Source: an uncultured Myroides sp. | GTDB lineage: Bacteria > Bacteroidota > Bacteroidia > Flavobacteriales > Flavobacteriaceae | DNA: 64,000 nucleotides | Assembly (NCBI GenBank): GCA_913777665.1 | Contig: CAJYTF010000034.1 | Location: 124,001 to 188,000 of the forward strand | Reading direction: 5' to 3' | Part shown: positions 1 through 64,000 of the stretch, in pieces | Numbering within the stretch: position 1 is the stretch's first letter | How the letters are laid out: each line of letters begins with the position of its first letter | Translations under genes and position numbers: made by a program | The notes under the pieces: generated by a model | Database searches by the model: none | The model's input: only the letters and a program-made list of their open reading frames with translations | What the model was told of the DNA's origin: nothing

Positions 1-1
1 A

Positions 2-466
2 GCTAATAACGAAGATCGTTTAATGACGTATGAATCGTTGGCAGATGGTGGTTTTGCAACAGGATCATCATTAGGTTCAGGCGGATTCATCGTTTATAAT
101 GATACAGCTTGTATCGTTCGAAACACATGGAATTTCTCAAGATTCTATCACCATGAAAGCTGCGGTCAATGTTCACCTTGTCGTGAAGGAACCGGTTGGA
201 TGGAAAAAATCTTGTGGAGAATAGAAAACGGTCAGGGTACAGAAGAAGATATCGATGTATTATGGAGCATTCAGGCAAAAATTGAAGGAAACACAATTTG
301 TCCGTTAGGCGACGCTGCTGCTTGGCCAGTTGCTGCTGCTATTCGTCATTTTAGAGACGAGTTTGAATACCACATTCGTTTCCCTGAAAAAATTAAAAAC
401 AGAGATCATTTTGTAAATGAGCCTTTTGAAAAAGTGAAACATTTATTAAACACAGTAACAATATAA
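2..466 (+). CDS. nuoF: NADH-quinone oxidoreductase subunit F, C-terminal part (truncated by window start)
   Basis: Frame is open from base 2; contains SCGQCSPCREGTGWM and GNTICPLGDAAAWP, the NuoF 4Fe-4S motif region; followed by nuoG. Confidence 0.95.
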   Translation, partial: ANNEDRLMTYESLADGGFATGSSLGSGGFIVYNDTACIVRNTWNFSRFYHHESCGQCSPCREGTGWMEKILWRIENGQGTEEDIDVLWSIQAKIEGNTICPLGDAAAWPVAAAIRHFRDEFEYHIRFPEKIKNRDHFVNEPFEKVKHLLNTVTI

Positions 467-467
467 T

Positions 468-537
468 TTTGTTTAAGTTTTAAAGTTTAAGGTTTCAAGT
501 GCATAACCTTAAACGTTAAACATCAAACTTTAAACTA
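468..537. repeat. AT-rich imperfect inverted/direct repeat cluster (GTTTAAAGTTTAAGGTTT-like) in the nuoF-nuoG gap
   Basis: gtttaagttttaaagtttaaggttt ... aaccttaaacgttaaacatcaaactttaaac; the other nuo junctions are 1-19 bp. Confidence 0.6.
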
Positions 538-544
538 CAAAACG

Positions 545-1567
545 ATGAAAGTTACAATAGACGGAATAGAACTAGAAGTAGAACCAGGTACAACCGTACT
601 ACAGGCTGCGCGTATGATTGGCGGCGATGTGGTACCACCTGCAATGTGCTACTATTCAAAATTAAAAGACACTGGTGGAAACTGCCGTGCCTGTTTGGTA
701 GAAGTATCAAAAGGTAGCGAAGCAGATCCGCGCCCTATGCCTAAAATGATGCCATCGTGTAAAACGGGCGTTATGGATGGAATGGAGGTTAAAGTGAAGA
801 CTTCAGACAGAGCATTAGATGCCCGTAAAGCGGTTACAGAATTTTTATTGATCAATCACCCGTTAGATTGCCCTGTTTGTGATCAGGCTGGTGAGTGCGA
901 TCTACAAAACTTATCATTTAAACACGGTTTAGGCAAAACTCGTTTCAAAGAAGAAAAAAGAACGTTTGAGCCTGAAAATATTGGCGATAAAATACAGCTT
1001 CACATGAACCGTTGTATTTTGTGCTATCGTTGTGTGCATACGGCAGAACAAGTTTGTGGCAGCAGAAATCACGGTGTTTTAAATCGTGGCGATCACGCTC
1101 AGATTTCAACATATATTTCGGCTTCTATAGATCATGAAATGTCTGGAAACATGATTGATGTTTGTCCGGTTGGTGCGTTAACAGATAAAACCTTCCGTTT
1201 TAAATCGCGTGTTTGGTTTAACAAACCGTTCAACGCACACAGAAACTGTGACAAATGTTGCGGAAAAACGACTGTTTGGATGTTTGGTAACGAAATTCAG
1301 CGTGTTACGGCTCGTAAAGATGAGTATCATGAAGTAGAAGAATTTATCTGCAACGAATGTCGTTTTGATCATAAAGAAGTTTCTGACTGGGTTATTGAAG
1401 GTCCACGAAAATTCGAAAAATTCTCGGTTATCAATCAAAACAACTATACCCGTAAAATGGATAAGGTTAAAATTGATACTGAAAAGCATATTTTAGAAGG
1501 TCGCGATCAAGATCGTAAAAAAATTAGTATGACAGAAGTTCCATATAAAAACACAGAAAACAGTTAA
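545..1567 (+). CDS. nuoG: NADH-quinone oxidoreductase subunit G, short form (2Fe-2S/4Fe-4S N-terminal domains)
   Basis: 2Fe-2S ferredoxin fold, HPLDCPVCDQAGECDLQ, NRCILCYRCV; in nuo operon. Confidence 0.93.
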   Translation: MKVTIDGIELEVEPGTTVLQAARMIGGDVVPPAMCYYSKLKDTGGNCRACLVEVSKGSEADPRPMPKMMPSCKTGVMDGMEVKVKTSDRALDARKAVTEFLLINHPLDCPVCDQAGECDLQNLSFKHGLGKTRFKEEKRTFEPENIGDKIQLHMNRCILCYRCVHTAEQVCGSRNHGVLNRGDHAQISTYISASIDHEMSGNMIDVCPVGALTDKTFRFKSRVWFNKPFNAHRNCDKCCGKTTVWMFGNEIQRVTARKDEYHEVEEFICNECRFDHKEVSDWVIEGPRKFEKFSVINQNNYTRKMDKVKIDTEKHILEGRDQDRKKISMTEVPYKNTENS

Positions 1568-1569
1568 TT

Positions 1570-2601
1570 ATGGAAGAAGCAATTATTATAGAAAAAAGCG
1601 TAATTATTGTCGCTGTTTTTGCAATTACCATGCTTTTTGCCATGTATTGTACCTTGGCAGAACGTAAAATTGCTGCTTGGATTCAAGACCGTAGAGGTCC
1701 AAACCGTGCGGGTCCAGGTGGAATGTTACAACCTTTGGCAGATGGTTTAAAACTTTTTGCGAAAGAAGAATTCATGCCAAACACACCAAATACGTTCTTA
1801 TTCGTATTTGGTCCGTTCATATCTATGACTATGGCATTAATGACGTCGGCGGTAATTCCGTGGGGCGATACTTTAGAAATTGGTGGCAGAAAAGTAATTT
1901 TACAAGCCGCTGATATCAACGTAGCAATGCTTTATGTTTTTGCAGTATTATCGGTAAGTGTGTACGGAATTATGATTGGTGGTTGGGCATCAAACAACAA
2001 ATATTCATTGATTAGTGCTATGCGTGTGGCATCTCAAATGATTTCGTACGAAATTGCTATGGGATTGTCCATAGTTGCTATTTTAATGATGCACAGCTCT
2101 ATGAGTTTGCGCGAAATTGCAGCAGGTCAGCACGAAATGCACTGGAACATCTTTTATCAACCTTTAGGCTTTTTCATATTTTTGATTTGTTCGTTTGCAG
2201 AAACCAACAGAACACCTTTTGATTTGGCAGAATGTGAACAAGAGTTAATTGGTGGATACCACACAGAATATTCGTCTATGAGAATGGGATTCTTCCTGTT
2301 TGCAGAATATGCAGCAATGTTTATCTCTTCTACCCTATTGGCGGTTCTTTATTTGGGAGCTTACAATTATCCGGGTATGACGTGGGCTGCCGAAAATTGG
2401 GGCGAAAATATTGCCAACATTATTGGTATTGCGGTACTGTTTGGTAAAATCTGTTTCTTTATTTTCTTGTACATGTGGGTACGTTGGACCATTCCACGTT
2501 TCCGTTATGACCAGTTAATGAATTTAGGTTGGAAAACGTTAATTCCGTTAGCAATATTAAACATTGTGGTTACTGCGGTTGTATTATTATTAAATCGCTA
2601 A
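1570..2601 (+). CDS. nuoH: NADH-quinone oxidoreductase subunit H
   Basis: AAWIQDRRGPNRAGPGGMLQPLADGLKL and ETNRTPFDLAECEQELIGGYHTEYSSM. Confidence 0.97.
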   Translation: MEEAIIIEKSVIIVAVFAITMLFAMYCTLAERKIAAWIQDRRGPNRAGPGGMLQPLADGLKLFAKEEFMPNTPNTFLFVFGPFISMTMALMTSAVIPWGDTLEIGGRKVILQAADINVAMLYVFAVLSVSVYGIMIGGWASNNKYSLISAMRVASQMISYEIAMGLSIVAILMMHSSMSLREIAAGQHEMHWNIFYQPLGFFIFLICSFAETNRTPFDLAECEQELIGGYHTEYSSMRMGFFLFAEYAAMFISSTLLAVLYLGAYNYPGMTWAAENWGENIANIIGIAVLFGKICFFIFLYMWVRWTIPRFRYDQLMNLGWKTLIPLAILNIVVTAVVLLLNR

Positions 2602-2614
2602 AAAAACAGAAATT

Positions 2615-3154
2615 ATGTCAATTCAAAATACATCCTTATCGGGAAGAAAAAAACAAGTTTCTAATAAAGAAATGACACTTGGCGAACGTTTGTATATTGG
2701 TGCAATTGCAGGCGGTATGGCAACTACTTTTAAGCATTTGTTTAAAAAGAAGGTTACCATTAGTTACCCGGAAGAAACACGTCCGTTCAGTCCGGTTTAT
2801 CGTGGTCAGCACATGCTAATGCGCGATGAAGAAGGCAGAGAACGTTGTACAGCTTGTGGTTTGTGTGCGTTATCATGCCCTGCCGAAGCTATTACCATGA
2901 AAGCTGCCGAACGCACTGCAGACGAATTGCACTTATATCGCGAAGAAAAATACGCAGAGATTTACGAGATTAATATGTTGCGTTGCATTTACTGCGGTTT
3001 GTGCGAAGAAGCTTGCCCTAAACAAGCGATTTATCTTACAACATCTAAAAAAATTGTAAAAGCTGATACTAATCGCGAACATTTTATTTTTGGTAAAGAA
3101 CAATTGGTTATGCCTTTAGATCAAGCTATTAACAACACAGCTAAATCAGAATAA
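2615..3154 (+). CDS. nuoI: NADH-quinone oxidoreductase subunit I
   Basis: Two 4Fe-4S motifs CTACGLCALSCP and CIYCGLCEEACP. Confidence 0.96.
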   Translation: MSIQNTSLSGRKKQVSNKEMTLGERLYIGAIAGGMATTFKHLFKKKVTISYPEETRPFSPVYRGQHMLMRDEEGRERCTACGLCALSCPAEAITMKAAERTADELHLYREEKYAEIYEINMLRCIYCGLCEEACPKQAIYLTTSKKIVKADTNREHFIFGKEQLVMPLDQAINNTAKSE

Positions 3155-3156
3155 AA

Positions 3157-3663
3157 ATGATAGAGATTTTATTTTACATTCTTTCGGCTGTTACTTTAGG
3201 AAGCGCGTTTTTAACCATTCTTTCTAAAAACCCTATACACAGTGCCATTTGGTTGGTTATCTGTTTCTTTAGTATTGCAGGTCATTACGCTTTATTGAAC
3301 TCTCAGTTCTTGGCAATGGTTCACATCATTGTATATTCTGGAGCGATTATGATTTTGATGCTCTTTACCATCATGTTAATGAACCTGAACATAAGTGATG
3401 AAATTGCAAAACCTATCGTAACCAAAATTATTGCGACGGTTTGTTTTTGTTTGATCGGATTCTTTTTAGTGAGTTCATTGGCACAAACGGCTCCGGCATT
3501 AGAAACTTATACACAAACAGGAGTAGATTTTCAAACCATTCAGGTTTTAGGAAAAGTGTTATTGAACGAATTTGTACTTCCGTTTGAAATGGCTGCCATT
3601 TTATTGTTAATGGCAATGATTGGTGCCGTATTAATATCTAAAAAAGAGAAAAAAACAGCATAA
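3157..3663 (+). CDS. nuoJ: NADH-quinone oxidoreductase subunit J
   Basis: Membrane protein with IHSAIWLV and IIVYSGAIMILMLF; position in operon. Confidence 0.95.
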   Translation: MIEILFYILSAVTLGSAFLTILSKNPIHSAIWLVICFFSIAGHYALLNSQFLAMVHIIVYSGAIMILMLFTIMLMNLNISDEIAKPIVTKIIATVCFCLIGFFLVSSLAQTAPALETYTQTGVDFQTIQVLGKVLLNEFVLPFEMAAILLLMAMIGAVLISKKEKKTA

Positions 3664-3664
3664 T

Positions 3665-3985
3665 ATGGAAAACGTTTTACAACAAATTGGTATAGACCAA
3701 TACATTTACTTAGCCATATTACTGTTTTGTATTGGTGCATTTGGTATTTTATATCGTAGAAATGCAATTGTTATGTTCATGTCGATCGAAATTATGCTGA
3801 ACGCTGCAAACTTACTTTTAGTTGCTTTTTCTACGTATCACGAAGATGCAAACGGACAAGTATTCGTATTCTTTACAATGGCTGTTGCTGCTGCAGAAGT
3901 AGCGATTGGATTGGCAATTTTGGTGGCGATTTATAGAAATATAGGATCGATTGATATTGATAAACTTAAAAAATTAAAAGGATAG
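3665..3985 (+). CDS. nuoK: NADH-quinone oxidoreductase subunit K
   Basis: 106 aa, RRNAIVMFMSIEIMLNAANLLLVAFS, AAEVAIGLAILVAIYR. Confidence 0.96.
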   Translation: MENVLQQIGIDQYIYLAILLFCIGAFGILYRRNAIVMFMSIEIMLNAANLLLVAFSTYHEDANGQVFVFFTMAVAAAEVAIGLAILVAIYRNIGSIDIDKLKKLKG

Positions 3986-3986
3986 C

Positions 3987-5855
3987 ATGAGTACAACTAT
4001 ATTACTACTTACATTGATTTTCCCTTTGGTTGGTACATTAATCAACGGATTTTGGGGCAAACATTTAAGCAAAAAAGTATCGGGTACTATTGCAACAATG
4101 GCTATTGCAGCTTCATTTGTAACTTCATGCTTATTTTTCGCTTACATTCAAGATGGTGAACCTGTAAAAGTGGTTTTGTTCGAATGGATGAAATTCAATT
4201 ATTTTTCTATTGATTTCGGATTTTATTTTGATCAGTTAGCTGCTTTATGGTTGATGTTCATTACAGGTATCGGAACATTGATCCATCTGTATTCAACAAG
4301 TTATATGAGTCATGATGAGAATTTCTCTAAATTCTTTACCTACCTGAATTTCTTCGTTTTCTTTATGTTGATTTTAGTAACAGGAAGCAACTTAGTCATG
4401 ATGTTCATTGGTTGGGAAGGTGTTGGTTTATGCTCGTACCTATTGATTGGTTTCTGGTATAAAAACCAAGATTACAACAATGCAGCAAAGAAAGCATTCA
4501 TCATGAACCGTATCGGAGATTTAGGTTTCTTGGTCGGAATTTTCGTAACAGGATATTTATTTCACACATTAGATTTTATCGAATTGAAAGATCAAAGTTT
4601 CCTTGCTCCTACTTTAGGCATTGCAACTATGGCATTCTTTATAGCGGCAACAGGTAAAAGTGCGCAATTACCGCTTTACACTTGGTTACCGGATGCAATG
4701 GCAGGACCAACGCCTGTATCGGCTTTAATCCACGCGGCTACTATGGTTACAGCAGGTATCTTTATGATTACGCGTTTAAACTTTTTGTTCGATTTAACTC
4801 CGGATGTGCAACATATCATTGCAATAATTGGAGCTGTAACCTCTTTAGTTGCTGCAACCATTGCCTTGGTACAAAACGATATTAAAAAAGTATTGGCATA
4901 TTCTACCGTATCGCAATTAGGTTTAATGTTTTTGGCATTAGGTTTAGGTGCTTACGAAGTTGCGGTTTTCCACGTAATTACACACGCGTTCTTTAAAGCA
5001 TGTTTGTTCTTAGGATCGGGATCGGTTATACACGCTGTTGGTGGCGAACAAGATATGCGACACATGGGCGGATTGAAAAAACACATGAAAATTACGTATG
5101 CTACGTTTTTTATATCAACCTTAGCAATATCAGGTTTCCCACCGTTATCAGGTTTCTTCTCTAAAGATGAAATTTTATTAACAGCATTCCACCACAATAC
5201 CGTTTTATGGGTTGTAGCAAGTTTAGCATCGATATTAACAGCTTTTTATATGTTCCGTTTATTGTTCTTAACCTTCTCTAACAAATTCAGAGGAACCGAA
5301 GAACAAGAGCATCATTTACACGAAAGTCCGTCTGCAATGACCATGCCTTTGATTATTTTAGCAGTATTGGCAGCAGTTGGCGGATTAATCAGTATTCCGG
5401 GTAACAGCTGGTTAAACGAATTTTTAAAACCGGTAATTAAAAACAGTGCAACATTACATCATCATGAATTAGGCACAACCGAATACCTATTAATGGGCTT
5501 AGCTGTTGTGGGTGCATTGGTTGGTTTATTTGTAGCTTACTTTAAGTACATTAAAAACAAACAAGTACCTGTGAACGACAACAATGTATCGGGCTTACAG
5601 AAATTGTTTGCGAACAAATATTATTTAGATGAGATTTATATGTTGATTATTGTTAATCCGTTAAATTTCTTTGGATCTTTCTTTAAAAAACAAATCGACG
5701 GTTTGATCAACGGTGTTGTTTTAAGTGTAGGAAGAATTCCTGCAGAACTTTCTTATCAGGGTAAAAAAGCACAAAACGGAAACATTGGCTTGTACTTATT
5801 TGCCTTTGTAATTGGTGTTTGTGGCTTGTTGTATTATTTATTTATGTGTTACTAA
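3987..5855 (+). CDS. nuoL: NADH-quinone oxidoreductase subunit L
   Basis: WEGVGLCSYLLIGFW, LPDAMAGPTPVSALIHAATMVTAG; 622 aa. Confidence 0.97.
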   Translation: MSTTILLLTLIFPLVGTLINGFWGKHLSKKVSGTIATMAIAASFVTSCLFFAYIQDGEPVKVVLFEWMKFNYFSIDFGFYFDQLAALWLMFITGIGTLIHLYSTSYMSHDENFSKFFTYLNFFVFFMLILVTGSNLVMMFIGWEGVGLCSYLLIGFWYKNQDYNNAAKKAFIMNRIGDLGFLVGIFVTGYLFHTLDFIELKDQSFLAPTLGIATMAFFIAATGKSAQLPLYTWLPDAMAGPTPVSALIHAATMVTAGIFMITRLNFLFDLTPDVQHIIAIIGAVTSLVAATIALVQNDIKKVLAYSTVSQLGLMFLALGLGAYEVAVFHVITHAFFKACLFLGSGSVIHAVGGEQDMRHMGGLKKHMKITYATFFISTLAISGFPPLSGFFSKDEILLTAFHHNTVLWVVASLASILTAFYMFRLLFLTFSNKFRGTEEQEHHLHESPSAMTMPLIILAVLAAVGGLISIPGNSWLNEFLKPVIKNSATLHHHELGTTEYLLMGLAVVGALVGLFVAYFKYIKNKQVPVNDNNVSGLQKLFANKYYLDEIYMLIIVNPLNFFGSFFKKQIDGLINGVVLSVGRIPAELSYQGKKAQNGNIGLYLFAFVIGVCGLLYYLFMCY

Positions 5856-5859
5856 AATT

Positions 5860-7269
5860 ATGGCAATGAATTGTATTATTATTTTACTTATTTATGTTTT
5901 GGGAGCTGTTGCTACATTGGCATCAAACTCTAAAAATGCAGCTAAAATAGCTTTAGTAACCAGTTTAATTAATGCCGTAATTGTTTTAATTTTAACAGGT
6001 GAGTATTTAAACGGTAACGATATTTCGTTCACTCAGCAATGGATTTCTAACCCAAACATCTCTTTATCTTTTGTGGTTGACGGGTTAAGCTTAACTATGT
6101 TATTGCTTACAACATTGTTACTACCTATCATCATTTTAGCATCGTTCAATACGTTGTATTCAAAAGCAAATCAGTTGTACTCATTGGTTTTGTTCATGGC
6201 ATTTGCTATGGCAGGAACATTCTTGGCACAAGACGGTTTGGTTTACTATATTTTCTGGGAATTAGCGTTGTTGCCAATTTTCTTTATAGGATTGTTATGG
6301 GGAAGCGACGAATGGAAAGTACGCAAACGCGTAATGGTAACATTTTTCATGTACACTTTCGCAGGATCGTTGTTTATGTTGGCTGCTTTTGCTTACTTAT
6401 ACACATTAACCGGAAGTTTTGCTTGGAGCGATCTTTCTAAAGTAGTATTATCAACCAAAGAAGCTAACTATATTTTCTTGGCATTTTTCTTTGCATACGG
6501 AATCAAGATTCCGGTTTTCCCGTTACACACATGGCAGGCAAATACCTACGAAAAATCTCCAACGATTGGTACCATGTTACTTTCGGGTATCATGCTAAAA
6601 ATGGGTATTTATTCTATTTTACGCTGGCAAATGCCGATTGCAGGAAATGTATCAGAAAACATCTTAAAAACAGTAATTGTTCTTTGCATCGTCGGAATTA
6701 TCTATGCATCGTTAATCGCATTACGCTCTAACAACTTAAAACGTTTATTGGCATATTCGTCAATGGCGCACGTTGGTTTAGTTGCTGCTGGTGCGTATGT
6801 TGGAAATAGCACAGGTTATCAAGGTGCAATTATTCAAATGGTTGCTCACGGTTTTGTAGTGGTTGGTTTATTCTATTTGGCAGATATCATTTACAAAAGA
6901 TACGATACGTACGAAATTAAGGAAATGGGCGGTATCCGTTCACAAGCTCCTAAATTCACGACATTCTTTTTAATCATCATGTTTGCATCAATCGGTTTAC
7001 CGGGAACTTTCGGATTCATCGGAGAATTTACCTTGTTGTTCGCATTATCAGAAAAAGAATTACTATATGCTGTTTTTGCAGGAACATCGATCATTCTTGG
7101 AGCGTATTACATGCTTAAAATGTTTCAGAATGCCGTTTTAGGAAGCACAGAAAACAAGGTTTTTGCCGAAGTAACTACAAAAGAATATTTTGTTTTAGCG
7201 GTTATTTGTGTGGTTTTAATTGGTTTGGGAATCTATCCAAAATTACTAACCGATTTATTTATTCAATAG
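5860..7269 (+). CDS. nuoM: NADH-quinone oxidoreductase subunit M
   Basis: Proton-translocating family; start MAMNCIIILL at 5860 avoids overlap with nuoL. Confidence 0.94.
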   Translation: MAMNCIIILLIYVLGAVATLASNSKNAAKIALVTSLINAVIVLILTGEYLNGNDISFTQQWISNPNISLSFVVDGLSLTMLLLTTLLLPIIILASFNTLYSKANQLYSLVLFMAFAMAGTFLAQDGLVYYIFWELALLPIFFIGLLWGSDEWKVRKRVMVTFFMYTFAGSLFMLAAFAYLYTLTGSFAWSDLSKVVLSTKEANYIFLAFFFAYGIKIPVFPLHTWQANTYEKSPTIGTMLLSGIMLKMGIYSILRWQMPIAGNVSENILKTVIVLCIVGIIYASLIALRSNNLKRLLAYSSMAHVGLVAAGAYVGNSTGYQGAIIQMVAHGFVVVGLFYLADIIYKRYDTYEIKEMGGIRSQAPKFTTFFLIIMFASIGLPGTFGFIGEFTLLFALSEKELLYAVFAGTSIILGAYYMLKMFQNAVLGSTENKVFAEVTTKEYFVLAVICVVLIGLGIYPKLLTDLFIQ

Positions 7270-7288
7270 AACATAGAAAAATTAAACT

Positions 7289-8662
7289 ATGAGTACATTA
7301 ATAGCTTTAGCATCTTTAGCGGTTCTTATATTAGTATTAGAAATTTTTAACCTGCGCAAAACCATTGTACCACTAACGTTGGTTGGTTTATTGGTTGCGT
7401 TGGGTTTAAATATATGCGATTTTAATTCGATCGATTCTTTCTACAACAACATGATTGTGGTAAATAAATCAACAGTTTTATTCAACTCGCTTTTTATTGT
7501 TTTAACGTTTTTCATTGTTGCTTTGGGACAATCGTTCTACAAGGAACATTACGATAAAATATCTGACTACACTTCTTTAAAAATATTTTTATTGATTGGT
7601 GCATACTGTATGGTTTCTTTCGGAAATCTGGTAATGTTCTTCTTAGGATTGGAAATTTTATCGATCACGCTATACATTTTAGCAGGAAGCGACAGAACAA
7701 ACATCAAAAGCAACGAAGCCGGAATGAAGTATTTCTTAATGGGATCTTTCGCATCAGGGTTTATTTTGTTCGGAATTGCCTTAATTTACGGCGCAACAGC
7801 TGCATTTGATCTAGATCAGATTGTTTTGGCAAGCACACAGTTGGCAATGCCAAAATGGTTCACAGTAGGTTTTACGTTAATGTTGGTTGGTTTACTGTTT
7901 AAAATAGCAGCATTCCCATTCCATTTCTGGGCTCCTGATGTTTATCAAGGATCGCCTTTGCTTACAACAACTACCATGAGTACGTTGGCAAAAGTTGCTG
8001 CAGTTGCTACATTTTATAAATTAAGTGTAGTATTTTTCCCGGCAATGCCAACAAACTTTGTAAACTTAATTGCCTTTTTAATTGTTGCCACATTGATAAT
8101 TGGTAACGTAATGGCATTAAAACAAAACAACATTAAACGCCTTATGGCATATTCGGGTATTTCGCATGCCGGTTTCATGTTAATGGCGATTTTGTTGGGC
8201 AAAACGGCTGAACCTTATCTATTCTATTACATGGCAGCGTATGCTATTGCAGGTATTGCAGCATTTAGTGTTATTTTATATGTATGTCAGGATAAAAAAG
8301 AAGAGTTGGTTATTCATTTCCGCGGATTTGCAAAACACAAACCGGTCTTGGCAGTTACCCTATCGTTAGCATTATTGTCAATGGCGGGAATACCAATTTT
8401 AGCAGGATTCTTTGGAAAATTGTTCTTGTTTACCGAAGCGTTAAAACAAGGTTTCTACATTACGGTTATTACAGCGGTAATTACATCAATCATTAGTATT
8501 TACTATTACATTAAAGTAATTATTGTAATGTTTACTTATAAAAATGCCGATGCCAATACGGTTTATCAAAAGAACTTTATGTATTCGGCGGTTGCAGTTG
8601 CAGCCATCATCATTAATCTAATTATCGGATTTTGCCCATCAATAATAATAGATTTATTTTAA
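7289..8662 (+). CDS. nuoN: NADH-quinone oxidoreductase subunit N
   Basis: FKIAAFPFHFWAPDVYQGSPLLTTTTMSTLAKVA; end of nuo operon. Confidence 0.96.
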   Translation: MSTLIALASLAVLILVLEIFNLRKTIVPLTLVGLLVALGLNICDFNSIDSFYNNMIVVNKSTVLFNSLFIVLTFFIVALGQSFYKEHYDKISDYTSLKIFLLIGAYCMVSFGNLVMFFLGLEILSITLYILAGSDRTNIKSNEAGMKYFLMGSFASGFILFGIALIYGATAAFDLDQIVLASTQLAMPKWFTVGFTLMLVGLLFKIAAFPFHFWAPDVYQGSPLLTTTTMSTLAKVAAVATFYKLSVVFFPAMPTNFVNLIAFLIVATLIIGNVMALKQNNIKRLMAYSGISHAGFMLMAILLGKTAEPYLFYYMAAYAIAGIAAFSVILYVCQDKKEELVIHFRGFAKHKPVLAVTLSLALLSMAGIPILAGFFGKLFLFTEALKQGFYITVITAVITSIISIYYYIKVIIVMFTYKNADANTVYQKNFMYSAVAVAAIIINLIIGFCPSIIIDLF

Positions 8663-8686
8663 TTTTAGTTAATTGATTACTTTACT

Positions 8687-8720
8687 AAAGGTTGATTTGA
8701 AGTTCAAATCAACCTTTTTT
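8687..8720 (+). terminator. Intrinsic terminator after nuoN
   Basis: aaaggttgatttgaa g ttcaaatcaaccttt + T run. Confidence 0.85.
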
Positions 8721-8767
8721 CATATCTTTAAACTGTCGTACAGTACAGGAAATATTATGTGATTCAG

Positions 8768-8796
8768 ACCTCACAGGTTTTAAAAACCTGTGAGGT
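8768..8796. repeat. Dispersed palindrome, copy 1 (ACCTCACAGGTTTT-A-AAAACCTGTGAGGT)
   Basis: 14-bp perfect arms; identical 29-mer at 45420-45448. Confidence 0.85.
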
Positions 8797-8849
8797 CTTG
8801 ACGAAAGATATAAGGTTAAATTTGTGTTGTACACTGAATTATTTAAACT

Positions 8850-10034
8850 ATGAAAACTCCCGAAAGATATCAGCCCGAAAACAACCATTCTTTTTCAAGT
8901 TACTGGAAACCTACCAACGATAATTTACTTCCAAAATTATTGACTGATGTTTCTTTGGAAGAAAGCGAACAGCTGATTCCGTTGTATTTTCAGGTTGATG
9001 AATTGGGCGATACTGTAGCAAAAGAATATTTCACCAACAAACAGTTTGGCGAAGCTATTGGAAACCTGCATCGCGATTTTTCTATGTATCCTTCCAACAA
9101 AGAAAATCTTTCTGAAGTTACACAACAACTTTTCAAACAACTGACCGATATTCCGACTTGGGTAAATTTCGATTTAATAAATCTAGCGGCGACTTATTGT
9201 AATCGTTGCGGAACATCCGCTTTATCGGTTTTGCGGAATTACTGTTTAATGGGCGGCTATGAATCATCGGCAATTAACAAACCGCTTATTTTTACGCAGG
9301 CATTGCACAAAGGTGCCGTAAAACGTTTGGCAGATACGGTTGATTTTTGGATGCATGTTACAACCGTTAACGGACTAAAACCTCAACAAAAAGGAATTTA
9401 TTCGATATTGACTACCCGATTGATTCACTCGTATTCTCGTTTACAGATTGAAAAATCGACCGATTGGAAACCGGAACTTTGGGGCAGACCAATTAATTTG
9501 TGGGATATGTTGGCTACCAATTTAGGTTTTTCGATTGCTTTTATGGACGGATTATCGAAATTAAAACTCCCGCCGACAAATGACGAACTTACCGCCGTTT
9601 TACACCTTTGGAAATATGTAGGCTATCTATTAGGCATTCCGTTGGAATTATTGCCTGATACTGGCGAAGAAGCTGCAAAACAATTGTATTTGTGGAGTAA
9701 AACCCAAAAAGGCATCGATCAAGATTCAAAAGATTTGGCTTACGCGTTGTACGAAGAACCCAAACTAGTAACGTTTACCAACAATTCGTTTATGAAATGG
9801 TTTGTACAAAAAACAAATGTAGGTTACAACGAAGTTTTATTGGGAGCCGAAAGTAGATCTGCATTAGGACTTCCCTACTCTAAAGGTAAATATTGGATTT
9901 TACTGTTAAACAACATCAACCAATACTTCGATAAAAAAGCGAAGAGCAATCCAAAATCATATATAAAAGTCGCTTTAAGAGGAAGAAAACAACAGGAAGA
10001 CGTTTGGGATTTGTACCGAAAAGAGAAGAGATAA
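8850..10034 (+). CDS. Oxygenase MpaB/rubber-oxygenase family (DUF2236) protein
   Basis: GTSALSVLRNYCLMGGYES, TTRLIHSYSR pattern typical of DUF2236/MpaB-Lcp proteins. Confidence 0.7.
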   Translation: MKTPERYQPENNHSFSSYWKPTNDNLLPKLLTDVSLEESEQLIPLYFQVDELGDTVAKEYFTNKQFGEAIGNLHRDFSMYPSNKENLSEVTQQLFKQLTDIPTWVNFDLINLAATYCNRCGTSALSVLRNYCLMGGYESSAINKPLIFTQALHKGAVKRLADTVDFWMHVTTVNGLKPQQKGIYSILTTRLIHSYSRLQIEKSTDWKPELWGRPINLWDMLATNLGFSIAFMDGLSKLKLPPTNDELTAVLHLWKYVGYLLGIPLELLPDTGEEAAKQLYLWSKTQKGIDQDSKDLAYALYEEPKLVTFTNNSFMKWFVQKTNVGYNEVLLGAESRSALGLPYSKGKYWILLLNNINQYFDKKAKSNPKSYIKVALRGRKQQEDVWDLYRKEKR

Positions 10035-10037
10035 AGT

Positions 10038-10574
10038 TTAATATTTTATCTTTTCGTCTTTATTATGCTTCTTGTCAAGATCATATAAAATTCTATCTGC
10101 AAGAAGAAAATCAATTTTCTTATAGTGACAAACTTCTCTTAACTTTTCTAAATATTCCAAGTATAATTCTATTTGAATATCTATTGAAGAAAAATATTTT
10201 GGCATAATCTTTCCATAAATGAAACGATAAACTCTTTGATCAATGATCTGATAAATGTTAGGGTTTTTAAATCTTAAAATAGTTGAAGCCATCGCTAATT
10301 GTACGCCTTTCGTAGATAAGAGATTTCTTAAAATTTTTTCTGTTAAGTCAGCATTTAAAACCAAATCATTCTTATCAACTTGATTTAAAAGCAATAATGT
10401 ACTTTCGTTAAACTGTGAGTAACGATTGACTTTCCAAAGAACAATCTGATTAATTATACTTTGATCGAAATCAACATTAATATTGTCTAAGATTGATGTT
10501 AATTCTGGCTGAAATTTATAATCATCATTTGATAGTTCTTGTTCTGTTAAGTTTAAATCATAAACTGTTTTCAT
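10038..10574 (-). CDS. Hypothetical protein with HhH-GPD-like segment (KGVQLAMASTILRFKNPNIYQIIDQRVYRF)
   Basis: 178-aa ORF; motif resembles the helix-hairpin-helix/Asp region of base-excision glycosylase-like proteins; weak. Confidence 0.5.
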   Translation of the reverse strand: MKTVYDLNLTEQELSNDDYKFQPELTSILDNINVDFDQSIINQIVLWKVNRYSQFNESTLLLLNQVDKNDLVLNADLTEKILRNLLSTKGVQLAMASTILRFKNPNIYQIIDQRVYRFIYGKIMPKYFSSIDIQIELYLEYLEKLREVCHYKKIDFLLADRILYDLDKKHNKDEKIKY

Positions 10575-10590
10575 TAAAATATATCGTTAA

Positions 10591-10614
10591 AAAAGATGCT
10601 TTTCAGCATCTTTT
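10591..10614 (-). terminator. Hairpin terminator downstream of the 10613..11191 gene
   Basis: aaaagatgct tttc agcatctttt. Confidence 0.65.
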
Positions 10615-11191
10615 ATTTATTAAACTTATAGGTTAAACCAACCTGGAAAACACTGTTGTAATTAATATCTGAAAAGAACCAGAGAATCATTTGATCATCA
10701 ACCGCATCTCTAACACCCATTTTATAACGTGCTTCAACCGACAAATTATCAGTAATATCATAGCCCACACCAAAATTCATGGCTAAATCAACATTATTGC
10801 GGTTATACATTGAATCGCTCATTAAAAAATCTAAAGTTGGACCTACCTGTAAATTAAACGATTTAAAATGAAACTTGTTGATAACACTTAAACCCAAATA
10901 ATTTAAAGGAATGTCAGCTTTACCACCATCTGTTTCAGGAAAGTATCTTGCACTTAAATACACATCATTTGCGCCCTGCATAGAAAAATTCAATTCGGGC
11001 TGTAACGAATAAAACTTTGCAAACCTGAAATTACCAAAAACACCTGCGTACATTCCTGCCTTGCTTGATGCTTCAATATCTTCAATTGTAGAAATATTGA
11101 AACCTGCTCTTACGCCGCTTGTGAATTCTGTTTGCGCTTGGGCAGCAGTAAAACCAAATACCATCAACCCTAAAAAAATAACTTTACGCAT
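10613..11191 (-). CDS. Outer-membrane beta-barrel (PorT-like/OMP_b-brl) protein
   Basis: Signal peptide, TSGVRAGFNISTIE..., C-terminal VFQVGLTYKF. Confidence 0.8.
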   Translation of the reverse strand: MRKVIFLGLMVFGFTAAQAQTEFTSGVRAGFNISTIEDIEASSKAGMYAGVFGNFRFAKFYSLQPELNFSMQGANDVYLSARYFPETDGGKADIPLNYLGLSVINKFHFKSFNLQVGPTLDFLMSDSMYNRNNVDLAMNFGVGYDITDNLSVEARYKMGVRDAVDDQMILWFFSDINYNSVFQVGLTYKFNK

Positions 11192-11196
11192 GGCTT

Positions 11197-11829
11197 TTAT
11201 TTAAAAGTGTATGTTGCACCAACCATAAACGAACGGTTTAAATTAGCTGAATAATTTGAATAATAGCTTGCGTTAGAATAAATAGGCTCAATAATTCCCT
11301 GACGCATACGTGCTTCAATGCCAAAATTTTCGGTAATGCTGTACCCTAATCCAAAGTTAAAAGTTAAATCAACTCCGTTATTATGTGAATACAAAGGCTA
11401 ATAATAATTACCTCCTGTGGTATTATAACTATTGGTTGCTGTGTGTTCTGACACCAAAATATCAAGCCCGGGACCCACATGCATACTGAATTTATCAAAA
11501 TTAAACTTGTTGATAAGATTTAAAGACAAATAATCTAACGGCACACTGCCTTGTCTTCCTTGAACATATTGGTAGGTATTATCATCATATCGGTAAGACT
11601 GAATATTATCAACACCTTGGCGTAAATACATCATCTCAAACTGCATATTGTAAACACGCGTTAATTTTAAATTTCCGTATAACCCCACATAAAAATTGTT
11701 TCTATACTCGCCGCCCATTCCCGTAACGGTAGAGGCAGAATATCCCGCTTTAACTCCCGGTTTAAAAGAAACCTGCGCATTTGCCGATCCAAAAGCACAA
11801 ACTGCTAACAGCATCATAACTTTTTTCAT
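11197..11829 (-). pseudogene. Outer-membrane beta-barrel protein interrupted by one in-frame TAG (tandem paralog of 10613..11191)
   Basis: ORFs 11398..11829 and 11197..11394 share a reading frame, separated by TAG at 11398-11400; ...GNYY*PLYSHNNGVDLTFNFGLGYSI aligns with ...SMYNRNNVDLAMNFGVGYDI. Confidence 0.8.
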
Positions 11830-11966
11830 AAGTAGTATTTTAATGTTAATAAATGTTTATGAGCCGAATATACTATTTTCTTTTGATATAACAACAAAGA
11901 AACTTCTTGCACTACATTAAGCAGAAACCACAACTATTTTACGAACTTTACTAAAAATTAGAAAGT

Positions 11967-13004
11967 ATGGAATTAGGAATATCGATGTTTGGCGATTTAA
12001 GGTTCAATCCTCAAACGCAACAGCGCAAAGCACCTCATCAACGGTTTACCGAAATGTTGGAACAGGTTAAACTGGCAGATGAAGTTGGTTTAGATGTTTT
12101 TGAAATGGGCGAACACCACCGTGCAGACTACAGCGTAACAAATCCGCAGTTGTTTTTAAGCGCAGCAGCGGCAGTTACAAAAAATATAAAATTAGGATCG
12201 GCAGTTACGGTTTTAAGTTCGAGTGATCCCGTGCGTTTGTTCGAAGATTTTAGTATGTTGGATCAACTATCTAAAGGTCGTGCGCAAATTATGGCGGGTC
12301 GCGGCAGTTTTATAGAATCGTTTCCGCTTTTTGGATTTAGTTTAGATGATTACGATGCGTTGTTTGAAGACAAGTTGATGCTTTTGCTGGATTTGATTGA
12401 TAAAAACGGTACAGACATTAACTGGAACGGACGTTTGACTCAAAACCTGCAGAATGTAAATCTGTACCCGAAACCATTTCAGGACAAATTACCTGTTTGG
12501 ATTGCGGTTGGCGGTACTCCGGCATCGGTTCTTCGTGCAGCTCGATTGGGATTACCGATCATGTTTGCCATTATCGGTGGAATGCCTATTAACTTTAAAC
12601 CTTTGGTTGATTATTACAAAGAGAATTATTTGGCGGCGGGTCACGATGCAGCAAAAATGCAGTTGGGAATTAATTCGCACACTTTTGTAGGAGCTAACAG
12701 TAATATAAAAGACGAATATTTTCCGTTTTATGCCGCACAGATGGATCATATTGGGAAAGATCGCGGTTGGGCACCTTTTAGCAAAGAAGTATTTTTAAAC
12801 ACCACCCGACCAGAAGGTGCGTATTTTATGGGTGAACCAAATGCGGTGATCGATAAAATTCTGCAACAGCACGAATGGTTTGGTCATACCCGTTTTGTAG
12901 GACAGATGGATGTTGGTGACCCAGATCACACTATGCTTATGAAATCGATTGAATTGTTTGGAACTAAAGTTGCTCCGGAAGTTAGAAAGGCTTTGGGGAA
13001 ATAA
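11967..13004 (+). CDS. LLM class flavin-dependent oxidoreductase (luciferase-like monooxygenase)
   Basis: ELGISMFGDL..., FEMGEHHRADYSVTNPQL, IMAGRGSFIESFPLFG. Confidence 0.9.
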   Translation: MELGISMFGDLRFNPQTQQRKAPHQRFTEMLEQVKLADEVGLDVFEMGEHHRADYSVTNPQLFLSAAAAVTKNIKLGSAVTVLSSSDPVRLFEDFSMLDQLSKGRAQIMAGRGSFIESFPLFGFSLDDYDALFEDKLMLLLDLIDKNGTDINWNGRLTQNLQNVNLYPKPFQDKLPVWIAVGGTPASVLRAARLGLPIMFAIIGGMPINFKPLVDYYKENYLAAGHDAAKMQLGINSHTFVGANSNIKDEYFPFYAAQMDHIGKDRGWAPFSKEVFLNTTRPEGAYFMGEPNAVIDKILQQHEWFGHTRFVGQMDVGDPDHTMLMKSIELFGTKVAPEVRKALGK

Positions 13005-13069
13005 TAACACACATTTTTGCCAACATCTTAACTTTAAGCATTCTAAAATTAAAATTTTAACTTTGTACT

Positions 13070-13732
13070 ATGGATAAGTTGACCAAAGAGCAAAGAAAAA
13101 AAAATATGCAAGCTAATAAATCAACGGGTACAAAACCTGAACTTTTATTAGCCAAAACGCTGTTTGCCCGCGGTCACCGCTACAGAAAAAACAATAAAAC
13201 GGTTTTTGGAAAACCCGATTTAACTTTTAAAAAGATAAAACTCGCCATTTTTGTTGATGGAGAATTTTGGCATGGAAAAGATTGGTTTGAACGCAAAAAT
13301 GACCATAAGACTAACCAAGAGTTCTGGAACAAAAAAATTGAGAGAAATATTGCACGCGATAAAGAAGTAAATGAAGAACTTACCAAACAAGGTTGGTCTA
13401 TCTTGCGATTTTGGAGTAATGATATCAACAAAAATTTACTAACTTGCGTGTTGCAAATTGAAAGTGAGATTAAAAATTTAAAAATGAATTTAAAAGAAAA
13501 AATTTCTTTAGAAACGTTTGGAAACAAGCAATTTAGAATAAAATTAGTTGAGCCCGAAAATAACCAAGAAGCGGTTTTAACACACTATTTGCATAATTCA
13601 AAAAACGGAATATCTAAATTTTACAAAGAAGATGCCGTTACGTTTACCAAAGAAATTTTGGAACAAAAATATCCTGAAGAAGAAATTACCAACAAAGTTG
13701 CCGAAGAAGCATTGCAATATGGAATTTTTTAG
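13070..13732 (+). CDS. Very-short-patch-repair (Vsr)-like endonuclease with C-terminal extension
   Basis: TKEQRKKNMQANKSTGTKPELLLAKTLFARGHRYRKNNKTVFGKPDLTF...FVDGEFWHGKDW...IERNIARDKEVNEELTKQGWSILRFW. Confidence 0.85.
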   Translation: MDKLTKEQRKKNMQANKSTGTKPELLLAKTLFARGHRYRKNNKTVFGKPDLTFKKIKLAIFVDGEFWHGKDWFERKNDHKTNQEFWNKKIERNIARDKEVNEELTKQGWSILRFWSNDINKNLLTCVLQIESEIKNLKMNLKEKISLETFGNKQFRIKLVEPENNQEAVLTHYLHNSKNGISKFYKEDAVTFTKEILEQKYPEEEITNKVAEEALQYGIF

Positions 13733-13739
13733 CTTTTAG

Positions 13740-13821
13740 GCGTTCCCTTCGGTCGGGCTTTTCGCTGTAATCTTTTTGCTCGTTCCTCTCAAAAAAGTAT
13801 TTCCGCTGCAATCCCTAACGC
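13740..13821. other. Structured intergenic element: terminal GCGTT/AACGC with two internal hairpins
   Basis: GCGTTCCCTTCGGTCGGGCTTTTCGCTG...CTTTTTG..CAAAAAAG...CGCTGCAATCCCTAACGC. Confidence 0.5.
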
Positions 13822-13833
13822 AAATATCCCGTA

Positions 13834-14193
13834 ATGAATAAAGTCTATTTTAAATACACAGAACATCCTGGAGATTTTTTTAGAAATACAGATGTTGTAA
13901 TACTACCAAATCCTCAAGAAGATATGGAAAATTTTTTAATTCAATTTCTAAAAAATTATCAATCTGACGAAAGAGTAACTTATGTTGATGACTTATATAA
14001 ACTTCTTGATGATGATTTTTTTAACGAAGAAGATAAAAACAATTTTGTTAAAATAATTGGTAAAAAATCGGAATTAGAAATCAAAACTGCAATACAGCAT
14101 ATGGAAATGGAACTAAGAAACGAAGCATATAAAAATTTTTACAATCTTGTCAGAACTAAACAAATTCAAATAATTGATAATGGCAAAAAGTAA
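13834..14193 (+). CDS. Hypothetical protein
   Basis: 119-aa ORF directly upstream of, and overlapping, the HNH gene; no family recognised. Confidence 0.6.
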   Translation: MNKVYFKYTEHPGDFFRNTDVVILPNPQEDMENFLIQFLKNYQSDERVTYVDDLYKLLDDDFFNEEDKNNFVKIIGKKSELEIKTAIQHMEMELRNEAYKNFYNLVRTKQIQIIDNGKK

Positions 14194-14947
14194 TAATTGG
14201 ACAAAAAAAGAAACTATTGTTGCCTTTAATGTTTATTGTAAAATTCCTTTCAAAAGTAGTAGCAAGACCAATCCTACGATTATAAAATATGCCAATATTA
14301 TTGGTAGAAGTCCTTCTGCATTAAATATGAAAGTTGGAAATTTTGGAAGACTTGATCCAGAATTGAAAAAACAAGGAATTGTTGGATTAGGAAATGGAAG
14401 CAAGTTAGATGAAATTGTATGGAATGAATTTCATGGCAATTGGGAAAAATTAGCTTATGAAAGTGAGTTGTTAATCGCTGAATTTCAAAATAAAAAAGTA
14501 GAAGAAATAATTGATAATGAAGTTTTTGACTTTCCACTTGGAACGGAAAGAGAAACTATCATAAAGCAAAGAGTTAATCAAAACTTTTTCCGTTCTACAA
14601 TACTTTCATCTTATAACTTAAAATGTTGTATCACAGGTTTATCAATTTCTGAATTTTTAGTTGCAAGTCATATAAAACCTTGGAAAGCAGATGAATTAAA
14701 TCGTTTAAATCCTCACAATGGTTTATGCTTGAACTCAATTCACGACAAAGCCTTTGATAAAGGTTTTATAACTGTTACACCCGATTATAAAATAAAAGTT
14801 TCAAAATATCTTGATGAGTATAGAAAAGATCAAGCTGTTCCCGATTTTTTTCTAAAATACGACAATCAATCTATTATTTTACCTGATAGATTTCTTCCTT
14901 CCAAAGATTTTTTAGATTGGCATTACACAACTTTATTTAAAAAATAA
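14180..14947 (+). CDS. HNH endonuclease (restriction-enzyme-like)
   Basis: CCITGLSISEFLVASHIKPW...RLNPHNGLCLNSIHDKAFDKGFITV; N-terminal WTKKETIVAFNVYCKIPF. Confidence 0.85.
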   Translation: MAKSNNWTKKETIVAFNVYCKIPFKSSSKTNPTIIKYANIIGRSPSALNMKVGNFGRLDPELKKQGIVGLGNGSKLDEIVWNEFHGNWEKLAYESELLIAEFQNKKVEEIIDNEVFDFPLGTERETIIKQRVNQNFFRSTILSSYNLKCCITGLSISEFLVASHIKPWKADELNRLNPHNGLCLNSIHDKAFDKGFITVTPDYKIKVSKYLDEYRKDQAVPDFFLKYDNQSIILPDRFLPSKDFLDWHYTTLFKK

Positions 14948-15000
14948 AATAAATACGTTTTAAATAAACACTAAATCATAAACCATAAAAATTAAAAAAA

Positions 15001-15726
15001 CTAAACTTGTATTTTATTCCATGCAATAACCTGAACACCGATTGAATACTGAACTTTTAAAGGAAGTTCGTTCAAATTTAAATCGCCCAAAATATAATCT
15101 GTCTGTAATTCGTAAAGCGTTAGTTGGTACAACGGCCAGGGAATATGATGAATATCGTATCTGTACAAAACCTCATCGGCATCAACATACAAGCAATATC
15201 GCTCGGTTAAAAAACAATCCAAATCTGTTTTATTGGTTATTTCGGTTCCGATTTCGTACTTCACTTCAAATGAAAAATTCTTCTTTTTAAAGACCGATTG
15301 AAAATAATCTTTATTGTTTCGATACATATCGGCATGTTCATAAGGTAAAACCGACAATAATTTTGAAACAGCAACCGAAATGATCTTACTTGCTTCGATG
15401 TTTAAAAAATACACGCCCGGAATATCGTCTTTTACAACATAAGTCCGCAAATTGATCTCTTCAAAATTAGAAATTGGCGCAAACGGAGGCAAAAATCGCG
15501 GTCGGATTTTTTCCATAGTAAATGCCACCAATGACACGTAGGCTTCCTCATTAAACAAATCAATTGTTAAACCATCGGGAATTAATTCCTGCAAAATAGC
15601 TGCATCAGCCTTCCAATGAAAAAACAAGGCACGGTTCCATTCCTGATAAAAACTATAAGGGTGTTTTGGGTAATCCCAAGTTCGGTGATCGGTTTGTTTC
15701 AGTATTTTTTTGATTGATAAACTCAT
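15001..15726 (-). CDS. DUF2071 (YqjF-like) protein
   Basis: QEWNRALFFHWKADAAILQELIPDGLTIDLFNEEAYVSLVAFTMEKIRPR. Confidence 0.8.
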   Translation of the reverse strand: MSLSIKKILKQTDHRTWDYPKHPYSFYQEWNRALFFHWKADAAILQELIPDGLTIDLFNEEAYVSLVAFTMEKIRPRFLPPFAPISNFEEINLRTYVVKDDIPGVYFLNIEASKIISVAVSKLLSVLPYEHADMYRNNKDYFQSVFKKKNFSFEVKYEIGTEITNKTDLDCFLTERYCLYVDADEVLYRYDIHHIPWPLYQLTLYELQTDYILGDLNLNELPLKVQYSIGVQVIAWNKIQV

Positions 15727-15727
15727 A

Positions 15728-16303
15728 TCATTCCTTGTTTTTATCGTTCAATAAATCATCGGTAAAATGCCTGCGCTGCTTTTCTGCTGAAAATTTTACC
15801 GCATTGTATTGGTTTGATTTATTTCGGGGAATTGATAACGATTGCCACTTTTCATTTTGAATCATTTTGCCGATAAAAACAATCTGCCCAACGTGATATG
15901 GGTAATGAGCCAATTGTCGGTTAATGGCTTCGTGCACCGTATGCCCTTCGTTACGAATATAGATGATTTTGTTCAAATCGCTTTCAGACAAACTGTTCAA
16001 GGTATTAAACAAGCAGCTCCAACCGGCTTCCCATTTTTCCAGAACTTCGGTAGCAGAATTTAAATCGGCTTCAAATTCACTGTCACGGTTTCGCCATTCT
16101 TTTTCGCCATCGGTTGTAAAAATATCCGTCCAACGCGAAAGCATGTTTCCCCACAAATGTTTCACAATAACGGCAATGCTGTTGCTTTCCGCATTAAACT
16201 GCCAAAAGAAATCGTGTTCTTGCAACTGTTCAAACGTTTTATCGCCCAAATGCTTGTAATAGGCAAACTGTTTTTTTACACTTTCTATAAATGTTGATTC
16301 CAT
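15728..16303 (-). CDS. DUF1572/DinB-like protein
   Basis: SNSIAVIVKHLWGNMLSRWTDIFTTDGEKEWRNRDSEF, HYPYHVGQIVFIGK. Confidence 0.85.
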   Translation of the reverse strand: MESTFIESVKKQFAYYKHLGDKTFEQLQEHDFFWQFNAESNSIAVIVKHLWGNMLSRWTDIFTTDGEKEWRNRDSEFEADLNSATEVLEKWEAGWSCLFNTLNSLSESDLNKIIYIRNEGHTVHEAINRQLAHYPYHVGQIVFIGKMIQNEKWQSLSIPRNKSNQYNAVKFSAEKQRRHFTDDLLNDKNKE

Positions 16304-16315
16304 TTTGTTTCGATT

Positions 16316-17197
16316 TTAAAATAGTGACAAATCATTTTTTCCGGGATACGGAAGATCTAACTTAAACTCGGCATTCAATTGTTTAATAAAATGAGTTGCC
16401 AGCAAAGGCGATTCTAATTCGGTATTTTGATGGACAAAAAAATACAGTTTCTGCAAACCGCTTTTGCGCCAGTCTTTAAGAATTGTAAGCCAATCATTTA
16501 ACCTGTCGTAATCTGCAGCGGTATTTGCACCAACGTATCGCACAAAAGCCGTGTTGCTTGTTAAACGCATGTGTAGCATGTCACGGCGACCGGCTGTATC
16601 AACAATAATATTTGCCACGTTATGCTTTTGCAACAAATTACAATATTGATTGAAAACGGTTTTATCTGCAAACCATTCTTTGTTACGAACCTCAACAGCC
16701 AACGGAAAACCTTTTGGAAATTCTTCAATGAATTTTTGCAATCGATCAAAATCTTTTGGTTTGAAATTTTCGTGCATTTGTAGGAAAATCATTCCCAGCT
16801 TATCTTCGAAAAACGCCAAAGCATCGGTAAACGCCAACACTTTTTCATTGGTGTTTAACAACCTGCTGTAATGACTGATTGATTGCGGAATTTTAGGAAA
16901 AAACTTAAAGGTTTCGGGTGTTTTATCATTCCAAATCTGCACCTGATCTTTAGATGGCGAACTGTAATAGGTAGCATTCAGCTCGATACTATTGAACTGT
17001 TGCGAATAGTACGTCAATTCGTCTTTTGTGCCTTTGGGATAGAAGTTTTTTAAATCGGTTTTGTTCCATTTTGCGCAACCTACAAAAACCTCGAAATTGC
17101 CTTTTGCATTTTTATCTAAAACGGCATAGGTTTCGGGCGCAGTTGGCGGTAAGGTAAAATCGACCAAAGACGGATCGGCAACTTTTCCAAATTTCAT
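16316..17197 (-). CDS. DUF72 (YecE-like) protein
   Basis: VGCAKWNKTDLKNFYPKGTKDELTYYSQQFNSIELNATYY. Confidence 0.9.
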   Translation of the reverse strand: MKFGKVADPSLVDFTLPPTAPETYAVLDKNAKGNFEVFVGCAKWNKTDLKNFYPKGTKDELTYYSQQFNSIELNATYYSSPSKDQVQIWNDKTPETFKFFPKIPQSISHYSRLLNTNEKVLAFTDALAFFEDKLGMIFLQMHENFKPKDFDRLQKFIEEFPKGFPLAVEVRNKEWFADKTVFNQYCNLLQKHNVANIIVDTAGRRDMLHMRLTSNTAFVRYVGANTAADYDRLNDWLTILKDWRKSGLQKLYFFVHQNTELESPLLATHFIKQLNAEFKLDLPYPGKNDLSLF

Positions 17198-17270
17198 TTT
17201 TTATTTAAAGATAGCTTTTTTATTAAAAACTGTCGATAATAATTGTTGATAATTACAGATCTAGTTATAT

Positions 17271-17957
17271 TTAATCTACCGGAAAAACAACATGAAAACC
17301 CACACCGCGAATTGACTGGATTTTTATACGATCGTCATTCTGGAAGTATTTTCGTAAGCGGCTTATAAAAACATCCATGCTTCTGCCTGTGAAATAATCG
17401 GTATTTTTCCAAACGTGCTGTAAAATAACTTCGCGGGTTACAACCTGATTGTTGTATTGCGTAAGCAGTGAAAGCAGCGAAACTTCGCGTTCGGTTAACT
17501 GATAATTGGTGCTATTATGCTGTAATATTAATTGTCTTGGTTTGAAAATATAACTACCAATTAGTATTTCTTCACTTGTTGATTTATAGCCTTTTCGGTT
17601 TAGAATATTTTTTATTCGAAGGATTAGTTCTTCTGGATCGCAAGGTTTTGAGATGTAATCATCGGCACCAAGTTTTAATCCTAAAATACGGTCGATCTGC
17701 TGATTTTTTGCTGTGAGAAACAAAAACGGAAAGTCAATCTTTTCTTGTAATTTTTTTGCCAATGTAAATCCGTCCATTTCTGGCAGCATTACATCTAAAA
17801 TAGCAATATCGCATTGATTTATTATGGAAAAATCATCTAAAGCCTGCATAGGATTTTGGTACCAATACACATTAAAATCAGACATTTCAAGGTATTGCTT
17901 CAATATAAAACCAAAATCGTATTCGTCTTCAACCAATAAAACCGTAACTTTTTTCAT
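17271..17957 (-). CDS. OmpR-family response regulator
   Basis: Receiver domain with DVMLPEMDG and winged-helix C-terminus. Confidence 0.93.
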   Translation of the reverse strand: MKKVTVLLVEDEYDFGFILKQYLEMSDFNVYWYQNPMQALDDFSIINQCDIAILDVMLPEMDGFTLAKKLQEKIDFPFLFLTAKNQQIDRILGLKLGADDYISKPCDPEELILRIKNILNRKGYKSTSEEILIGSYIFKPRQLILQHNSTNYQLTEREVSLLSLLTQYNNQVVTREVILQHVWKNTDYFTGRSMDVFISRLRKYFQNDDRIKIQSIRGVGFHVVFPVD

Positions 17958-19318
17958 AGTTCAATACTTAAATGACATCCTTTGCCTAAACTGCTTTTAA
18001 CCTGTATGTTTCCATGATATTTCTGCACAACTTTGCTTACCAGATACAAACCTACGCCCAAACCTTTTACGCTGTGAATGTTGTTTATGGGAACGCGGTA
18101 ATATTTATCGAAAATATATTTTTGTTCATTCATTGCAATACCGATTCCGTCATCAATAACATCAATTTTTAAAGAATTTTCTGTTTGAAGGATCTGAAGT
18201 TGTATGTTTTTACCGCCATATTTAATGCTGTTATCAATCAGATTTCCTAGAATAGTTTCGATATCGGCAGCATTTATCGGTAATTCATCGGTAAAAGTTT
18301 CAATAGAAATATGCCAGTTCATATTTGGATACAGCATTTTATAATCATCAATAAATTCTACAATCTGCTTTTTTGTTGCATTGTTGTTTTGATAATCATC
18401 CGTATTCAAAGGCTTTAAAAGATGTTCCAATCGGTTTATTTGTCGATCCATTAATATTAGCGTTTCTGTACTGTACGATTTTTGAATTTGCTTTGAAGCG
18501 ATTTTCAATGTTGCCAAAGGCGTTTTAAATTCGTGTGAGATATTGTCAATGGTATCATGCAGCAATAAAACCTGCTTTCGTTGTTCGCTATACTTTTTGT
18601 ATGATTGAAAATACAGCACAAGCACCATGATCATTATGAAAATAGACACTGCAAACAACCCCCAAAGTTCTTTAAACAGAATGGTATTCATATTTAAAAT
18701 ATCGTAATAAATTGCCTGTTTAATTACATAACTTCGCTCATCGGTTTTAGAAACAGATTTTTCGTAAGTGCGGGCGATATTAATTTTATCGTCAAAACTT
18801 TTTGTATTCAGCGTATCTCGTTGTGTTTCAGTTGTTGAATTAGATTGGGTAGATTCCCATTTTGATTCGCTAAACAGAAAATTTTCAACTGGTTCAGGGT
18901 TGGTCGTATAAATAACAATAGGTTTTGAAACTATTTGCTGATTATTGGTTTTATCGTAAACGCCCAATAATTCTTTTTTAAACGCTAATTCTAAACCGCT
19001 TTCTTTATATTGTTGTTGTACATACGCGCGCAACTCTTTGGTAAGGCTGTCGTTTTTCAATTTCATTTCTGTTTCAAAATGCTGTCGGGCAGCTGCCTTA
19101 CTATCAAACTCTTGCCACAGATATAAACTTTCATCCCAACGGGTATCTTCCAAAAACGAATAATCAACGGTTGTTTTTTCAAATATATCGTGGGCTTTAC
19201 CTTTAATCTCGTTCTTTTTCAGCAAAACGGTATTGTACAAAAAGTACGACTGTATTGCAGCCAAAACCACAAACAGCAACGAAAAATAAAGGATAGGATG
19301 TTTTCTCAAGTTTTTCAT
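17954..19318 (-). CDS. Sensor histidine kinase
   Basis: ISHEFKTPLATL, LGNLIDNSIKYGG, DDGIGIA; overlaps the RR by 4 bp; start MKNLRKHP preferred over the longer ORF. Confidence 0.93.
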   Translation of the reverse strand: MKNLRKHPILYFSLLFVVLAAIQSYFLYNTVLLKKNEIKGKAHDIFEKTTVDYSFLEDTRWDESLYLWQEFDSKAAARQHFETEMKLKNDSLTKELRAYVQQQYKESGLELAFKKELLGVYDKTNNQQIVSKPIVIYTTNPEPVENFLFSESKWESTQSNSTTETQRDTLNTKSFDDKINIARTYEKSVSKTDERSYVIKQAIYYDILNMNTILFKELWGLFAVSIFIMIMVLVLYFQSYKKYSEQRKQVLLLHDTIDNISHEFKTPLATLKIASKQIQKSYSTETLILMDRQINRLEHLLKPLNTDDYQNNNATKKQIVEFIDDYKMLYPNMNWHISIETFTDELPINAADIETILGNLIDNSIKYGGKNIQLQILQTENSLKIDVIDDGIGIAMNEQKYIFDKYYRVPINNIHSVKGLGVGLYLVSKVVQKYHGNIQVKSSLGKGCHLSIEL

Positions 19319-19429
19319 CAATAGCAAATATAGGCAAACTATTATGTGTAAAAACACGTTAACCGCCCATTAACCGTTCGTTAACCCACACACTGTAAAA
19401 ATAGCCACACATTTGTAAAAAATAATCAC

Positions 19430-21787
19430 ATGAAAAATACTATACTCTTTTTAATGCTTTTATGTTGTACGCAGATTTGGGCACAGCAACAAAATATTAA
19501 AGGAACGGTTTATACAAAAGATGATATTCCTGTTTCATATTTAGAAATTAGAATTCTTGATGTTTCAAAAAACTATCAGCAATCGGTGGCGACAGATTCA
19601 CTGGGAATCTTCGAAATTATTACAGATCAGCCGGAAATTATTTTGGATATTAATGATGATTTTCATCAACCGTTTCAACAGCAAATTTCTACCGAAGATC
19701 AAAAAAATGGATTAAAACTGTATCTGATTCCGTTAGAAGAGCAACTATCAGAACTAACCATCAGCGTTAAACGTCCAAAAGTAAAACAGAAAATAGACCG
19801 TATGGTATTTGATGTTGAAAACAGCTCGTTAAGCAACTTAAATACGTGGGAAATTTTAAAACGAACGCCTAACATCACCGTTAAAAACAGCAGTTTGCAG
19901 GTACGCAATAACAGCAGTGTTTTGGTTACTATTAACGATAAAAGATGGATGATGTCATCGCAAGAACTACAAACTCTGTTAGAAAACACACCGGGTAACG
20001 AATTGCAGGCTATAGAAGTTATTACAAATCCGCCGGCACAGTACGAAGCATCGGGCGCTGCCATTGTAAATATCAAACTAAAACAGAACAAATTGTTGGG
20101 TTACAAAGGAACCCTTTTTGGCAAGTACGAGCAAAGTATGTATGCCAAAGGTGTAGCCGGAATAAGTAATTTTTACAATGTTGGGAAATGGAATTTTGCT
20201 GCAAGTTATTATCACGGTGGCGGAAATTACGTTCGTAAAAGCAAAGATTACGTTTTTTACGAAGAAGATGCTACAACTTGGCGAACCGTTACAAACCGCA
20301 AAGACACCAGCAAATCGCAGAACACATGGAATGCTATGATTGGTTATGAAAAAGATTCGTTAACCAGCTTTAATTTAGGAATTAACGGATTTTATCAGCC
20401 AAATTCGCACGGTTTATACAACATTCCAACCGTAATTACGAACAGCACAAACGATGTAATTTCGCAGTTTAATACGATTAATGATCATAACGAAAACAAC
20501 AACCAGATCAATGCGTATGCACAATTTCAGAAGAAAATAAACGATCATACTTTATCATCAACCGCACAATTTACCAACAATTCAAAAAACAAGTTTCAGG
20601 ATATCATCACTCAATATCCAACTTCAAGAAATCAATTTACGAATGATGAAGAAAGCAGTACGCAGGTTTTTGCCGTTCAGGTTGATGATTCTTACAAAAA
20701 AGACAAATTTATGTGGGACAACGGGTTAAAATTCAGCACCATTTCGTCTGATTTCACGATGCTCTTTTCTGATGATGAGAATGAAAATCTACAGTTGAAT
20801 CCCGATAAAAGCAACGATTTTAATTATACCGAAAAAAATTACGCGGCTTACAGCAGTTTTAGTTACGATTTGGAAAAGTGGTCTTTTAAAGCAGGTTTGC
20901 GTGCGGAATACACCGAATTAGAAGGAATTGTAAAGCAACCTGCCGATGTGAACAAACAATCGTACTTACAATTGTTTCCTACATTGTATGCGCAATATAA
21001 TTTTCAGAATTCGCACCAGTTGGGTATTTCGTACGGAAAAAGAATTACACGACCTTATTATTCGTGGTTAAATCCGGCAAAATCATATTACAACGAATTT
21101 TCTTATTTTCAGGGCGATCCACGTTTGCGACCAACCATTACGCACAATATCGAATTAAATTACAGTTTTAAAAATGCAATCATTACGTCGTATTACCGTT
21201 ACGAGAAATTTCCTGCAATGGAAATCAACTTTCAAATCCCCGAAACTAAAAATTTAATGTATCGATTCACCAATATAAAATCTGAAAATGCTGCCGGTTT
21301 ACAACTTTACAAAAACTTTGAAATTTCTGAAAAGTTATCTGTCGATTTTAGTACCAATACCGAATACCGCCAACAATACTTTTGGGATTTAAAAAACCAA
21401 TTGTACGAAAATAAAAAACTGACATTTAACGGAAGAACCAACGTACAGATTCAATTAAACCAAACTACCGACTGGGTTTTAAACGCGAGTTTCTTTTATT
21501 CGTCGCCAACCATTCAAGGAACTTTTAACATATCAAGTTTTTCAAGTACATCGTTACAAATGACGCGGAAGTTTTTTAGCAAGAAGTTGGATGCATCGAT
21601 TGCTTTTAACGATATTTTTTACAGTGAAAAAATGAAGATCAGTACAAAATACGCCAACCAGAACAATTACTTTTTAGACGCTGCCGACACTCGAAACTTT
21701 ATGATTACGTTACGCTATCAATTTGGAAACCAATCGTTGAAAACAGCTGAAAAAGTAGAAAAAACCGACGAACAAAACCGCTTATGA
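19430..21787 (+). CDS. TonB-dependent-receptor-like outer-membrane beta-barrel protein
   Basis: Signal peptide, carboxypeptidase-regulatory-like N-domain, plug-like VITNPPAQYEASGAAIVNIKLKQ, long beta-barrel. Confidence 0.88.
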   Translation: MKNTILFLMLLCCTQIWAQQQNIKGTVYTKDDIPVSYLEIRILDVSKNYQQSVATDSLGIFEIITDQPEIILDINDDFHQPFQQQISTEDQKNGLKLYLIPLEEQLSELTISVKRPKVKQKIDRMVFDVENSSLSNLNTWEILKRTPNITVKNSSLQVRNNSSVLVTINDKRWMMSSQELQTLLENTPGNELQAIEVITNPPAQYEASGAAIVNIKLKQNKLLGYKGTLFGKYEQSMYAKGVAGISNFYNVGKWNFAASYYHGGGNYVRKSKDYVFYEEDATTWRTVTNRKDTSKSQNTWNAMIGYEKDSLTSFNLGINGFYQPNSHGLYNIPTVITNSTNDVISQFNTINDHNENNNQINAYAQFQKKINDHTLSSTAQFTNNSKNKFQDIITQYPTSRNQFTNDEESSTQVFAVQVDDSYKKDKFMWDNGLKFSTISSDFTMLFSDDENENLQLNPDKSNDFNYTEKNYAAYSSFSYDLEKWSFKAGLRAEYTELEGIVKQPADVNKQSYLQLFPTLYAQYNFQNSHQLGISYGKRITRPYYSWLNPAKSYYNEFSYFQGDPRLRPTITHNIELNYSFKNAIITSYYRYEKFPAMEINFQIPETKNLMYRFTNIKSENAAGLQLYKNFEISEKLSVDFSTNTEYRQQYFWDLKNQLYENKKLTFNGRTNVQIQLNQTTDWVLNASFFYSSPTIQGTFNISSFSSTSLQMTRKFFSKKLDASIAFNDIFYSEKMKISTKYANQNNYFLDAADTRNFMITLRYQFGNQSLKTAEKVEKTDEQNRL

Positions 21788-21814
21788 TTACATTTTTTTA
21801 GAATTAGTTAATTG

Positions 21815-21843
21815 AAAAAGCCACTCAATTGAGTGGCTTTTTG
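21815..21843. terminator. Bidirectional terminator between convergent genes
   Basis: aaaaagccactcaattgagtggcttttt. Confidence 0.85.
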
Positions 21844-22497
21844 TTATTTATTCAATAAAATAGCATCGATTACATAGTTGTAATTCAACAGATCGCGATC
21901 TTCTTCGTTATAAATTCGTTCCCATTTAAATTCTGGCAGAAAAATGCGGGTAGCTGCTTTTCCATTCCAATCAACTTTTAAATTGTGTTTTTCTAAAACT
22001 TCCACAATTTTTTTGGCAATTTCTCTGCTAACCACATCGCTTACGTTGTCTATTTTCTGAAAACTAATGTACAAACCTTCGCCACGAACGGCACGTTCCA
22101 TATCCTGACCATGGTAAAAACAGTATCCTTCCGATTTTTCGTCGTTATCAATCAAAGTACGCTCTACTTCAGTAACCTCATATTCACCGTCATCATTGGT
22201 AAATCCTGTATAATGAAGGGCAATAATTTTAGATTCTGCCAATTCATCAAAAGCCGCAATTAAACGATTGGTTTGTGTATCATCGCCCCAAGATTCACTT
22301 TCTTTTAAAAGTTCCTCGTTCACACGATCAATCTGTTCGTATGCCCAATCTTCGGAAATTTCGTCTTCAAAACCATTATCTTCAATTTCTTCGATAATAT
22401 TGTTCTGAATATCCTCTAAACTGTAAAATCCGGAACGTACCTGCGTGTAAATAGAATCAAAAATAAATTGCTGATCTTCAGACATACTCTGTTTCAT
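21844..22497 (-). CDS. Hypothetical protein (DUF6891-like)
   Basis: 217-aa acidic ORF; ALHYTGFTNDDGEYEV...GYCFYHGQDMERAV; family assignment tentative. Confidence 0.6.
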   Translation of the reverse strand: MKQSMSEDQQFIFDSIYTQVRSGFYSLEDIQNNIIEEIEDNGFEDEISEDWAYEQIDRVNEELLKESESWGDDTQTNRLIAAFDELAESKIIALHYTGFTNDDGEYEVTEVERTLIDNDEKSEGYCFYHGQDMERAVRGEGLYISFQKIDNVSDVVSREIAKKIVEVLEKHNLKVDWNGKAATRIFLPEFKWERIYNEEDRDLLNYNYVIDAILLNK

Positions 22498-22689
22498 ATT
22501 AAATGTGCTTTTTAGCCTTTTAAGTATTTTAAATTTTTAATAGTACGAATATATTAATTCCATTTAAATTTTATACACCGCCTATTAATTTTTTATGTTT
22601 TTTTTCTAATTAATACAAATGATAACGTTAAAACAACACAGCCTTTAAAAGAAGTTTATTTGGGAAAGGCGGTTTTGTAAAGTAAGCAC

Positions 22690-22697
22690 TACCTTTG
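22690..22697 (+). promoter_or_regulatory. Bacteroidota -7 element TACCTTTG upstream of the MFS gene
   Basis: TAnnTTTG match 20 bp before the ATG. Confidence 0.5.
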
Positions 22698-22717
22698 CAA
22701 ATTGATATTTTAAGATA

Positions 22718-23866
22718 ATGAATAAAGGATTAATTGCTTTGGCATTTGGCGGATTAGCCATTGGTATGACCGAATTTACCATGATGGGAATTTTGCAGGA
22801 TATTGCCAAAGACCAGCAGATTGAAATTACCCAGGCAGCTCATTTTATTGCGTTGTATGCATTAGGTGTTGTGGTTGGCGCACCTATTTTAACCATTTTT
22901 ACAGGAAAGATCGCTCCGAAAAAAGTGTTGCTGCTATTAATGTTACTTTTTATAGTTTTCAACGGATTGTTTGCTATTGCACCCGAATACAATACTTTAG
23001 CTATTAGCCGATTTATGTCGGGCTTGCCACACGGCGCTTTCTTTGGAGTAGGATCGGTAGTTGCTGCACAATTGGTTCAAAAAGGAAAAGAAGCACAGGC
23101 AATTGCCTTTATGTTCACCGGTATGACCATTGCAAATTTAGCCGGTGTTCCGCTTGGCACCTACATTGGGCATCATTATTCGTGGCGAATTACCTACGGA
23201 ATTATTGCCGCTTTAGGATTAATCACCATTGCAAGCATTTACTTTTGGTTGCCAAATATGAACAACAAGGCAAACGGCGATTTAAAACAGCAGCTTTCGT
23301 ACTTTAAACAGGCAAAGGCTTGGTTAATTGTTGCTGTTATTTCTATTGGAACAGGCGGATTGTTTTCGTGGATTACCTACATTTCGCCAATGGTTACGAA
23401 AGTGGGCGATTTAAATGAAGACCGAGTTCCGTTTATTATGATATTGGTTGGATTGGGAATGTTCTTCGGGAACATTTTAGGCGGAAAACTGGCAGATACC
23501 ATTTCTCCGACAAAAGCAGCGATTGCTTGTTTTACCACGATGGCACTTACTTTAGTTACGGTTTACTTCACGGCACACATTACATCGTTAGCTTATGTAA
23601 TGGCATTTGTTACGGGATTGGTTGCTTTTACCATTGGATCTCCGTTGCAAATGATGCTGATTACATCGGCAAAAGGATCCGAAAATATTGCAGCTGCAGC
23701 CGGTCAGGCAAGTTTTAACATTGGTAATACTTTAGGAGCTTATTTAGGCGGAATCCCAATCACACTTGGTTATGCCTATAATTCGCCGGTGCTGGTTGGT
23801 GTGGGTATGGCTGGTATTGGTGCGATGCTTGCTACTGTTTATTTGAAAAGATATTTGGCACGATAA
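22718..23866 (+). CDS. MFS transporter (AraJ/sugar-efflux-like)
   Basis: 12-TM MFS; GMTEFTMMGILQDIA, SRFMSGLPHGAFFGVGSVVA. Confidence 0.88.
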   Translation: MNKGLIALAFGGLAIGMTEFTMMGILQDIAKDQQIEITQAAHFIALYALGVVVGAPILTIFTGKIAPKKVLLLLMLLFIVFNGLFAIAPEYNTLAISRFMSGLPHGAFFGVGSVVAAQLVQKGKEAQAIAFMFTGMTIANLAGVPLGTYIGHHYSWRITYGIIAALGLITIASIYFWLPNMNNKANGDLKQQLSYFKQAKAWLIVAVISIGTGGLFSWITYISPMVTKVGDLNEDRVPFIMILVGLGMFFGNILGGKLADTISPTKAAIACFTTMALTLVTVYFTAHITSLAYVMAFVTGLVAFTIGSPLQMMLITSAKGSENIAAAAGQASFNIGNTLGAYLGGIPITLGYAYNSPVLVGVGMAGIGAMLATVYLKRYLAR

Positions 23867-23997
23867 AATACACTTTTTGTAGAAAAAATAAACATATTTT
23901 ACGTTTTCTGTAATTTAAATACGGTTTAATTAGCGATATATCAGCAGTGGCACAATGCTTGTTTTAAGTTAAGTGTAACAATAATATTTTAAGAGCT

Positions 23998-24372
23998 ATG
24001 AAAAGTATTTTAAAGATTTTCGGAATTTTATGTTTATCAATCTTTGTTTTTACAGCATGTAGTGATGATGACGATCCAGCAAACAACGATTTTTTTGTTG
24101 GCAGATACAACGGTAAAGTAACATTTGCCAACGGCGACGAAAGTAAATCGAACGATAACGGACACGTACAAGTTGTAAAAGTAGGCGATAAATACAACTT
24201 CTTATTTTCGGACAGTATCCCGGATATTACCGGAATTGAAATTGAGAAAAATGATAATACCGCAGTAATGATTGGTTCTAACGAAACACATTACATAAGA
24301 ATTACAGCAAGTAAATTAACCATGCTGTATTTAAAAGATGGTGCAACTTGGACAGCAGATGCTAATAGATAA
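23998..24372 (+). CDS. Small predicted lipoprotein
   Basis: Lipobox FVFTACSDDDDP. Confidence 0.7.
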   Translation: MKSILKIFGILCLSIFVFTACSDDDDPANNDFFVGRYNGKVTFANGDESKSNDNGHVQVVKVGDKYNFLFSDSIPDITGIEIEKNDNTAVMIGSNETHYIRITASKLTMLYLKDGATWTADANR

Positions 24373-24482
24373 AATAAATAGTATTTTTTTTAAGAGTCAT
24401 ATTTTTTAATATGGCTCTTTTTTTTATATTTACTCAATTTATTAAGTTATTTTTAACATATTTTCTACTAAACACTACATTT

Positions 24483-27400
24483 ATGAAAAACAGATATTTA
24501 GCTTTTTTGGCTATAATCTCTCTACCTTCATTTGGTCAGACCTATTCGGCTGAAGAGTTTATCTCTACTGGAATCCAACAACATCAAGAGGAGTCTTACG
24601 ATAAAGCAATAGAAACTTTTAAAAAAGTAAACTTAAGCGATCCCAAATATTTAACTGCGCAATATGAAATCATAAATTCACTTGTTGCTCAGAAAAATTT
24701 CGAAGAAGCGCTAATACTTTCTTCCAAACTTTATAATGACAAAAAATTTACAGAACTTCCTGAATTACTTGCATTACATGGAATTGTATTAAGTGAAAAC
24801 AATAAATTGGAAGAAGCTTTAAAAACCTTTGATTTTGGGTTGGAACGTCAGCCTCTATCAGCACATTTATTAGCAAATAAGGCAGTTGTGCTTCGCAAAC
24901 AAAACAAGAATCAGGAAGCCTTAGATATTTATAAAAAAATTATTTCAATTGATCCCACACATACAAGTGCTGTTTACAATTTAGGAATTATGGCTCTTGA
25001 AGACGGTAAAATTGTAGAAGGAAGTATGGCGTTAATGACCTACCTTATGTTTGAACCTCTTACCGGAACATCTGCAAATGCATTGGTTGCCTTAAATAAA
25101 AAATACCACCAGAACTATTCAAACAAACCAAAGTTAAAATATTCTGAATCGGGAGATAATTTTAAAGAGCTGGAAGAATTGTTAAATGCCCAAGTGCAGT
25201 ATCACCAAAACTTTTCCTTGAAAATAGGAATTGATGATGTTGCAACAAGAAATATGCCGGCAATAGTTGATTATTTTGAAACACACGAAATAAAAGACGG
25301 CTATTTTGAGAATCAATTTGGTAAAAATTTTAAAGAAATTGCAACTGCCGGTCAAACTAAAAATTATCTTTATTTCTCATTGGCATCTGTAAGTGCTAAT
25401 TTTGAAAAAGAGTATAATAAAAATGAAAAAGAGTTAAAAAATTATATTGATAATTTTCTAACTACTAAAATTTCAGAGCAATACTTTATAAGTTATCGGG
25501 AAGGTAAGAAATATAAAATCTTTAGAGAAAACAGTGAAAAAGTTATACTACCACTTAATCAGAAAAACGAATTAGAAGGAATTGGTATTGTAGAAAATCT
25601 TTTAGGAACAAAAAAAGCAGATATTACCTACAAAAACAACAACCTTAACGGTATAAAAAATTATTACGATCCGAACGGAAACCTTAGTCTTTCAGAAAAT
25701 TATTTAGATGGAGAAATAACAGGCGCAGTAAAAGATTATATTTTAGACAATAAGCTTATTTTAGATATAGAATCTAAAAACGGTAAAGCAAACGGCAAAT
25801 ACACTACTTATTACCCAACATCGGGCAAAAACTGTGAAGGTACTTATGTAGACGATTTTTATGATGGGCTGTCAGAATGCTTTTTCCCAGACGGTACTAA
25901 AAGAATTATTGCTAATTATAAAAATGGTAATTTCAACGGCGAGTACAAACGTTTTAACGAAACCGGAACTTTAGTATTACACACAAACTACACAGAGAAT
26001 GAGATTGATGGTGATTTTCTTGAATATTACGACAACGGCAATTTAAAAGTAGAATCTAAATATATTAAAGGCAAACCTTTAACTTATACAACCTATCATC
26101 CCAACAAAAAAGTAGAAAACCAAATTACTTATCAAGATCATAAAATTGTTTCCAGCGAGCTTTTTTCTGTTGATGGAAAATTACTTGAAAAAGAAAATTA
26201 TGATGCAAAAGAGAATTTAATTTCTGCAGAAAGCTTTGATGAAAGCGGACATAAATATCAAACACACTTTTTCAAGAATGGAAAATACAGCAATTCAGAG
26301 TTTCAATTTACAAACGCACCTGTCTTAAAAAACAAAGATAAAACGCAGTATCAAAATTACAATGCATTAGGAAACCTTATTGCAGAAGGATCGTTCGAAA
26401 AAAGTAAACCTGTTGGCGAATGGAACTATTATGACGAGTTAGGATATTTAAAAAGTAAAACAACTTTTGACAACGATGGAAATTATCTAAAAGTTGAAGC
26501 ATTCTTAAACAACGGTCAAAAAGATTATAAAATTTCTTACAAAGAAAATCTTTACAATGGTTTGTTTGAAGATTTTTGGAACAACAAAATAAAATACACA
26601 CAATACTATGATGAGAATGGCTTAAACGGTCCGGAAATTTTGTACTACGATAATGGTAAAGTTTATACAAACTCATTTTACGCAAGCAATAATTTAGAAA
26701 ACGAAAAATATATTTACACTCAAAATCAAAAGCTTTATCGTAAAGATATATTAAGTACTAACTTAACAGTGGCTTCTACATTTTATTTGTTAGATACCCC
26801 AATAACTTTTGAATATGCTGAAAAAAACGGAAAGTTCACCATTAAAGAAACTGCAGCAATTTCTAAAACGTTTGAACTAAAGAACGGACAATTACACGGA
26901 ACTTCAACAAAGCAAGCAGGTAGTTTAGTGTTGAACAAAGAAAACTATGTAAATAACGTATTGCACGGAAAACAAATTTATAATGCCCCTACCGGCAAAC
27001 CTATTATTGAAACAGATTATTTTACAGGTAAACGCCACGGTATATCTAAGCAATACGATCATTTGGGCAATCCTATTATAAACTCGCAGTTTGAATGGGG
27101 TAAAGAAAATGCGGTAAGAATAGTTTTTATTCCGGGAATTAATAAAAAATCTAACGAAATAAATTTTATTAACGACCAACGCCACGGAACAAATACCATT
27201 TTTGGAACAAATGGCGAAACACTTGCCGTTATTCATTATTATTATGATACACCTACAAGCTATCAAACGGTTGATAAAAAGGGTAAATTATCAGACAAAA
27301 TACCATTTACAAAAGAAATTAATAAAATTGAATCACATTATAAAAACGGAAATAAGGCATTAGAAATTAATTTGAAAAACTTTTTATACAATGGTGATTA

Positions 27401-27686
27401 CAAGTTAAATTTTGAAGACGGATCTTTAGCATACCATGTTCAATATAATTTCGGCAGATTAAATGGCAGTCAACTTATTAATTACGAAAATGGTCAGCGT
27501 TATATGCAAACATCGTTTATAAATGGTAGACAAGAAGGAAATACCATCTACTTTGATAAAAACGGAGACAAACTGATTGAAGCCAATTATTCTGAAGATG
27601 AACTTCACGGAAACTATAAAATTTATGAAAACAATAAAATTAAACATAACTATACCCTTGATTCAGATATTTTGGTGGCGCTTTAG
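24483..27686 (+). CDS. Secreted TPR + MORN/YwqK-like repeat protein
   Basis: Signal peptide at MKNRYLAFLAIISLPSFGQ; TPR N-terminus; many (Y/F)xNGxxxGxxxxY repeats. Confidence 0.8.
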   Translation: MKNRYLAFLAIISLPSFGQTYSAEEFISTGIQQHQEESYDKAIETFKKVNLSDPKYLTAQYEIINSLVAQKNFEEALILSSKLYNDKKFTELPELLALHGIVLSENNKLEEALKTFDFGLERQPLSAHLLANKAVVLRKQNKNQEALDIYKKIISIDPTHTSAVYNLGIMALEDGKIVEGSMALMTYLMFEPLTGTSANALVALNKKYHQNYSNKPKLKYSESGDNFKELEELLNAQVQYHQNFSLKIGIDDVATRNMPAIVDYFETHEIKDGYFENQFGKNFKEIATAGQTKNYLYFSLASVSANFEKEYNKNEKELKNYIDNFLTTKISEQYFISYREGKKYKIFRENSEKVILPLNQKNELEGIGIVENLLGTKKADITYKNNNLNGIKNYYDPNGNLSLSENYLDGEITGAVKDYILDNKLILDIESKNGKANGKYTTYYPTSGKNCEGTYVDDFYDGLSECFFPDGTKRIIANYKNGNFNGEYKRFNETGTLVLHTNYTENEIDGDFLEYYDNGNLKVESKYIKGKPLTYTTYHPNKKVENQITYQDHKIVSSELFSVDGKLLEKENYDAKENLISAESFDESGHKYQTHFFKNGKYSNSEFQFTNAPVLKNKDKTQYQNYNALGNLIAEGSFEKSKPVGEWNYYDELGYLKSKTTFDNDGNYLKVEAFLNNGQKDYKISYKENLYNGLFEDFWNNKIKYTQYYDENGLNGPEILYYDNGKVYTNSFYASNNLENEKYIYTQNQKLYRKDILSTNLTVASTFYLLDTPITFEYAEKNGKFTIKETAAISKTFELKNGQLHGTSTKQAGSLVLNKENYVNNVLHGKQIYNAPTGKPIIETDYFTGKRHGISKQYDHLGNPIINSQFEWGKENAVRIVFIPGINKKSNEINFINDQRHGTNTIFGTNGETLAVIHYYYDTPTSYQTVDKKGKLSDKIPFTKEINKIESHYKNGNKALEINLKNFLYNGDYKLNFEDGSLAYHVQYNFGRLNGSQLINYENGQRYMQTSFINGRQEGNTIYFDKNGDKLIEANYSEDELHGNYKIYENNKIKHNYTLDSDILVAL

Positions 27687-29589
27687 CTTAACTGTTTTAT
27701 TGTTATCAGGATTTTTTTGTAATGCACAGCCTGTTTCCAACTTGCAACAAAAATATCCGGGACAATCAGAAATTGTAACAGATTATGTAGAACATTATCA
27801 TATAGATGTCAACAAAAACAATCAGTTGGTTATCTCACAAGACAATCATGAAGAGTCTATGATTATTAGTGACAAAGGTGGATTTAGTGCCGTAGAAAGC
27901 ATTGTTTTCTCTGATCTTTCACCAATAAAATCATACGAAGCTTACACGATAAACACTATAAACGGCAAACAAAAAAAAACCGACGTTGTGCATATTGCAG
28001 ATAAAAAACTAGACCGCCAAAGTGTTTTTGATAGCGATGTAAAGCTTAAAACCTTTAATTATGCCAATCTAACAAATGGCAGCAAGAAAGTTTTAAAATA
28101 TAAAATTGAATTTGCTGATCCTTTTTTATTGCATAGATTCATGTTTGCAACAGGTTATGTAAACGAAAAAAGAACCTTAAAAATAAGTCACCCGGAAACT
28201 GTAAAAATAGATTATAGGTTGTTTAATATTGATAAAAATGCGTTGGATATTAGTACCGAATCTAAAAAAGGCATTACTACCATAACATTAAAAAAGGAAA
28301 ACATACCTGCTATGAAAAGCGACGGAGGTGCTGCCGGAAATATGTATGAAGCTCCTCACCTTCACTTTTGGATTTCAGAATACAAAACCAAAGATCAACT
28401 GATACCTGTTTTAGGATCTGTAGATAAACTATATGCGTACTATCGCAACTTTATATTAAAAATAAACCAAAAAGAAAGTCATGATTTAAAAGCATTTACT
28501 TTAGATCTTACAAAAAACTGTACTACCGATGATGAAAAAATGAAAACCATTTTTAAGTGGGTTCAAAAAAACATTAAATATGTAGCGTTTGAAAGTGGTT
28601 ATGAAGGCTTTATTCCCAGAGAAGCAACAATGATTTTTGAACGAAAATTTGGAGATTGTAAAGATATGACAAGCATTATTACCGAAATGGCTAAATATGT
28701 GAATGTACCAAATGTAAATTTTACTTGGATTGGCACGCGCGAATTACCTTACACCTATCAGCAACTTCCAACTCCTGCGGTAGATAATCACATGATTGCT
28801 ACATATATTAAAGACGGAAAAAAAATATACCTTGATGCAACAGATGCAAATGTGCCATTTGGTATGCCTTCCGGTTTTATTCAAGGTAAAGAAGCGCTTA
28901 TTGCACAAGGCAGTTCGTACATTATAGCAACAGTTCCAGAAGTTGACGCACAATTAAACAACATTACAGACGTAACTGATATTTCATTATCAGAGCAAAA
29001 AATTATTGGCAAAGGCACGTACGCAGCAAACGGTTTAGTTGCAACACAATATCGCAATGTAATTGGTGATAACACGCGCCATAGAAAAGAGTATGTTTTT
29101 TCTTTGTTAGAAAAAGGAAATAACAAGTTTAAGCTTTCTGATTTTACCGAAAAAGATTTCGACAATAATGAGCAACCTTATACCATAACTTATAATTTTG
29201 AATTAGACAATTATATAGTGAGTTCTGGTGACGAAATGTATGTAAACCTTACATTAGATAAGCCTTTTCAAAACGATGTTTTTGAGCCTACCCGTTCACA
29301 AACATTCAGCCACAATTTTTTAAGCAATCAGTCATACCGTGTTACACTAAACATTTCGGAAGGAACCAAAGTAACACATTTACCAGAAAACGCTTCTTTT
29401 TCAAACGATTTAATAGCTTTTAATTTTAGCTATTCTAAAAAAGAAACCACGGTAGAACTAAATTACAATATTCAAATAAAACAAATGTTAATTGCACCTC
29501 AGCAATTTGCGTTATGGAACGAATCATTAAAAAGACTAAAAGAAAATTATTTAGAAACCATTATAATCAAAAAAAATGACAAAAATTAA
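27625..29589 (+). CDS. DUF3857 + transglutaminase-like protein (catalytic residues present)
   Basis: RKFGDCKDMTSI (Cys), DNHMIATY (His), YLDATD (Asp); start at 27625 preferred over 27577. Confidence 0.85.
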   Translation: MKTIKLNITIPLIQIFWWRFSLTVLLLSGFFCNAQPVSNLQQKYPGQSEIVTDYVEHYHIDVNKNNQLVISQDNHEESMIISDKGGFSAVESIVFSDLSPIKSYEAYTINTINGKQKKTDVVHIADKKLDRQSVFDSDVKLKTFNYANLTNGSKKVLKYKIEFADPFLLHRFMFATGYVNEKRTLKISHPETVKIDYRLFNIDKNALDISTESKKGITTITLKKENIPAMKSDGGAAGNMYEAPHLHFWISEYKTKDQLIPVLGSVDKLYAYYRNFILKINQKESHDLKAFTLDLTKNCTTDDEKMKTIFKWVQKNIKYVAFESGYEGFIPREATMIFERKFGDCKDMTSIITEMAKYVNVPNVNFTWIGTRELPYTYQQLPTPAVDNHMIATYIKDGKKIYLDATDANVPFGMPSGFIQGKEALIAQGSSYIIATVPEVDAQLNNITDVTDISLSEQKIIGKGTYAANGLVATQYRNVIGDNTRHRKEYVFSLLEKGNNKFKLSDFTEKDFDNNEQPYTITYNFELDNYIVSSGDEMYVNLTLDKPFQNDVFEPTRSQTFSHNFLSNQSYRVTLNISEGTKVTHLPENASFSNDLIAFNFSYSKKETTVELNYNIQIKQMLIAPQQFALWNESLKRLKENYLETIIIKKNDKN

Positions 29590-31537
29590 AAAAGTACTTT
29601 TAACCCTTTTCATTAGCGTAAGCGTATGGAATGTGCAATCACAAAAGGTTGAGTTTAAAAACTACGAATTTTCATCAGCAGAATATAAAATAGATCCAAA
29701 ATTTCAAAAAGAAGAAGAAATTATTTTAGAACGCCACATTAAATCTGAATTTGTATTTGAAGATAATGCGGCGTCGGAATACCGACTTGTTCACGAAAAA
29801 AAATTAATAAATTCTGATAATGCCATTGAACGTAACAACAAAGTTTACATTCCGGCTGGTATGAACGATAATCTTATTGCCAATAAACTACGTGTTATAC
29901 TTAAAAATGGTAAAATCATTGAGTTGAAACAATCTGATATTAAAGAAGAAATTGACGAACAAAGGCAAACAAAGTATAATTATTTTGCAGTAAACGGTCT
30001 AGAAAAAGGAGCAATTATTGAAAAATTTTACATTATAAAAAAAGAGCCTGAAATTTCGGGTAGCAGCTTAAAATTACAAGGCAGCGAACCTGTTCTAAGA
30101 ACCACAGTGGAACTTATCTATCCAGAACGTTTACTATTCACGTCTGCATCGTACAACGGATTTCCTAATGCAGAAAGCAAGCTAAAAAGCTACAAAGAAA
30201 AAAATTCACTTTTTGTAGAAGCTCTCAATATTCCGTCGGTTCCAGATAACGAGCGTCAAAGTAATATTCTAAAAAACAGTCAACGCTTTAGTTATAAATT
30301 AGACGAAAATATTTCAACCAATACTAAAAATATTCACAACCATTCCGATTATGCTAAAAGCTTATACGAAGCTTATCACCGTGAACTTTCAAAAGCAGAA
30401 GAAAAAGCGTTAGATAATTTTGTAAAGAAATTCCAAAAAACATCGGATCCACTTGCTCAAATTCAAAATATCGAAAAAAACATCAAAGAAAACATACAGT
30501 ATAACCGTTATTTTTCTGCAAATGAAAATTTAGCAGACATTATTAACAACAAACAAGGAAATCTGTTTGATTTACTAAAACTATACGCCAATGCGTATAA
30601 GAAGATGAATGTTCCTTACGAAATTGTTTTTACTACAGATCGTTTTCAGAATATTTTTGATCCAAATTTTGAATCGTATCTTAATTTTAAAGAAGTACTT
30701 TTCTACTTTCCAACAGCAGATGTTTATGTAGAACCAGGAGCACCAGCCTACAGAACACCAATGTTTGATGACCAATTTGCAGGAAATCATGGCTTATTTG
30801 TAAAAACAAAAACCTTTGGTGGTATTAAAGTACCTGTTTCAGAAGTAAAAGCAATTGATTTCCCTAAAAACCAAAGTATGTCTGTTATGGATATTCATGT
30901 TGATTTTTCTAACAGCGTTACCGATCCAGCATTGGTTTCAAAAATTAAATTTAATGGTTACGAATCATTAAATTTTCAACCAGCAAAAGATTTTTCTGAT
31001 CCAACAGAATATCAAGAGATGTTAACATACATAGCAAAAAACTATACATTTGAATCAGAAATTGCATCGGTAGAAGCTAAAAATGAAGGATTAGAATTTG
31101 TAGGTAAAGAACATTTTGTGATAGATGTTAAAGCCAATGCAAAAGATTTAATTACCAAAGCCGGAAACAATTACATTTTTAAAGTGGGCGAAGTAATTGG
31201 CAAACAAATGGAAATGTACGAAGAAAAAGAACGTGTTTTTCCTATAGAAATAGACAATCCACATTCGTATGACAGAACCATAACATTAACGCTTCCGTCA
31301 GATTATAAGATTAAAAACCCAGAAGTTTTTAATATGAACCAATCATTAACTTATCAAGGAAAAGTTGTTGCCGATTTCATATCATCGTACGAGATTAAAG
31401 GCAACCAGTTAATTGTAAAAAATACCGAACATTACGAATTTGTAGAACTGCCAGCAAGCGTGTATCCGCAATATCAAAAAATTATAAATGCAGCCGCAGA
31501 TTTTAATAAACTGTCTGTGATATTAGAAAAAAAATAA
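29576..31537 (+). CDS. DUF3857 + transglutaminase-like protein lacking catalytic residues
   Basis: Aligns with the preceding ORF, but GDCKD becomes GNLFD and the His/Asp motifs are replaced. Confidence 0.8.
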   Translation: MTKIKKVLLTLFISVSVWNVQSQKVEFKNYEFSSAEYKIDPKFQKEEEIILERHIKSEFVFEDNAASEYRLVHEKKLINSDNAIERNNKVYIPAGMNDNLIANKLRVILKNGKIIELKQSDIKEEIDEQRQTKYNYFAVNGLEKGAIIEKFYIIKKEPEISGSSLKLQGSEPVLRTTVELIYPERLLFTSASYNGFPNAESKLKSYKEKNSLFVEALNIPSVPDNERQSNILKNSQRFSYKLDENISTNTKNIHNHSDYAKSLYEAYHRELSKAEEKALDNFVKKFQKTSDPLAQIQNIEKNIKENIQYNRYFSANENLADIINNKQGNLFDLLKLYANAYKKMNVPYEIVFTTDRFQNIFDPNFESYLNFKEVLFYFPTADVYVEPGAPAYRTPMFDDQFAGNHGLFVKTKTFGGIKVPVSEVKAIDFPKNQSMSVMDIHVDFSNSVTDPALVSKIKFNGYESLNFQPAKDFSDPTEYQEMLTYIAKNYTFESEIASVEAKNEGLEFVGKEHFVIDVKANAKDLITKAGNNYIFKVGEVIGKQMEMYEEKERVFPIEIDNPHSYDRTITLTLPSDYKIKNPEVFNMNQSLTYQGKVVADFISSYEIKGNQLIVKNTEHYEFVELPASVYPQYQKIINAAADFNKLSVILEKK

Positions 31538-31540
31538 CAT

Positions 31541-31571
31541 AAAAACCAACCTTTTACCGGTTGGTTTTTTT
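31541..31571. terminator. Bidirectional terminator
   Basis: aaaaccaacc ttttacc ggttggtttt. Confidence 0.85.
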
Positions 31572-32521
31572 TATGATTCAATATTAATTTTGATTGATTT
31601 TAGTAATCGCTTTTCAAAGTCGGAAATAATTTTTTCAGCCCAAAAATTTGCGTACGAATTCATTTTAGAATTCAATAAATAATCGCACGATAAAATAACT
31701 TTTGTTTTATTGGTATCAACTTCAATCAACTTATAGCTTATTTTTCCAAACTTAAAATAATCACTCTTAACCAAATGAATATCCGTAGGTTGATTTCTTA
31801 AGTGCGATTTATCTAAATGTATCTGAAAACTTACAAATTCATTTCCTATTGATTGGTCAATACTTTCATATAATTTAAAATTGTCTGTGAAATATCCTAT
31901 CCTATATGAATTTTCTCCATCGTTATACATTTTTGAGTTGATTGGTTGTGGGATACCAATGATTTGAAAGAAACCATTGCCGTATTGTTTCTCGTTTATG
32001 GTTTGAACTTCAAGCAAATTAGGAAAAATCTCTGTTCTGCTTTTGTTGATAATGATTGAATGTTCTACCTTAAATTCTTCTGATTTATTCGGGATAAGGT
32101 TTTCAACAGGATTTAATATCAATGGCAATAAAAAGATCGAATATATCTTTTTGTTACTTATTTTATCCTTCATATAAGCTCCCAATAAAATACCAACTAC
32201 TCCAGCTGCAATAAAAAATGGAATTCCTATAATCAATAAGCAGAAAAAATCTTCAAGTCCCGTTACCAATGTGGTAATTAAGAATAAACAGATTGTTATA
32301 ATTGGATACAAAACTAATTTAAGTGGCGATAAATAAAGTTTACTTGACGAAAACATAATAGGGAACAATCCTATTAAAGTTGGAATAATCCAAATAAAAG
32401 TTATACTGTAAACATTATAATATCCGTCTAGATATTCTACATCAGAAATCAGTCTGAATACGAGTCCGTAAATTATTCCCAATATAAACCCAAGGTATTG
32501 AGAAACTGTTTTTATCATCAT
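31571..32521 (-). CDS. Membrane protein with C-terminal SRPBCC/START-like domain
   Basis: Multiple N-terminal TM segments, then FKVEHSIIINKSRTEIFPNLLEV... soluble domain. Confidence 0.55.
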   Translation of the reverse strand: MMIKTVSQYLGFILGIIYGLVFRLISDVEYLDGYYNVYSITFIWIIPTLIGLFPIMFSSSKLYLSPLKLVLYPIITICLFLITTLVTGLEDFFCLLIIGIPFFIAAGVVGILLGAYMKDKISNKKIYSIFLLPLILNPVENLIPNKSEEFKVEHSIIINKSRTEIFPNLLEVQTINEKQYGNGFFQIIGIPQPINSKMYNDGENSYRIGYFTDNFKLYESIDQSIGNEFVSFQIHLDKSHLRNQPTDIHLVKSDYFKFGKISYKLIEVDTNKTKVILSCDYLLNSKMNSYANFWAEKIISDFEKRLLKSIKINIES

Positions 32522-32531
32522 TACATAAAAT

Positions 32532-33827
32532 CTACTTTCTATTCAAATTTCTACCCAATGCAAAACACGTAATTACAAATGTTAATATGGCAGGTAGCAC
32601 CCATTCTAAATTAAATCGGGCTAAAGGTAACATATTTAAAAGCTGGTCAAAAAAATCTTCTTTAGGAAACCAATTTGCTAACAATCTAATCAACGATATA
32701 ACCATGGTTACCATTAGTGTTATGAAATATGGTTTTTGGTTTTGAATGGTTCTGCCGAACAATAAAACCGAAAGTATCAATACCAAAGTTACAGGATAAA
32801 TAAAATTTAGCAAAGCAGCAGCGTATTCAATAATACCATCAACTCCGGTAATTGCTAAAAGAGTAGAGACCAATGTGATCGATATTACGCCTTCGATATA
32901 TCCTAATTTTCCTTTAGTTAATCGTTCAAAAAAGTTGGCCGAACCTGCCGTTAATGCAATTGCTGTTGTGATACACGCCAAAATCATTAAGATCGATATT
33001 AAATAAACTCCGTTAGATCCAAAATACTGTGTGGCAAGATAGATCAATAAAGAAGATCTTGTTGTGTTTGCAGTATCAACCGTAGCGTGTGCACCTAGAT
33101 AAAACAAACCACCATAAACCAAAAGCATACAAATTGCAGCTAGTATTGCCGATTTTACAACAACTTCAATCTTATCTTTTACATGCGTGTAACTCTTTCG
33201 GTTGGCTCCTGCAATCAATAAAACTGCAAATATCAATCCTGCCAAAACATCCATTGTTTGATAACCTTCCTGAAAACCGACATAAAAACGGTCTTCAATA
33301 ATTGTCGGATCAATGTTTACAGTCGATCCCATAAACAAGCCCGGTACAATTAACAAGGCAAGGAAGAAAAGTAAAATCGGAGCAAATATTTTTCCTAAAA
33401 TTCCGGTAATTCTATTTAAAGAAAACGACGCGCCCATTACAGCTCCAAAAAACAATACGCATACCCAAACCGGTTGTGCATCTGGAATAATTGGTTTAAT
33501 AGCAACTTCGTAAACCGATGCACCAGCACGTGGCAACGCAATTAACGGACCAATACATAAAACGTTTATCAATGACAAAATATAAGCCAACTTAACATTT
33601 GCGCGCGAACCTAAATCGGTAAAATAATTACCCGAAACAGCTACTGCAAAAATTGCCAAAACCGGAGCCAAAATTGCGGTTAGTGAAAAACCTGCAAATG
33701 TTGTCGTCCAATCTGTGCGGGTTTGCAAGCCTAAATAAGCAGGTAACAGTAGATTTCCTGCACCAAAAAACATAGCAAATAATGCCATTCCTAAAAAAAG
33801 AATGGTTTTACGTTTTCTTATATCCAT
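32532..33827 (-). CDS. brnQ: Branched-chain amino acid transport system II carrier protein
   Basis: FLGMALFAMFFGAGNLLLPAYLG, LPRAGASVYEV. Confidence 0.9.
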   Translation of the reverse strand: MDIRKRKTILFLGMALFAMFFGAGNLLLPAYLGLQTRTDWTTTFAGFSLTAILAPVLAIFAVAVSGNYFTDLGSRANVKLAYILSLINVLCIGPLIALPRAGASVYEVAIKPIIPDAQPVWVCVLFFGAVMGASFSLNRITGILGKIFAPILLFFLALLIVPGLFMGSTVNIDPTIIEDRFYVGFQEGYQTMDVLAGLIFAVLLIAGANRKSYTHVKDKIEVVVKSAILAAICMLLVYGGLFYLGAHATVDTANTTRSSLLIYLATQYFGSNGVYLISILMILACITTAIALTAGSANFFERLTKGKLGYIEGVISITLVSTLLAITGVDGIIEYAAALLNFIYPVTLVLILSVLLFGRTIQNQKPYFITLMVTMVISLIRLLANWFPKEDFFDQLLNMLPLARFNLEWVLPAILTFVITCFALGRNLNRK

Positions 33828-34053
33828 GAATTTTCAAATTAATTTTCAGTTTTTATCAAACATAAACATTTTTTTTAACAAAACCTTAAGTATTATATCA
33901 TAAAACATAATTTTTTAATACAAATAAAACGTTTTGTTCTTTTTAATCAATCATAGAAATTATTCCCTCTATTGTTATAATGTAACAGTAATTAAGTATA
34001 TTACTTTTTTTACACATTGTGTAAATTTTGTGTAACAAACCGCACAAAAACAG

Positions 34054-34061
34054 TACATTTG
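34054..34061 (+). promoter_or_regulatory. Promoter -7 element TACATTTG for aspS
   Basis: TAnnTTTG with TTTTG about 23 bp upstream. Confidence 0.55.
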
Positions 34062-34084
34062 CACAAACAATTTTTTTTATAAAA

Positions 34085-35839
34085 ATGTACAGAAGTCACA
34101 ATTGCGGCGAACTGCGTTTAGCCGATGTAAATAAAGAAATTACGCTTGCGGGATGGGTTCAAAAATCTCGTGATAAAGGTTTTATGATTTGGGTTGATTT
34201 ACGCGACCGTTACGGAATCACTCAGTTAATTTTTGATGAATCGCGCACTGAAGCAAATGTTATGCAGCTTGCAAAATCGTTAGGGCGTGAGTTTGTTATT
34301 CAGGTTAAAGGAACGGTGATTGAGCGTGAATCTAAAAACGCAAATATCCCAACGGGTGAAATTGAGGTTTTGGTTAAGGAATTAACGATTTTAAACCAAT
34401 CGCAATTGCCTCCATTCACTATTGAAGACGAAACCGACGGTGGTGAAGACATCCGTATGAAATACCGTTATTTGGATATCCGTCGTAATCCGGTTAAAAA
34501 CAGCTTGTTGTTCCGCCACAAAGTAACACAAGAGGTTCGTAATTATTTATCGAATTTAGATTTCTGCGAGGTTGAAACACCTTATTTAATAAAATCTACA
34601 CCAGAAGGTGCACGCGATTTTGTGGTGCCTTCACGTATGAATCCTGGTCAGTTTTACGCTTTGCCACAATCGCCACAAACATTTAAACAATTGTTGATGG
34701 TGGGGGGAATGGATAAATATTTCCAAATTGTGAAATGTTTCCGTGATGAAGATTTACGTGCCGACCGTCAGCCTGAATTTACGCAGATCGATTGCGAGAT
34801 GTCGTTCATTGAACAAGAAGATATTTTAAATGTTTTTGAAGGATTAACACGCCATTTACTAAAGAAAATCCACAACATAGAAATAGAGAAATTCCCACGT
34901 ATGACGTTTGATGAAGCGATGAAAACATACGGAAACGACAAACCGGACATTCGTTTCGGAATGAAATTCGGCGAATTGAATGCTGTGGCACAACACAAAG
35001 AATTCCTAGTTTTCAATTCAGCTGAATTAGTGGTTGGAATTGCCGTTCCGGGAGCTGCATCTTACACTCGTAAAGAAATTGATGCGTTGATTGACTGGGT
35101 GAAGCGTCCGCAGGTTGGTGCATCGGGCATGGTGTATGTAAAATGCGAAGCAAACAATCAGTACAAATCATCGGTAGATAAATTTTACGATCAGGAAGAT
35201 TTAGCGAAATGGGCAGCAGCAACCGAAGCAAAAGAAGGCGATTTAATTTTGGTTTTATCAGGTCCTGTAAACAAAACGCGCAGCCAGTTATCGGCATTGC
35301 GTATGGAATTAGGAAACCGTATGGGCTTGCGCAAACCAAACGAATTTGCGCCATTATGGGTTGTTGATTTTCCGTTGTTGGAATGGGACGAAGAATCGGA
35401 ACGTTTTCATGCAATGCACCATCCGTTTACATCGCCAAAACCAGAAGATATGCACTTGTTAGATACCGATCCGGGTAAAGTTCGTGCAAACGCTTACGAT
35501 TTGGTATTGAATGGTAACGAAATTGGCGGTGGATCGATCCGTATTCACGACAAAGACATACAGGCTTTAATGTTTAAGCATTTAGGTTTCACAACAGAAC
35601 AAGCACAAGAGCAGTTTGGCTTTTTAATGAACGCTTTCCAGTTTGGCGCGCCACCACACGGCGGTTTGGCTTTTGGATTGGATCGTTTAACAGCTATTTT
35701 AGGCGGACAAGAAACCATTCGCGATTTTATTGCGTTCCCTAAAAACAATTCGGGCAGAGATGTAATGATTGATGCACCTGCAACTATTGATAATGCGCAA
35801 CTTGATGAATTATCAATTATGCTAAATGTAAAGGCGTAA
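34085..35839 (+). CDS. aspS: Aspartate--tRNA ligase
   Basis: [11 protein letters not shown]..., [40 protein letters not shown]. Confidence 0.97.
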
Positions 35840-35856
35840 TTTTTGATATAAAGTTA

Positions 35857-35884
35857 AAATCCCAGCCGAATGGTTGGGATTTTG
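35857..35884. terminator. Hairpin terminator after aspS
   Basis: aaaatcccagcc gaat ggttgggatttt. Confidence 0.8.
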
Positions 35885-35930
35885 CTTTTTAGTACACTAT
35901 TATAAAAGTATTTTACAACAGCAGAAGATA

Positions 35931-36584
35931 CTATTCAAAACGTTCTAATTCTTTAATCAAATTTTGTAAATAATTATTATTTGGGTATTCACTCTTAAGA
36001 ATGTCAATTATTTCATCTATATCTTCTTGTATAAAAATTTCCTTTTGATGTTTAAGATAAAGTGCCACTGTTTTTACCGTATCTGATGTACTGAAATTAT
36101 TAACATAGGGAGTTATTCTCACTAAATGTAATAAATTATTTATTTCATAGTTTGAAGGTCCGTACTCAGGGTGTCTTTTTAATTTTGAAACCAACGATTT
36201 ATGTAAAGAATCATTATTTATTTTATCTAATTTGCTTTGAAAATCCTTTACAATTTTAATCTTTTCATCTTCAAATCTTTTTTCCAATTCTTTTGATAAC
36301 CTTTGTAATTCTTCTTTTATATGCTTTTTATGATCATAAGCATAATACAAATTTACTCCTATTAAACAAGTTAATATCAATCCTATTGAACTATAAAAAA
36401 TTGTAATGATTTTATCATTAGTTGCATTTAAAGTATCCACTTTATCTAAAATACTTTTGTTTGTTGCTTCATATTGTACTTGATTCTGTTTAAGTTCTAA
36501 GATTGCCACATCATCATTGGTTTGAGAATAAATATTACCCAAAAATGATATAAAGAAAACAAGAATTAAATAAAGTGATTTCAT
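35931..36584 (-). CDS. Hypothetical secreted/membrane coiled-coil protein
   Basis: Signal peptide, one internal TM, charged coiled-coil. Confidence 0.6.
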   Translation of the reverse strand: MKSLYLILVFFISFLGNIYSQTNDDVAILELKQNQVQYEATNKSILDKVDTLNATNDKIITIFYSSIGLILTCLIGVNLYYAYDHKKHIKEELQRLSKELEKRFEDEKIKIVKDFQSKLDKINNDSLHKSLVSKLKRHPEYGPSNYEINNLLHLVRITPYVNNFSTSDTVKTVALYLKHQKEIFIQEDIDEIIDILKSEYPNNNYLQNLIKELERFE

Positions 36585-36676
36585 AGTTATAGGTTTTTAG
36601 TTAATCTTTTAATATCGTTACTTCTATTTTTACTTAGATAAGAAACTTTTTCCATCAACTGTGGTGAATTTTCTCG

Positions 36677-36763
36677 CAGAGAGAAAGGGATTCGAACCCT
36701 CGATGCAGTTACCCACATACAAACTTTCCAGGCTTGCTCCTTCAACCACTCGGACACCTCTCT
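36677..36763 (-). tRNA. tRNA-Ser (anticodon GGA)
   Basis: Acceptor AGAGAGG/TCTCTCT, GGTTCGAATCC T-loop, anticodon loop CTGGAAA, long variable arm, 87 nt. Confidence 0.92.
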
Positions 36764-36808
36764 TTTTTAGGTTGACAAATTTATAGCAAATCGATTTTGA
36801 AAAAAGTT

Positions 36809-38302
36809 TTAAGGCTTATGAAAACCTTGTTTTAATATTTTTGCAACTACATTTTTATAGAAAATATCTTCGAACTGATTTCCATACATTTTAGCAAATG
36901 CCTGTTCTTTTGTTAGGAAATCATTCTCGCGTTCTTTAATAGCATCGTGTAGCGTATTTCTCTTTTTGAACATTGTTATGGCTTGTTCTGCTGTTTCAAA
37001 CTTAGTCTTGCTTAGGTTTTCTTTAATCCAACTTTCAAAATTATCATTTGCAAACGAAGCATTTTCTTCTCGCAATAAATCAGCAAATTTTCTTTTTACC
37101 GAACTATATTCCATGTATTCGTTAGATCCATAAAAAGCTGCAGCAGCCATTTCAAACGCTAGATATTCTTTATCATCTAAAATATTCTTAACCTTTTTTG
37201 GTACCACAACTTTTTTCTCTGCGATAAAATCAACAGGTAACATATCGGCAGTTTTTAAATCGGCAAAAAATCCACTAAAATATACATCATTCGGGTTTAC
37301 TAAATGTCCACCTTTTTGAATTAGCACACATTTTTGTTGAAAATACAATTGAGATTGCTCTTTAGTTTCTTTGTTAAAAACAACAAACGGCACTTCTATT
37401 TCGGCAGTATCTTTTTGCAATTTTGAATTTAAATTACCGCCTTTTATAACCACACCTGACAAATCGGGTCTTTTACGGGTTGGTTTTTTAATGATACAAA
37501 GTTTATAACCATCGTTTTCTGGTTCTACCTTAAAATATTCTTCTACAGGAACGCCCAAACCATTAACTGCGAGTATATAATCACAATTTTCAAGATTAGC
37601 TGTAGTTAAATCGTTAAAAAAAGCAACGCTTGAATTGTTATAGGTTTCATTTCTATTAGCGACTATCTTCTTGTTAGATTTTTCGTTTTCACTAAATAAA
37701 GAATATCCAAAATAATTGCTGTTCGTGTAATTTTTAGGATCTAACGTTTGATAATTGAACTGAACCTGAAATGATTCTAAGTGAAATTTTATGGTATATC
37801 CCAGATTTTCATTATTGATAACAATCGGATTATCAGAATGGGCAGATAACTGATTGGTTTTTGTATCGAAATAAAAATATAAATCGTTTTCGTTTAAGAT
37901 TTTTGTATGCTTGGCGTTTTTGGTGTTTCCTATGAAAAAGTGTTTAAATGCCTTGAGCATTTGTTTACGAGTAAAGACATTTTTATCGATCACTAACTCT
38001 TGTAAAACAGTTTCTTCAGGCTTTAGTCGGATTTTTAAATCAGTAGTTGAACCCGGATCTGACACAAGAAAATATTCATATCCAAAAGAACTTACAACTA
38101 ACTGATTTTTATTATTTGCCGGAATATTAATTTGGAAATATCCTTTTGCATCTGTTTCAGTTGCTATAGTAGTGTTATCTAAAAAAACCGATGCTGCTTC
38201 AACAGGTTTGCCGGTATCTGCACTTACAACAACTCCTTTTACAATTTGTGCGTTTGCAAGCATGCTTAAAAAACAACATATCAATACGTAAAAATGCCTC
38301 AT
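36809..38302 (-). CDS. Carboxypeptidase-regulatory-like domain protein
   Basis: KGVVVSADTGKPVEAASVFLDNTTIATETDAKGYFQI N-terminal domain. Confidence 0.75.
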   Translation of the reverse strand: MRHFYVLICCFLSMLANAQIVKGVVVSADTGKPVEAASVFLDNTTIATETDAKGYFQINIPANNKNQLVVSSFGYEYFLVSDPGSTTDLKIRLKPEETVLQELVIDKNVFTRKQMLKAFKHFFIGNTKNAKHTKILNENDLYFYFDTKTNQLSAHSDNPIVINNENLGYTIKFHLESFQVQFNYQTLDPKNYTNSNYFGYSLFSENEKSNKKIVANRNETYNNSSVAFFNDLTTANLENCDYILAVNGLGVPVEEYFKVEPENDGYKLCIIKKPTRKRPDLSGVVIKGGNLNSKLQKDTAEIEVPFVVFNKETKEQSQLYFQQKCVLIQKGGHLVNPNDVYFSGFFADLKTADMLPVDFIAEKKVVVPKKVKNILDDKEYLAFEMAAAAFYGSNEYMEYSSVKRKFADLLREENASFANDNFESWIKENLSKTKFETAEQAITMFKKRNTLHDAIKERENDFLTKEQAFAKMYGNQFEDIFYKNVVAKILKQGFHKP

Positions 38303-38389
38303 AATTAAAAACTTAACTTCTTTAAAAACAAAAAACTACCTTAGAATATCTAAGATAGCTTTTTTAACAAAGATTAACTCAAATTGATC

Positions 38390-39646
38390 TTATTTTTTTA
38401 CAAATTTTAAAGTAGCCGACCCTTTTGCTGTTTCAACTTTTAAAACGTATACACCTGTTTTTAAGTTTGATACATTAATTGTTTGTGTATTTGCTCGCAG
38501 TACTTTTTGACCTGCAATGTTGTATGCGGTTACATTTGTAATGCTTTCGGCAGTTTGAATGTTTAATATATCTGATGTTGGGTTTGGATATACCGAAACA
38601 GAAACCATTTCTGGATTTTTCACAGAAAGTGATGCTTTAGACTTGTAGAAATGGTTTGGAATTTTACCAACTGTAAAAGTATTCAACAAACTACCTTGTA
38701 AAGAATATACATACACTTTACCATCTAAAAAATATCCGTTAGCATCGGCAACATAAATAGTATTATTAATTACATTCATACCGTAAATACCCATGTAAAC
38801 ATCAGTAACAGGTGTAGCTACTAATGGGTTGGTAGTTAATGTGTTTGTTGAAACAGTGTATTTGTAAATATCGGCACCAGCAGTAATATAGAAATCAGTT
38901 CCATCTGTATCCATATGAAAAGCTTTAATACCTGAAGGAAATGTAAAAACATTTGTAGCAGTATCTGTACTTAAATTAATTTTATGCAAGCTTGCAATTG
39001 CTGTTGGAGATCCCCACGATGTTACGCCGCATAAAACATATAAATCGTTTCCTAAAGTAACCAACTCAGAAGGAGTATCCTCTACCTGAATTTGAGTTGA
39101 TTGTTGCGTAGCAATATTATAAACCGTAACAAAATCTGCGTTTTGATGTGCGATATACAATTTCCCGTTTATTTCTTTAATTTTTTCTGTACCATTAGGA
39201 ACTGGAATGGTAGTTTCTAACGTATTTGTATTTAAATCAATGACTGCTAAATAATCATTAACATCAGTCGTACCTCCCCAACAAGTTACGTATGCTTTAT
39301 TGTTATATACAGCGGAATATCTAGGGTTTACCATCCCAGAAATTGTTGCAATATGTTCAAATGTTTTGTTGTTTACAATTTTAACCTCGTTAGATATATT
39401 AAGAACAACTACAGCAAGATCATTATACATAGTAAGACTTTGAGCTGTATCGCCCAAATCCATCCCCTGATTTGCCAAACCAAAAACATTGTTTGTCACT
39501 GTATTGTTATTTATAAAAGAAATAGATGCGTTGTCAGACCCCGCACCTCCTTCATTCAGTACAATTACTCCGTCTAAATATTCTGTTTGAGAAAAACCTA
39601 GAAAGCTGAAAAGGACAAATAGTATTAATAAAATATTATTTTTCAT
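38390..39646 (-). CDS. YncE-like beta-propeller surface protein with T9SS type A sorting domain (BtuG-like candidate)
   Basis: Propeller-like NNKTFEHIATISGMVNPRYSAVYNNKAYVTCWGG..., DLYVLCG...; C-terminal VSVYPNPTSDILNIQ...GVYVLKVETAKGSATLKFVKK. Confidence 0.8.
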   Translation of the reverse strand: MKNNILLILFVLFSFLGFSQTEYLDGVIVLNEGGAGSDNASISFINNNTVTNNVFGLANQGMDLGDTAQSLTMYNDLAVVVLNISNEVKIVNNKTFEHIATISGMVNPRYSAVYNNKAYVTCWGGTTDVNDYLAVIDLNTNTLETTIPVPNGTEKIKEINGKLYIAHQNADFVTVYNIATQQSTQIQVEDTPSELVTLGNDLYVLCGVTSWGSPTAIASLHKINLSTDTATNVFTFPSGIKAFHMDTDGTDFYITAGADIYKYTVSTNTLTTNPLVATPVTDVYMGIYGMNVINNTIYVADANGYFLDGKVYVYSLQGSLLNTFTVGKIPNHFYKSKASLSVKNPEMVSVSVYPNPTSDILNIQTAESITNVTAYNIAGQKVLRANTQTINVSNLKTGVYVLKVETAKGSATLKFVKK

Positions 39647-39676
39647 GTGTTAGTTGTATTTAGTAAGATATTATGA

Positions 39677-40792
39677 TTATTTTTTTACGAATTTTAAAGT
39701 AGCCGAACCTTTTGCTGTCTCAACTTTTAAAACATAAACTCCTGCTTTTAACCCAGAAACATTAAGTGTTTGTGTGTTTGCCTGTAGTACTTTTTGACCT
39801 GCAATGTTGTAAGCGGTTACATTTGTAATAGTTTCTGCAGTTTGAATGTTTAATATATCTGATGTGGGATTTGGATACACGTTTGCTGCGATAGCATTAT
39901 ATTTATTCGTAGATAATGAAGCCGTGATATCTTGCGGAGTAAATGGTCTTCTTTCACCAATGCTTAAACCTAACCAATCGTTATTATCTAGGTTAATTAA
40001 CGATAAATCGTTTTCTGTTTTCCAGCTAGAAAGATCGGTTCCACTGTATGCTTTCCATAAATTAGTTCCTGCTGTTTCGGTACGATTTCCGATAGTTACA
40101 GACGATAAAACATTTGCATTCATTACAAAATCAAATCCGCCGTTTAATTCTGTATTAATTAAATCTAAAGCATCTTCTGCTGTGATAGATCCGTTGTATT
40201 GAATTCCAAAAACGTAAGAATCTGCAACATTATTTGTATCAGTACCAAAATCAACAACCACTAAACTTTGGTTTGATCCTGTTCCCAACCATGTAATAAT
40301 GTCTGATTTTTTATACCATTGAGAGCTGTATGCAGGAATTGGTTCAACTGGAGCTTGTGATGTAGGGTTGCTAAAACCATAAGAGACACCATACCAATGA
40401 CCGTCTGTTAAGGCTGCAGAAACACCTCCGTTCATTGCGAATGTTTGTGCCGAAGTACCTGACCAAGTGCTCCACCAATCACTTCCGCCTATACTTGTGT
40501 GATCATTGAATGTGACGTGATTTAAGAAGGGACCACCTGTTGTTGGATTAATAGTAAAATTAGGTTCAGCCGCAGCAATTGCAACTAACATACTAGCAAA
40601 TGTTTGTCCTGTTCCGGGAGTGTAATGGTATCCCCAAGCATACGAACGATCATCTGTTCCATCTTTAAAATCTACAACTAAATAAGCTGTTTCAGTTCCT
40701 GTTCCAACATGAAACTTAACGTCACTTGGTGAAAATTGAGCAAAAATTATTTGCGTAAAAAATAGTAAGAATAACAAAGTAATTCTTTTCAT
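39677..40792 (-). CDS. Secreted protein of two tandem homologous domains plus T9SS type A sorting domain
   Basis: Repeat unit LVVVDFxxGTDxxSYxxGxxY...; C-terminal NVYPNPTSDILNIQ...LKFVKK. Confidence 0.8.
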   Translation of the reverse strand: MKRITLLFLLFFTQIIFAQFSPSDVKFHVGTGTETAYLVVDFKDGTDDRSYAWGYHYTPGTGQTFASMLVAIAAAEPNFTINPTTGGPFLNHVTFNDHTSIGGSDWWSTWSGTSAQTFAMNGGVSAALTDGHWYGVSYGFSNPTSQAPVEPIPAYSSQWYKKSDIITWLGTGSNQSLVVVDFGTDTNNVADSYVFGIQYNGSITAEDALDLINTELNGGFDFVMNANVLSSVTIGNRTETAGTNLWKAYSGTDLSSWKTENDLSLINLDNNDWLGLSIGERRPFTPQDITASLSTNKYNAIAANVYPNPTSDILNIQTAETITNVTAYNIAGQKVLQANTQTLNVSGLKAGVYVLKVETAKGSATLKFVKK

Positions 40793-40903
40793 AATATAAA
40801 AAATTTAAAGTTTTGTTCCCGAAACTTTATAGGAATATTTATGAAAAGATTATCAAATGAAGACCTTTTACCACTTTTATTCCCGAAAGTTAAAAAATGA
40901 TTT

Positions 40904-41072
40904 AGGCAGGTCTCCTGGCTTGCATCTTATTGTAGGTCTTCCCAGAAAAAAAATCCAGTGACGTTTTTAATTTACAATAAGTTTGGTAGCATACAGTTGC
41001 GGGTACAGCTCAAGATTCGATTATATCTTACTTGATTCCCTTTTAAAGAACATGACGAATGTTCTACCAAAA
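40904..41072 (-). promoter_or_regulatory. Cobalamin (B12) riboswitch (approximate limits)
   Basis: Minus-strand reading: GGTAGAAC...TTTAAAAGGGAATCAAG...GAGCTGTACCCGCAACTG...CGTCACTGG...GGGAAGACC...AGCCAGGAGACCTGCCT (B12 box). Confidence 0.92.
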
Positions 41073-41092
41073 TCGGCACGAAGATACAAAAT

Positions 41093-41542
41093 TTATTCTA
41101 AAGCTAAACGAATAGGTACACGGTAGCGCACACGTTCTGGCTTACCGTTAATTAAAACAGGATTTACACGTAATTTTTTAACTACGCGAACAGCTTCTGC
41201 ATCGCAAACTTTACACAAACCCTTTTCTATCAGTACATCACTAACAGATCCGTCTTTCTCTACTATAAACTGAATATAAATAGTTCCGGTGATTTCTAGT
41301 TCGAGTGCTTCGTCAGGAAAATTGTAGTTCTCGCCTAAAAACTGGGTTACCGATTTGCCTGATAGTGTTTTAATGCTTGTCGCATCTGCGTAAAATGACG
41401 GATCATCTGTATGAACTAATGTGTCGTTTACTGAATTTCCTGCAGGAGCTTCCACAACGCCTTTTTCTAAGGGAGTAGGAATATTTTGGGAAAATCCTGC
41501 CCAGGAAAATCCCATTATAAAAAGTGTAACAATTTTTTTCAT
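41093..41542 (-). CDS. TonB C-terminal-domain protein (signal peptide, no obvious N-terminal TM anchor)
   Basis: GTIYIQFIVEKDGSVSDVLIEKGLCKVCDAEAVRVVKKLRVNPVLINGKPERVRYRVPIRL. Confidence 0.85.
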   Translation of the reverse strand: MKKIVTLFIMGFSWAGFSQNIPTPLEKGVVEAPAGNSVNDTLVHTDDPSFYADATSIKTLSGKSVTQFLGENYNFPDEALELEITGTIYIQFIVEKDGSVSDVLIEKGLCKVCDAEAVRVVKKLRVNPVLINGKPERVRYRVPIRLALE

Positions 41543-41555
41543 AAATTAAATATAC

Positions 41556-41589
41556 AAAAAAAAGATGTCTTTTTACCGACATCTTTTTA
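41556..41589 (-). terminator. Hairpin terminator
   Basis: aaaaagatgtc ttttacc gacatcttttt. Confidence 0.75.
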
Positions 41590-41593
41590 AAAA

Positions 41594-42118
41594 TTATTCT
41601 ACAACAAACTCCACATTTTCTATGAGTGAAGTTTTTGGTGCCTTGAACGACAATTTTATTTTTGTTTGTTTGTCTGAATGATCTACCTTCAGCGTTCCTT
41701 GTGTTATTTTGTAGTAACCTGCTTCGCCTTTACAGTAGCAGTGTTTTCCGTAAACTAACTTTACATCTTGTAAAGCGGCATCTTTATATTCTTTTTTAAA
41801 TGCTTTTGCAGGAATTTCCAAGAACAATTCTTCTTTGTAAAAATCGTCGGCATAATTCCCTTCCGCTTTGTTTCTGTCGAAACTGTACTGTACCAAAACG
41901 GTTTCCGGATTATAGATCGTTTGCGGATAAAGTTGATCAAAACCGTTTAAGTTTAAAGCTTTTTCAGACTCGCGGGTTGCGGTTACTTTTCCGTTTTCAG
42001 GCGCAACCGAAACCATTGTTACCTTTTTGCCTAACCAGTTGGTAGATTCAACGCCTTTTGTGGTTGAACAGCTTATTGCTACAGCCGAGAAAGCCAATAG
42101 CGCAATCATTTTTTTCAT
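41594..42118 (-). CDS. Hypothetical lipoprotein
   Basis: Lipobox AVAISCSTTKG. Confidence 0.65.
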   Translation of the reverse strand: MKKMIALLAFSAVAISCSTTKGVESTNWLGKKVTMVSVAPENGKVTATRESEKALNLNGFDQLYPQTIYNPETVLVQYSFDRNKAEGNYADDFYKEELFLEIPAKAFKKEYKDAALQDVKLVYGKHCYCKGEAGYYKITQGTLKVDHSDKQTKIKLSFKAPKTSLIENVEFVVE

Positions 42119-42122
42119 ATAT

Positions 42123-42746
42123 TTATTTACCGTTATAATTATTCATTGCATTGTTTAAACCCGCCAAAGCAAATTCTTTCACCGCCTTAGAAACCATGTC
42201 TAAACGTTCTTTTAAAGCTGTTGTTTCTTCATCGTTCCAATCACCCAAAACATAATCAACTTGCTGCCCTTTTTTAAATTCGTCTGATATTCCGAAACGC
42301 AAACGCGGATATTCTGAACTATTCAAAATAAGCTGGATATTCTTCAAACCGTTGTGTCCACCGTCTGATCCTTTTGGTTTAATTCGGATTGATCCGAAAG
42401 GTAAATTTAAATCATCTGTAATAATTAAAATATTTTCTTTGGCAATTTTTTCTTTATCCATCCAATATTGTACCGCCTTACCAGATAAATTCATGTAAGT
42501 ATTTGGTTTTAAAAGAAATAAAACTTTGTTCTTTACTTTTATCTGAGTTAACGATCCCAATTTCACGGTTTCAAAAGTTGCACCGGCTTCATTTGCCATA
42601 AAATCAACCGCTTTAAAACCAATATTGTGGCGCGTGTTTACATATTCGGCTCCAATGTTTCCCAATCCAACAATTAAATATTTAGTCATAATGTCTATGT
42701 TTGCTTGCGTGCGCGGCTTTGAAAACCACTTTGTTAAAAAATTCAT
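42123..42746 (-). CDS. pth: Peptidyl-tRNA hydrolase
   Basis: YLIVGLGNIGAEYVNTRHNIGFKAVD, DDLNLPFGSIRIKPKGSDGGHNGLKNI; exact start uncertain (42746 or 42689). Confidence 0.93.
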   Translation of the reverse strand: MNFLTKWFSKPRTQANIDIMTKYLIVGLGNIGAEYVNTRHNIGFKAVDFMANEAGATFETVKLGSLTQIKVKNKVLFLLKPNTYMNLSGKAVQYWMDKEKIAKENILIITDDLNLPFGSIRIKPKGSDGGHNGLKNIQLILNSSEYPRLRFGISDEFKKGQQVDYVLGDWNDEETTALKERLDMVSKAVKEFALAGLNNAMNNYNGK

Positions 42747-42794
42747 TGCAAATGTATTAACTAATGGGTAATTTAGAACAAAACAACGTAAATT

Positions 42795-44261
42795 ATGGAT
42801 CACATACAAATAATTTGGGAATTTGTAAAAGAATGGTATTGGATTCCTTTAACGCTGATAAATACCACCGCTTTTATTACCATTTTAGTTGAAAACGGCA
42901 AACCCGAAAAAACCATTGCCTGGTTAATGGTTATTGTGTTCCTGCCTTTTTTTGGGGTTGGTTTGTATTATTTTTTCGGACAGAAATTTCAAAAAGAAAA
43001 ATATTTTAAAAAGTTAGACAACCGCTACAAAGTTAAATTAGAAGAACGCTGGAACGATTTAAAACCTTTCATAAGCAACGAAATTAAGCTTACCGAAACG
43101 TACGATGCTCATTTAAACGATGTTTTTGAATATCTGGTGCATACACAAACATCAATTCCTACATCAAACAACGGCGTTGAACTTTTAATTAATGGCGAAG
43201 AAAAATTTGTATTGTTGTTGGAAGATCTTAAAAACGCCAAACACCACATTCATATTGAATATTATATTTTTGATGAAGATGAAATTGGATCGCAGATTTT
43301 AAACATTTTGGTTGATAAAGTAAAAGAATGCATTGAAGTCCGTTTGATTATTGATGATTTTGGATCATCACCTTTTGCAAAACGCAAAGCACATTATGAA
43401 AATTTAGGCATTCAGTTTGAAATTTTCCTTCCCGTACGTTTTTCGTCACTCGCAAACAGCAATTACCGCAACCACAGAAAAATCATTGTTATTGATGGAT
43501 TAATCGGTTACGTTGGCGGTATTAATGTTTCAGACAAATACATTAATCCAAACAAATTTAACCTATATTGGCGCGATACAGCTATTAGAATTTATGGCGA
43601 TGCCACTAAAATGTTACAAGCACAATTTTGGCTGCACTGGCAAAGTATTTCGGTAAATTCGTTTACATTGAATTACAACTATCTTCCGGAAATGCAAACG
43701 GTTTTTGAAAAGAAACTACCAATGACGTTTGCTTTTTCATCACCTGGAAACACTCCGCCGTATGTTATGGAATCAATGATTTTAAGTATTTCGGCAGCGC
43801 AAAAAAGCATTCAGTTGTGCACGCCTTATTTTATTCCGACAGATTCTTTTAAAACCGCTTTGTTAATCGCGGTTTCAAAAGGTGTCGATGTTTCACTGAT
43901 GCTTCCATCAAGAGGCGATTCATCGGTTGTTCAGGCAGCGTCGCTATCATTCTTAAAACCTTTTATGGAACGCGGAATGAATGTTTTTTTGTACGAAAAA
44001 GGATTTATGCACGCAAAAACAATCTGCATTGACGGATTGTTGAGTTACATTGGAACCACCAATTTAGACTCAAGAAGTTTCTTGATAAACTTTGAACTTT
44101 CTGCCGTTGTTTTAGATAAAACCATTGCCCAACAATTAACAGATCAATTTGAAAAAGATGTTTTGGTAAGTAAACGTTTTACCGCCGATTTATGGAAAAA
44201 CGAAAAATGGTATTACAAAGCATTTGCATCAGTTTGTAGATTGCTAGCACCTTTGTTATAA
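42795..44261 (+). CDS. cls: Cardiolipin synthase
   Basis: Two PLD HKD motifs (NHRKIIVIDG, MHAKTICIDG), N-terminal TM segments. Confidence 0.93.
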   Translation: MDHIQIIWEFVKEWYWIPLTLINTTAFITILVENGKPEKTIAWLMVIVFLPFFGVGLYYFFGQKFQKEKYFKKLDNRYKVKLEERWNDLKPFISNEIKLTETYDAHLNDVFEYLVHTQTSIPTSNNGVELLINGEEKFVLLLEDLKNAKHHIHIEYYIFDEDEIGSQILNILVDKVKECIEVRLIIDDFGSSPFAKRKAHYENLGIQFEIFLPVRFSSLANSNYRNHRKIIVIDGLIGYVGGINVSDKYINPNKFNLYWRDTAIRIYGDATKMLQAQFWLHWQSISVNSFTLNYNYLPEMQTVFEKKLPMTFAFSSPGNTPPYVMESMILSISAAQKSIQLCTPYFIPTDSFKTALLIAVSKGVDVSLMLPSRGDSSVVQAASLSFLKPFMERGMNVFLYEKGFMHAKTICIDGLLSYIGTTNLDSRSFLINFELSAVVLDKTIAQQLTDQFEKDVLVSKRFTADLWKNEKWYYKAFASVCRLLAPLL

Positions 44262-44825
44262 TAGTTTTTCAATCCGCATGCCTGCAATTTGTTGCATCCC
44301 GGTTGGTTTAGTTACGTGATCGTATTTCGGACTTTTATTGATATCGATATTCGATGTAGGAAGAATTTTAACCCAAAGAGAAATTTCATCGTTTTTCTGA
44401 AGTTGTACTTCGGTTGGCGCAATTAAAAGTCCGGCGGCAACATCAAAATTTCCAAAACTGAAGCGGAATTCGGTTTTACCAAGAATTTCTTCGTTTGGCG
44501 ACTGCGGATTTTTAATCAGATACAATTCCATATGAATACTGTCTTTAGACGAGCTGCCCATTACGCCCGGATTGATATTTGCAAAGGCAGAAACTTCATA
44601 CGTGCCCGATGATGAAATAGTGATTTTATCGTTTAAAAACTGGGTGATTTTATTGTAAACTACATCAACCGGCTGAAACTTTAACTGTTGCATTACCGAT
44701 GGTGTATTTTCCAGATGAATACTTCGGATACTTCGAATATAAAACGATTTTTCCTGAGCAAATGCGCTAAATCCAACCAAAAAAATTAAAACCTTAATAA
44801 TATCTTTGAAACCCATCTTGATCAC
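44256..44825 (-). CDS. Secreted C1q/TNF-like beta-sandwich protein (tentative)
   Basis: ITISSSGTYEVSAFANINPG pattern; paralog of the next ORF. Confidence 0.5.
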   Translation of the reverse strand: MIKMGFKDIIKVLIFLVGFSAFAQEKSFYIRSIRSIHLENTPSVMQQLKFQPVDVVYNKITQFLNDKITISSSGTYEVSAFANINPGVMGSSSKDSIHMELYLIKNPQSPNEEILGKTEFRFSFGNFDVAAGLLIAPTEVQLQKNDEISLWVKILPTSNIDINKSPKYDHVTKPTGMQQIAGMRIEKLL

Positions 44826-45381
44826 TGATTAATTTTATGTTCATAGAAAACGATGTGCAGTTTTTGTTTTTACGGTTACAGCCAATTTCGCAACTCAACA
44901 ACACATTTCCCAACAAACCGGCACTAATTGCAGGTGCTACAACGGCATCTTTTTGCAGATAAACAATGGTTGGATACACTTCAATACGTGAAAACTCATC
45001 CTGATTATCTTGATCGAACGATTTTCGCGTGGCTGCAACATATTCTTCTACACCATCGAAAATTTGAACAATACCAAAATTTACGCCACCTCTATTAAAC
45101 TTTATTACGCTTGTACTTGGATTAAAATGAAACGATGCGGTTATTTCGTAATAGCCGTTTTCGGGGATTGTCAATTTTTGTGTGGTTTCATCGATCACGA
45201 ATAAAGTGTTTGATACAATATCCTGTTTATCCATTTTCAAGTAATGAAACGTTTTATCGGTTCCCGGACGCAAGTTAAAAAACTGCTGTTTATTGGTTTT
45301 GTAACTGAACGATTCTTGCGAAAAACCTATCAACGGAAAAAGCATCAAAAACAAAAAAAATCTCATGCTATTTTCTTTCAA
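44794..45381 (-). CDS. Secreted C1q/TNF-like beta-sandwich protein (tentative), paralog
   Basis: LTIPENGYYEITASFHFNPS pattern; overlaps the downstream paralog by 32 bp. Confidence 0.5.
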   Translation of the reverse strand: MKENSMRFFLFLMLFPLIGFSQESFSYKTNKQQFFNLRPGTDKTFHYLKMDKQDIVSNTLFVIDETTQKLTIPENGYYEITASFHFNPSTSVIKFNRGGVNFGIVQIFDGVEEYVAATRKSFDQDNQDEFSRIEVYPTIVYLQKDAVVAPAISAGLLGNVLLSCEIGCNRKNKNCTSFSMNIKLISDQDGFQRYY

Positions 45382-45419
45382 AGATACAAAAAAATAAAAA
45401 CTCGTTTATTTCCGGGAAC

Positions 45420-45448
45420 ACCTCACAGGTTTTAAAAACCTGTGAGGT
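45420..45448. repeat. Dispersed palindrome, copy 2 (identical to 8768-8796)
   Basis: acctcacaggttttaaaaacctgtgaggt. Confidence 0.85.
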
Positions 45449-45463
45449 GTGACAATTAAAAAC

Positions 45464-45490
45464 TAATGCAGCTAAAAATTAGCTGCATTA
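45464..45490 (-). terminator. Terminator hairpin downstream of RND operon
   Basis: taatgcagct aaaaatt agctgcatta, T run on minus strand. Confidence 0.7.
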
Positions 45491-45513
45491 ATCACTTATA
45501 TAAATAGAAAAAA

Positions 45514-46914
45514 TTACTCTACTCCGCCACCCATAGCTTTGTACAACTGTATGTTGGCATTCCATAAATTATACTGCGTGGTAATAATGTTCAATTGCGC
45601 GTTTAATTCGCTTTCTGTTGCCGTTAAAACCTCTAAATAATTTGCCATCCCGTTGTTTAGCAACTCTTGCGAATAGGTAACCGCCGTTGTATAAGCTTCG
45701 GCTTCTTGCTGCTTTAACACCAATTTCTTTTTGTTGATGTCGATGGCGTATAACGCATCAGAAATTTCTTTGCTTGCATTTAGAACAGTTTGCTTATAGT
45801 TTAAGAATGCTTTTTCCTGATTAGACAAACTGATTTCATATTGCGTACGAATTTGTCTGCCGTTTAAAATTGGTTGTGCAATTCCGGCTACAATGCTTGC
45901 AAAAAACGAAGTAGGATCGAACAATTTTTCAAATTCAACCGATTGTAATCCGCCGCTTGCCGTTAATTTTAATGTTGGATAAAAACTTGCTTTGGCAACA
46001 TTCGTCAATTCAAAAGCGTTTCTAAAACCTAATTCGGCAGCCTGAATATCGGGTCTGTTGTTTAATGTTTCAATCGATACACCTTCTTCCGCATCAACAT
46101 TCAACTGTAAATCTGCAAAGGTTGATCGTTCAATTTCTTTAGGAAACAATCCTTCTAAAATACTTAACGAATTTTCTTGAATTTTGATATTATTTTCAAT
46201 ATCCAACAACAATGCTTGTGCACTTAAAGCTTGTGCTTCGGTTTGTTTTACCGCAACTTCGGTAACACGTCCGGCATCTTTTAACGCTTTATTTGTTTCT
46301 AGACTTTTGTTGCGATTTTCTATTGTTTTTTGGGCAAGTTGCTTTTGCGCATCTAACGCCAATAAATTGTAATAGGTTGATGCTACTTGCGATATCAATT
46401 GCGTTTTTACTGCCTGATGAGCCGCAACGGTTTGCAGATAAGTAGCTTCGGCAGCTAGTTTTTTACTGGTGATTTTTCCCCAGATATCGGCTTCCCAACC
46501 TAAACTTCCGGTAATGTCAAACTGATCTAATCGCTGACGCTGACCTAAAATTCGACCAAATTGTGTATTGATCGAGTTTACCGAATGGGTATAGTTTGTA
46601 CCGATTGTAAATGTTGGCAAATGCCCCATTCTGCCTTGCGACAGATACGATTGCGCCTGATTGATGTTTTCTAACGCTACACGAATATCCAGGTTATTAT
46701 CTAACGCGGTTTGAATGTGCTGTTGCAAAGCGGCGTCGGTAAAAACCTGTTGCCAAGGCAATACACTTTGTACGGTACTGTCTTTAACAACCTCGTTTGT
46801 ATTGAACGATGCGTTTTCCCAAGCATTAGGTTTTTGATAATCTTTTGTAGCAATACATGATTGTAACGAAACAGCTGTAATTGCCACAAAGGCTGTTTTA
46901 TATATAGTTTTCAT
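45514..46914 (-). CDS. Efflux outer-membrane lipoprotein (OprM/TolC-like)
   Basis: Lipobox SLQSCIA; SLGWEADIWGKITSKKLAAEA; LNNRPDIQAAELGFRNA. Confidence 0.93.
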   Translation of the reverse strand: MKTIYKTAFVAITAVSLQSCIATKDYQKPNAWENASFNTNEVVKDSTVQSVLPWQQVFTDAALQQHIQTALDNNLDIRVALENINQAQSYLSQGRMGHLPTFTIGTNYTHSVNSINTQFGRILGQRQRLDQFDITGSLGWEADIWGKITSKKLAAEATYLQTVAAHQAVKTQLISQVASTYYNLLALDAQKQLAQKTIENRNKSLETNKALKDAGRVTEVAVKQTEAQALSAQALLLDIENNIKIQENSLSILEGLFPKEIERSTFADLQLNVDAEEGVSIETLNNRPDIQAAELGFRNAFELTNVAKASFYPTLKLTASGGLQSVEFEKLFDPTSFFASIVAGIAQPILNGRQIRTQYEISLSNQEKAFLNYKQTVLNASKEISDALYAIDINKKKLVLKQQEAEAYTTAVTYSQELLNNGMANYLEVLTATESELNAQLNIITTQYNLWNANIQLYKAMGGGVE

Positions 46915-47009
46915 ATGAAAAATATTATTTTGTTTTGGATCATATGGAATCGCTATTTCTTAATGGTGTTTGCTTTCGCAAACTTTAAGTTTTTAGTGCG
47001 ATTTCATAT

Positions 47010-50000
47010 TTATTCTTGAATTGCTTTTTGATCGAATTTTACTGGTTTGATTTTTTCTTGCAATGATTGGAAAATTACAAACAATACAGGAATTACAAAC
47101 ACTCCTAAAATGGTTCCAATTAACAAACCAAACGCTGCACCCGTACCAATTGATCGGTTACCAATGTATCCAACACCACCTGCGAAAACCAATGGCATCA
47201 ATCCTAAAATAAAGGCGAACGATGTCATTAAGATCGGGCGTAAACGTGCTTTTGCTCCGTCAATTGCTGCTTGCACAATGGTTTCGCCGTGTTTTCTTCG
47301 CTGCAACGCAAATTCCACAATTAAAATGGCATTCTTGGCGAGCAATCCCACGAGCATTACCAGTGCGATCTGGAAATAGATGTTGTTTTCTAATCCTGCT
47401 ACTTTTTGCGATAAGAACGCTCCCATGATACCTGTTGGCAACGATAAAATTACCGCGAATGGCAACATATAACTTTCATACTGTGCTGCTAAAATGAAAT
47501 AAACAAATACGATACACAAAGCAAAAATTAAAATGGTTTGCGAACCTGCATTGATTTCTTCACGCGTTAAACCTGTAAAATCAACTCCGTAATTTGCAGA
47601 TAACTTTTGTTGAGCAACTTCTTGTACTGCTTTAATAGCATCACCGGAAGAATAGCCCGGTTTTGGTGCGCCCGACACGTTTGCCGATGTAAATAAGTTG
47701 AAACGGTTAACAGATTGTGGTCCGTACACTTTTTCTAACGTTACAAACTGACTTAAAGGTGCCATTGCGCCCGATGTTGTACGAACGAACATTCCGTTTA
47801 GGCTCGAAATATTTTTACGATCGCCCGGTAAAGCCTGCAACATTACGCGGTATTGCTTACCAAAACGGGTAAAATCGCTTACGTAATTACCACCAATGTA
47901 TCCTTGTAAAGCAGAAAATATGTTACTTACCGATACTCCCGATTGTTTTGCACGAACAATATCTAACTTAATTTCATATTGCGCATAATTGGTGTTAAAC
48001 GGCGTTTGCGCGTACATAATTTCTGGGCGTTGCATTAAGGCTGCAATATATTCTTGTGTGGTTTTATCGAAATCTTTTAAGTTTCCGCCCGATTTATCTA
48101 ACAATTTCAATTCAAATCCACCAGAAAAACCAAATCCCGGAATACTTGGCGGTTGAAAGAAAATCATTTTGGCTTCAGGGAAATTTTTACCGGCTAAACC
48201 AAAAAGTTGTCCAATTGCAGCATCGGTTGATGTTTCGTCGGTTTTACGTTCAGAAAAAGGTTTCATTTTAATCATAAGGAAACCGTAGTTAGATCCTGAT
48301 CCTGAAATAATGCTTCGACCCGAAATAACCGTTACCGATTCTACTCCAGGAATTTTTTCTGCCTGTTTAGAAAATTCTTTTTCCAATTTATACACACGGT
48401 CAACCGAAGCACCTGCAGGTAATTCTACGTTACCCATGATAAATCCACGGTCTTCACTAGGTACAAAACCTGCCGGCATTGTTTTATTTGCCAAATATGT
48501 TCCGCCTAAACAAGCTAATAAAATAGCAAACGATACCCATTTATGTTTGAATAAAAACTTGAATGATCTTCCGTATTTATTGGTCATTGCATTGAACGAA
48601 TTGTTGAATGCATCAAAAAAGCGTTGAATAAAATTACGTTTTTTACCGTGTGTAGCATCATGTTGTTTAAGGAACAATGCGCACAACGCCGGACTTAACG
48701 TTAATGCGTTTACTGCCGATATAGCAATTGCAACGATCAGTGTTACACCAAACTGTTTGTAGAAAACTCCGGTCGGTCCGCTGATAAACGTTACCGGAAT
48801 AAACACGGCGCACATTACCAAGGTTATGGAAACAATGGCTCCAGAGATTTCGCTCATGGCGTTGTTTGTTGCTGTGTGGGCATCCTGACCGGTTTCTTCC
48901 ATTTTTGCGTGCACTGCTTCAACTACCACAATGGCATCATCTACCACAATACCAATGGCGAGTACAAGCGCGAATAGGGTTAAAAGGTTTAACGAGTATC
49001 CGAACAAATTCAAGAAGAAAAATGTTCCGATGATCGATACCGGCACCGCAATTAATGGTACTAATGTTGATCTAAAATCTTGTAAAAATATATAAACCAC
49101 CAAGAAAACCAAGATAAATGCTTCAATTAAAGTAGTTACAACTTTATCGATCGAAGCGTCTAAGAACTCGTTAGAATCCAGATTGATTTTATACTTAACA
49201 CCTTCAGGTAAATTTTTCTCAATGATGTTTAATTCCTTCTTAATATCGTTGATGATATCTTGCGCGTTTGATCCCGGCGTTTGATAAATTGCCATTGCCA
49301 CCGCAGGATTTCCGTTTAATTCGGAATATCCACCATAAGTTTGCGAACCTAATTCAATTTCGGCAACATCTTGCAAACGCAACACCTGACCATTGTCTAA
49401 CGATTTTATAACGATATCGCCATATTGCTCTTCGGTTTTATACTTTCCGCTATATTTGATGATGTATTGGAACGATTCACCTGAATTTTCACCTAACTGA
49501 CCCGCAGCTGCTTCTAACGACTGTTCGTTAATTGCTGCACTAACATCGGCAGGAACCAAACCGTGCGCTGCCATTTTTGTAGGATTCAACCATATACGCA
49601 TTGAGTAGTTTCGTGCCCCGAAAACCGACGCATCTCCTACTCCGTTAACCCTTTTAATTTCAGGAATAACGTTAATATTCATATAGTTTTGAATATATGT
49701 TGCATCGTAATTTTTACTTTCTGAATAGAACGATAAAAACATTAACGACGACGTTTGCTGCTTTTGCGTGGTAACACCAGAACGCGTAACCTCTGTTGGT
49801 AACAAAGGTGTAGCACGCGCCACACGGTTTTGTACGTTTACTGCAGCAATATCGGGATCGATTCCTTGTTTAAAAACTACCTGAATTGATGCAGAACCAT
49901 CGTTACTGGCTGTTGATGTGATATAATCCATACCTTCAACACCATTAATTTGCTCTTCAATAGGTACAATAACACTCTCTAACACCGTTTGCGCATTTGC

Positions 50001-50153
50001 TCCGGGATACGAAGCTGCTACCTGAACGGTTGGCGGTGCAATATCCGGGTATTGAGTTACGGGCAATACCGTCAAGCCCAAAACACCCAGAATTACTATT
50101 AAAATAGAAATAACTGTAGATAATACAGGTCTTTCAATAAACGTTTTTAGCAT
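47010..50153 (-). CDS. RND efflux permease (AcrB/HAE1 family)
   Basis: MLKTFIERPVLSTVISILIVILG; VDDAIVVVEAV; 1047 aa. Confidence 0.96.
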   Translation of the reverse strand: MLKTFIERPVLSTVISILIVILGVLGLTVLPVTQYPDIAPPTVQVAASYPGANAQTVLESVIVPIEEQINGVEGMDYITSTASNDGSASIQVVFKQGIDPDIAAVNVQNRVARATPLLPTEVTRSGVTTQKQQTSSLMFLSFYSESKNYDATYIQNYMNINVIPEIKRVNGVGDASVFGARNYSMRIWLNPTKMAAHGLVPADVSAAINEQSLEAAAGQLGENSGESFQYIIKYSGKYKTEEQYGDIVIKSLDNGQVLRLQDVAEIELGSQTYGGYSELNGNPAVAMAIYQTPGSNAQDIINDIKKELNIIEKNLPEGVKYKINLDSNEFLDASIDKVVTTLIEAFILVFLVVYIFLQDFRSTLVPLIAVPVSIIGTFFFLNLFGYSLNLLTLFALVLAIGIVVDDAIVVVEAVHAKMEETGQDAHTATNNAMSEISGAIVSITLVMCAVFIPVTFISGPTGVFYKQFGVTLIVAIAISAVNALTLSPALCALFLKQHDATHGKKRNFIQRFFDAFNNSFNAMTNKYGRSFKFLFKHKWVSFAILLACLGGTYLANKTMPAGFVPSEDRGFIMGNVELPAGASVDRVYKLEKEFSKQAEKIPGVESVTVISGRSIISGSGSNYGFLMIKMKPFSERKTDETSTDAAIGQLFGLAGKNFPEAKMIFFQPPSIPGFGFSGGFELKLLDKSGGNLKDFDKTTQEYIAALMQRPEIMYAQTPFNTNYAQYEIKLDIVRAKQSGVSVSNIFSALQGYIGGNYVSDFTRFGKQYRVMLQALPGDRKNISSLNGMFVRTTSGAMAPLSQFVTLEKVYGPQSVNRFNLFTSANVSGAPKPGYSSGDAIKAVQEVAQQKLSANYGVDFTGLTREEINAGSQTILIFALCIVFVYFILAAQYESYMLPFAVILSLPTGIMGAFLSQKVAGLENNIYFQIALVMLVGLLAKNAILIVEFALQRRKHGETIVQAAIDGAKARLRPILMTSFAFILGLMPLVFAGGVGYIGNRSIGTGAAFGLLIGTILGVFVIPVLFVIFQSLQEKIKPVKFDQKAIQE

Positions 50154-50164
50154 AATAATTTAAA

Positions 50165-51319
50165 TTAAAAAACAGGTTTTACAGCGTTAACAATGGTATC
50201 GAAATTTACTTGTTTAGGCTTAATAGCCGTTTTGTTTCTTAAAGATCCAACACCGCTAACCACAATAACATCGCCTTCTTTAATTCCTTGTTTTACAATA
50301 ATCATGTTGTCTACACGCGCTGTAACATCTACAACTGTTGAAACGGCTGTATCTTTTACCACTTTGTACACATTAATTTTTCCTTGTTGTTCGTACGATG
50401 CTACTTCTGGCACCACCAAAACATTAGTATATTTTTTAGGTAAACGAATGGTTCCGCTGTTTCCGTTGCTCAACAATTTATTTGGATTTGTAAAAGCCAC
50501 GCGAAATTGAACCGTTCCGGTTGCAGCATCAATCTGACCTGATACGGTTTCAATTTTTCCTTTTTCAGAATAAATACTTCCGTCTGCCAATTCTAATTCA
50601 ACCTGTGGTAAATTTTTAATTTTTTCTCCTAACGATGCTCCCGGTGCTTCGTTCAAAAACTGAAAATATTCTTTTTCGTTCATTGAAAAATACGCATAAA
50701 CCGAACTAATATCAGCAATCGTTGTTAATGCCATTTGATCTGTTGGTCCAACCAAACTTCCTTTCTTTAAAGGTAATTGACCAACAATTCCGCTTATCGG
50801 CGCACGCACAACCGAATAATCTACATTGGCGCTTGCAGATCCAAAATTAGCTTTTGCCTGAGCCAGCATACTTTTTGCCGATGCCAAGTTTGCCTTCGCC
50901 GTTTCTAACTGCACGTTGCTTATAATGTTCTTTTGCACCAAAGGAATCAGTTTATCAACTTCAACTTGCGCTACGTTTACATTTGCCTGTGCCACCGCAA
51001 TGCCCGATTTAGCCGCACTTGCCGTTTCTGCCAAATTATTAGCTTCCAGCTTAAATAAAGGCTGACCTTTACTTACTACCTGACCTTCGTGCACGTAAAC
51101 TTCTTGTATATATCCTTGAATTTTTGCACGAACATCGTTATTTATTTTTCCTTGAATGGTTGCCGGAAACAAAGTGTATCCAACCACATCTTTAGTAGTT
51201 GCCTGAACCACATCTAAAGCAGGGGCAGCTGCTTGTGGAGCTTCTTCTTTTTTAGAACAACCTATTGTGGCTGTTCCTATAAGCACCATAAAAAGGGCTT
51301 TTAGCGTATTATTCTTCAT
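50165..51319 (-). CDS. RND periplasmic adaptor (membrane fusion protein)
   Basis: Lipobox IGCSKKE; IQGYIQEVYVHEGQVVSKGQPLFKLE; VRAPISGIVG. Confidence 0.94.
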   Translation of the reverse strand: MKNNTLKALFMVLIGTATIGCSKKEEAPQAAAPALDVVQATTKDVVGYTLFPATIQGKINNDVRAKIQGYIQEVYVHEGQVVSKGQPLFKLEANNLAETASAAKSGIAVAQANVNVAQVEVDKLIPLVQKNIISNVQLETAKANLASAKSMLAQAKANFGSASANVDYSVVRAPISGIVGQLPLKKGSLVGPTDQMALTTIADISSVYAYFSMNEKEYFQFLNEAPGASLGEKIKNLPQVELELADGSIYSEKGKIETVSGQIDAATGTVQFRVAFTNPNKLLSNGNSGTIRLPKKYTNVLVVPEVASYEQQGKINVYKVVKDTAVSTVVDVTARVDNMIIVKQGIKEGDVIVVSGVGSLRNKTAIKPKQVNFDTIVNAVKPVF

Positions 51320-51791
51320 TTGGTTTAATATGGAGTTTTAGGTTTTGAATTGTTTTTTCTATTGAATTTATTGCATCATCTAAATGCAAAATGTAAAAAT
51401 TAAATGCTTCGGGCTTAAAAAGTGTGGTGGCGTTTGTTTTTTTGTATTCGCGAATTTTGGTGTACACCTTTTTTTCTTCGGTTAATCGTTCCTTAACATC
51501 TTCCATTCGTTTTAAGAAAAGGTTACGGTTGATTCTGAAATACCTTTTACGCTCGTTTTCCTTTTTGTATTGTTCGATAAAATTCATCTCGATCAACGTA
51601 TTCAAACTATGCGAAATGGAACTTTTGCTTGATTGAAGTAATTCCAACAGATCATCAAACGATAAACCGTCTGTACAATTATTGAACACCAGTAGCGCAT
51701 AAAGGCGTGCCGTTAAGGGTTGCATTTTATGAAATCGCTCGTAATGTGCAGAAGTTTCTTTAAACAAATCGAGTTCTAATACCTTATGCAT
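51309..51791 (-). CDS. GbsR/MarR-family transcriptional regulator
   Basis: wHTH LLELLQSSKSSISHSLNTLIEMNFIEQYKKENERKRYFRIN; heads RND operon. Confidence 0.85.
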   Translation of the reverse strand: MHKVLELDLFKETSAHYERFHKMQPLTARLYALLVFNNCTDGLSFDDLLELLQSSKSSISHSLNTLIEMNFIEQYKKENERKRYFRINRNLFLKRMEDVKERLTEEKKVYTKIREYKKTNATTLFKPEAFNFYILHLDDAINSIEKTIQNLKLHIKPNEE

Positions 51792-51957
51792 GTTAATTTT
51801 TTGTGCAAATTTAGTTTTAGTTCGGCAACCACCGAACTAAAACTTGTTAATTTTTTATTAAATCTAAATTAACCAACTACGTTTAACTCTTAATTATTTG
51901 ATTATTTTAGCATTACACACAAACCACTATTTATTCCATAAAAAACATTAAAAAAAA

Positions 51958-51990
51958 TTTGTATGTACTATTTTTTTATAGCTATATTTG
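51958..51990 (+). promoter_or_regulatory. Promoter of tRNA-Gly: TTTG-N21-TATATTTG
   Basis: -33 TTTG at 51958 and -7 TATATTTG at 51983. Confidence 0.7.
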
Positions 51991-52027
51991 CAAACACAAA
52001 ATCAGACGCAGATTTAAAAACGTATAT

Positions 52028-52100
52028 GCGGAAGTAGCTCAGTTGGTAGAGCGTCAGCCTTCCAAGCTGAATGTCGCGAGTTCGACCCTCGTCTTCCGCT
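52028..52100 (+). tRNA. tRNA-Gly (anticodon TCC)
   Basis: GCGGAAG/CTTCCGC acceptor, GTTCGACCC T-loop, anticodon loop with TCC. Confidence 0.95.
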
Positions 52101-52109
52101 CTTGGAAAC

Positions 52110-52140
52110 AAAAAACCTCATCAAACGATGAGGTTTTTTT
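52110..52140 (+). terminator. tRNA-Gly terminator
   Basis: aaaaaacctcatcaaacgatgaggttttttt. Confidence 0.85.
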
Positions 52141-52168
52141 TACACTTAGATTTTCTTTTTAATACAGA

Positions 52169-52555
52169 TTATATCTTTCTCTTTACTTCAATTATCAATT
52201 CGTCTAAAACAGTATCCATAAGTTCTAAACCAACATTCCCTATGTTCATGTTTCTAACATCTTTTAGATTTACAGTTTTACTATAGCAATTATAAGCTAC
52301 ATTTTGAATGGTAAACTCTAAAACTTCACTTGGTAAATTTTTAAGTTTAAAAGAACCGTCTTGGTTTACAAAGGTTTTGGCTATTACCACTCCTTTTTTA
52401 GAAACGGTAACCAAAGCATTATCTATCACTTCTTTGCTAGAAGATTCTACAACCTTGCCTGAAACAGTACAATTTTTATCGTTCTGAGATAAAACTACCA
52501 TAGTGGTTAACACTATAGCTATGGTACACAATAATAAGTAAAAAGTTTTTTTCAT
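52169..52555 (-). CDS. Small carboxypeptidase-regulatory-like secreted protein
   Basis: CTVSGKVVESSSKEVIDNALVTVSKKGVVIAKTFVNQDGSFKLKNLP. Confidence 0.7.
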   Translation of the reverse strand: MKKTFYLLLCTIAIVLTTMVVLSQNDKNCTVSGKVVESSSKEVIDNALVTVSKKGVVIAKTFVNQDGSFKLKNLPSEVLEFTIQNVAYNCYSKTVNLKDVRNMNIGNVGLELMDTVLDELIIEVKRKI

Positions 52556-52719
52556 GATTCGTTATTTTATATTGTTAATTTATATCCTTACTTGTTTACA
52601 TAGCAAAGATACAAACAAAATAAAGTACCTTGCAATACAAAGTACTTAAATTTAACTAAATATTAACAAATAAAAATTGATTATAAAAAAACCCAATCTT
52701 TTAGGATTGAGCTGTTTTG

Positions 52720-53106
52720 TTATTGTTGTTTTCTTAATAAATCGCGAATTTCTGCTAAAAGTTGTTCTTGTGTTGGTCCGGTCGGTGCAGCAGGCTTAGG
52801 TTCTTCTTTTCGTTTTAAACGGTTGATTCCTTTAATCATAATAAACAAAGCAAATGCTACAATGATAAATGAAATGGCAGCCGATAAAAAGTTACCATAC
52901 TTAATTGCCGTTCCCGGAACAACCAATTCTGATAAATTTTGAAGGTTTGCCGCCTTTAGAGCAGGCGTTAAAATAGCAGGAGTAATAATATCTTCTACTA
53001 ACGATGTTACAATTTTACCAAATGCACCACCAATTACAACCCCCACAGCAAGGTCGATTACGTTGCCTTTTACAGCAAACTCTTTAAATTCTTTTAAAAT
53101 TCCCAT
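52720..53106 (-). CDS. mscL: Large-conductance mechanosensitive channel
   Basis: [40 protein letters not shown]. Confidence 0.96.
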
Positions 53107-53163
53107 AACAATTTTATTTTTTATTTTACTTGATACGAAAATACAATTTTATGTTAACAAAAT

Positions 53164-55599
53164 TTACTCTTTATAAAAAATTCGTTTCACACGTTGCGAA
53201 ATCGATGTCATAACTTCGTACGGAATGGTTTCCCAGATCTTCGCAATTTCGGTAATTCGCAAATCGTTTCCAAACACAATTACCTCATCGCCAATCTTTA
53301 CATCAATATTAGTAACATCAATCATTAACATATCCATACAGATTGTTCCGGCAATAAACGCTTTTTGATTATTTACTAAAACATAGCCTTTTCCGTTGCC
53401 ATAACTTCTGCGGATACCATCGGCATAACCAATGGCTATTGTTGCGATTTTACTTTTTTTAACTGCTTTAAATCGGCGACCATAACCAACTGTAGCATCT
53501 TTTTCAACATCGTTAATCTGTAAAACAACCGTTTTTAATGTTGCTACATTTTGAAGTTGCGCATCTTCGTTTGTATCGTTGCCAACACCATATAAACCAA
53601 TTCCCACGCGAACCATATCCATTTGATATTCGCCAAAATTATAAATGCCCGACGTGTTTAAAATATGCAACGTTGGATTGATGTGTAACTGATTTTTGAT
53701 ATAAGCAGCCCATTTTTGAAATGTTTGAATTTGTTGCAATGTAAACTCACGTTCTTCGGGCATATCGCTTGTTGCCAAATGTGAAAACATACTTGCAACT
53801 TCAACCAAATTAGTTTGCTTCAACAGATTTATCAAACCATCAAAATCTTTTTCAACAAAACCCAAACGGTTCATGCCCGTGTTCAGTTTTAAATGGATTG
53901 GGTAATTATATAAATTCTGATTTTCTGCGATCTGCAAAAAAGCATTCAGTTCGTTAATATTGTAAATTTCGGGTTCTAAATTATAAGCAATCATGGTAGA
54001 AAAAGCCGAATTTTCGGGATTCATTACCACAATAGGAATTTTAATCCCGGCTTTTCGCAGTTCCACACCTTCATCGGCAAAAGCAACACCCAAATACGAA
54101 ACCTGATGATGTGCCAGCAATTTTGCGATTTCATAACTACCGTTTCCATAGCCAAAAGCCTTAACCATTACCATAACTTTTGTGGTTGGTTTTAGTTTTG
54201 ATTTATAGAAGTTGAGGTTATGACTAATAGCATCTAAATTAATTTCCAGAACAGTTTCGTGTGTTTTTTCTTCTAATTCGGCAACAATTTTTTCGAACTG
54301 AAAACTGCGCGATCCTTTAATTAAAATAGTCTCACTACGGAAAGATCTTAAATTAAAATCGTTCAAAAATGTTTCGGTATCAGGATAACTTTGAAACTGC
54401 GGAACATTTGTTAAGTGCGATCCGATTTTATTTCCGATACCAATTACACGCGTTACATGATTTTGATTTAACAATTGCGCCACTTTTTGATACAGAACTT
54501 CGGGTGTAAATCCGCTTTGAAAAATATCTGATAAAATAACGGTTTTCTGCTGATGCGTTTTTTGTTGTTCCAGAAAATCCAGCGCAATTTTTAACGACTG
54601 ATAATCGCTGCTGTAACTGTCATCGATCAACAAACAATCGTTCAATCCTTTTTTAACCTGCAAGCGCATTTGTACGGTTTGCAGTTGCGGAATTGCTTCT
54701 ACAATATAATTTGTATCGATCTTTAAAAACAATAACGTTGTAATACAGGTTGCAATGTTTTCAACCGAAGCTAAATCGGTAAAAGGCAGATCGACAGAAA
54801 ATTCGGTATTTTCAAAGTTTACTTTTAAAACAGTATCGATCTTTTTAAACTGAACATTGGCAGTTTGGTTGAAACTCCACGTGAACCATTTTACTTTTTC
54901 GGATTTGCTTGCTGCAATTAAATCGGTTTTTTCGCTAATTAAAACATCGGCATTTTTAAAAAGCTTTATTTTTTCTTGTAATTTTTCTTCTTTGGTAGAA
55001 AATCCTTCGTTATGTGCCGGACCTATATTGGTTAAAATTCCTATAGTTGGCTGAATAACTTCCTCCAAAAAATCCATTTCGTTGGGTTGTGATATTCCTG
55101 CTTCAAAAATTCCTAAATCATGTTCATCGTTAATTGCGATAACAGAAAGCGGCACACCAACTTGCGAATTGTAACTTTTCGGACTTTTAATAATGTTGTA
55201 AAAAGGCAAAAGTAACTGGTTTAACCACTCTTTTACAATAGTTTTTCCGTTGCTGCCTGTGATTCCAATAACCGGAAATGTATATTTTTTTCTGTAAAAA
55301 GCCACAAAACGCTGTAAAGCCCGCAACGTATCATCAACCTTAAAAACAACGGCATCGCCAGGTAACGAAACATCTTGCGAAACCACAAAGTAACGCACGC
55401 CTTTTGCATATAAATCATTCAAAAAATCATGTGCATTGTGATTGTTTCCTTTTAAAGTAAAAAACAGCGTGTTTTCTGTATTTCGCAACGATCGGGAATC
55501 AATCGAAATATCTAAAACATTCAATTCTTTTTTCGTTACGGAATCAATAGTGTGTAAAACGTCGCTTAAAACGCTTGTTTCAATTTTCATAATCGGCAA
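53164..55599 (-). CDS. Bifunctional UDP-MurNAc-tripeptide:D-Ala-D-Ala ligase / alanine racemase (MurF-Alr fusion)
   Basis: GITGSNGKTIVKEWL (MurF) and VMVKAFGYGNGSYEIAKLL...MVRVGIGLYG (Alr). Confidence 0.93.
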   Translation of the reverse strand: MPIMKIETSVLSDVLHTIDSVTKKELNVLDISIDSRSLRNTENTLFFTLKGNNHNAHDFLNDLYAKGVRYFVVSQDVSLPGDAVVFKVDDTLRALQRFVAFYRKKYTFPVIGITGSNGKTIVKEWLNQLLLPFYNIIKSPKSYNSQVGVPLSVIAINDEHDLGIFEAGISQPNEMDFLEEVIQPTIGILTNIGPAHNEGFSTKEEKLQEKIKLFKNADVLISEKTDLIAASKSEKVKWFTWSFNQTANVQFKKIDTVLKVNFENTEFSVDLPFTDLASVENIATCITTLLFLKIDTNYIVEAIPQLQTVQMRLQVKKGLNDCLLIDDSYSSDYQSLKIALDFLEQQKTHQQKTVILSDIFQSGFTPEVLYQKVAQLLNQNHVTRVIGIGNKIGSHLTNVPQFQSYPDTETFLNDFNLRSFRSETILIKGSRSFQFEKIVAELEEKTHETVLEINLDAISHNLNFYKSKLKPTTKVMVMVKAFGYGNGSYEIAKLLAHHQVSYLGVAFADEGVELRKAGIKIPIVVMNPENSAFSTMIAYNLEPEIYNINELNAFLQIAENQNLYNYPIHLKLNTGMNRLGFVEKDFDGLINLLKQTNLVEVASMFSHLATSDMPEEREFTLQQIQTFQKWAAYIKNQLHINPTLHILNTSGIYNFGEYQMDMVRVGIGLYGVGNDTNEDAQLQNVATLKTVVLQINDVEKDATVGYGRRFKAVKKSKIATIAIGYADGIRRSYGNGKGYVLVNNQKAFIAGTICMDMLMIDVTNIDVKIGDEVIVFGNDLRITEIAKIWETIPYEVMTSISQRVKRIFYKE

Positions 55600-55699
55600 A
55601 ATATACCCAAAGGTAACAAGATATTTTATGAAAAATCACTGAAATTTTAGCTTTGTTAAGCAATGATATTATCGTAATTTGCAAGGTCTTAAATTATAT

Positions 55700-56500
55700 A
55701 TGCACGACATACATTTTTATATCGGGTTGATACTTGCCTTGTTTATCGGGGTAACATTGGGGTTGATTGGCAGTGGCGGATCAATCTTAACGGTGCCTAT
55801 TTTGGTATATGTTGTAGGTATTGATCCTTTAATTGCAACGGCTTACTCGCTTTTTATTGTGGGCAGTACATCGGCAGTGGGCAGTGTTAAAAACACGATT
55901 GATAAAAATGTAAATTTTAAAATAGTGCTGCTTTTTGGCATTCCGTCGTTATTAGCAGTATTCTTTACACGATCGCAATTATTGCCTTTATTACCCGATG
56001 CCTTTACGCTGAGTAATAACGTAAGTATTTCAAAATCGAAATTGATCATGATTATTTTTGCAATCGTAATGTTTGCGGCATCATCAAAAATGATCAAAAA
56101 ACCACGGCAGAAAAATCTTGCATCAAATCAAATAGTAACATCGGCAACGCCACTAATCACACAAGGCTTACTGATTGGAACCGTTTCTGGACTAGTTGGT
56201 GCAGGCGGCGGATTTTTAATCATTCCTGTTTTGGTATTTTTTGCCAATTTACCAATGAAACAGGCAATAGGAACATCGTTAACTATTATCGCCATTCAAT
56301 GTTTGATCGGTTTTACGGGCGATTTAACACAACATTCCATTGATTGGGTTTTGGTATTATCATTTTCGGCTATATCGATATTGGGATTATTTATAGGAAA
56401 TCGACTGTCAAAAAGAATTATCGACGGAAATTTACGCATAATTTTCGGCTGGTTTATACTAATCATGTCGCTGTATATTATGTTTAAGGAATTGTTTTAA
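55700..56500 (+). CDS. TauE/SafE-family sulfite/anion exporter
   Basis: GVTLGLIGSGGSILTVPILVY, GTVSGLVGAGGGFLIIPVLV. Confidence 0.9.
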   Translation: MHDIHFYIGLILALFIGVTLGLIGSGGSILTVPILVYVVGIDPLIATAYSLFIVGSTSAVGSVKNTIDKNVNFKIVLLFGIPSLLAVFFTRSQLLPLLPDAFTLSNNVSISKSKLIMIIFAIVMFAASSKMIKKPRQKNLASNQIVTSATPLITQGLLIGTVSGLVGAGGGFLIIPVLVFFANLPMKQAIGTSLTIIAIQCLIGFTGDLTQHSIDWVLVLSFSAISILGLFIGNRLSKRIIDGNLRIIFGWFILIMSLYIMFKELF

Positions 56501-56540
56501 CGGATATGATCGTTATCATTTCCATCAATTAAGAATTTAG

Positions 56541-56548
56541 TACTTTTG
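56541..56548 (+). promoter_or_regulatory. -7 element TACTTTTG upstream of MBL-rhodanese gene
   Basis: TAnnTTTG match 28 bp before the ATG. Confidence 0.45.
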
Positions 56549-56576
56549 CAATTACGAATGTTTATCGTTTTAAGTT

Positions 56577-57986
56577 ATGAAGATAGAACAAATTTATACC
56601 GGATGTCTGGCTCAAGGCGCTTACTATATTGAAAGCGACGGCGAAGTTGCCATCATTGACCCGTTAAGGGAAGTTCAGCAATATATTGATAAAGCACAAG
56701 CAAACAACGCAACCATAAAATATATTTTCGAAACACATTTTCATGCCGATTTTGTAAGTGGGCACGTAACACTTTCGCAAAAAACAGGCGCACCAATTAT
56801 TTACGGACCAACAGCTGAACCAAGCTTTAAAGCGCACATTGCAACCGATGGCGAGGCATTTAAAATTGGCAAGCTAACCATTATTGCGTTGCATACTCCG
56901 GGACACACCATGGAAAGTACAACCTATTTGTTGCGCGACGAAAACGGTAAAGACCATGCTATTTTTAGTGGCGATACGTTGTTTTTGGGAGATGTAGGCA
57001 GACCCGATTTGGCTCAAAAAGCAGCAAGTATGACACAAGAACAGTTGGCTGCAACCTTATTTCACAGCTTACGCACCAAAATTATGCCGTTGGCAGATGA
57101 TGTAATTGTGTATCCGGCGCATGGTGCAGGATCGGCTTGTGGAAAAAATTTAAGTAAAGAAACAGTTGGAACTTTAGGCGAACAAAAACGTACCAATTAT
57201 GCGTTGCGTGCCGATATGACCGAAGCAGAATTTGTAGCTGAAGTTACCGATGGATTATTACCACCTCCGATTTATTTCCCTGAAAATGTTCGATTGAATA
57301 AAAACGGCTACGAAGCTATTGATACCATTATAGAAAAAAACAAGGCGTTTACACCGGCAGAATTTAAACAAGCTGCAGACGATGCGTTAATTTTAGACGT
57401 TCGCGATGCCGACAGTTTTGGAAAAGCACATATACCTAACGCTATTTTTATTGGGATTGATGGTGGATTTGCTCCTTGGGTTGGATCGTTGATTACCGAT
57501 ATTAACCAACCGATTATTTTGGTAACGCCAGAAGGGCGTGAGCAGGAAACCATTACACGTTTGGCTCGTGTTGGTTACGATAATACTTTAGGATATTTGG
57601 CAGGCGGAATGCAAGCTTGGATTGATACCGGTTTAGAAACCGCGTCTATTGGCAGAATTACCGCGAATGAATTAGAAACATTGATGAACAATGGAGAAGA
57701 ATCGGTTATTGATGTTCGTAAACCGGGTGAATACAGTTCGGCGCATATTGCCAACGTACCAAACCTTCCGTTAGATTTTATTAACGATCATGTTGGTGAT
57801 TTTCCATCTCAGAAAACAACCTATCTGCATTGTGCAGGCGGTTACCGATCTATGATTGCAGCTTCTATTTTAAAAGCACGCGGTTTCCATAATATGATTG
57901 ATGTAATTGGCGGTTTTGGTAAAATTAAAGAAACCAACTTACCAATTGTAACACAAGAATGCGAAAGCAGTTGTAGTACGAAATAA
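56577..57986 (+). CDS. MBL-fold persulfide-dioxygenase-like protein with two rhodanese domains
   Basis: ETHFHADFVSGH, HTPGHTMES, FSGDTLFLGDVGRPDL, then two rhodanese domains. Confidence 0.9.
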   Translation: MKIEQIYTGCLAQGAYYIESDGEVAIIDPLREVQQYIDKAQANNATIKYIFETHFHADFVSGHVTLSQKTGAPIIYGPTAEPSFKAHIATDGEAFKIGKLTIIALHTPGHTMESTTYLLRDENGKDHAIFSGDTLFLGDVGRPDLAQKAASMTQEQLAATLFHSLRTKIMPLADDVIVYPAHGAGSACGKNLSKETVGTLGEQKRTNYALRADMTEAEFVAEVTDGLLPPPIYFPENVRLNKNGYEAIDTIIEKNKAFTPAEFKQAADDALILDVRDADSFGKAHIPNAIFIGIDGGFAPWVGSLITDINQPIILVTPEGREQETITRLARVGYDNTLGYLAGGMQAWIDTGLETASIGRITANELETLMNNGEESVIDVRKPGEYSSAHIANVPNLPLDFINDHVGDFPSQKTTYLHCAGGYRSMIAASILKARGFHNMIDVIGGFGKIKETNLPIVTQECESSCSTK

Positions 57987-58006
57987 AGAATATTTATATA
58001 ACTTAT

Positions 58007-58042
58007 AAACCCCGAAAGAGTTTTTGAACTCTTTCGGGGTTT
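58007..58042. repeat. Near-perfect palindrome upstream of dnaG (possible terminator)
   Basis: AAACCCCGAAAGAGTT-tttg-AACTCTTTCGGGGTTT. Confidence 0.8.
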
Positions 58043-58084
58043 TACAATTTAGTAAAACTTTATTTAACTAAATTGTCAAACTCT

Positions 58085-58092
58085 TATATTTG
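58085..58092 (+). promoter_or_regulatory. -7 element TATATTTG, 4 nt before dnaG ATG
   Basis: Exact TAnnTTTG consensus. Confidence 0.6.
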
Positions 58093-58096
58093 CAGT

Positions 58097-60064
58097 ATGA
58101 TTAAAAAAGAAACTATAGACGCAATTTTTGAGGCTGCCCGTGTGGAAGAAGTCATTGGCGACTTTGTGCAGCTTAAAAAAGCGGGCAGTAATTACAAAGG
58201 ATTAAGCCCCTTTGTAAACGAAAAATCGCCGTCGTTTATGGTTTCGCCTGCAAAACAAATCTGGAAAGATTTCTCGTCGGGCAAAGGCGGAAATGCCATC
58301 AGCTTTATTATGGAACACGAACATTTTTCGTATCCCGAAGCCTTGCGTTACCTTGCCAATAAGTATCAGATCGAAATTGAAGAAACCGAACAAACCGATT
58401 TAGAAAAGCAAGCCTTAAACGAACGCGAAAGTTTGTTTGTAGTTTCAGAATTCGCCAAGAAATACTTTCATGATGTATTGCTAAAAACCGATGAAGGCTT
58501 GGCAATTGGTCATTCGTACTTTAAAGAACGTGGCTTTACCGAAGAAACCATTAAAAAGTTTCAATTGGGATATTCGCCCGATCAATGGGATGCTTTTACA
58601 ACAGAAGCCTTGGCAAAAGGTTACAAATTGGAATTTCTTGAAAAAACCGGACTCACGATTGTAAAAGACGATAAAAAATTCGATCGCTTTAAAGGTCGAG
58701 TTATGTTTCCTATTGAAAGTATGAGTGGGCGAGTATTGGGTTTTGGTGGGCGAATTTTAACCAACGATAAAAAAGCAGCGAAATATTTGAATTCGCCCGA
58801 AAGCGACATCTATCATAAAAGCAAGGTTTTGTACGGAATTTTCCATGCAAAACAAGAAATCGCATCAAAAGACAACTGTTATTTGGTGGAAGGTTATACC
58901 GATGTGATTCAGATGTATCAGGCAGGAATTAAAAACGTGGTAGCTTCGTCGGGAACGGCTTTAACGCCCGATCAAATTCGATTGATTAACCGTTTAACGA
59001 AAAATATTACGGTTTTGTTTGATGGCGATGCTGCGGGAATGCGCGCGTCGTTACGCGGTATTGATCTGATTTTGGAAGCCGGAATGAATGTACGTGTTTG
59101 TACATTTCCCGATGGCGATGATCCCGACAGTTTTGCCCGAAAAACTCCGATTGACGAATTACAGCATTATTTAAAAGAAAACGCTACCGATTTTATTCGA
59201 TTTAAAGCGAATTTGTTGATGAAAGATGCCGGAAATGATCCTATTAAAAAAGCCGATGTAATTCGTGATATCGTAGTTTCAATTTCTAAAGTGCCCGATC
59301 ATATCCAGCGTGAAGTTTATGTGCAGGAATGTGCATCGATCATGGATATTTCAGAAGATGTTTTGTTCAGCACTTTGGCACAGATCGGTAAAAAGGAACT
59401 GCAGGAAGCCAACAAAAAATTTGTTCAAGATAAAAAAATGGAGGTTGTAAAAGCAACTCCTGAAGAAACCAAAGAAAAAGTCAATATTATTTATCTTTTG
59501 GAACGAAAAATCATTGAGATTTTGTTGATTTACGGTAATTACGAAGAACTTTTTGACGAGTATGAACTTACGGTTGAAGACGATAAAGTAGTTACACAGG
59601 AAAAACGTGTAAAACGTAAAGTGTTTGATAAAGTTTTTTTAAGCTTGCAAGAAGATGAAATTGAAATGAGCAATGCTCATTTTCAGGCAATTTTAAAAGA
59701 TATACTTAACTTTTATCATACCAACGAAACCTGGAATTTAGAGAGTTATTTGCAGCAAGTTAAACCCGAATTGACAGATGAAATTACATCGATTATTATG
59801 GATGATGAGCGATACAACCTGCATAATTGGGAAAAACAGAACATTTTGGTAAAAGGCAAAGATTCGGGCGTGCAGCAATATGTAAACGAAACTATTTTAA
59901 CGCTTCGTTCGTATTTAATTTTTGAGATTATTGAAGGGTTAAAAAAACAAATACAGGAAAATCCTGAAAAAGCCAGAGATTTACTGACCGATGTTGTTGA
60001 TTACAACAATTTAAAACATACTTTTTCAAGCGAATTGGGAAGAGTAATGTCGAGGTTTAGTTAG
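58097..60064 (+). CDS. dnaG: DNA primase
   Basis: MIKKETIDAIFEAARVEEVIGDFVQLKKAGSNYKGLSPF; Toprim VEGYTDVIQMYQAG. Confidence 0.97.
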   Translation: MIKKETIDAIFEAARVEEVIGDFVQLKKAGSNYKGLSPFVNEKSPSFMVSPAKQIWKDFSSGKGGNAISFIMEHEHFSYPEALRYLANKYQIEIEETEQTDLEKQALNERESLFVVSEFAKKYFHDVLLKTDEGLAIGHSYFKERGFTEETIKKFQLGYSPDQWDAFTTEALAKGYKLEFLEKTGLTIVKDDKKFDRFKGRVMFPIESMSGRVLGFGGRILTNDKKAAKYLNSPESDIYHKSKVLYGIFHAKQEIASKDNCYLVEGYTDVIQMYQAGIKNVVASSGTALTPDQIRLINRLTKNITVLFDGDAAGMRASLRGIDLILEAGMNVRVCTFPDGDDPDSFARKTPIDELQHYLKENATDFIRFKANLLMKDAGNDPIKKADVIRDIVVSISKVPDHIQREVYVQECASIMDISEDVLFSTLAQIGKKELQEANKKFVQDKKMEVVKATPEETKEKVNIIYLLERKIIEILLIYGNYEELFDEYELTVEDDKVVTQEKRVKRKVFDKVFLSLQEDEIEMSNAHFQAILKDILNFYHTNETWNLESYLQQVKPELTDEITSIIMDDERYNLHNWEKQNILVKGKDSGVQQYVNETILTLRSYLIFEIIEGLKKQIQENPEKARDLLTDVVDYNNLKHTFSSELGRVMSRFS

Positions 60065-60077
60065 TTTTAACTTAAGT

Positions 60078-60110
60078 AACTCTAACAGAGTTTGAAACTC
60101 TGTTAGAGTT
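60078..60110. repeat. Perfect palindrome downstream of dnaG (possible terminator)
   Basis: AACTCTAACAGAGTTT-g-AAACTCTGTTAGAGTT. Confidence 0.85.
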
Positions 60111-60138
60111 TTATTTAATAGAGTTAAAAAACATCAAC

Positions 60139-60945
60139 CTAAAACTTTACCTCATCAGAAATTTCACAAACCGGAATCGGGTTCATTTTATGCTGGTTAA
60201 TTGTATGTAAGCGTTTGTAAATTTTAAAAACCTCTAATTCTCGACCCATAAAATCAGCCTCCGTTTTGCCAGCATCAAAAGCTTTCATAGCAAACTCTAA
60301 CTCATCATAATTTGCTCCTAATTGATCTTCGTCTGATCTGTCATCACCAAACAAACCATCGGTAGGTTTTGCCTTGATAATATTCTGGGTAATTCCTAAA
60401 TAAGCTGCCAACGCTCTAACTTCAGACTTCATTAAATCTGCAATCGGACTTAAATCAACACCGCCATCGCCGTATTTCGTAAAAAATCCAACCCCGAAAT
60501 CTTCCACTTTATTACCTGTTCCTGCTACCAAAAAACCGTTGATTCCTGCAAAATAATACAAAGTTGTCATGCGTAAGCGTGCGCGCGTATTTGCCAATGT
60601 TAAGTTTAAAACCGGTAAATTATCAACTTTTGGCAATGCGTTTGCCATTAAATCAAACGTAGCGGTTAAATCGGCAATGGTATTTGTTACGTTTTTGTAA
60701 CTGTCTTTTAAAAACTGAATATGCTCCTGTCCACGTGAAACCTGACTTGGTGCCTGATGTATCGGCATTTCGACACACAACGTAGGCAAACCGGTTTTGG
60801 CACATAAGGTAGAAACCAATGCAGAATCTATTCCGCCCGAAATTCCTACCACAAAGCCTTTCACTTTTGCGTTTTCGGCATAGGTTTTTAGCCAGTTAAC
60901 AATGTGGTTTACTATTTTTTCAGAATTTATCTTTTTATCTTCCAT
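60139..60945 (-). CDS. nadE: NAD(+) synthetase
   Basis: VVGISGGIDSALVSTL, AGTGNKVEDFGVGFFTKYGDGGVDLSPI. Confidence 0.95.
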   Translation of the reverse strand: MEDKKINSEKIVNHIVNWLKTYAENAKVKGFVVGISGGIDSALVSTLCAKTGLPTLCVEMPIHQAPSQVSRGQEHIQFLKDSYKNVTNTIADLTATFDLMANALPKVDNLPVLNLTLANTRARLRMTTLYYFAGINGFLVAGTGNKVEDFGVGFFTKYGDGGVDLSPIADLMKSEVRALAAYLGITQNIIKAKPTDGLFGDDRSDEDQLGANYDELEFAMKAFDAGKTEADFMGRELEVFKIYKRLHTINQHKMNPIPVCEISDEVKF

Positions 60946-60963
60946 TGCAAATTTTTGATTAAC

Positions 60964-60971
60964 TATATTTG
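60964..60971 (+). promoter_or_regulatory. -7 element TATATTTG for gldB
   Basis: TAnnTTTG consensus. Confidence 0.5.
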
Positions 60972-61005
60972 TGACTTAAAATTATAAAATCTATCGCTCT
61001 TTACG

Positions 61006-61965
61006 ATGAAAAACACGTTTTATTTACTGCTTTGTTCGATATTTTTTGTAGCATGCCAAAAAGAAAATGCTGTAAACAAAGAGGTTTTAAATATTCCTGT
61101 TGAAGCACAAATCGATCGTTTTGATCAGGAATTCATGCAGACAACACCGGAAAATTTCAATACGTTGAAACAAAAATATCCTTTGTTATTAAGCGAAAAT
61201 GTACCTGATTCGGTTTGGTTCAACAAAAAAAATGATACCTTATTTAACGAATTGTACAGCGAAACGCAAAAGCAATTCAAAGATATATCTGCCTTAAAAG
61301 CCGATTTAACTTCACTATTCAAACACATAAAATATTATTACCCTAACGAAAATCCGGGTAGGGTAATCACTGTTTTATCTGAAGTTGATATTACCAGTCG
61401 TGCCATTTACACCGATTCTGTTTCAATTATTTCGTTGGATACTTATTTAGGTAAAAACCATAAATTTTATGTAGATTTTGACTCGTACACTTTAGGCGAT
61501 TTTGAACCTAACAGAATTGTTGTTGATTTGGCAGGGAATTTCGCTTTACAGAAAGTTCCGCAACCGCAAGATCGTCAGTTTTTAAGTCAGATGATTTACT
61601 GGGGAAAAATTATGTACATGAAGGAAATGCTGTTGCCGGAAGTTAGCGATGCGTTAAAAATAAATTATACCGAAGACCAATTAAAATGGATTGAAGCCAA
61701 CGAAACGCAGGTTTGGAAAAATTTTATTGAAAGTAAATATCTGTATGATAATGATCCTAAATTAGTTGCACGTTTTATTCAGCGTGCGCCGTTTTCTAAA
61801 TTTTATTTGGAATTGGATCAAGAATCGCCAGGAAGCGTTGGTGTTTACATTGGTTGGCAAATTGTGCGTTCGTACATGAAAAATAATAACGTAACTTTGC
61901 AGGAACTAACATTAAAAGATGCTAAAACTATTTTTGAGCAATCTAAATACAAACCTAAAAAGTAA
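61006..61965 (+). CDS. gldB: Gliding motility lipoprotein GldB
   Basis: Lipobox FFVACQKEN, IDRFDQEFMQTTPENF; adjacent to gldC. Confidence 0.9.
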   Translation: MKNTFYLLLCSIFFVACQKENAVNKEVLNIPVEAQIDRFDQEFMQTTPENFNTLKQKYPLLLSENVPDSVWFNKKNDTLFNELYSETQKQFKDISALKADLTSLFKHIKYYYPNENPGRVITVLSEVDITSRAIYTDSVSIISLDTYLGKNHKFYVDFDSYTLGDFEPNRIVVDLAGNFALQKVPQPQDRQFLSQMIYWGKIMYMKEMLLPEVSDALKINYTEDQLKWIEANETQVWKNFIESKYLYDNDPKLVARFIQRAPFSKFYLELDQESPGSVGVYIGWQIVRSYMKNNNVTLQELTLKDAKTIFEQSKYKPKK

Positions 61966-62300
61966 TGGCTAACAACAAATCTACAATTAAAATAAACGTA
62001 TCGGTTGACGAAAATAAAGTCCCTGACGATATTAGATGGACTGCAACCGACGGCGGTATTGAAAACGAACAAGCAAAGGCAATGTTGCTATCAATCTGGG
62101 ACAGTAAAGTTCAAGAAACACTACGAATTGATTTATGGACGAAAGAAATGCCGGTTGACGAAATGAAGGTATTCTTTCACCAGACTTTAGTGGCAATGGC
62201 TGATACTTTTGAACGTGCTACCGACGATAAAAAAATGAGCGATACCATGCGCGATTTTTGTGCTTATTTTGCCGAAAAATTAGAACTTCACAAAAAGTAA
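61965..62300 (+). CDS. gldC: Gliding motility protein GldC
   Basis: INVSVDENKVPDDIRWTATDGGIENEQAKAMLLSIWDSK. Confidence 0.92.
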   Translation: MANNKSTIKINVSVDENKVPDDIRWTATDGGIENEQAKAMLLSIWDSKVQETLRIDLWTKEMPVDEMKVFFHQTLVAMADTFERATDDKKMSDTMRDFCAYFAEKLELHKK

Positions 62301-62316
62301 GATCCATAAAGCAATT

Positions 62317-62604
62317 ATGAAAAATCAGGCTTCAAAGATGAAACTTTCGCAGATTGTTTTCATTATAAGCGTATTTACAACTGTTTACTGGCTGGTTGCG
62401 TTTAACACAAACGTTTACCGTTATGCATTTACAGGAGCTATCTTCGATATGACTTCTTTCTTGCTTATGATTAGTTTATACACACTGCCTTTTTTAATAA
62501 TTGCGTTGATTTTACGTCTAAAACAAAGAACTCCTAAATTACATTATGTTAGTTTAGGACTTCTTTTATTTATGCTGATTTTAATATTTGCTGTTTATCA
62601 ATAA
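62317..62604 (+). CDS. Small hypothetical membrane protein
   Basis: 3 predicted TM segments, follows gldC. Confidence 0.6.
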   Translation: MKNQASKMKLSQIVFIISVFTTVYWLVAFNTNVYRYAFTGAIFDMTSFLLMISLYTLPFLIIALILRLKQRTPKLHYVSLGLLLFMLILIFAVYQ

Positions 62605-62683
62605 CATTTTCACAGATTTTTATAAAACAGTTCAATTTTCGGGTGAAAATAACTTCGTATCTTTGCACAAACAACACACAACA

Positions 62684-63346
62684 ATGAAAAATACATTAAT
62701 TGCGCCTTCGGTTCTTGCAGCCGATTTTGCAAACTTACAACGCGATGTAGAAATGATTAACAACAGCGCTGCCGATTGGTTTCATATCGATATCATGGAC
62801 GGTGTTTTTGTGCCAAACATCTCTTTTGGAATGCCGGTTTTGGCTGCCATTAACAAACATGCAAAAAAAACAATCGATGTACATTTAATGATTGTTGATC
62901 CTGACCGATATATTGAAACTTTTAAGAATTTGGGTGCCGATATTTTAACGGTTCATTACGAAGCTTGCACACATTTACACCGCTCGTTACAAGCCATTAA
63001 AGCTGCGGGAATGAAAGCAGGTGTTGCCATTAATCCGCACACAAATGTTGCTTTGTTAGAGGATGTAATCAACGATATTGATTTGGTTTGTATTATGAGT
63101 GTGAATCCTGGTTTTGGCGGACAATCATTCATTGAAAACACGTATAAAAAAGTACAACAGCTTAAAGAAATTATTGTTAGAAACAATGCTACAACTTTAA
63201 TTGAAATTGATGGTGGTGTTACCGATAAAAACGCTGCAGATTTAGTAAAAGCGGGTGCAGATGTTTTAGTTGCCGGCAGTTTTGTGTTCACGGCACAAGA
63301 CCCGATTGCAACGATAGAGAATTTAAAAAATATTACTTCTATATAA
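62684..63346 (+). CDS. rpe: Ribulose-phosphate 3-epimerase
   Basis: IAPSVLAADFANLQRDVEMI, HIDIMDGVFVPNISFG, VNPGFGGQSFI; TATCTTTG -7 box at 62658. Confidence 0.97.
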   Translation: MKNTLIAPSVLAADFANLQRDVEMINNSAADWFHIDIMDGVFVPNISFGMPVLAAINKHAKKTIDVHLMIVDPDRYIETFKNLGADILTVHYEACTHLHRSLQAIKAAGMKAGVAINPHTNVALLEDVINDIDLVCIMSVNPGFGGQSFIENTYKKVQQLKEIIVRNNATTLIEIDGGVTDKNAADLVKAGADVLVAGSFVFTAQDPIATIENLKNITSI

Positions 63347-63347
63347 C

Positions 63348-63378
63348 AAAAAAGACTTCCTATTCGGAAGTCTTTTTT
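63348..63378. terminator. Bidirectional terminator
   Basis: aaaaagacttcc tattc ggaagtcttttt. Confidence 0.85.
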
Positions 63379-64000
63379 AAATTTAAACGGTAGTTTACAC
63401 CCAGCTGTATCCAGCGACTTGGCATAGGCACAGCGGCAACTTCCTTATAAGTACTGTTAAATAAATTGGTTGCCTGTGTATAGATTTGGAACGATGGAAA
63501 CTGATACATCAATCGTAAATCTGATACAAAATAACCGTCGTTCAATTCGCGCTTTAAATATCGGTTTTGAAACTGAATTCCAAAATCATTTATCGTGTAG
63601 TTAATTCCTGCAATTGCCTGATGTTTTAAACTTTCAATAGTATATTTTGAAATGATTTCGCTTGCAGCATCTTGTTTTTTCGGACTTAAATATTGATAGC
63701 TTAACGAATAGCCTAATTTTTGATTGGCTGCAATCTGAATATCCTGATTATATCGAACATTAAACCCGCGCATTACCTGATTTCCTAAATTTTGCGGTTG
63801 GTACGGAACATCGGTAGAAATTCTTGTCCAATCAATAAAATCAGAAATATTTCGTTCAAAAACACTCGCAACAAATCGTTTGTTTTGCTTGGTATAATTC
63901 ACACCAACTTCGTACTGCCAAGCTGCTTCGGGTTTTAGATCAGGATTTCCTATATTTCCTGGTCTTTGATTTACATACAAATCGGTAAACGATGGAATAC
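63360..64000 (-). CDS. TonB-dependent receptor, C-terminal part (BtuB-like; truncated by window end)
   Basis: IPSFTDLYVNQRPGNIGNPDLKPEAAWQYEVGVNYT...FERNISDFIDW; open frame runs off the window edge. Confidence 0.85.
   Translation of the reverse strand, partial: IPSFTDLYVNQRPGNIGNPDLKPEAAWQYEVGVNYTKQNKRFVASVFERNISDFIDWTRISTDVPYQPQNLGNQVMRGFNVRYNQDIQIAANQKLGYSLSYQYLSPKKQDAASEIISKYTIESLKHQAIAGINYTINDFGIQFQNRYLKRELNDGYFVSDLRLMYQFPSFQIYTQATNLFNSTYKEVAAVPMPSRWIQLGVNYRLNLKKTSE

Follow-up and report, generated by a model that had tools for sequence, protein, structure and literature searches.

A candidate T9SS-displayed corrinoid capture module behind a cobalamin riboswitch in a relative of Paenimyroides

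A two-gene unit on the minus strand of the 64,000-nucleotide stretch of DNA that we analysed (the window) probably encodes a corrinoid capture module, controlled by a B12 riboswitch, displayed by the T9SS and feeding a BtuB encoded on another contig, C26, of the same genome; B12 binding, regulation, surface location and hand-over are the predicted parts of this assignment. One of the two proteins is a propeller related to BtuG, and the other belongs to a family without annotation, here called X. Among named organisms, the locus has its closest relatives in the genus Paenimyroides.

Regulatory RNA, gene layout and export signals

The unit is preceded by a cobalamin riboswitch aptamer at 40888..41086 (-), which covers the RF00174 covariance model end to end (model positions 1-189). 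With 99.0 bits in cmscan (E 1.6e-23) it lies well over the gathering score of 31.5 bits. The minus-strand riboswitch claimed in the earlier note, which had proposed this very search, is therefore real, and the motifs quoted there are located at 40905-40919, 40994-41011 and 41035-41044 (-).

The first hairpin past the aptamer, AACTTTCGGGAATAAAAGTGG (40871..40891 (-)), has a similar counterpart after most of the riboswitches examined and may serve the expression platform as its kissing-loop (L13-type) hairpin. A second hairpin, AAAGTTTCGGGAACAAAACTTT with the loop TTTCGGGAA, is predicted to fold directly before the start codon (40807..40828 (-)) and is a putative regulatory element. The motif TTTCGGGAA occurs only twice in the window, once in each hairpin. 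These two identical-loop hairpins of the aptamer-to-start-codon interval (40807-40891 (-)) are kept, slightly changed, in 10 related loci, three from other Paenimyroides and seven from Chryseobacterium.

The riboswitch is followed by the gene of family X (39677..40792 (-)), whose 371 aa comprise a signal peptide, two transcobalamin-beta-like domains and a T9SS type A tail, and by the gene of a BtuG-type (DUF5074) propeller of 418 aa with a T9SS type A tail (38390..39646 (-)). Both open reading frames exist as previously described, with a 30-bp spacer between them. An intrinsic terminator, AAAAAAGCTATCTTAGATATTCTAAGGTAGTTTTTT, consisting of a strong hairpin and a T tract, lies past the stop codon of the second gene at 38330..38365 (-); the fold of 38310-38385 has an MFE of -22 kcal/mol (z -6.0), and 0/200 shuffles were as good. 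Because of this strong terminator, the transcript most likely consists of the X and propeller genes alone.

Upstream, the gene for a 149-aa TonB C-terminal-domain protein (41093-41542 (-)) ends 7 bp before the riboswitch; it is kept in two other Paenimyroides loci and is missing from the Chryseobacterium loci. Beyond the terminator, a 497-aa CarboxypepD_reg-like protein (36809-38302 (-)) has a counterpart in the same place in the other Paenimyroides loci. Elsewhere in the window, a Flavo-1 small RNA (RF01705, 46.7 bits) is found at 13747-13826 (-).

The signal peptides that had been attributed to both proteins are recognised by eye (MKRITLLFLLFFTQIIFAQ and MKNNILLILFVLFSFLGFSQ), and neither contains a lipobox Cys. 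The two type A sorting domains also hold up, since the Por_Secre_tail and TIGR04183 models match both proteins well over cut-off. In X the domain occupies 39677..39880 (-), with 5.3e-14 for PF18962 and 53.8 bits for TIGR04183, and in the propeller 38390..38593 (-), with 3.3e-14 and 51.5 bits. The genome encodes the T9SS component GldN (228.7 vs 85.9 bits), so that X and the propeller each present the two marks of type A cargo, a TIGR04183/PF18962 tail and a T9SS component in the genome. Cargo of the T9SS may be anchored as well as released (PMC10202324).

A BtuG homologue and a predicted transcobalamin-like family

Alignment to BtuG chains delimits the BtuG-like beta-propeller region to residues 25-333 (38648..39574 (-)). 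It contains a DUF5074 match (PF16819; E 1.6e-9, 37.8 vs 27.2 bits) and finds crystallised Bacteroides BtuG in phmmer with a best E-value of 1.4e-21, the chains 8p97, 8baz and 8bmy all lying at about 1e-21. Among the columns conserved in lipoprotein BtuGs, 31/44 are kept, and in a tree the propeller clusters with T9SS-tailed Chryseobacterium propellers and the lipoprotein BtuG that the same genome encodes. Based on this match, the conserved columns and the tree, the propeller is, at the level of sequence, a BtuG homologue in which a T9SS tail replaces the lipid anchor. The lipobox Cys is absent from the protein and from the Cys column of the BtuG alignment, and the T9SS tail stands in its place. 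The earlier note, which saw in neither protein a resemblance to a B12 biosynthesis enzyme or known transporter, needs correcting here, since this protein does resemble a B12 uptake protein that is known, BtuG. The proposal of a T9SS-displayed, BtuG-like propeller stands as regards homology and tail, but the term "functional analogue" was too weak.

The window propeller resembles Bacteroides BtuG, a DUF5074 propeller that acts as the lid of BtuB, in its homology over the whole propeller (~1e-21), its B12 riboswitch and its predicted outer-surface location. In contrast to BtuG, which has a lipoprotein anchor, it carries a T9SS type A tail, and it lies apart from btuB, which is accompanied by a separate lipoprotein BtuG at C26. 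Since the X-propeller unit contains no btuB, we count the propeller as a BtuG homologue and not as a BtuG lid. In an alignment read by eye, Trp194 and Trp272 of the BtuG2 pocket look replaced, while Tyr335 looks kept; Trp272 also looks replaced in another BtuG.

Apart from its tail, X (39677..40792) contains no Pfam or NCBIfam domain. Its two halves align in blastp (E 1e-11, 27% identity over 127 columns), indicating a tandem duplication of a domain of ~130 residues, with domain 1 at residues 19-152 (40337..40738 (-)) and its tandem copy, domain 2, at residues 153-296 (39905..40336 (-)). Single-sequence and profile searches of X against the PDB yielded only sorting tails or chance matches, and structure prediction was therefore needed. 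An initial AlphaFold model, spanning both domains, reached a pLDDT of 73 and had transcobalamin structures as its best PDB matches, the same top list as domain 1. A second, template-free model (AF2) of domain 1, built from 39 sequences, reached a pLDDT of 87.8 and a pTM of 0.86, with 84-88 for the five models.

A Foldseek search of the domain 1 model against 350,542 PDB chains placed transcobalamin, haptocorrin and intrinsic factor, together with two chains of 3u7z, at ranks 1-19. The latter, a Ruminococcus gnavus protein, is the sole bacterial entry among these top 19 matches. The Foldseek probability is 0.87-1.00 over these ranks and 0.44 at rank 20; the E-values are modest (0.006-0.07, with TM 0.46-0.59 by query), so that it is the probability and the consistent ranking that carry the fold match. 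A beta-grasp fold like that of the transcobalamin C-terminal domain is seen in the predicted model only, where two short strands follow the helix of domain 1, the place at which a beta-hairpin insert would be expected. The alpha/alpha toroid partner of the animal carriers and of some bacteria is absent, as the signal peptide, the tail and the two beta domains account for the 371 aa of X.

The window X does not match Pfam DUF4430 (PF14478), a domain which we take to be the transcobalamin C-terminal domain. Its relative in locus L121, found at 4e-14 by a profile of window-type X sequences, has a DUF4430 match above cut-off (2.2e-12). In the phylum, Pfam DUF4430 is found in 1/297 genomes, in keeping with the escape of family X from Pfam. 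DUF4430 and transcobalamin are both named in PMC4350170.

X very likely represents a Bacteroidota surface family of the transcobalamin beta-domain kind that is predicted to bind corrinoids. It resembles DUF4430 and the beta domain of transcobalamin, intrinsic factor and haptocorrin in its predicted fold, in the DUF4430 match of the L121 relative and in its B12 context, and differs from them in lacking an alpha/alpha barrel, in having two tandem beta domains and in its export by the T9SS. Bacterial transcobalamin-like domains have been described, with a predicted role in B12 scavenging, and their SLBB clade was listed for low-GC Gram-positives, planctomycetes, euryarchaea and animals, Bacteroidetes not being among them (Burroughs et al. 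2007, PMC1796856). In our literature search, which covered a minority of the subscription papers, no transcobalamin-like family was described that is exported by the T9SS or comes from Bacteroidota.

The B12 loci of Bacteroides contain BtuB, BtuG, BtuH, BtuJ and BtuK (PMC10404256, PMC8941943, PMC12751083). Like BtuH (PDB 7biz, C-terminal part of 8blw), X would be an accessory protein that binds B12 at the surface and is encoded in this type of operon, but an identification with BtuH was rejected, as X matches neither 7biz nor 8blw and true BtuH genes adjoin X in several loci. BtuJ (DUF4465) is likewise a surface B12 binder, with C-terminal sorting tails already noted in many members (PMC12751083); this identity was also rejected, because X has no Pfam DUF4465 match, and a jelly roll (BtuJ) stands against a predicted beta-grasp (X). 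BtuK1 and BtuK2 of B. thetaiotaomicron (BT_1486/BT_1487), compared by description only, are accessory lipoproteins of a B12 locus, and BtuK1 binds B12 (PMC12751083). When BtuGH loci of another order were probed for the possibility that X is BtuK, BtuJ-like neighbours were present and X was not.

The X proteins of L108, L109, L110, L115 and L119 are longer, at about 560 aa, with some 330 extra residues before the main X domain; in L108, the one scanned, these have no Pfam match.

Genomic company of family X and apparent exchange of modules

The X loci were collected by X protein search alone. RF00174 is present in the neighbourhood of 42/45 of them, and one of the 3 exceptions ends at a contig edge. 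The chance of finding a riboswitch in an 18-kb stretch is ~1%, as estimated from the two full riboswitches in the 2.9-Mb genome of the window. The 45 loci include sister species and are not all independent, yet they are spread over many genera. The closest X matches come from two further Paenimyroides and seven Chryseobacterium loci, and RF00174 is present in all nine.

In the seven Chryseobacterium loci the order is riboswitch, propeller, X, with a second X in three. In a distantly related genome of the order, the riboswitch is followed by X, btuB and lipoprotein btuG, and in other genomes riboswitch, btuB, btuG and btuH are followed by a fusion of X, DUF5074 propeller and T9SS tail. Similar patterns recur in twenty X loci of another order and in six of one of its families. 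Most X loci also contain btuB, btuG or btuH. The neighbourhood search that the earlier note had proposed found X, or X-propeller fusions, with riboswitch and btuB in other genomes, and this recurrence, together with the predicted fold, supports the note's idea that the partner of the propeller is another binding protein, from an undescribed family. A plasmid search for X gave no match.

The two T9SS tails of the window (39677-39880 and 38390-38593) share 88% DNA identity. In P. ummariense (L038), X is kept and the propeller is missing, and the tail of X (L038:6913-7116) equals the tail of the window propeller at 20/24 of the sites that tell the two window tails apart. Judging from these alignments, such a pattern would be expected if the propeller had been lost when one tail recombined with the other, and the T9SS tails seem to be recombination points at which binding modules may be deleted or swapped.

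In P. baculatum (L047:6001-6960), a T9SS protein without Pfam domain, family Y, takes the place of X, while the riboswitch, signal peptide and tail that enclose it are unchanged. Roughly half of the loci L102-L121 contain family Y again, together with X, btuB and btuG; Y has a weak profile match to BtuH (44 columns, E 2.5e-5, probability 75%). The combination of riboswitch, signal and tail appears to behave like a socket for exchangeable modules.

Proposed mechanism and alternative readings

At low cellular cobalamin, the riboswitch would permit expression of X and the propeller, with B12 presumably acting as the repressor. Both proteins would cross the inner membrane by their signal peptides and the outer membrane by the T9SS, which would cut the tails and fix or release the proteins at the surface. 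There, the DUF5074 propeller may bind corrinoid in the manner of BtuG, and X may do so by one or both of its transcobalamin-beta-like beta-grasp domains, the two copies perhaps clamping one corrinoid between them. The captured B12 would be handed to BtuB and lipoprotein BtuG of C26, then to BtuF and BtuC, and finally serve MetH and NrdJ.

The clamp is proposed because an alpha/alpha barrel is absent. That X constitutes a new class of bacterial surface cobalamin binder, T9SS-exported and holding one corrinoid between two tandem transcobalamin-beta-type domains, is a tentative reading that we hold to be less likely than not. If it is true, the two copies replace the alpha barrel plus beta domain of the human carriers.

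X and the propeller might be regulated by B12 and yet bind another ligand, for instance a polysaccharide, a cobalt complex or some other tetrapyrrole. The replaced pocket residues of the propeller and the varied ligands that SLBB/beta-grasp domains are thought to bind (PMC1796856) fit such a reading, which we nevertheless regard as very improbable, as the two proteins accompany btuB, btuG and btuH in many genera and nearly all of the best fold matches of X are B12 carriers. It is also unlikely, if a little less so, that B12 is bound by the propeller only and that the part of X is structural or one of docking, in which it presents the propeller near BtuB. The frequent fusion of X directly N-terminal to a DUF5074 propeller with T9SS tail, seen in many genomes, is in line with this idea; however, L038, L039 and L111 carry X alone behind the riboswitch, with no propeller in the same unit, and X is predicted to adopt the fold of a domain that grips B12.

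Release of the pair as a diffusible or vesicle-borne scavenger is a variant of the capture module that is compatible with B12 binding, and we consider it a minor possibility. T9SS cargo can leave the cell surface as well as stay on it (PMC10202324), and the BtuJ proteins of B. thetaiotaomicron work on vesicles (PMC12751083), but the sequence fits anchored and released proteins alike.

Under the capture-module reading, a family of unannotated surface proteins, present in Flavobacteriales and in further orders of the class, gains a concrete and testable function, the main prediction being that purified X holds cobalamin. It would also tie B12 scavenging in Bacteroidota to a fold that animals use for B12 carriage. 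Furthermore, the data suggest that T9SS-exported equivalents exist for the lipoprotein B12 catchers of gut Bacteroides, and that the binding modules behind a single riboswitch can be swapped. A T9SS-exported, transcobalamin-like Bacteroidota family appears to be new, and would be less so if X is the BtuK family.

Contig C26 of the same genome encodes btuC and btuF, after which come, behind a riboswitch of 94 bits, btuB and the gene of a lipoprotein BtuG, and the genome has the B12 users MetH and NrdJ. We read the window unit as a satellite capture module that would hand its B12 over to this importer. Elsewhere in the genome, at C69:8005-8136 (near L052:8005-8136), a sub-threshold RF00174 match of 23.8 bits lies just upstream of nrdB, which encodes a class I reductase and is divergent from the B12-dependent nrdJ (TIGR02504, 565.7 bits). 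This match may be a riboswitch that has diverged and, when B12 is present, represses the reductase that does not depend on it.
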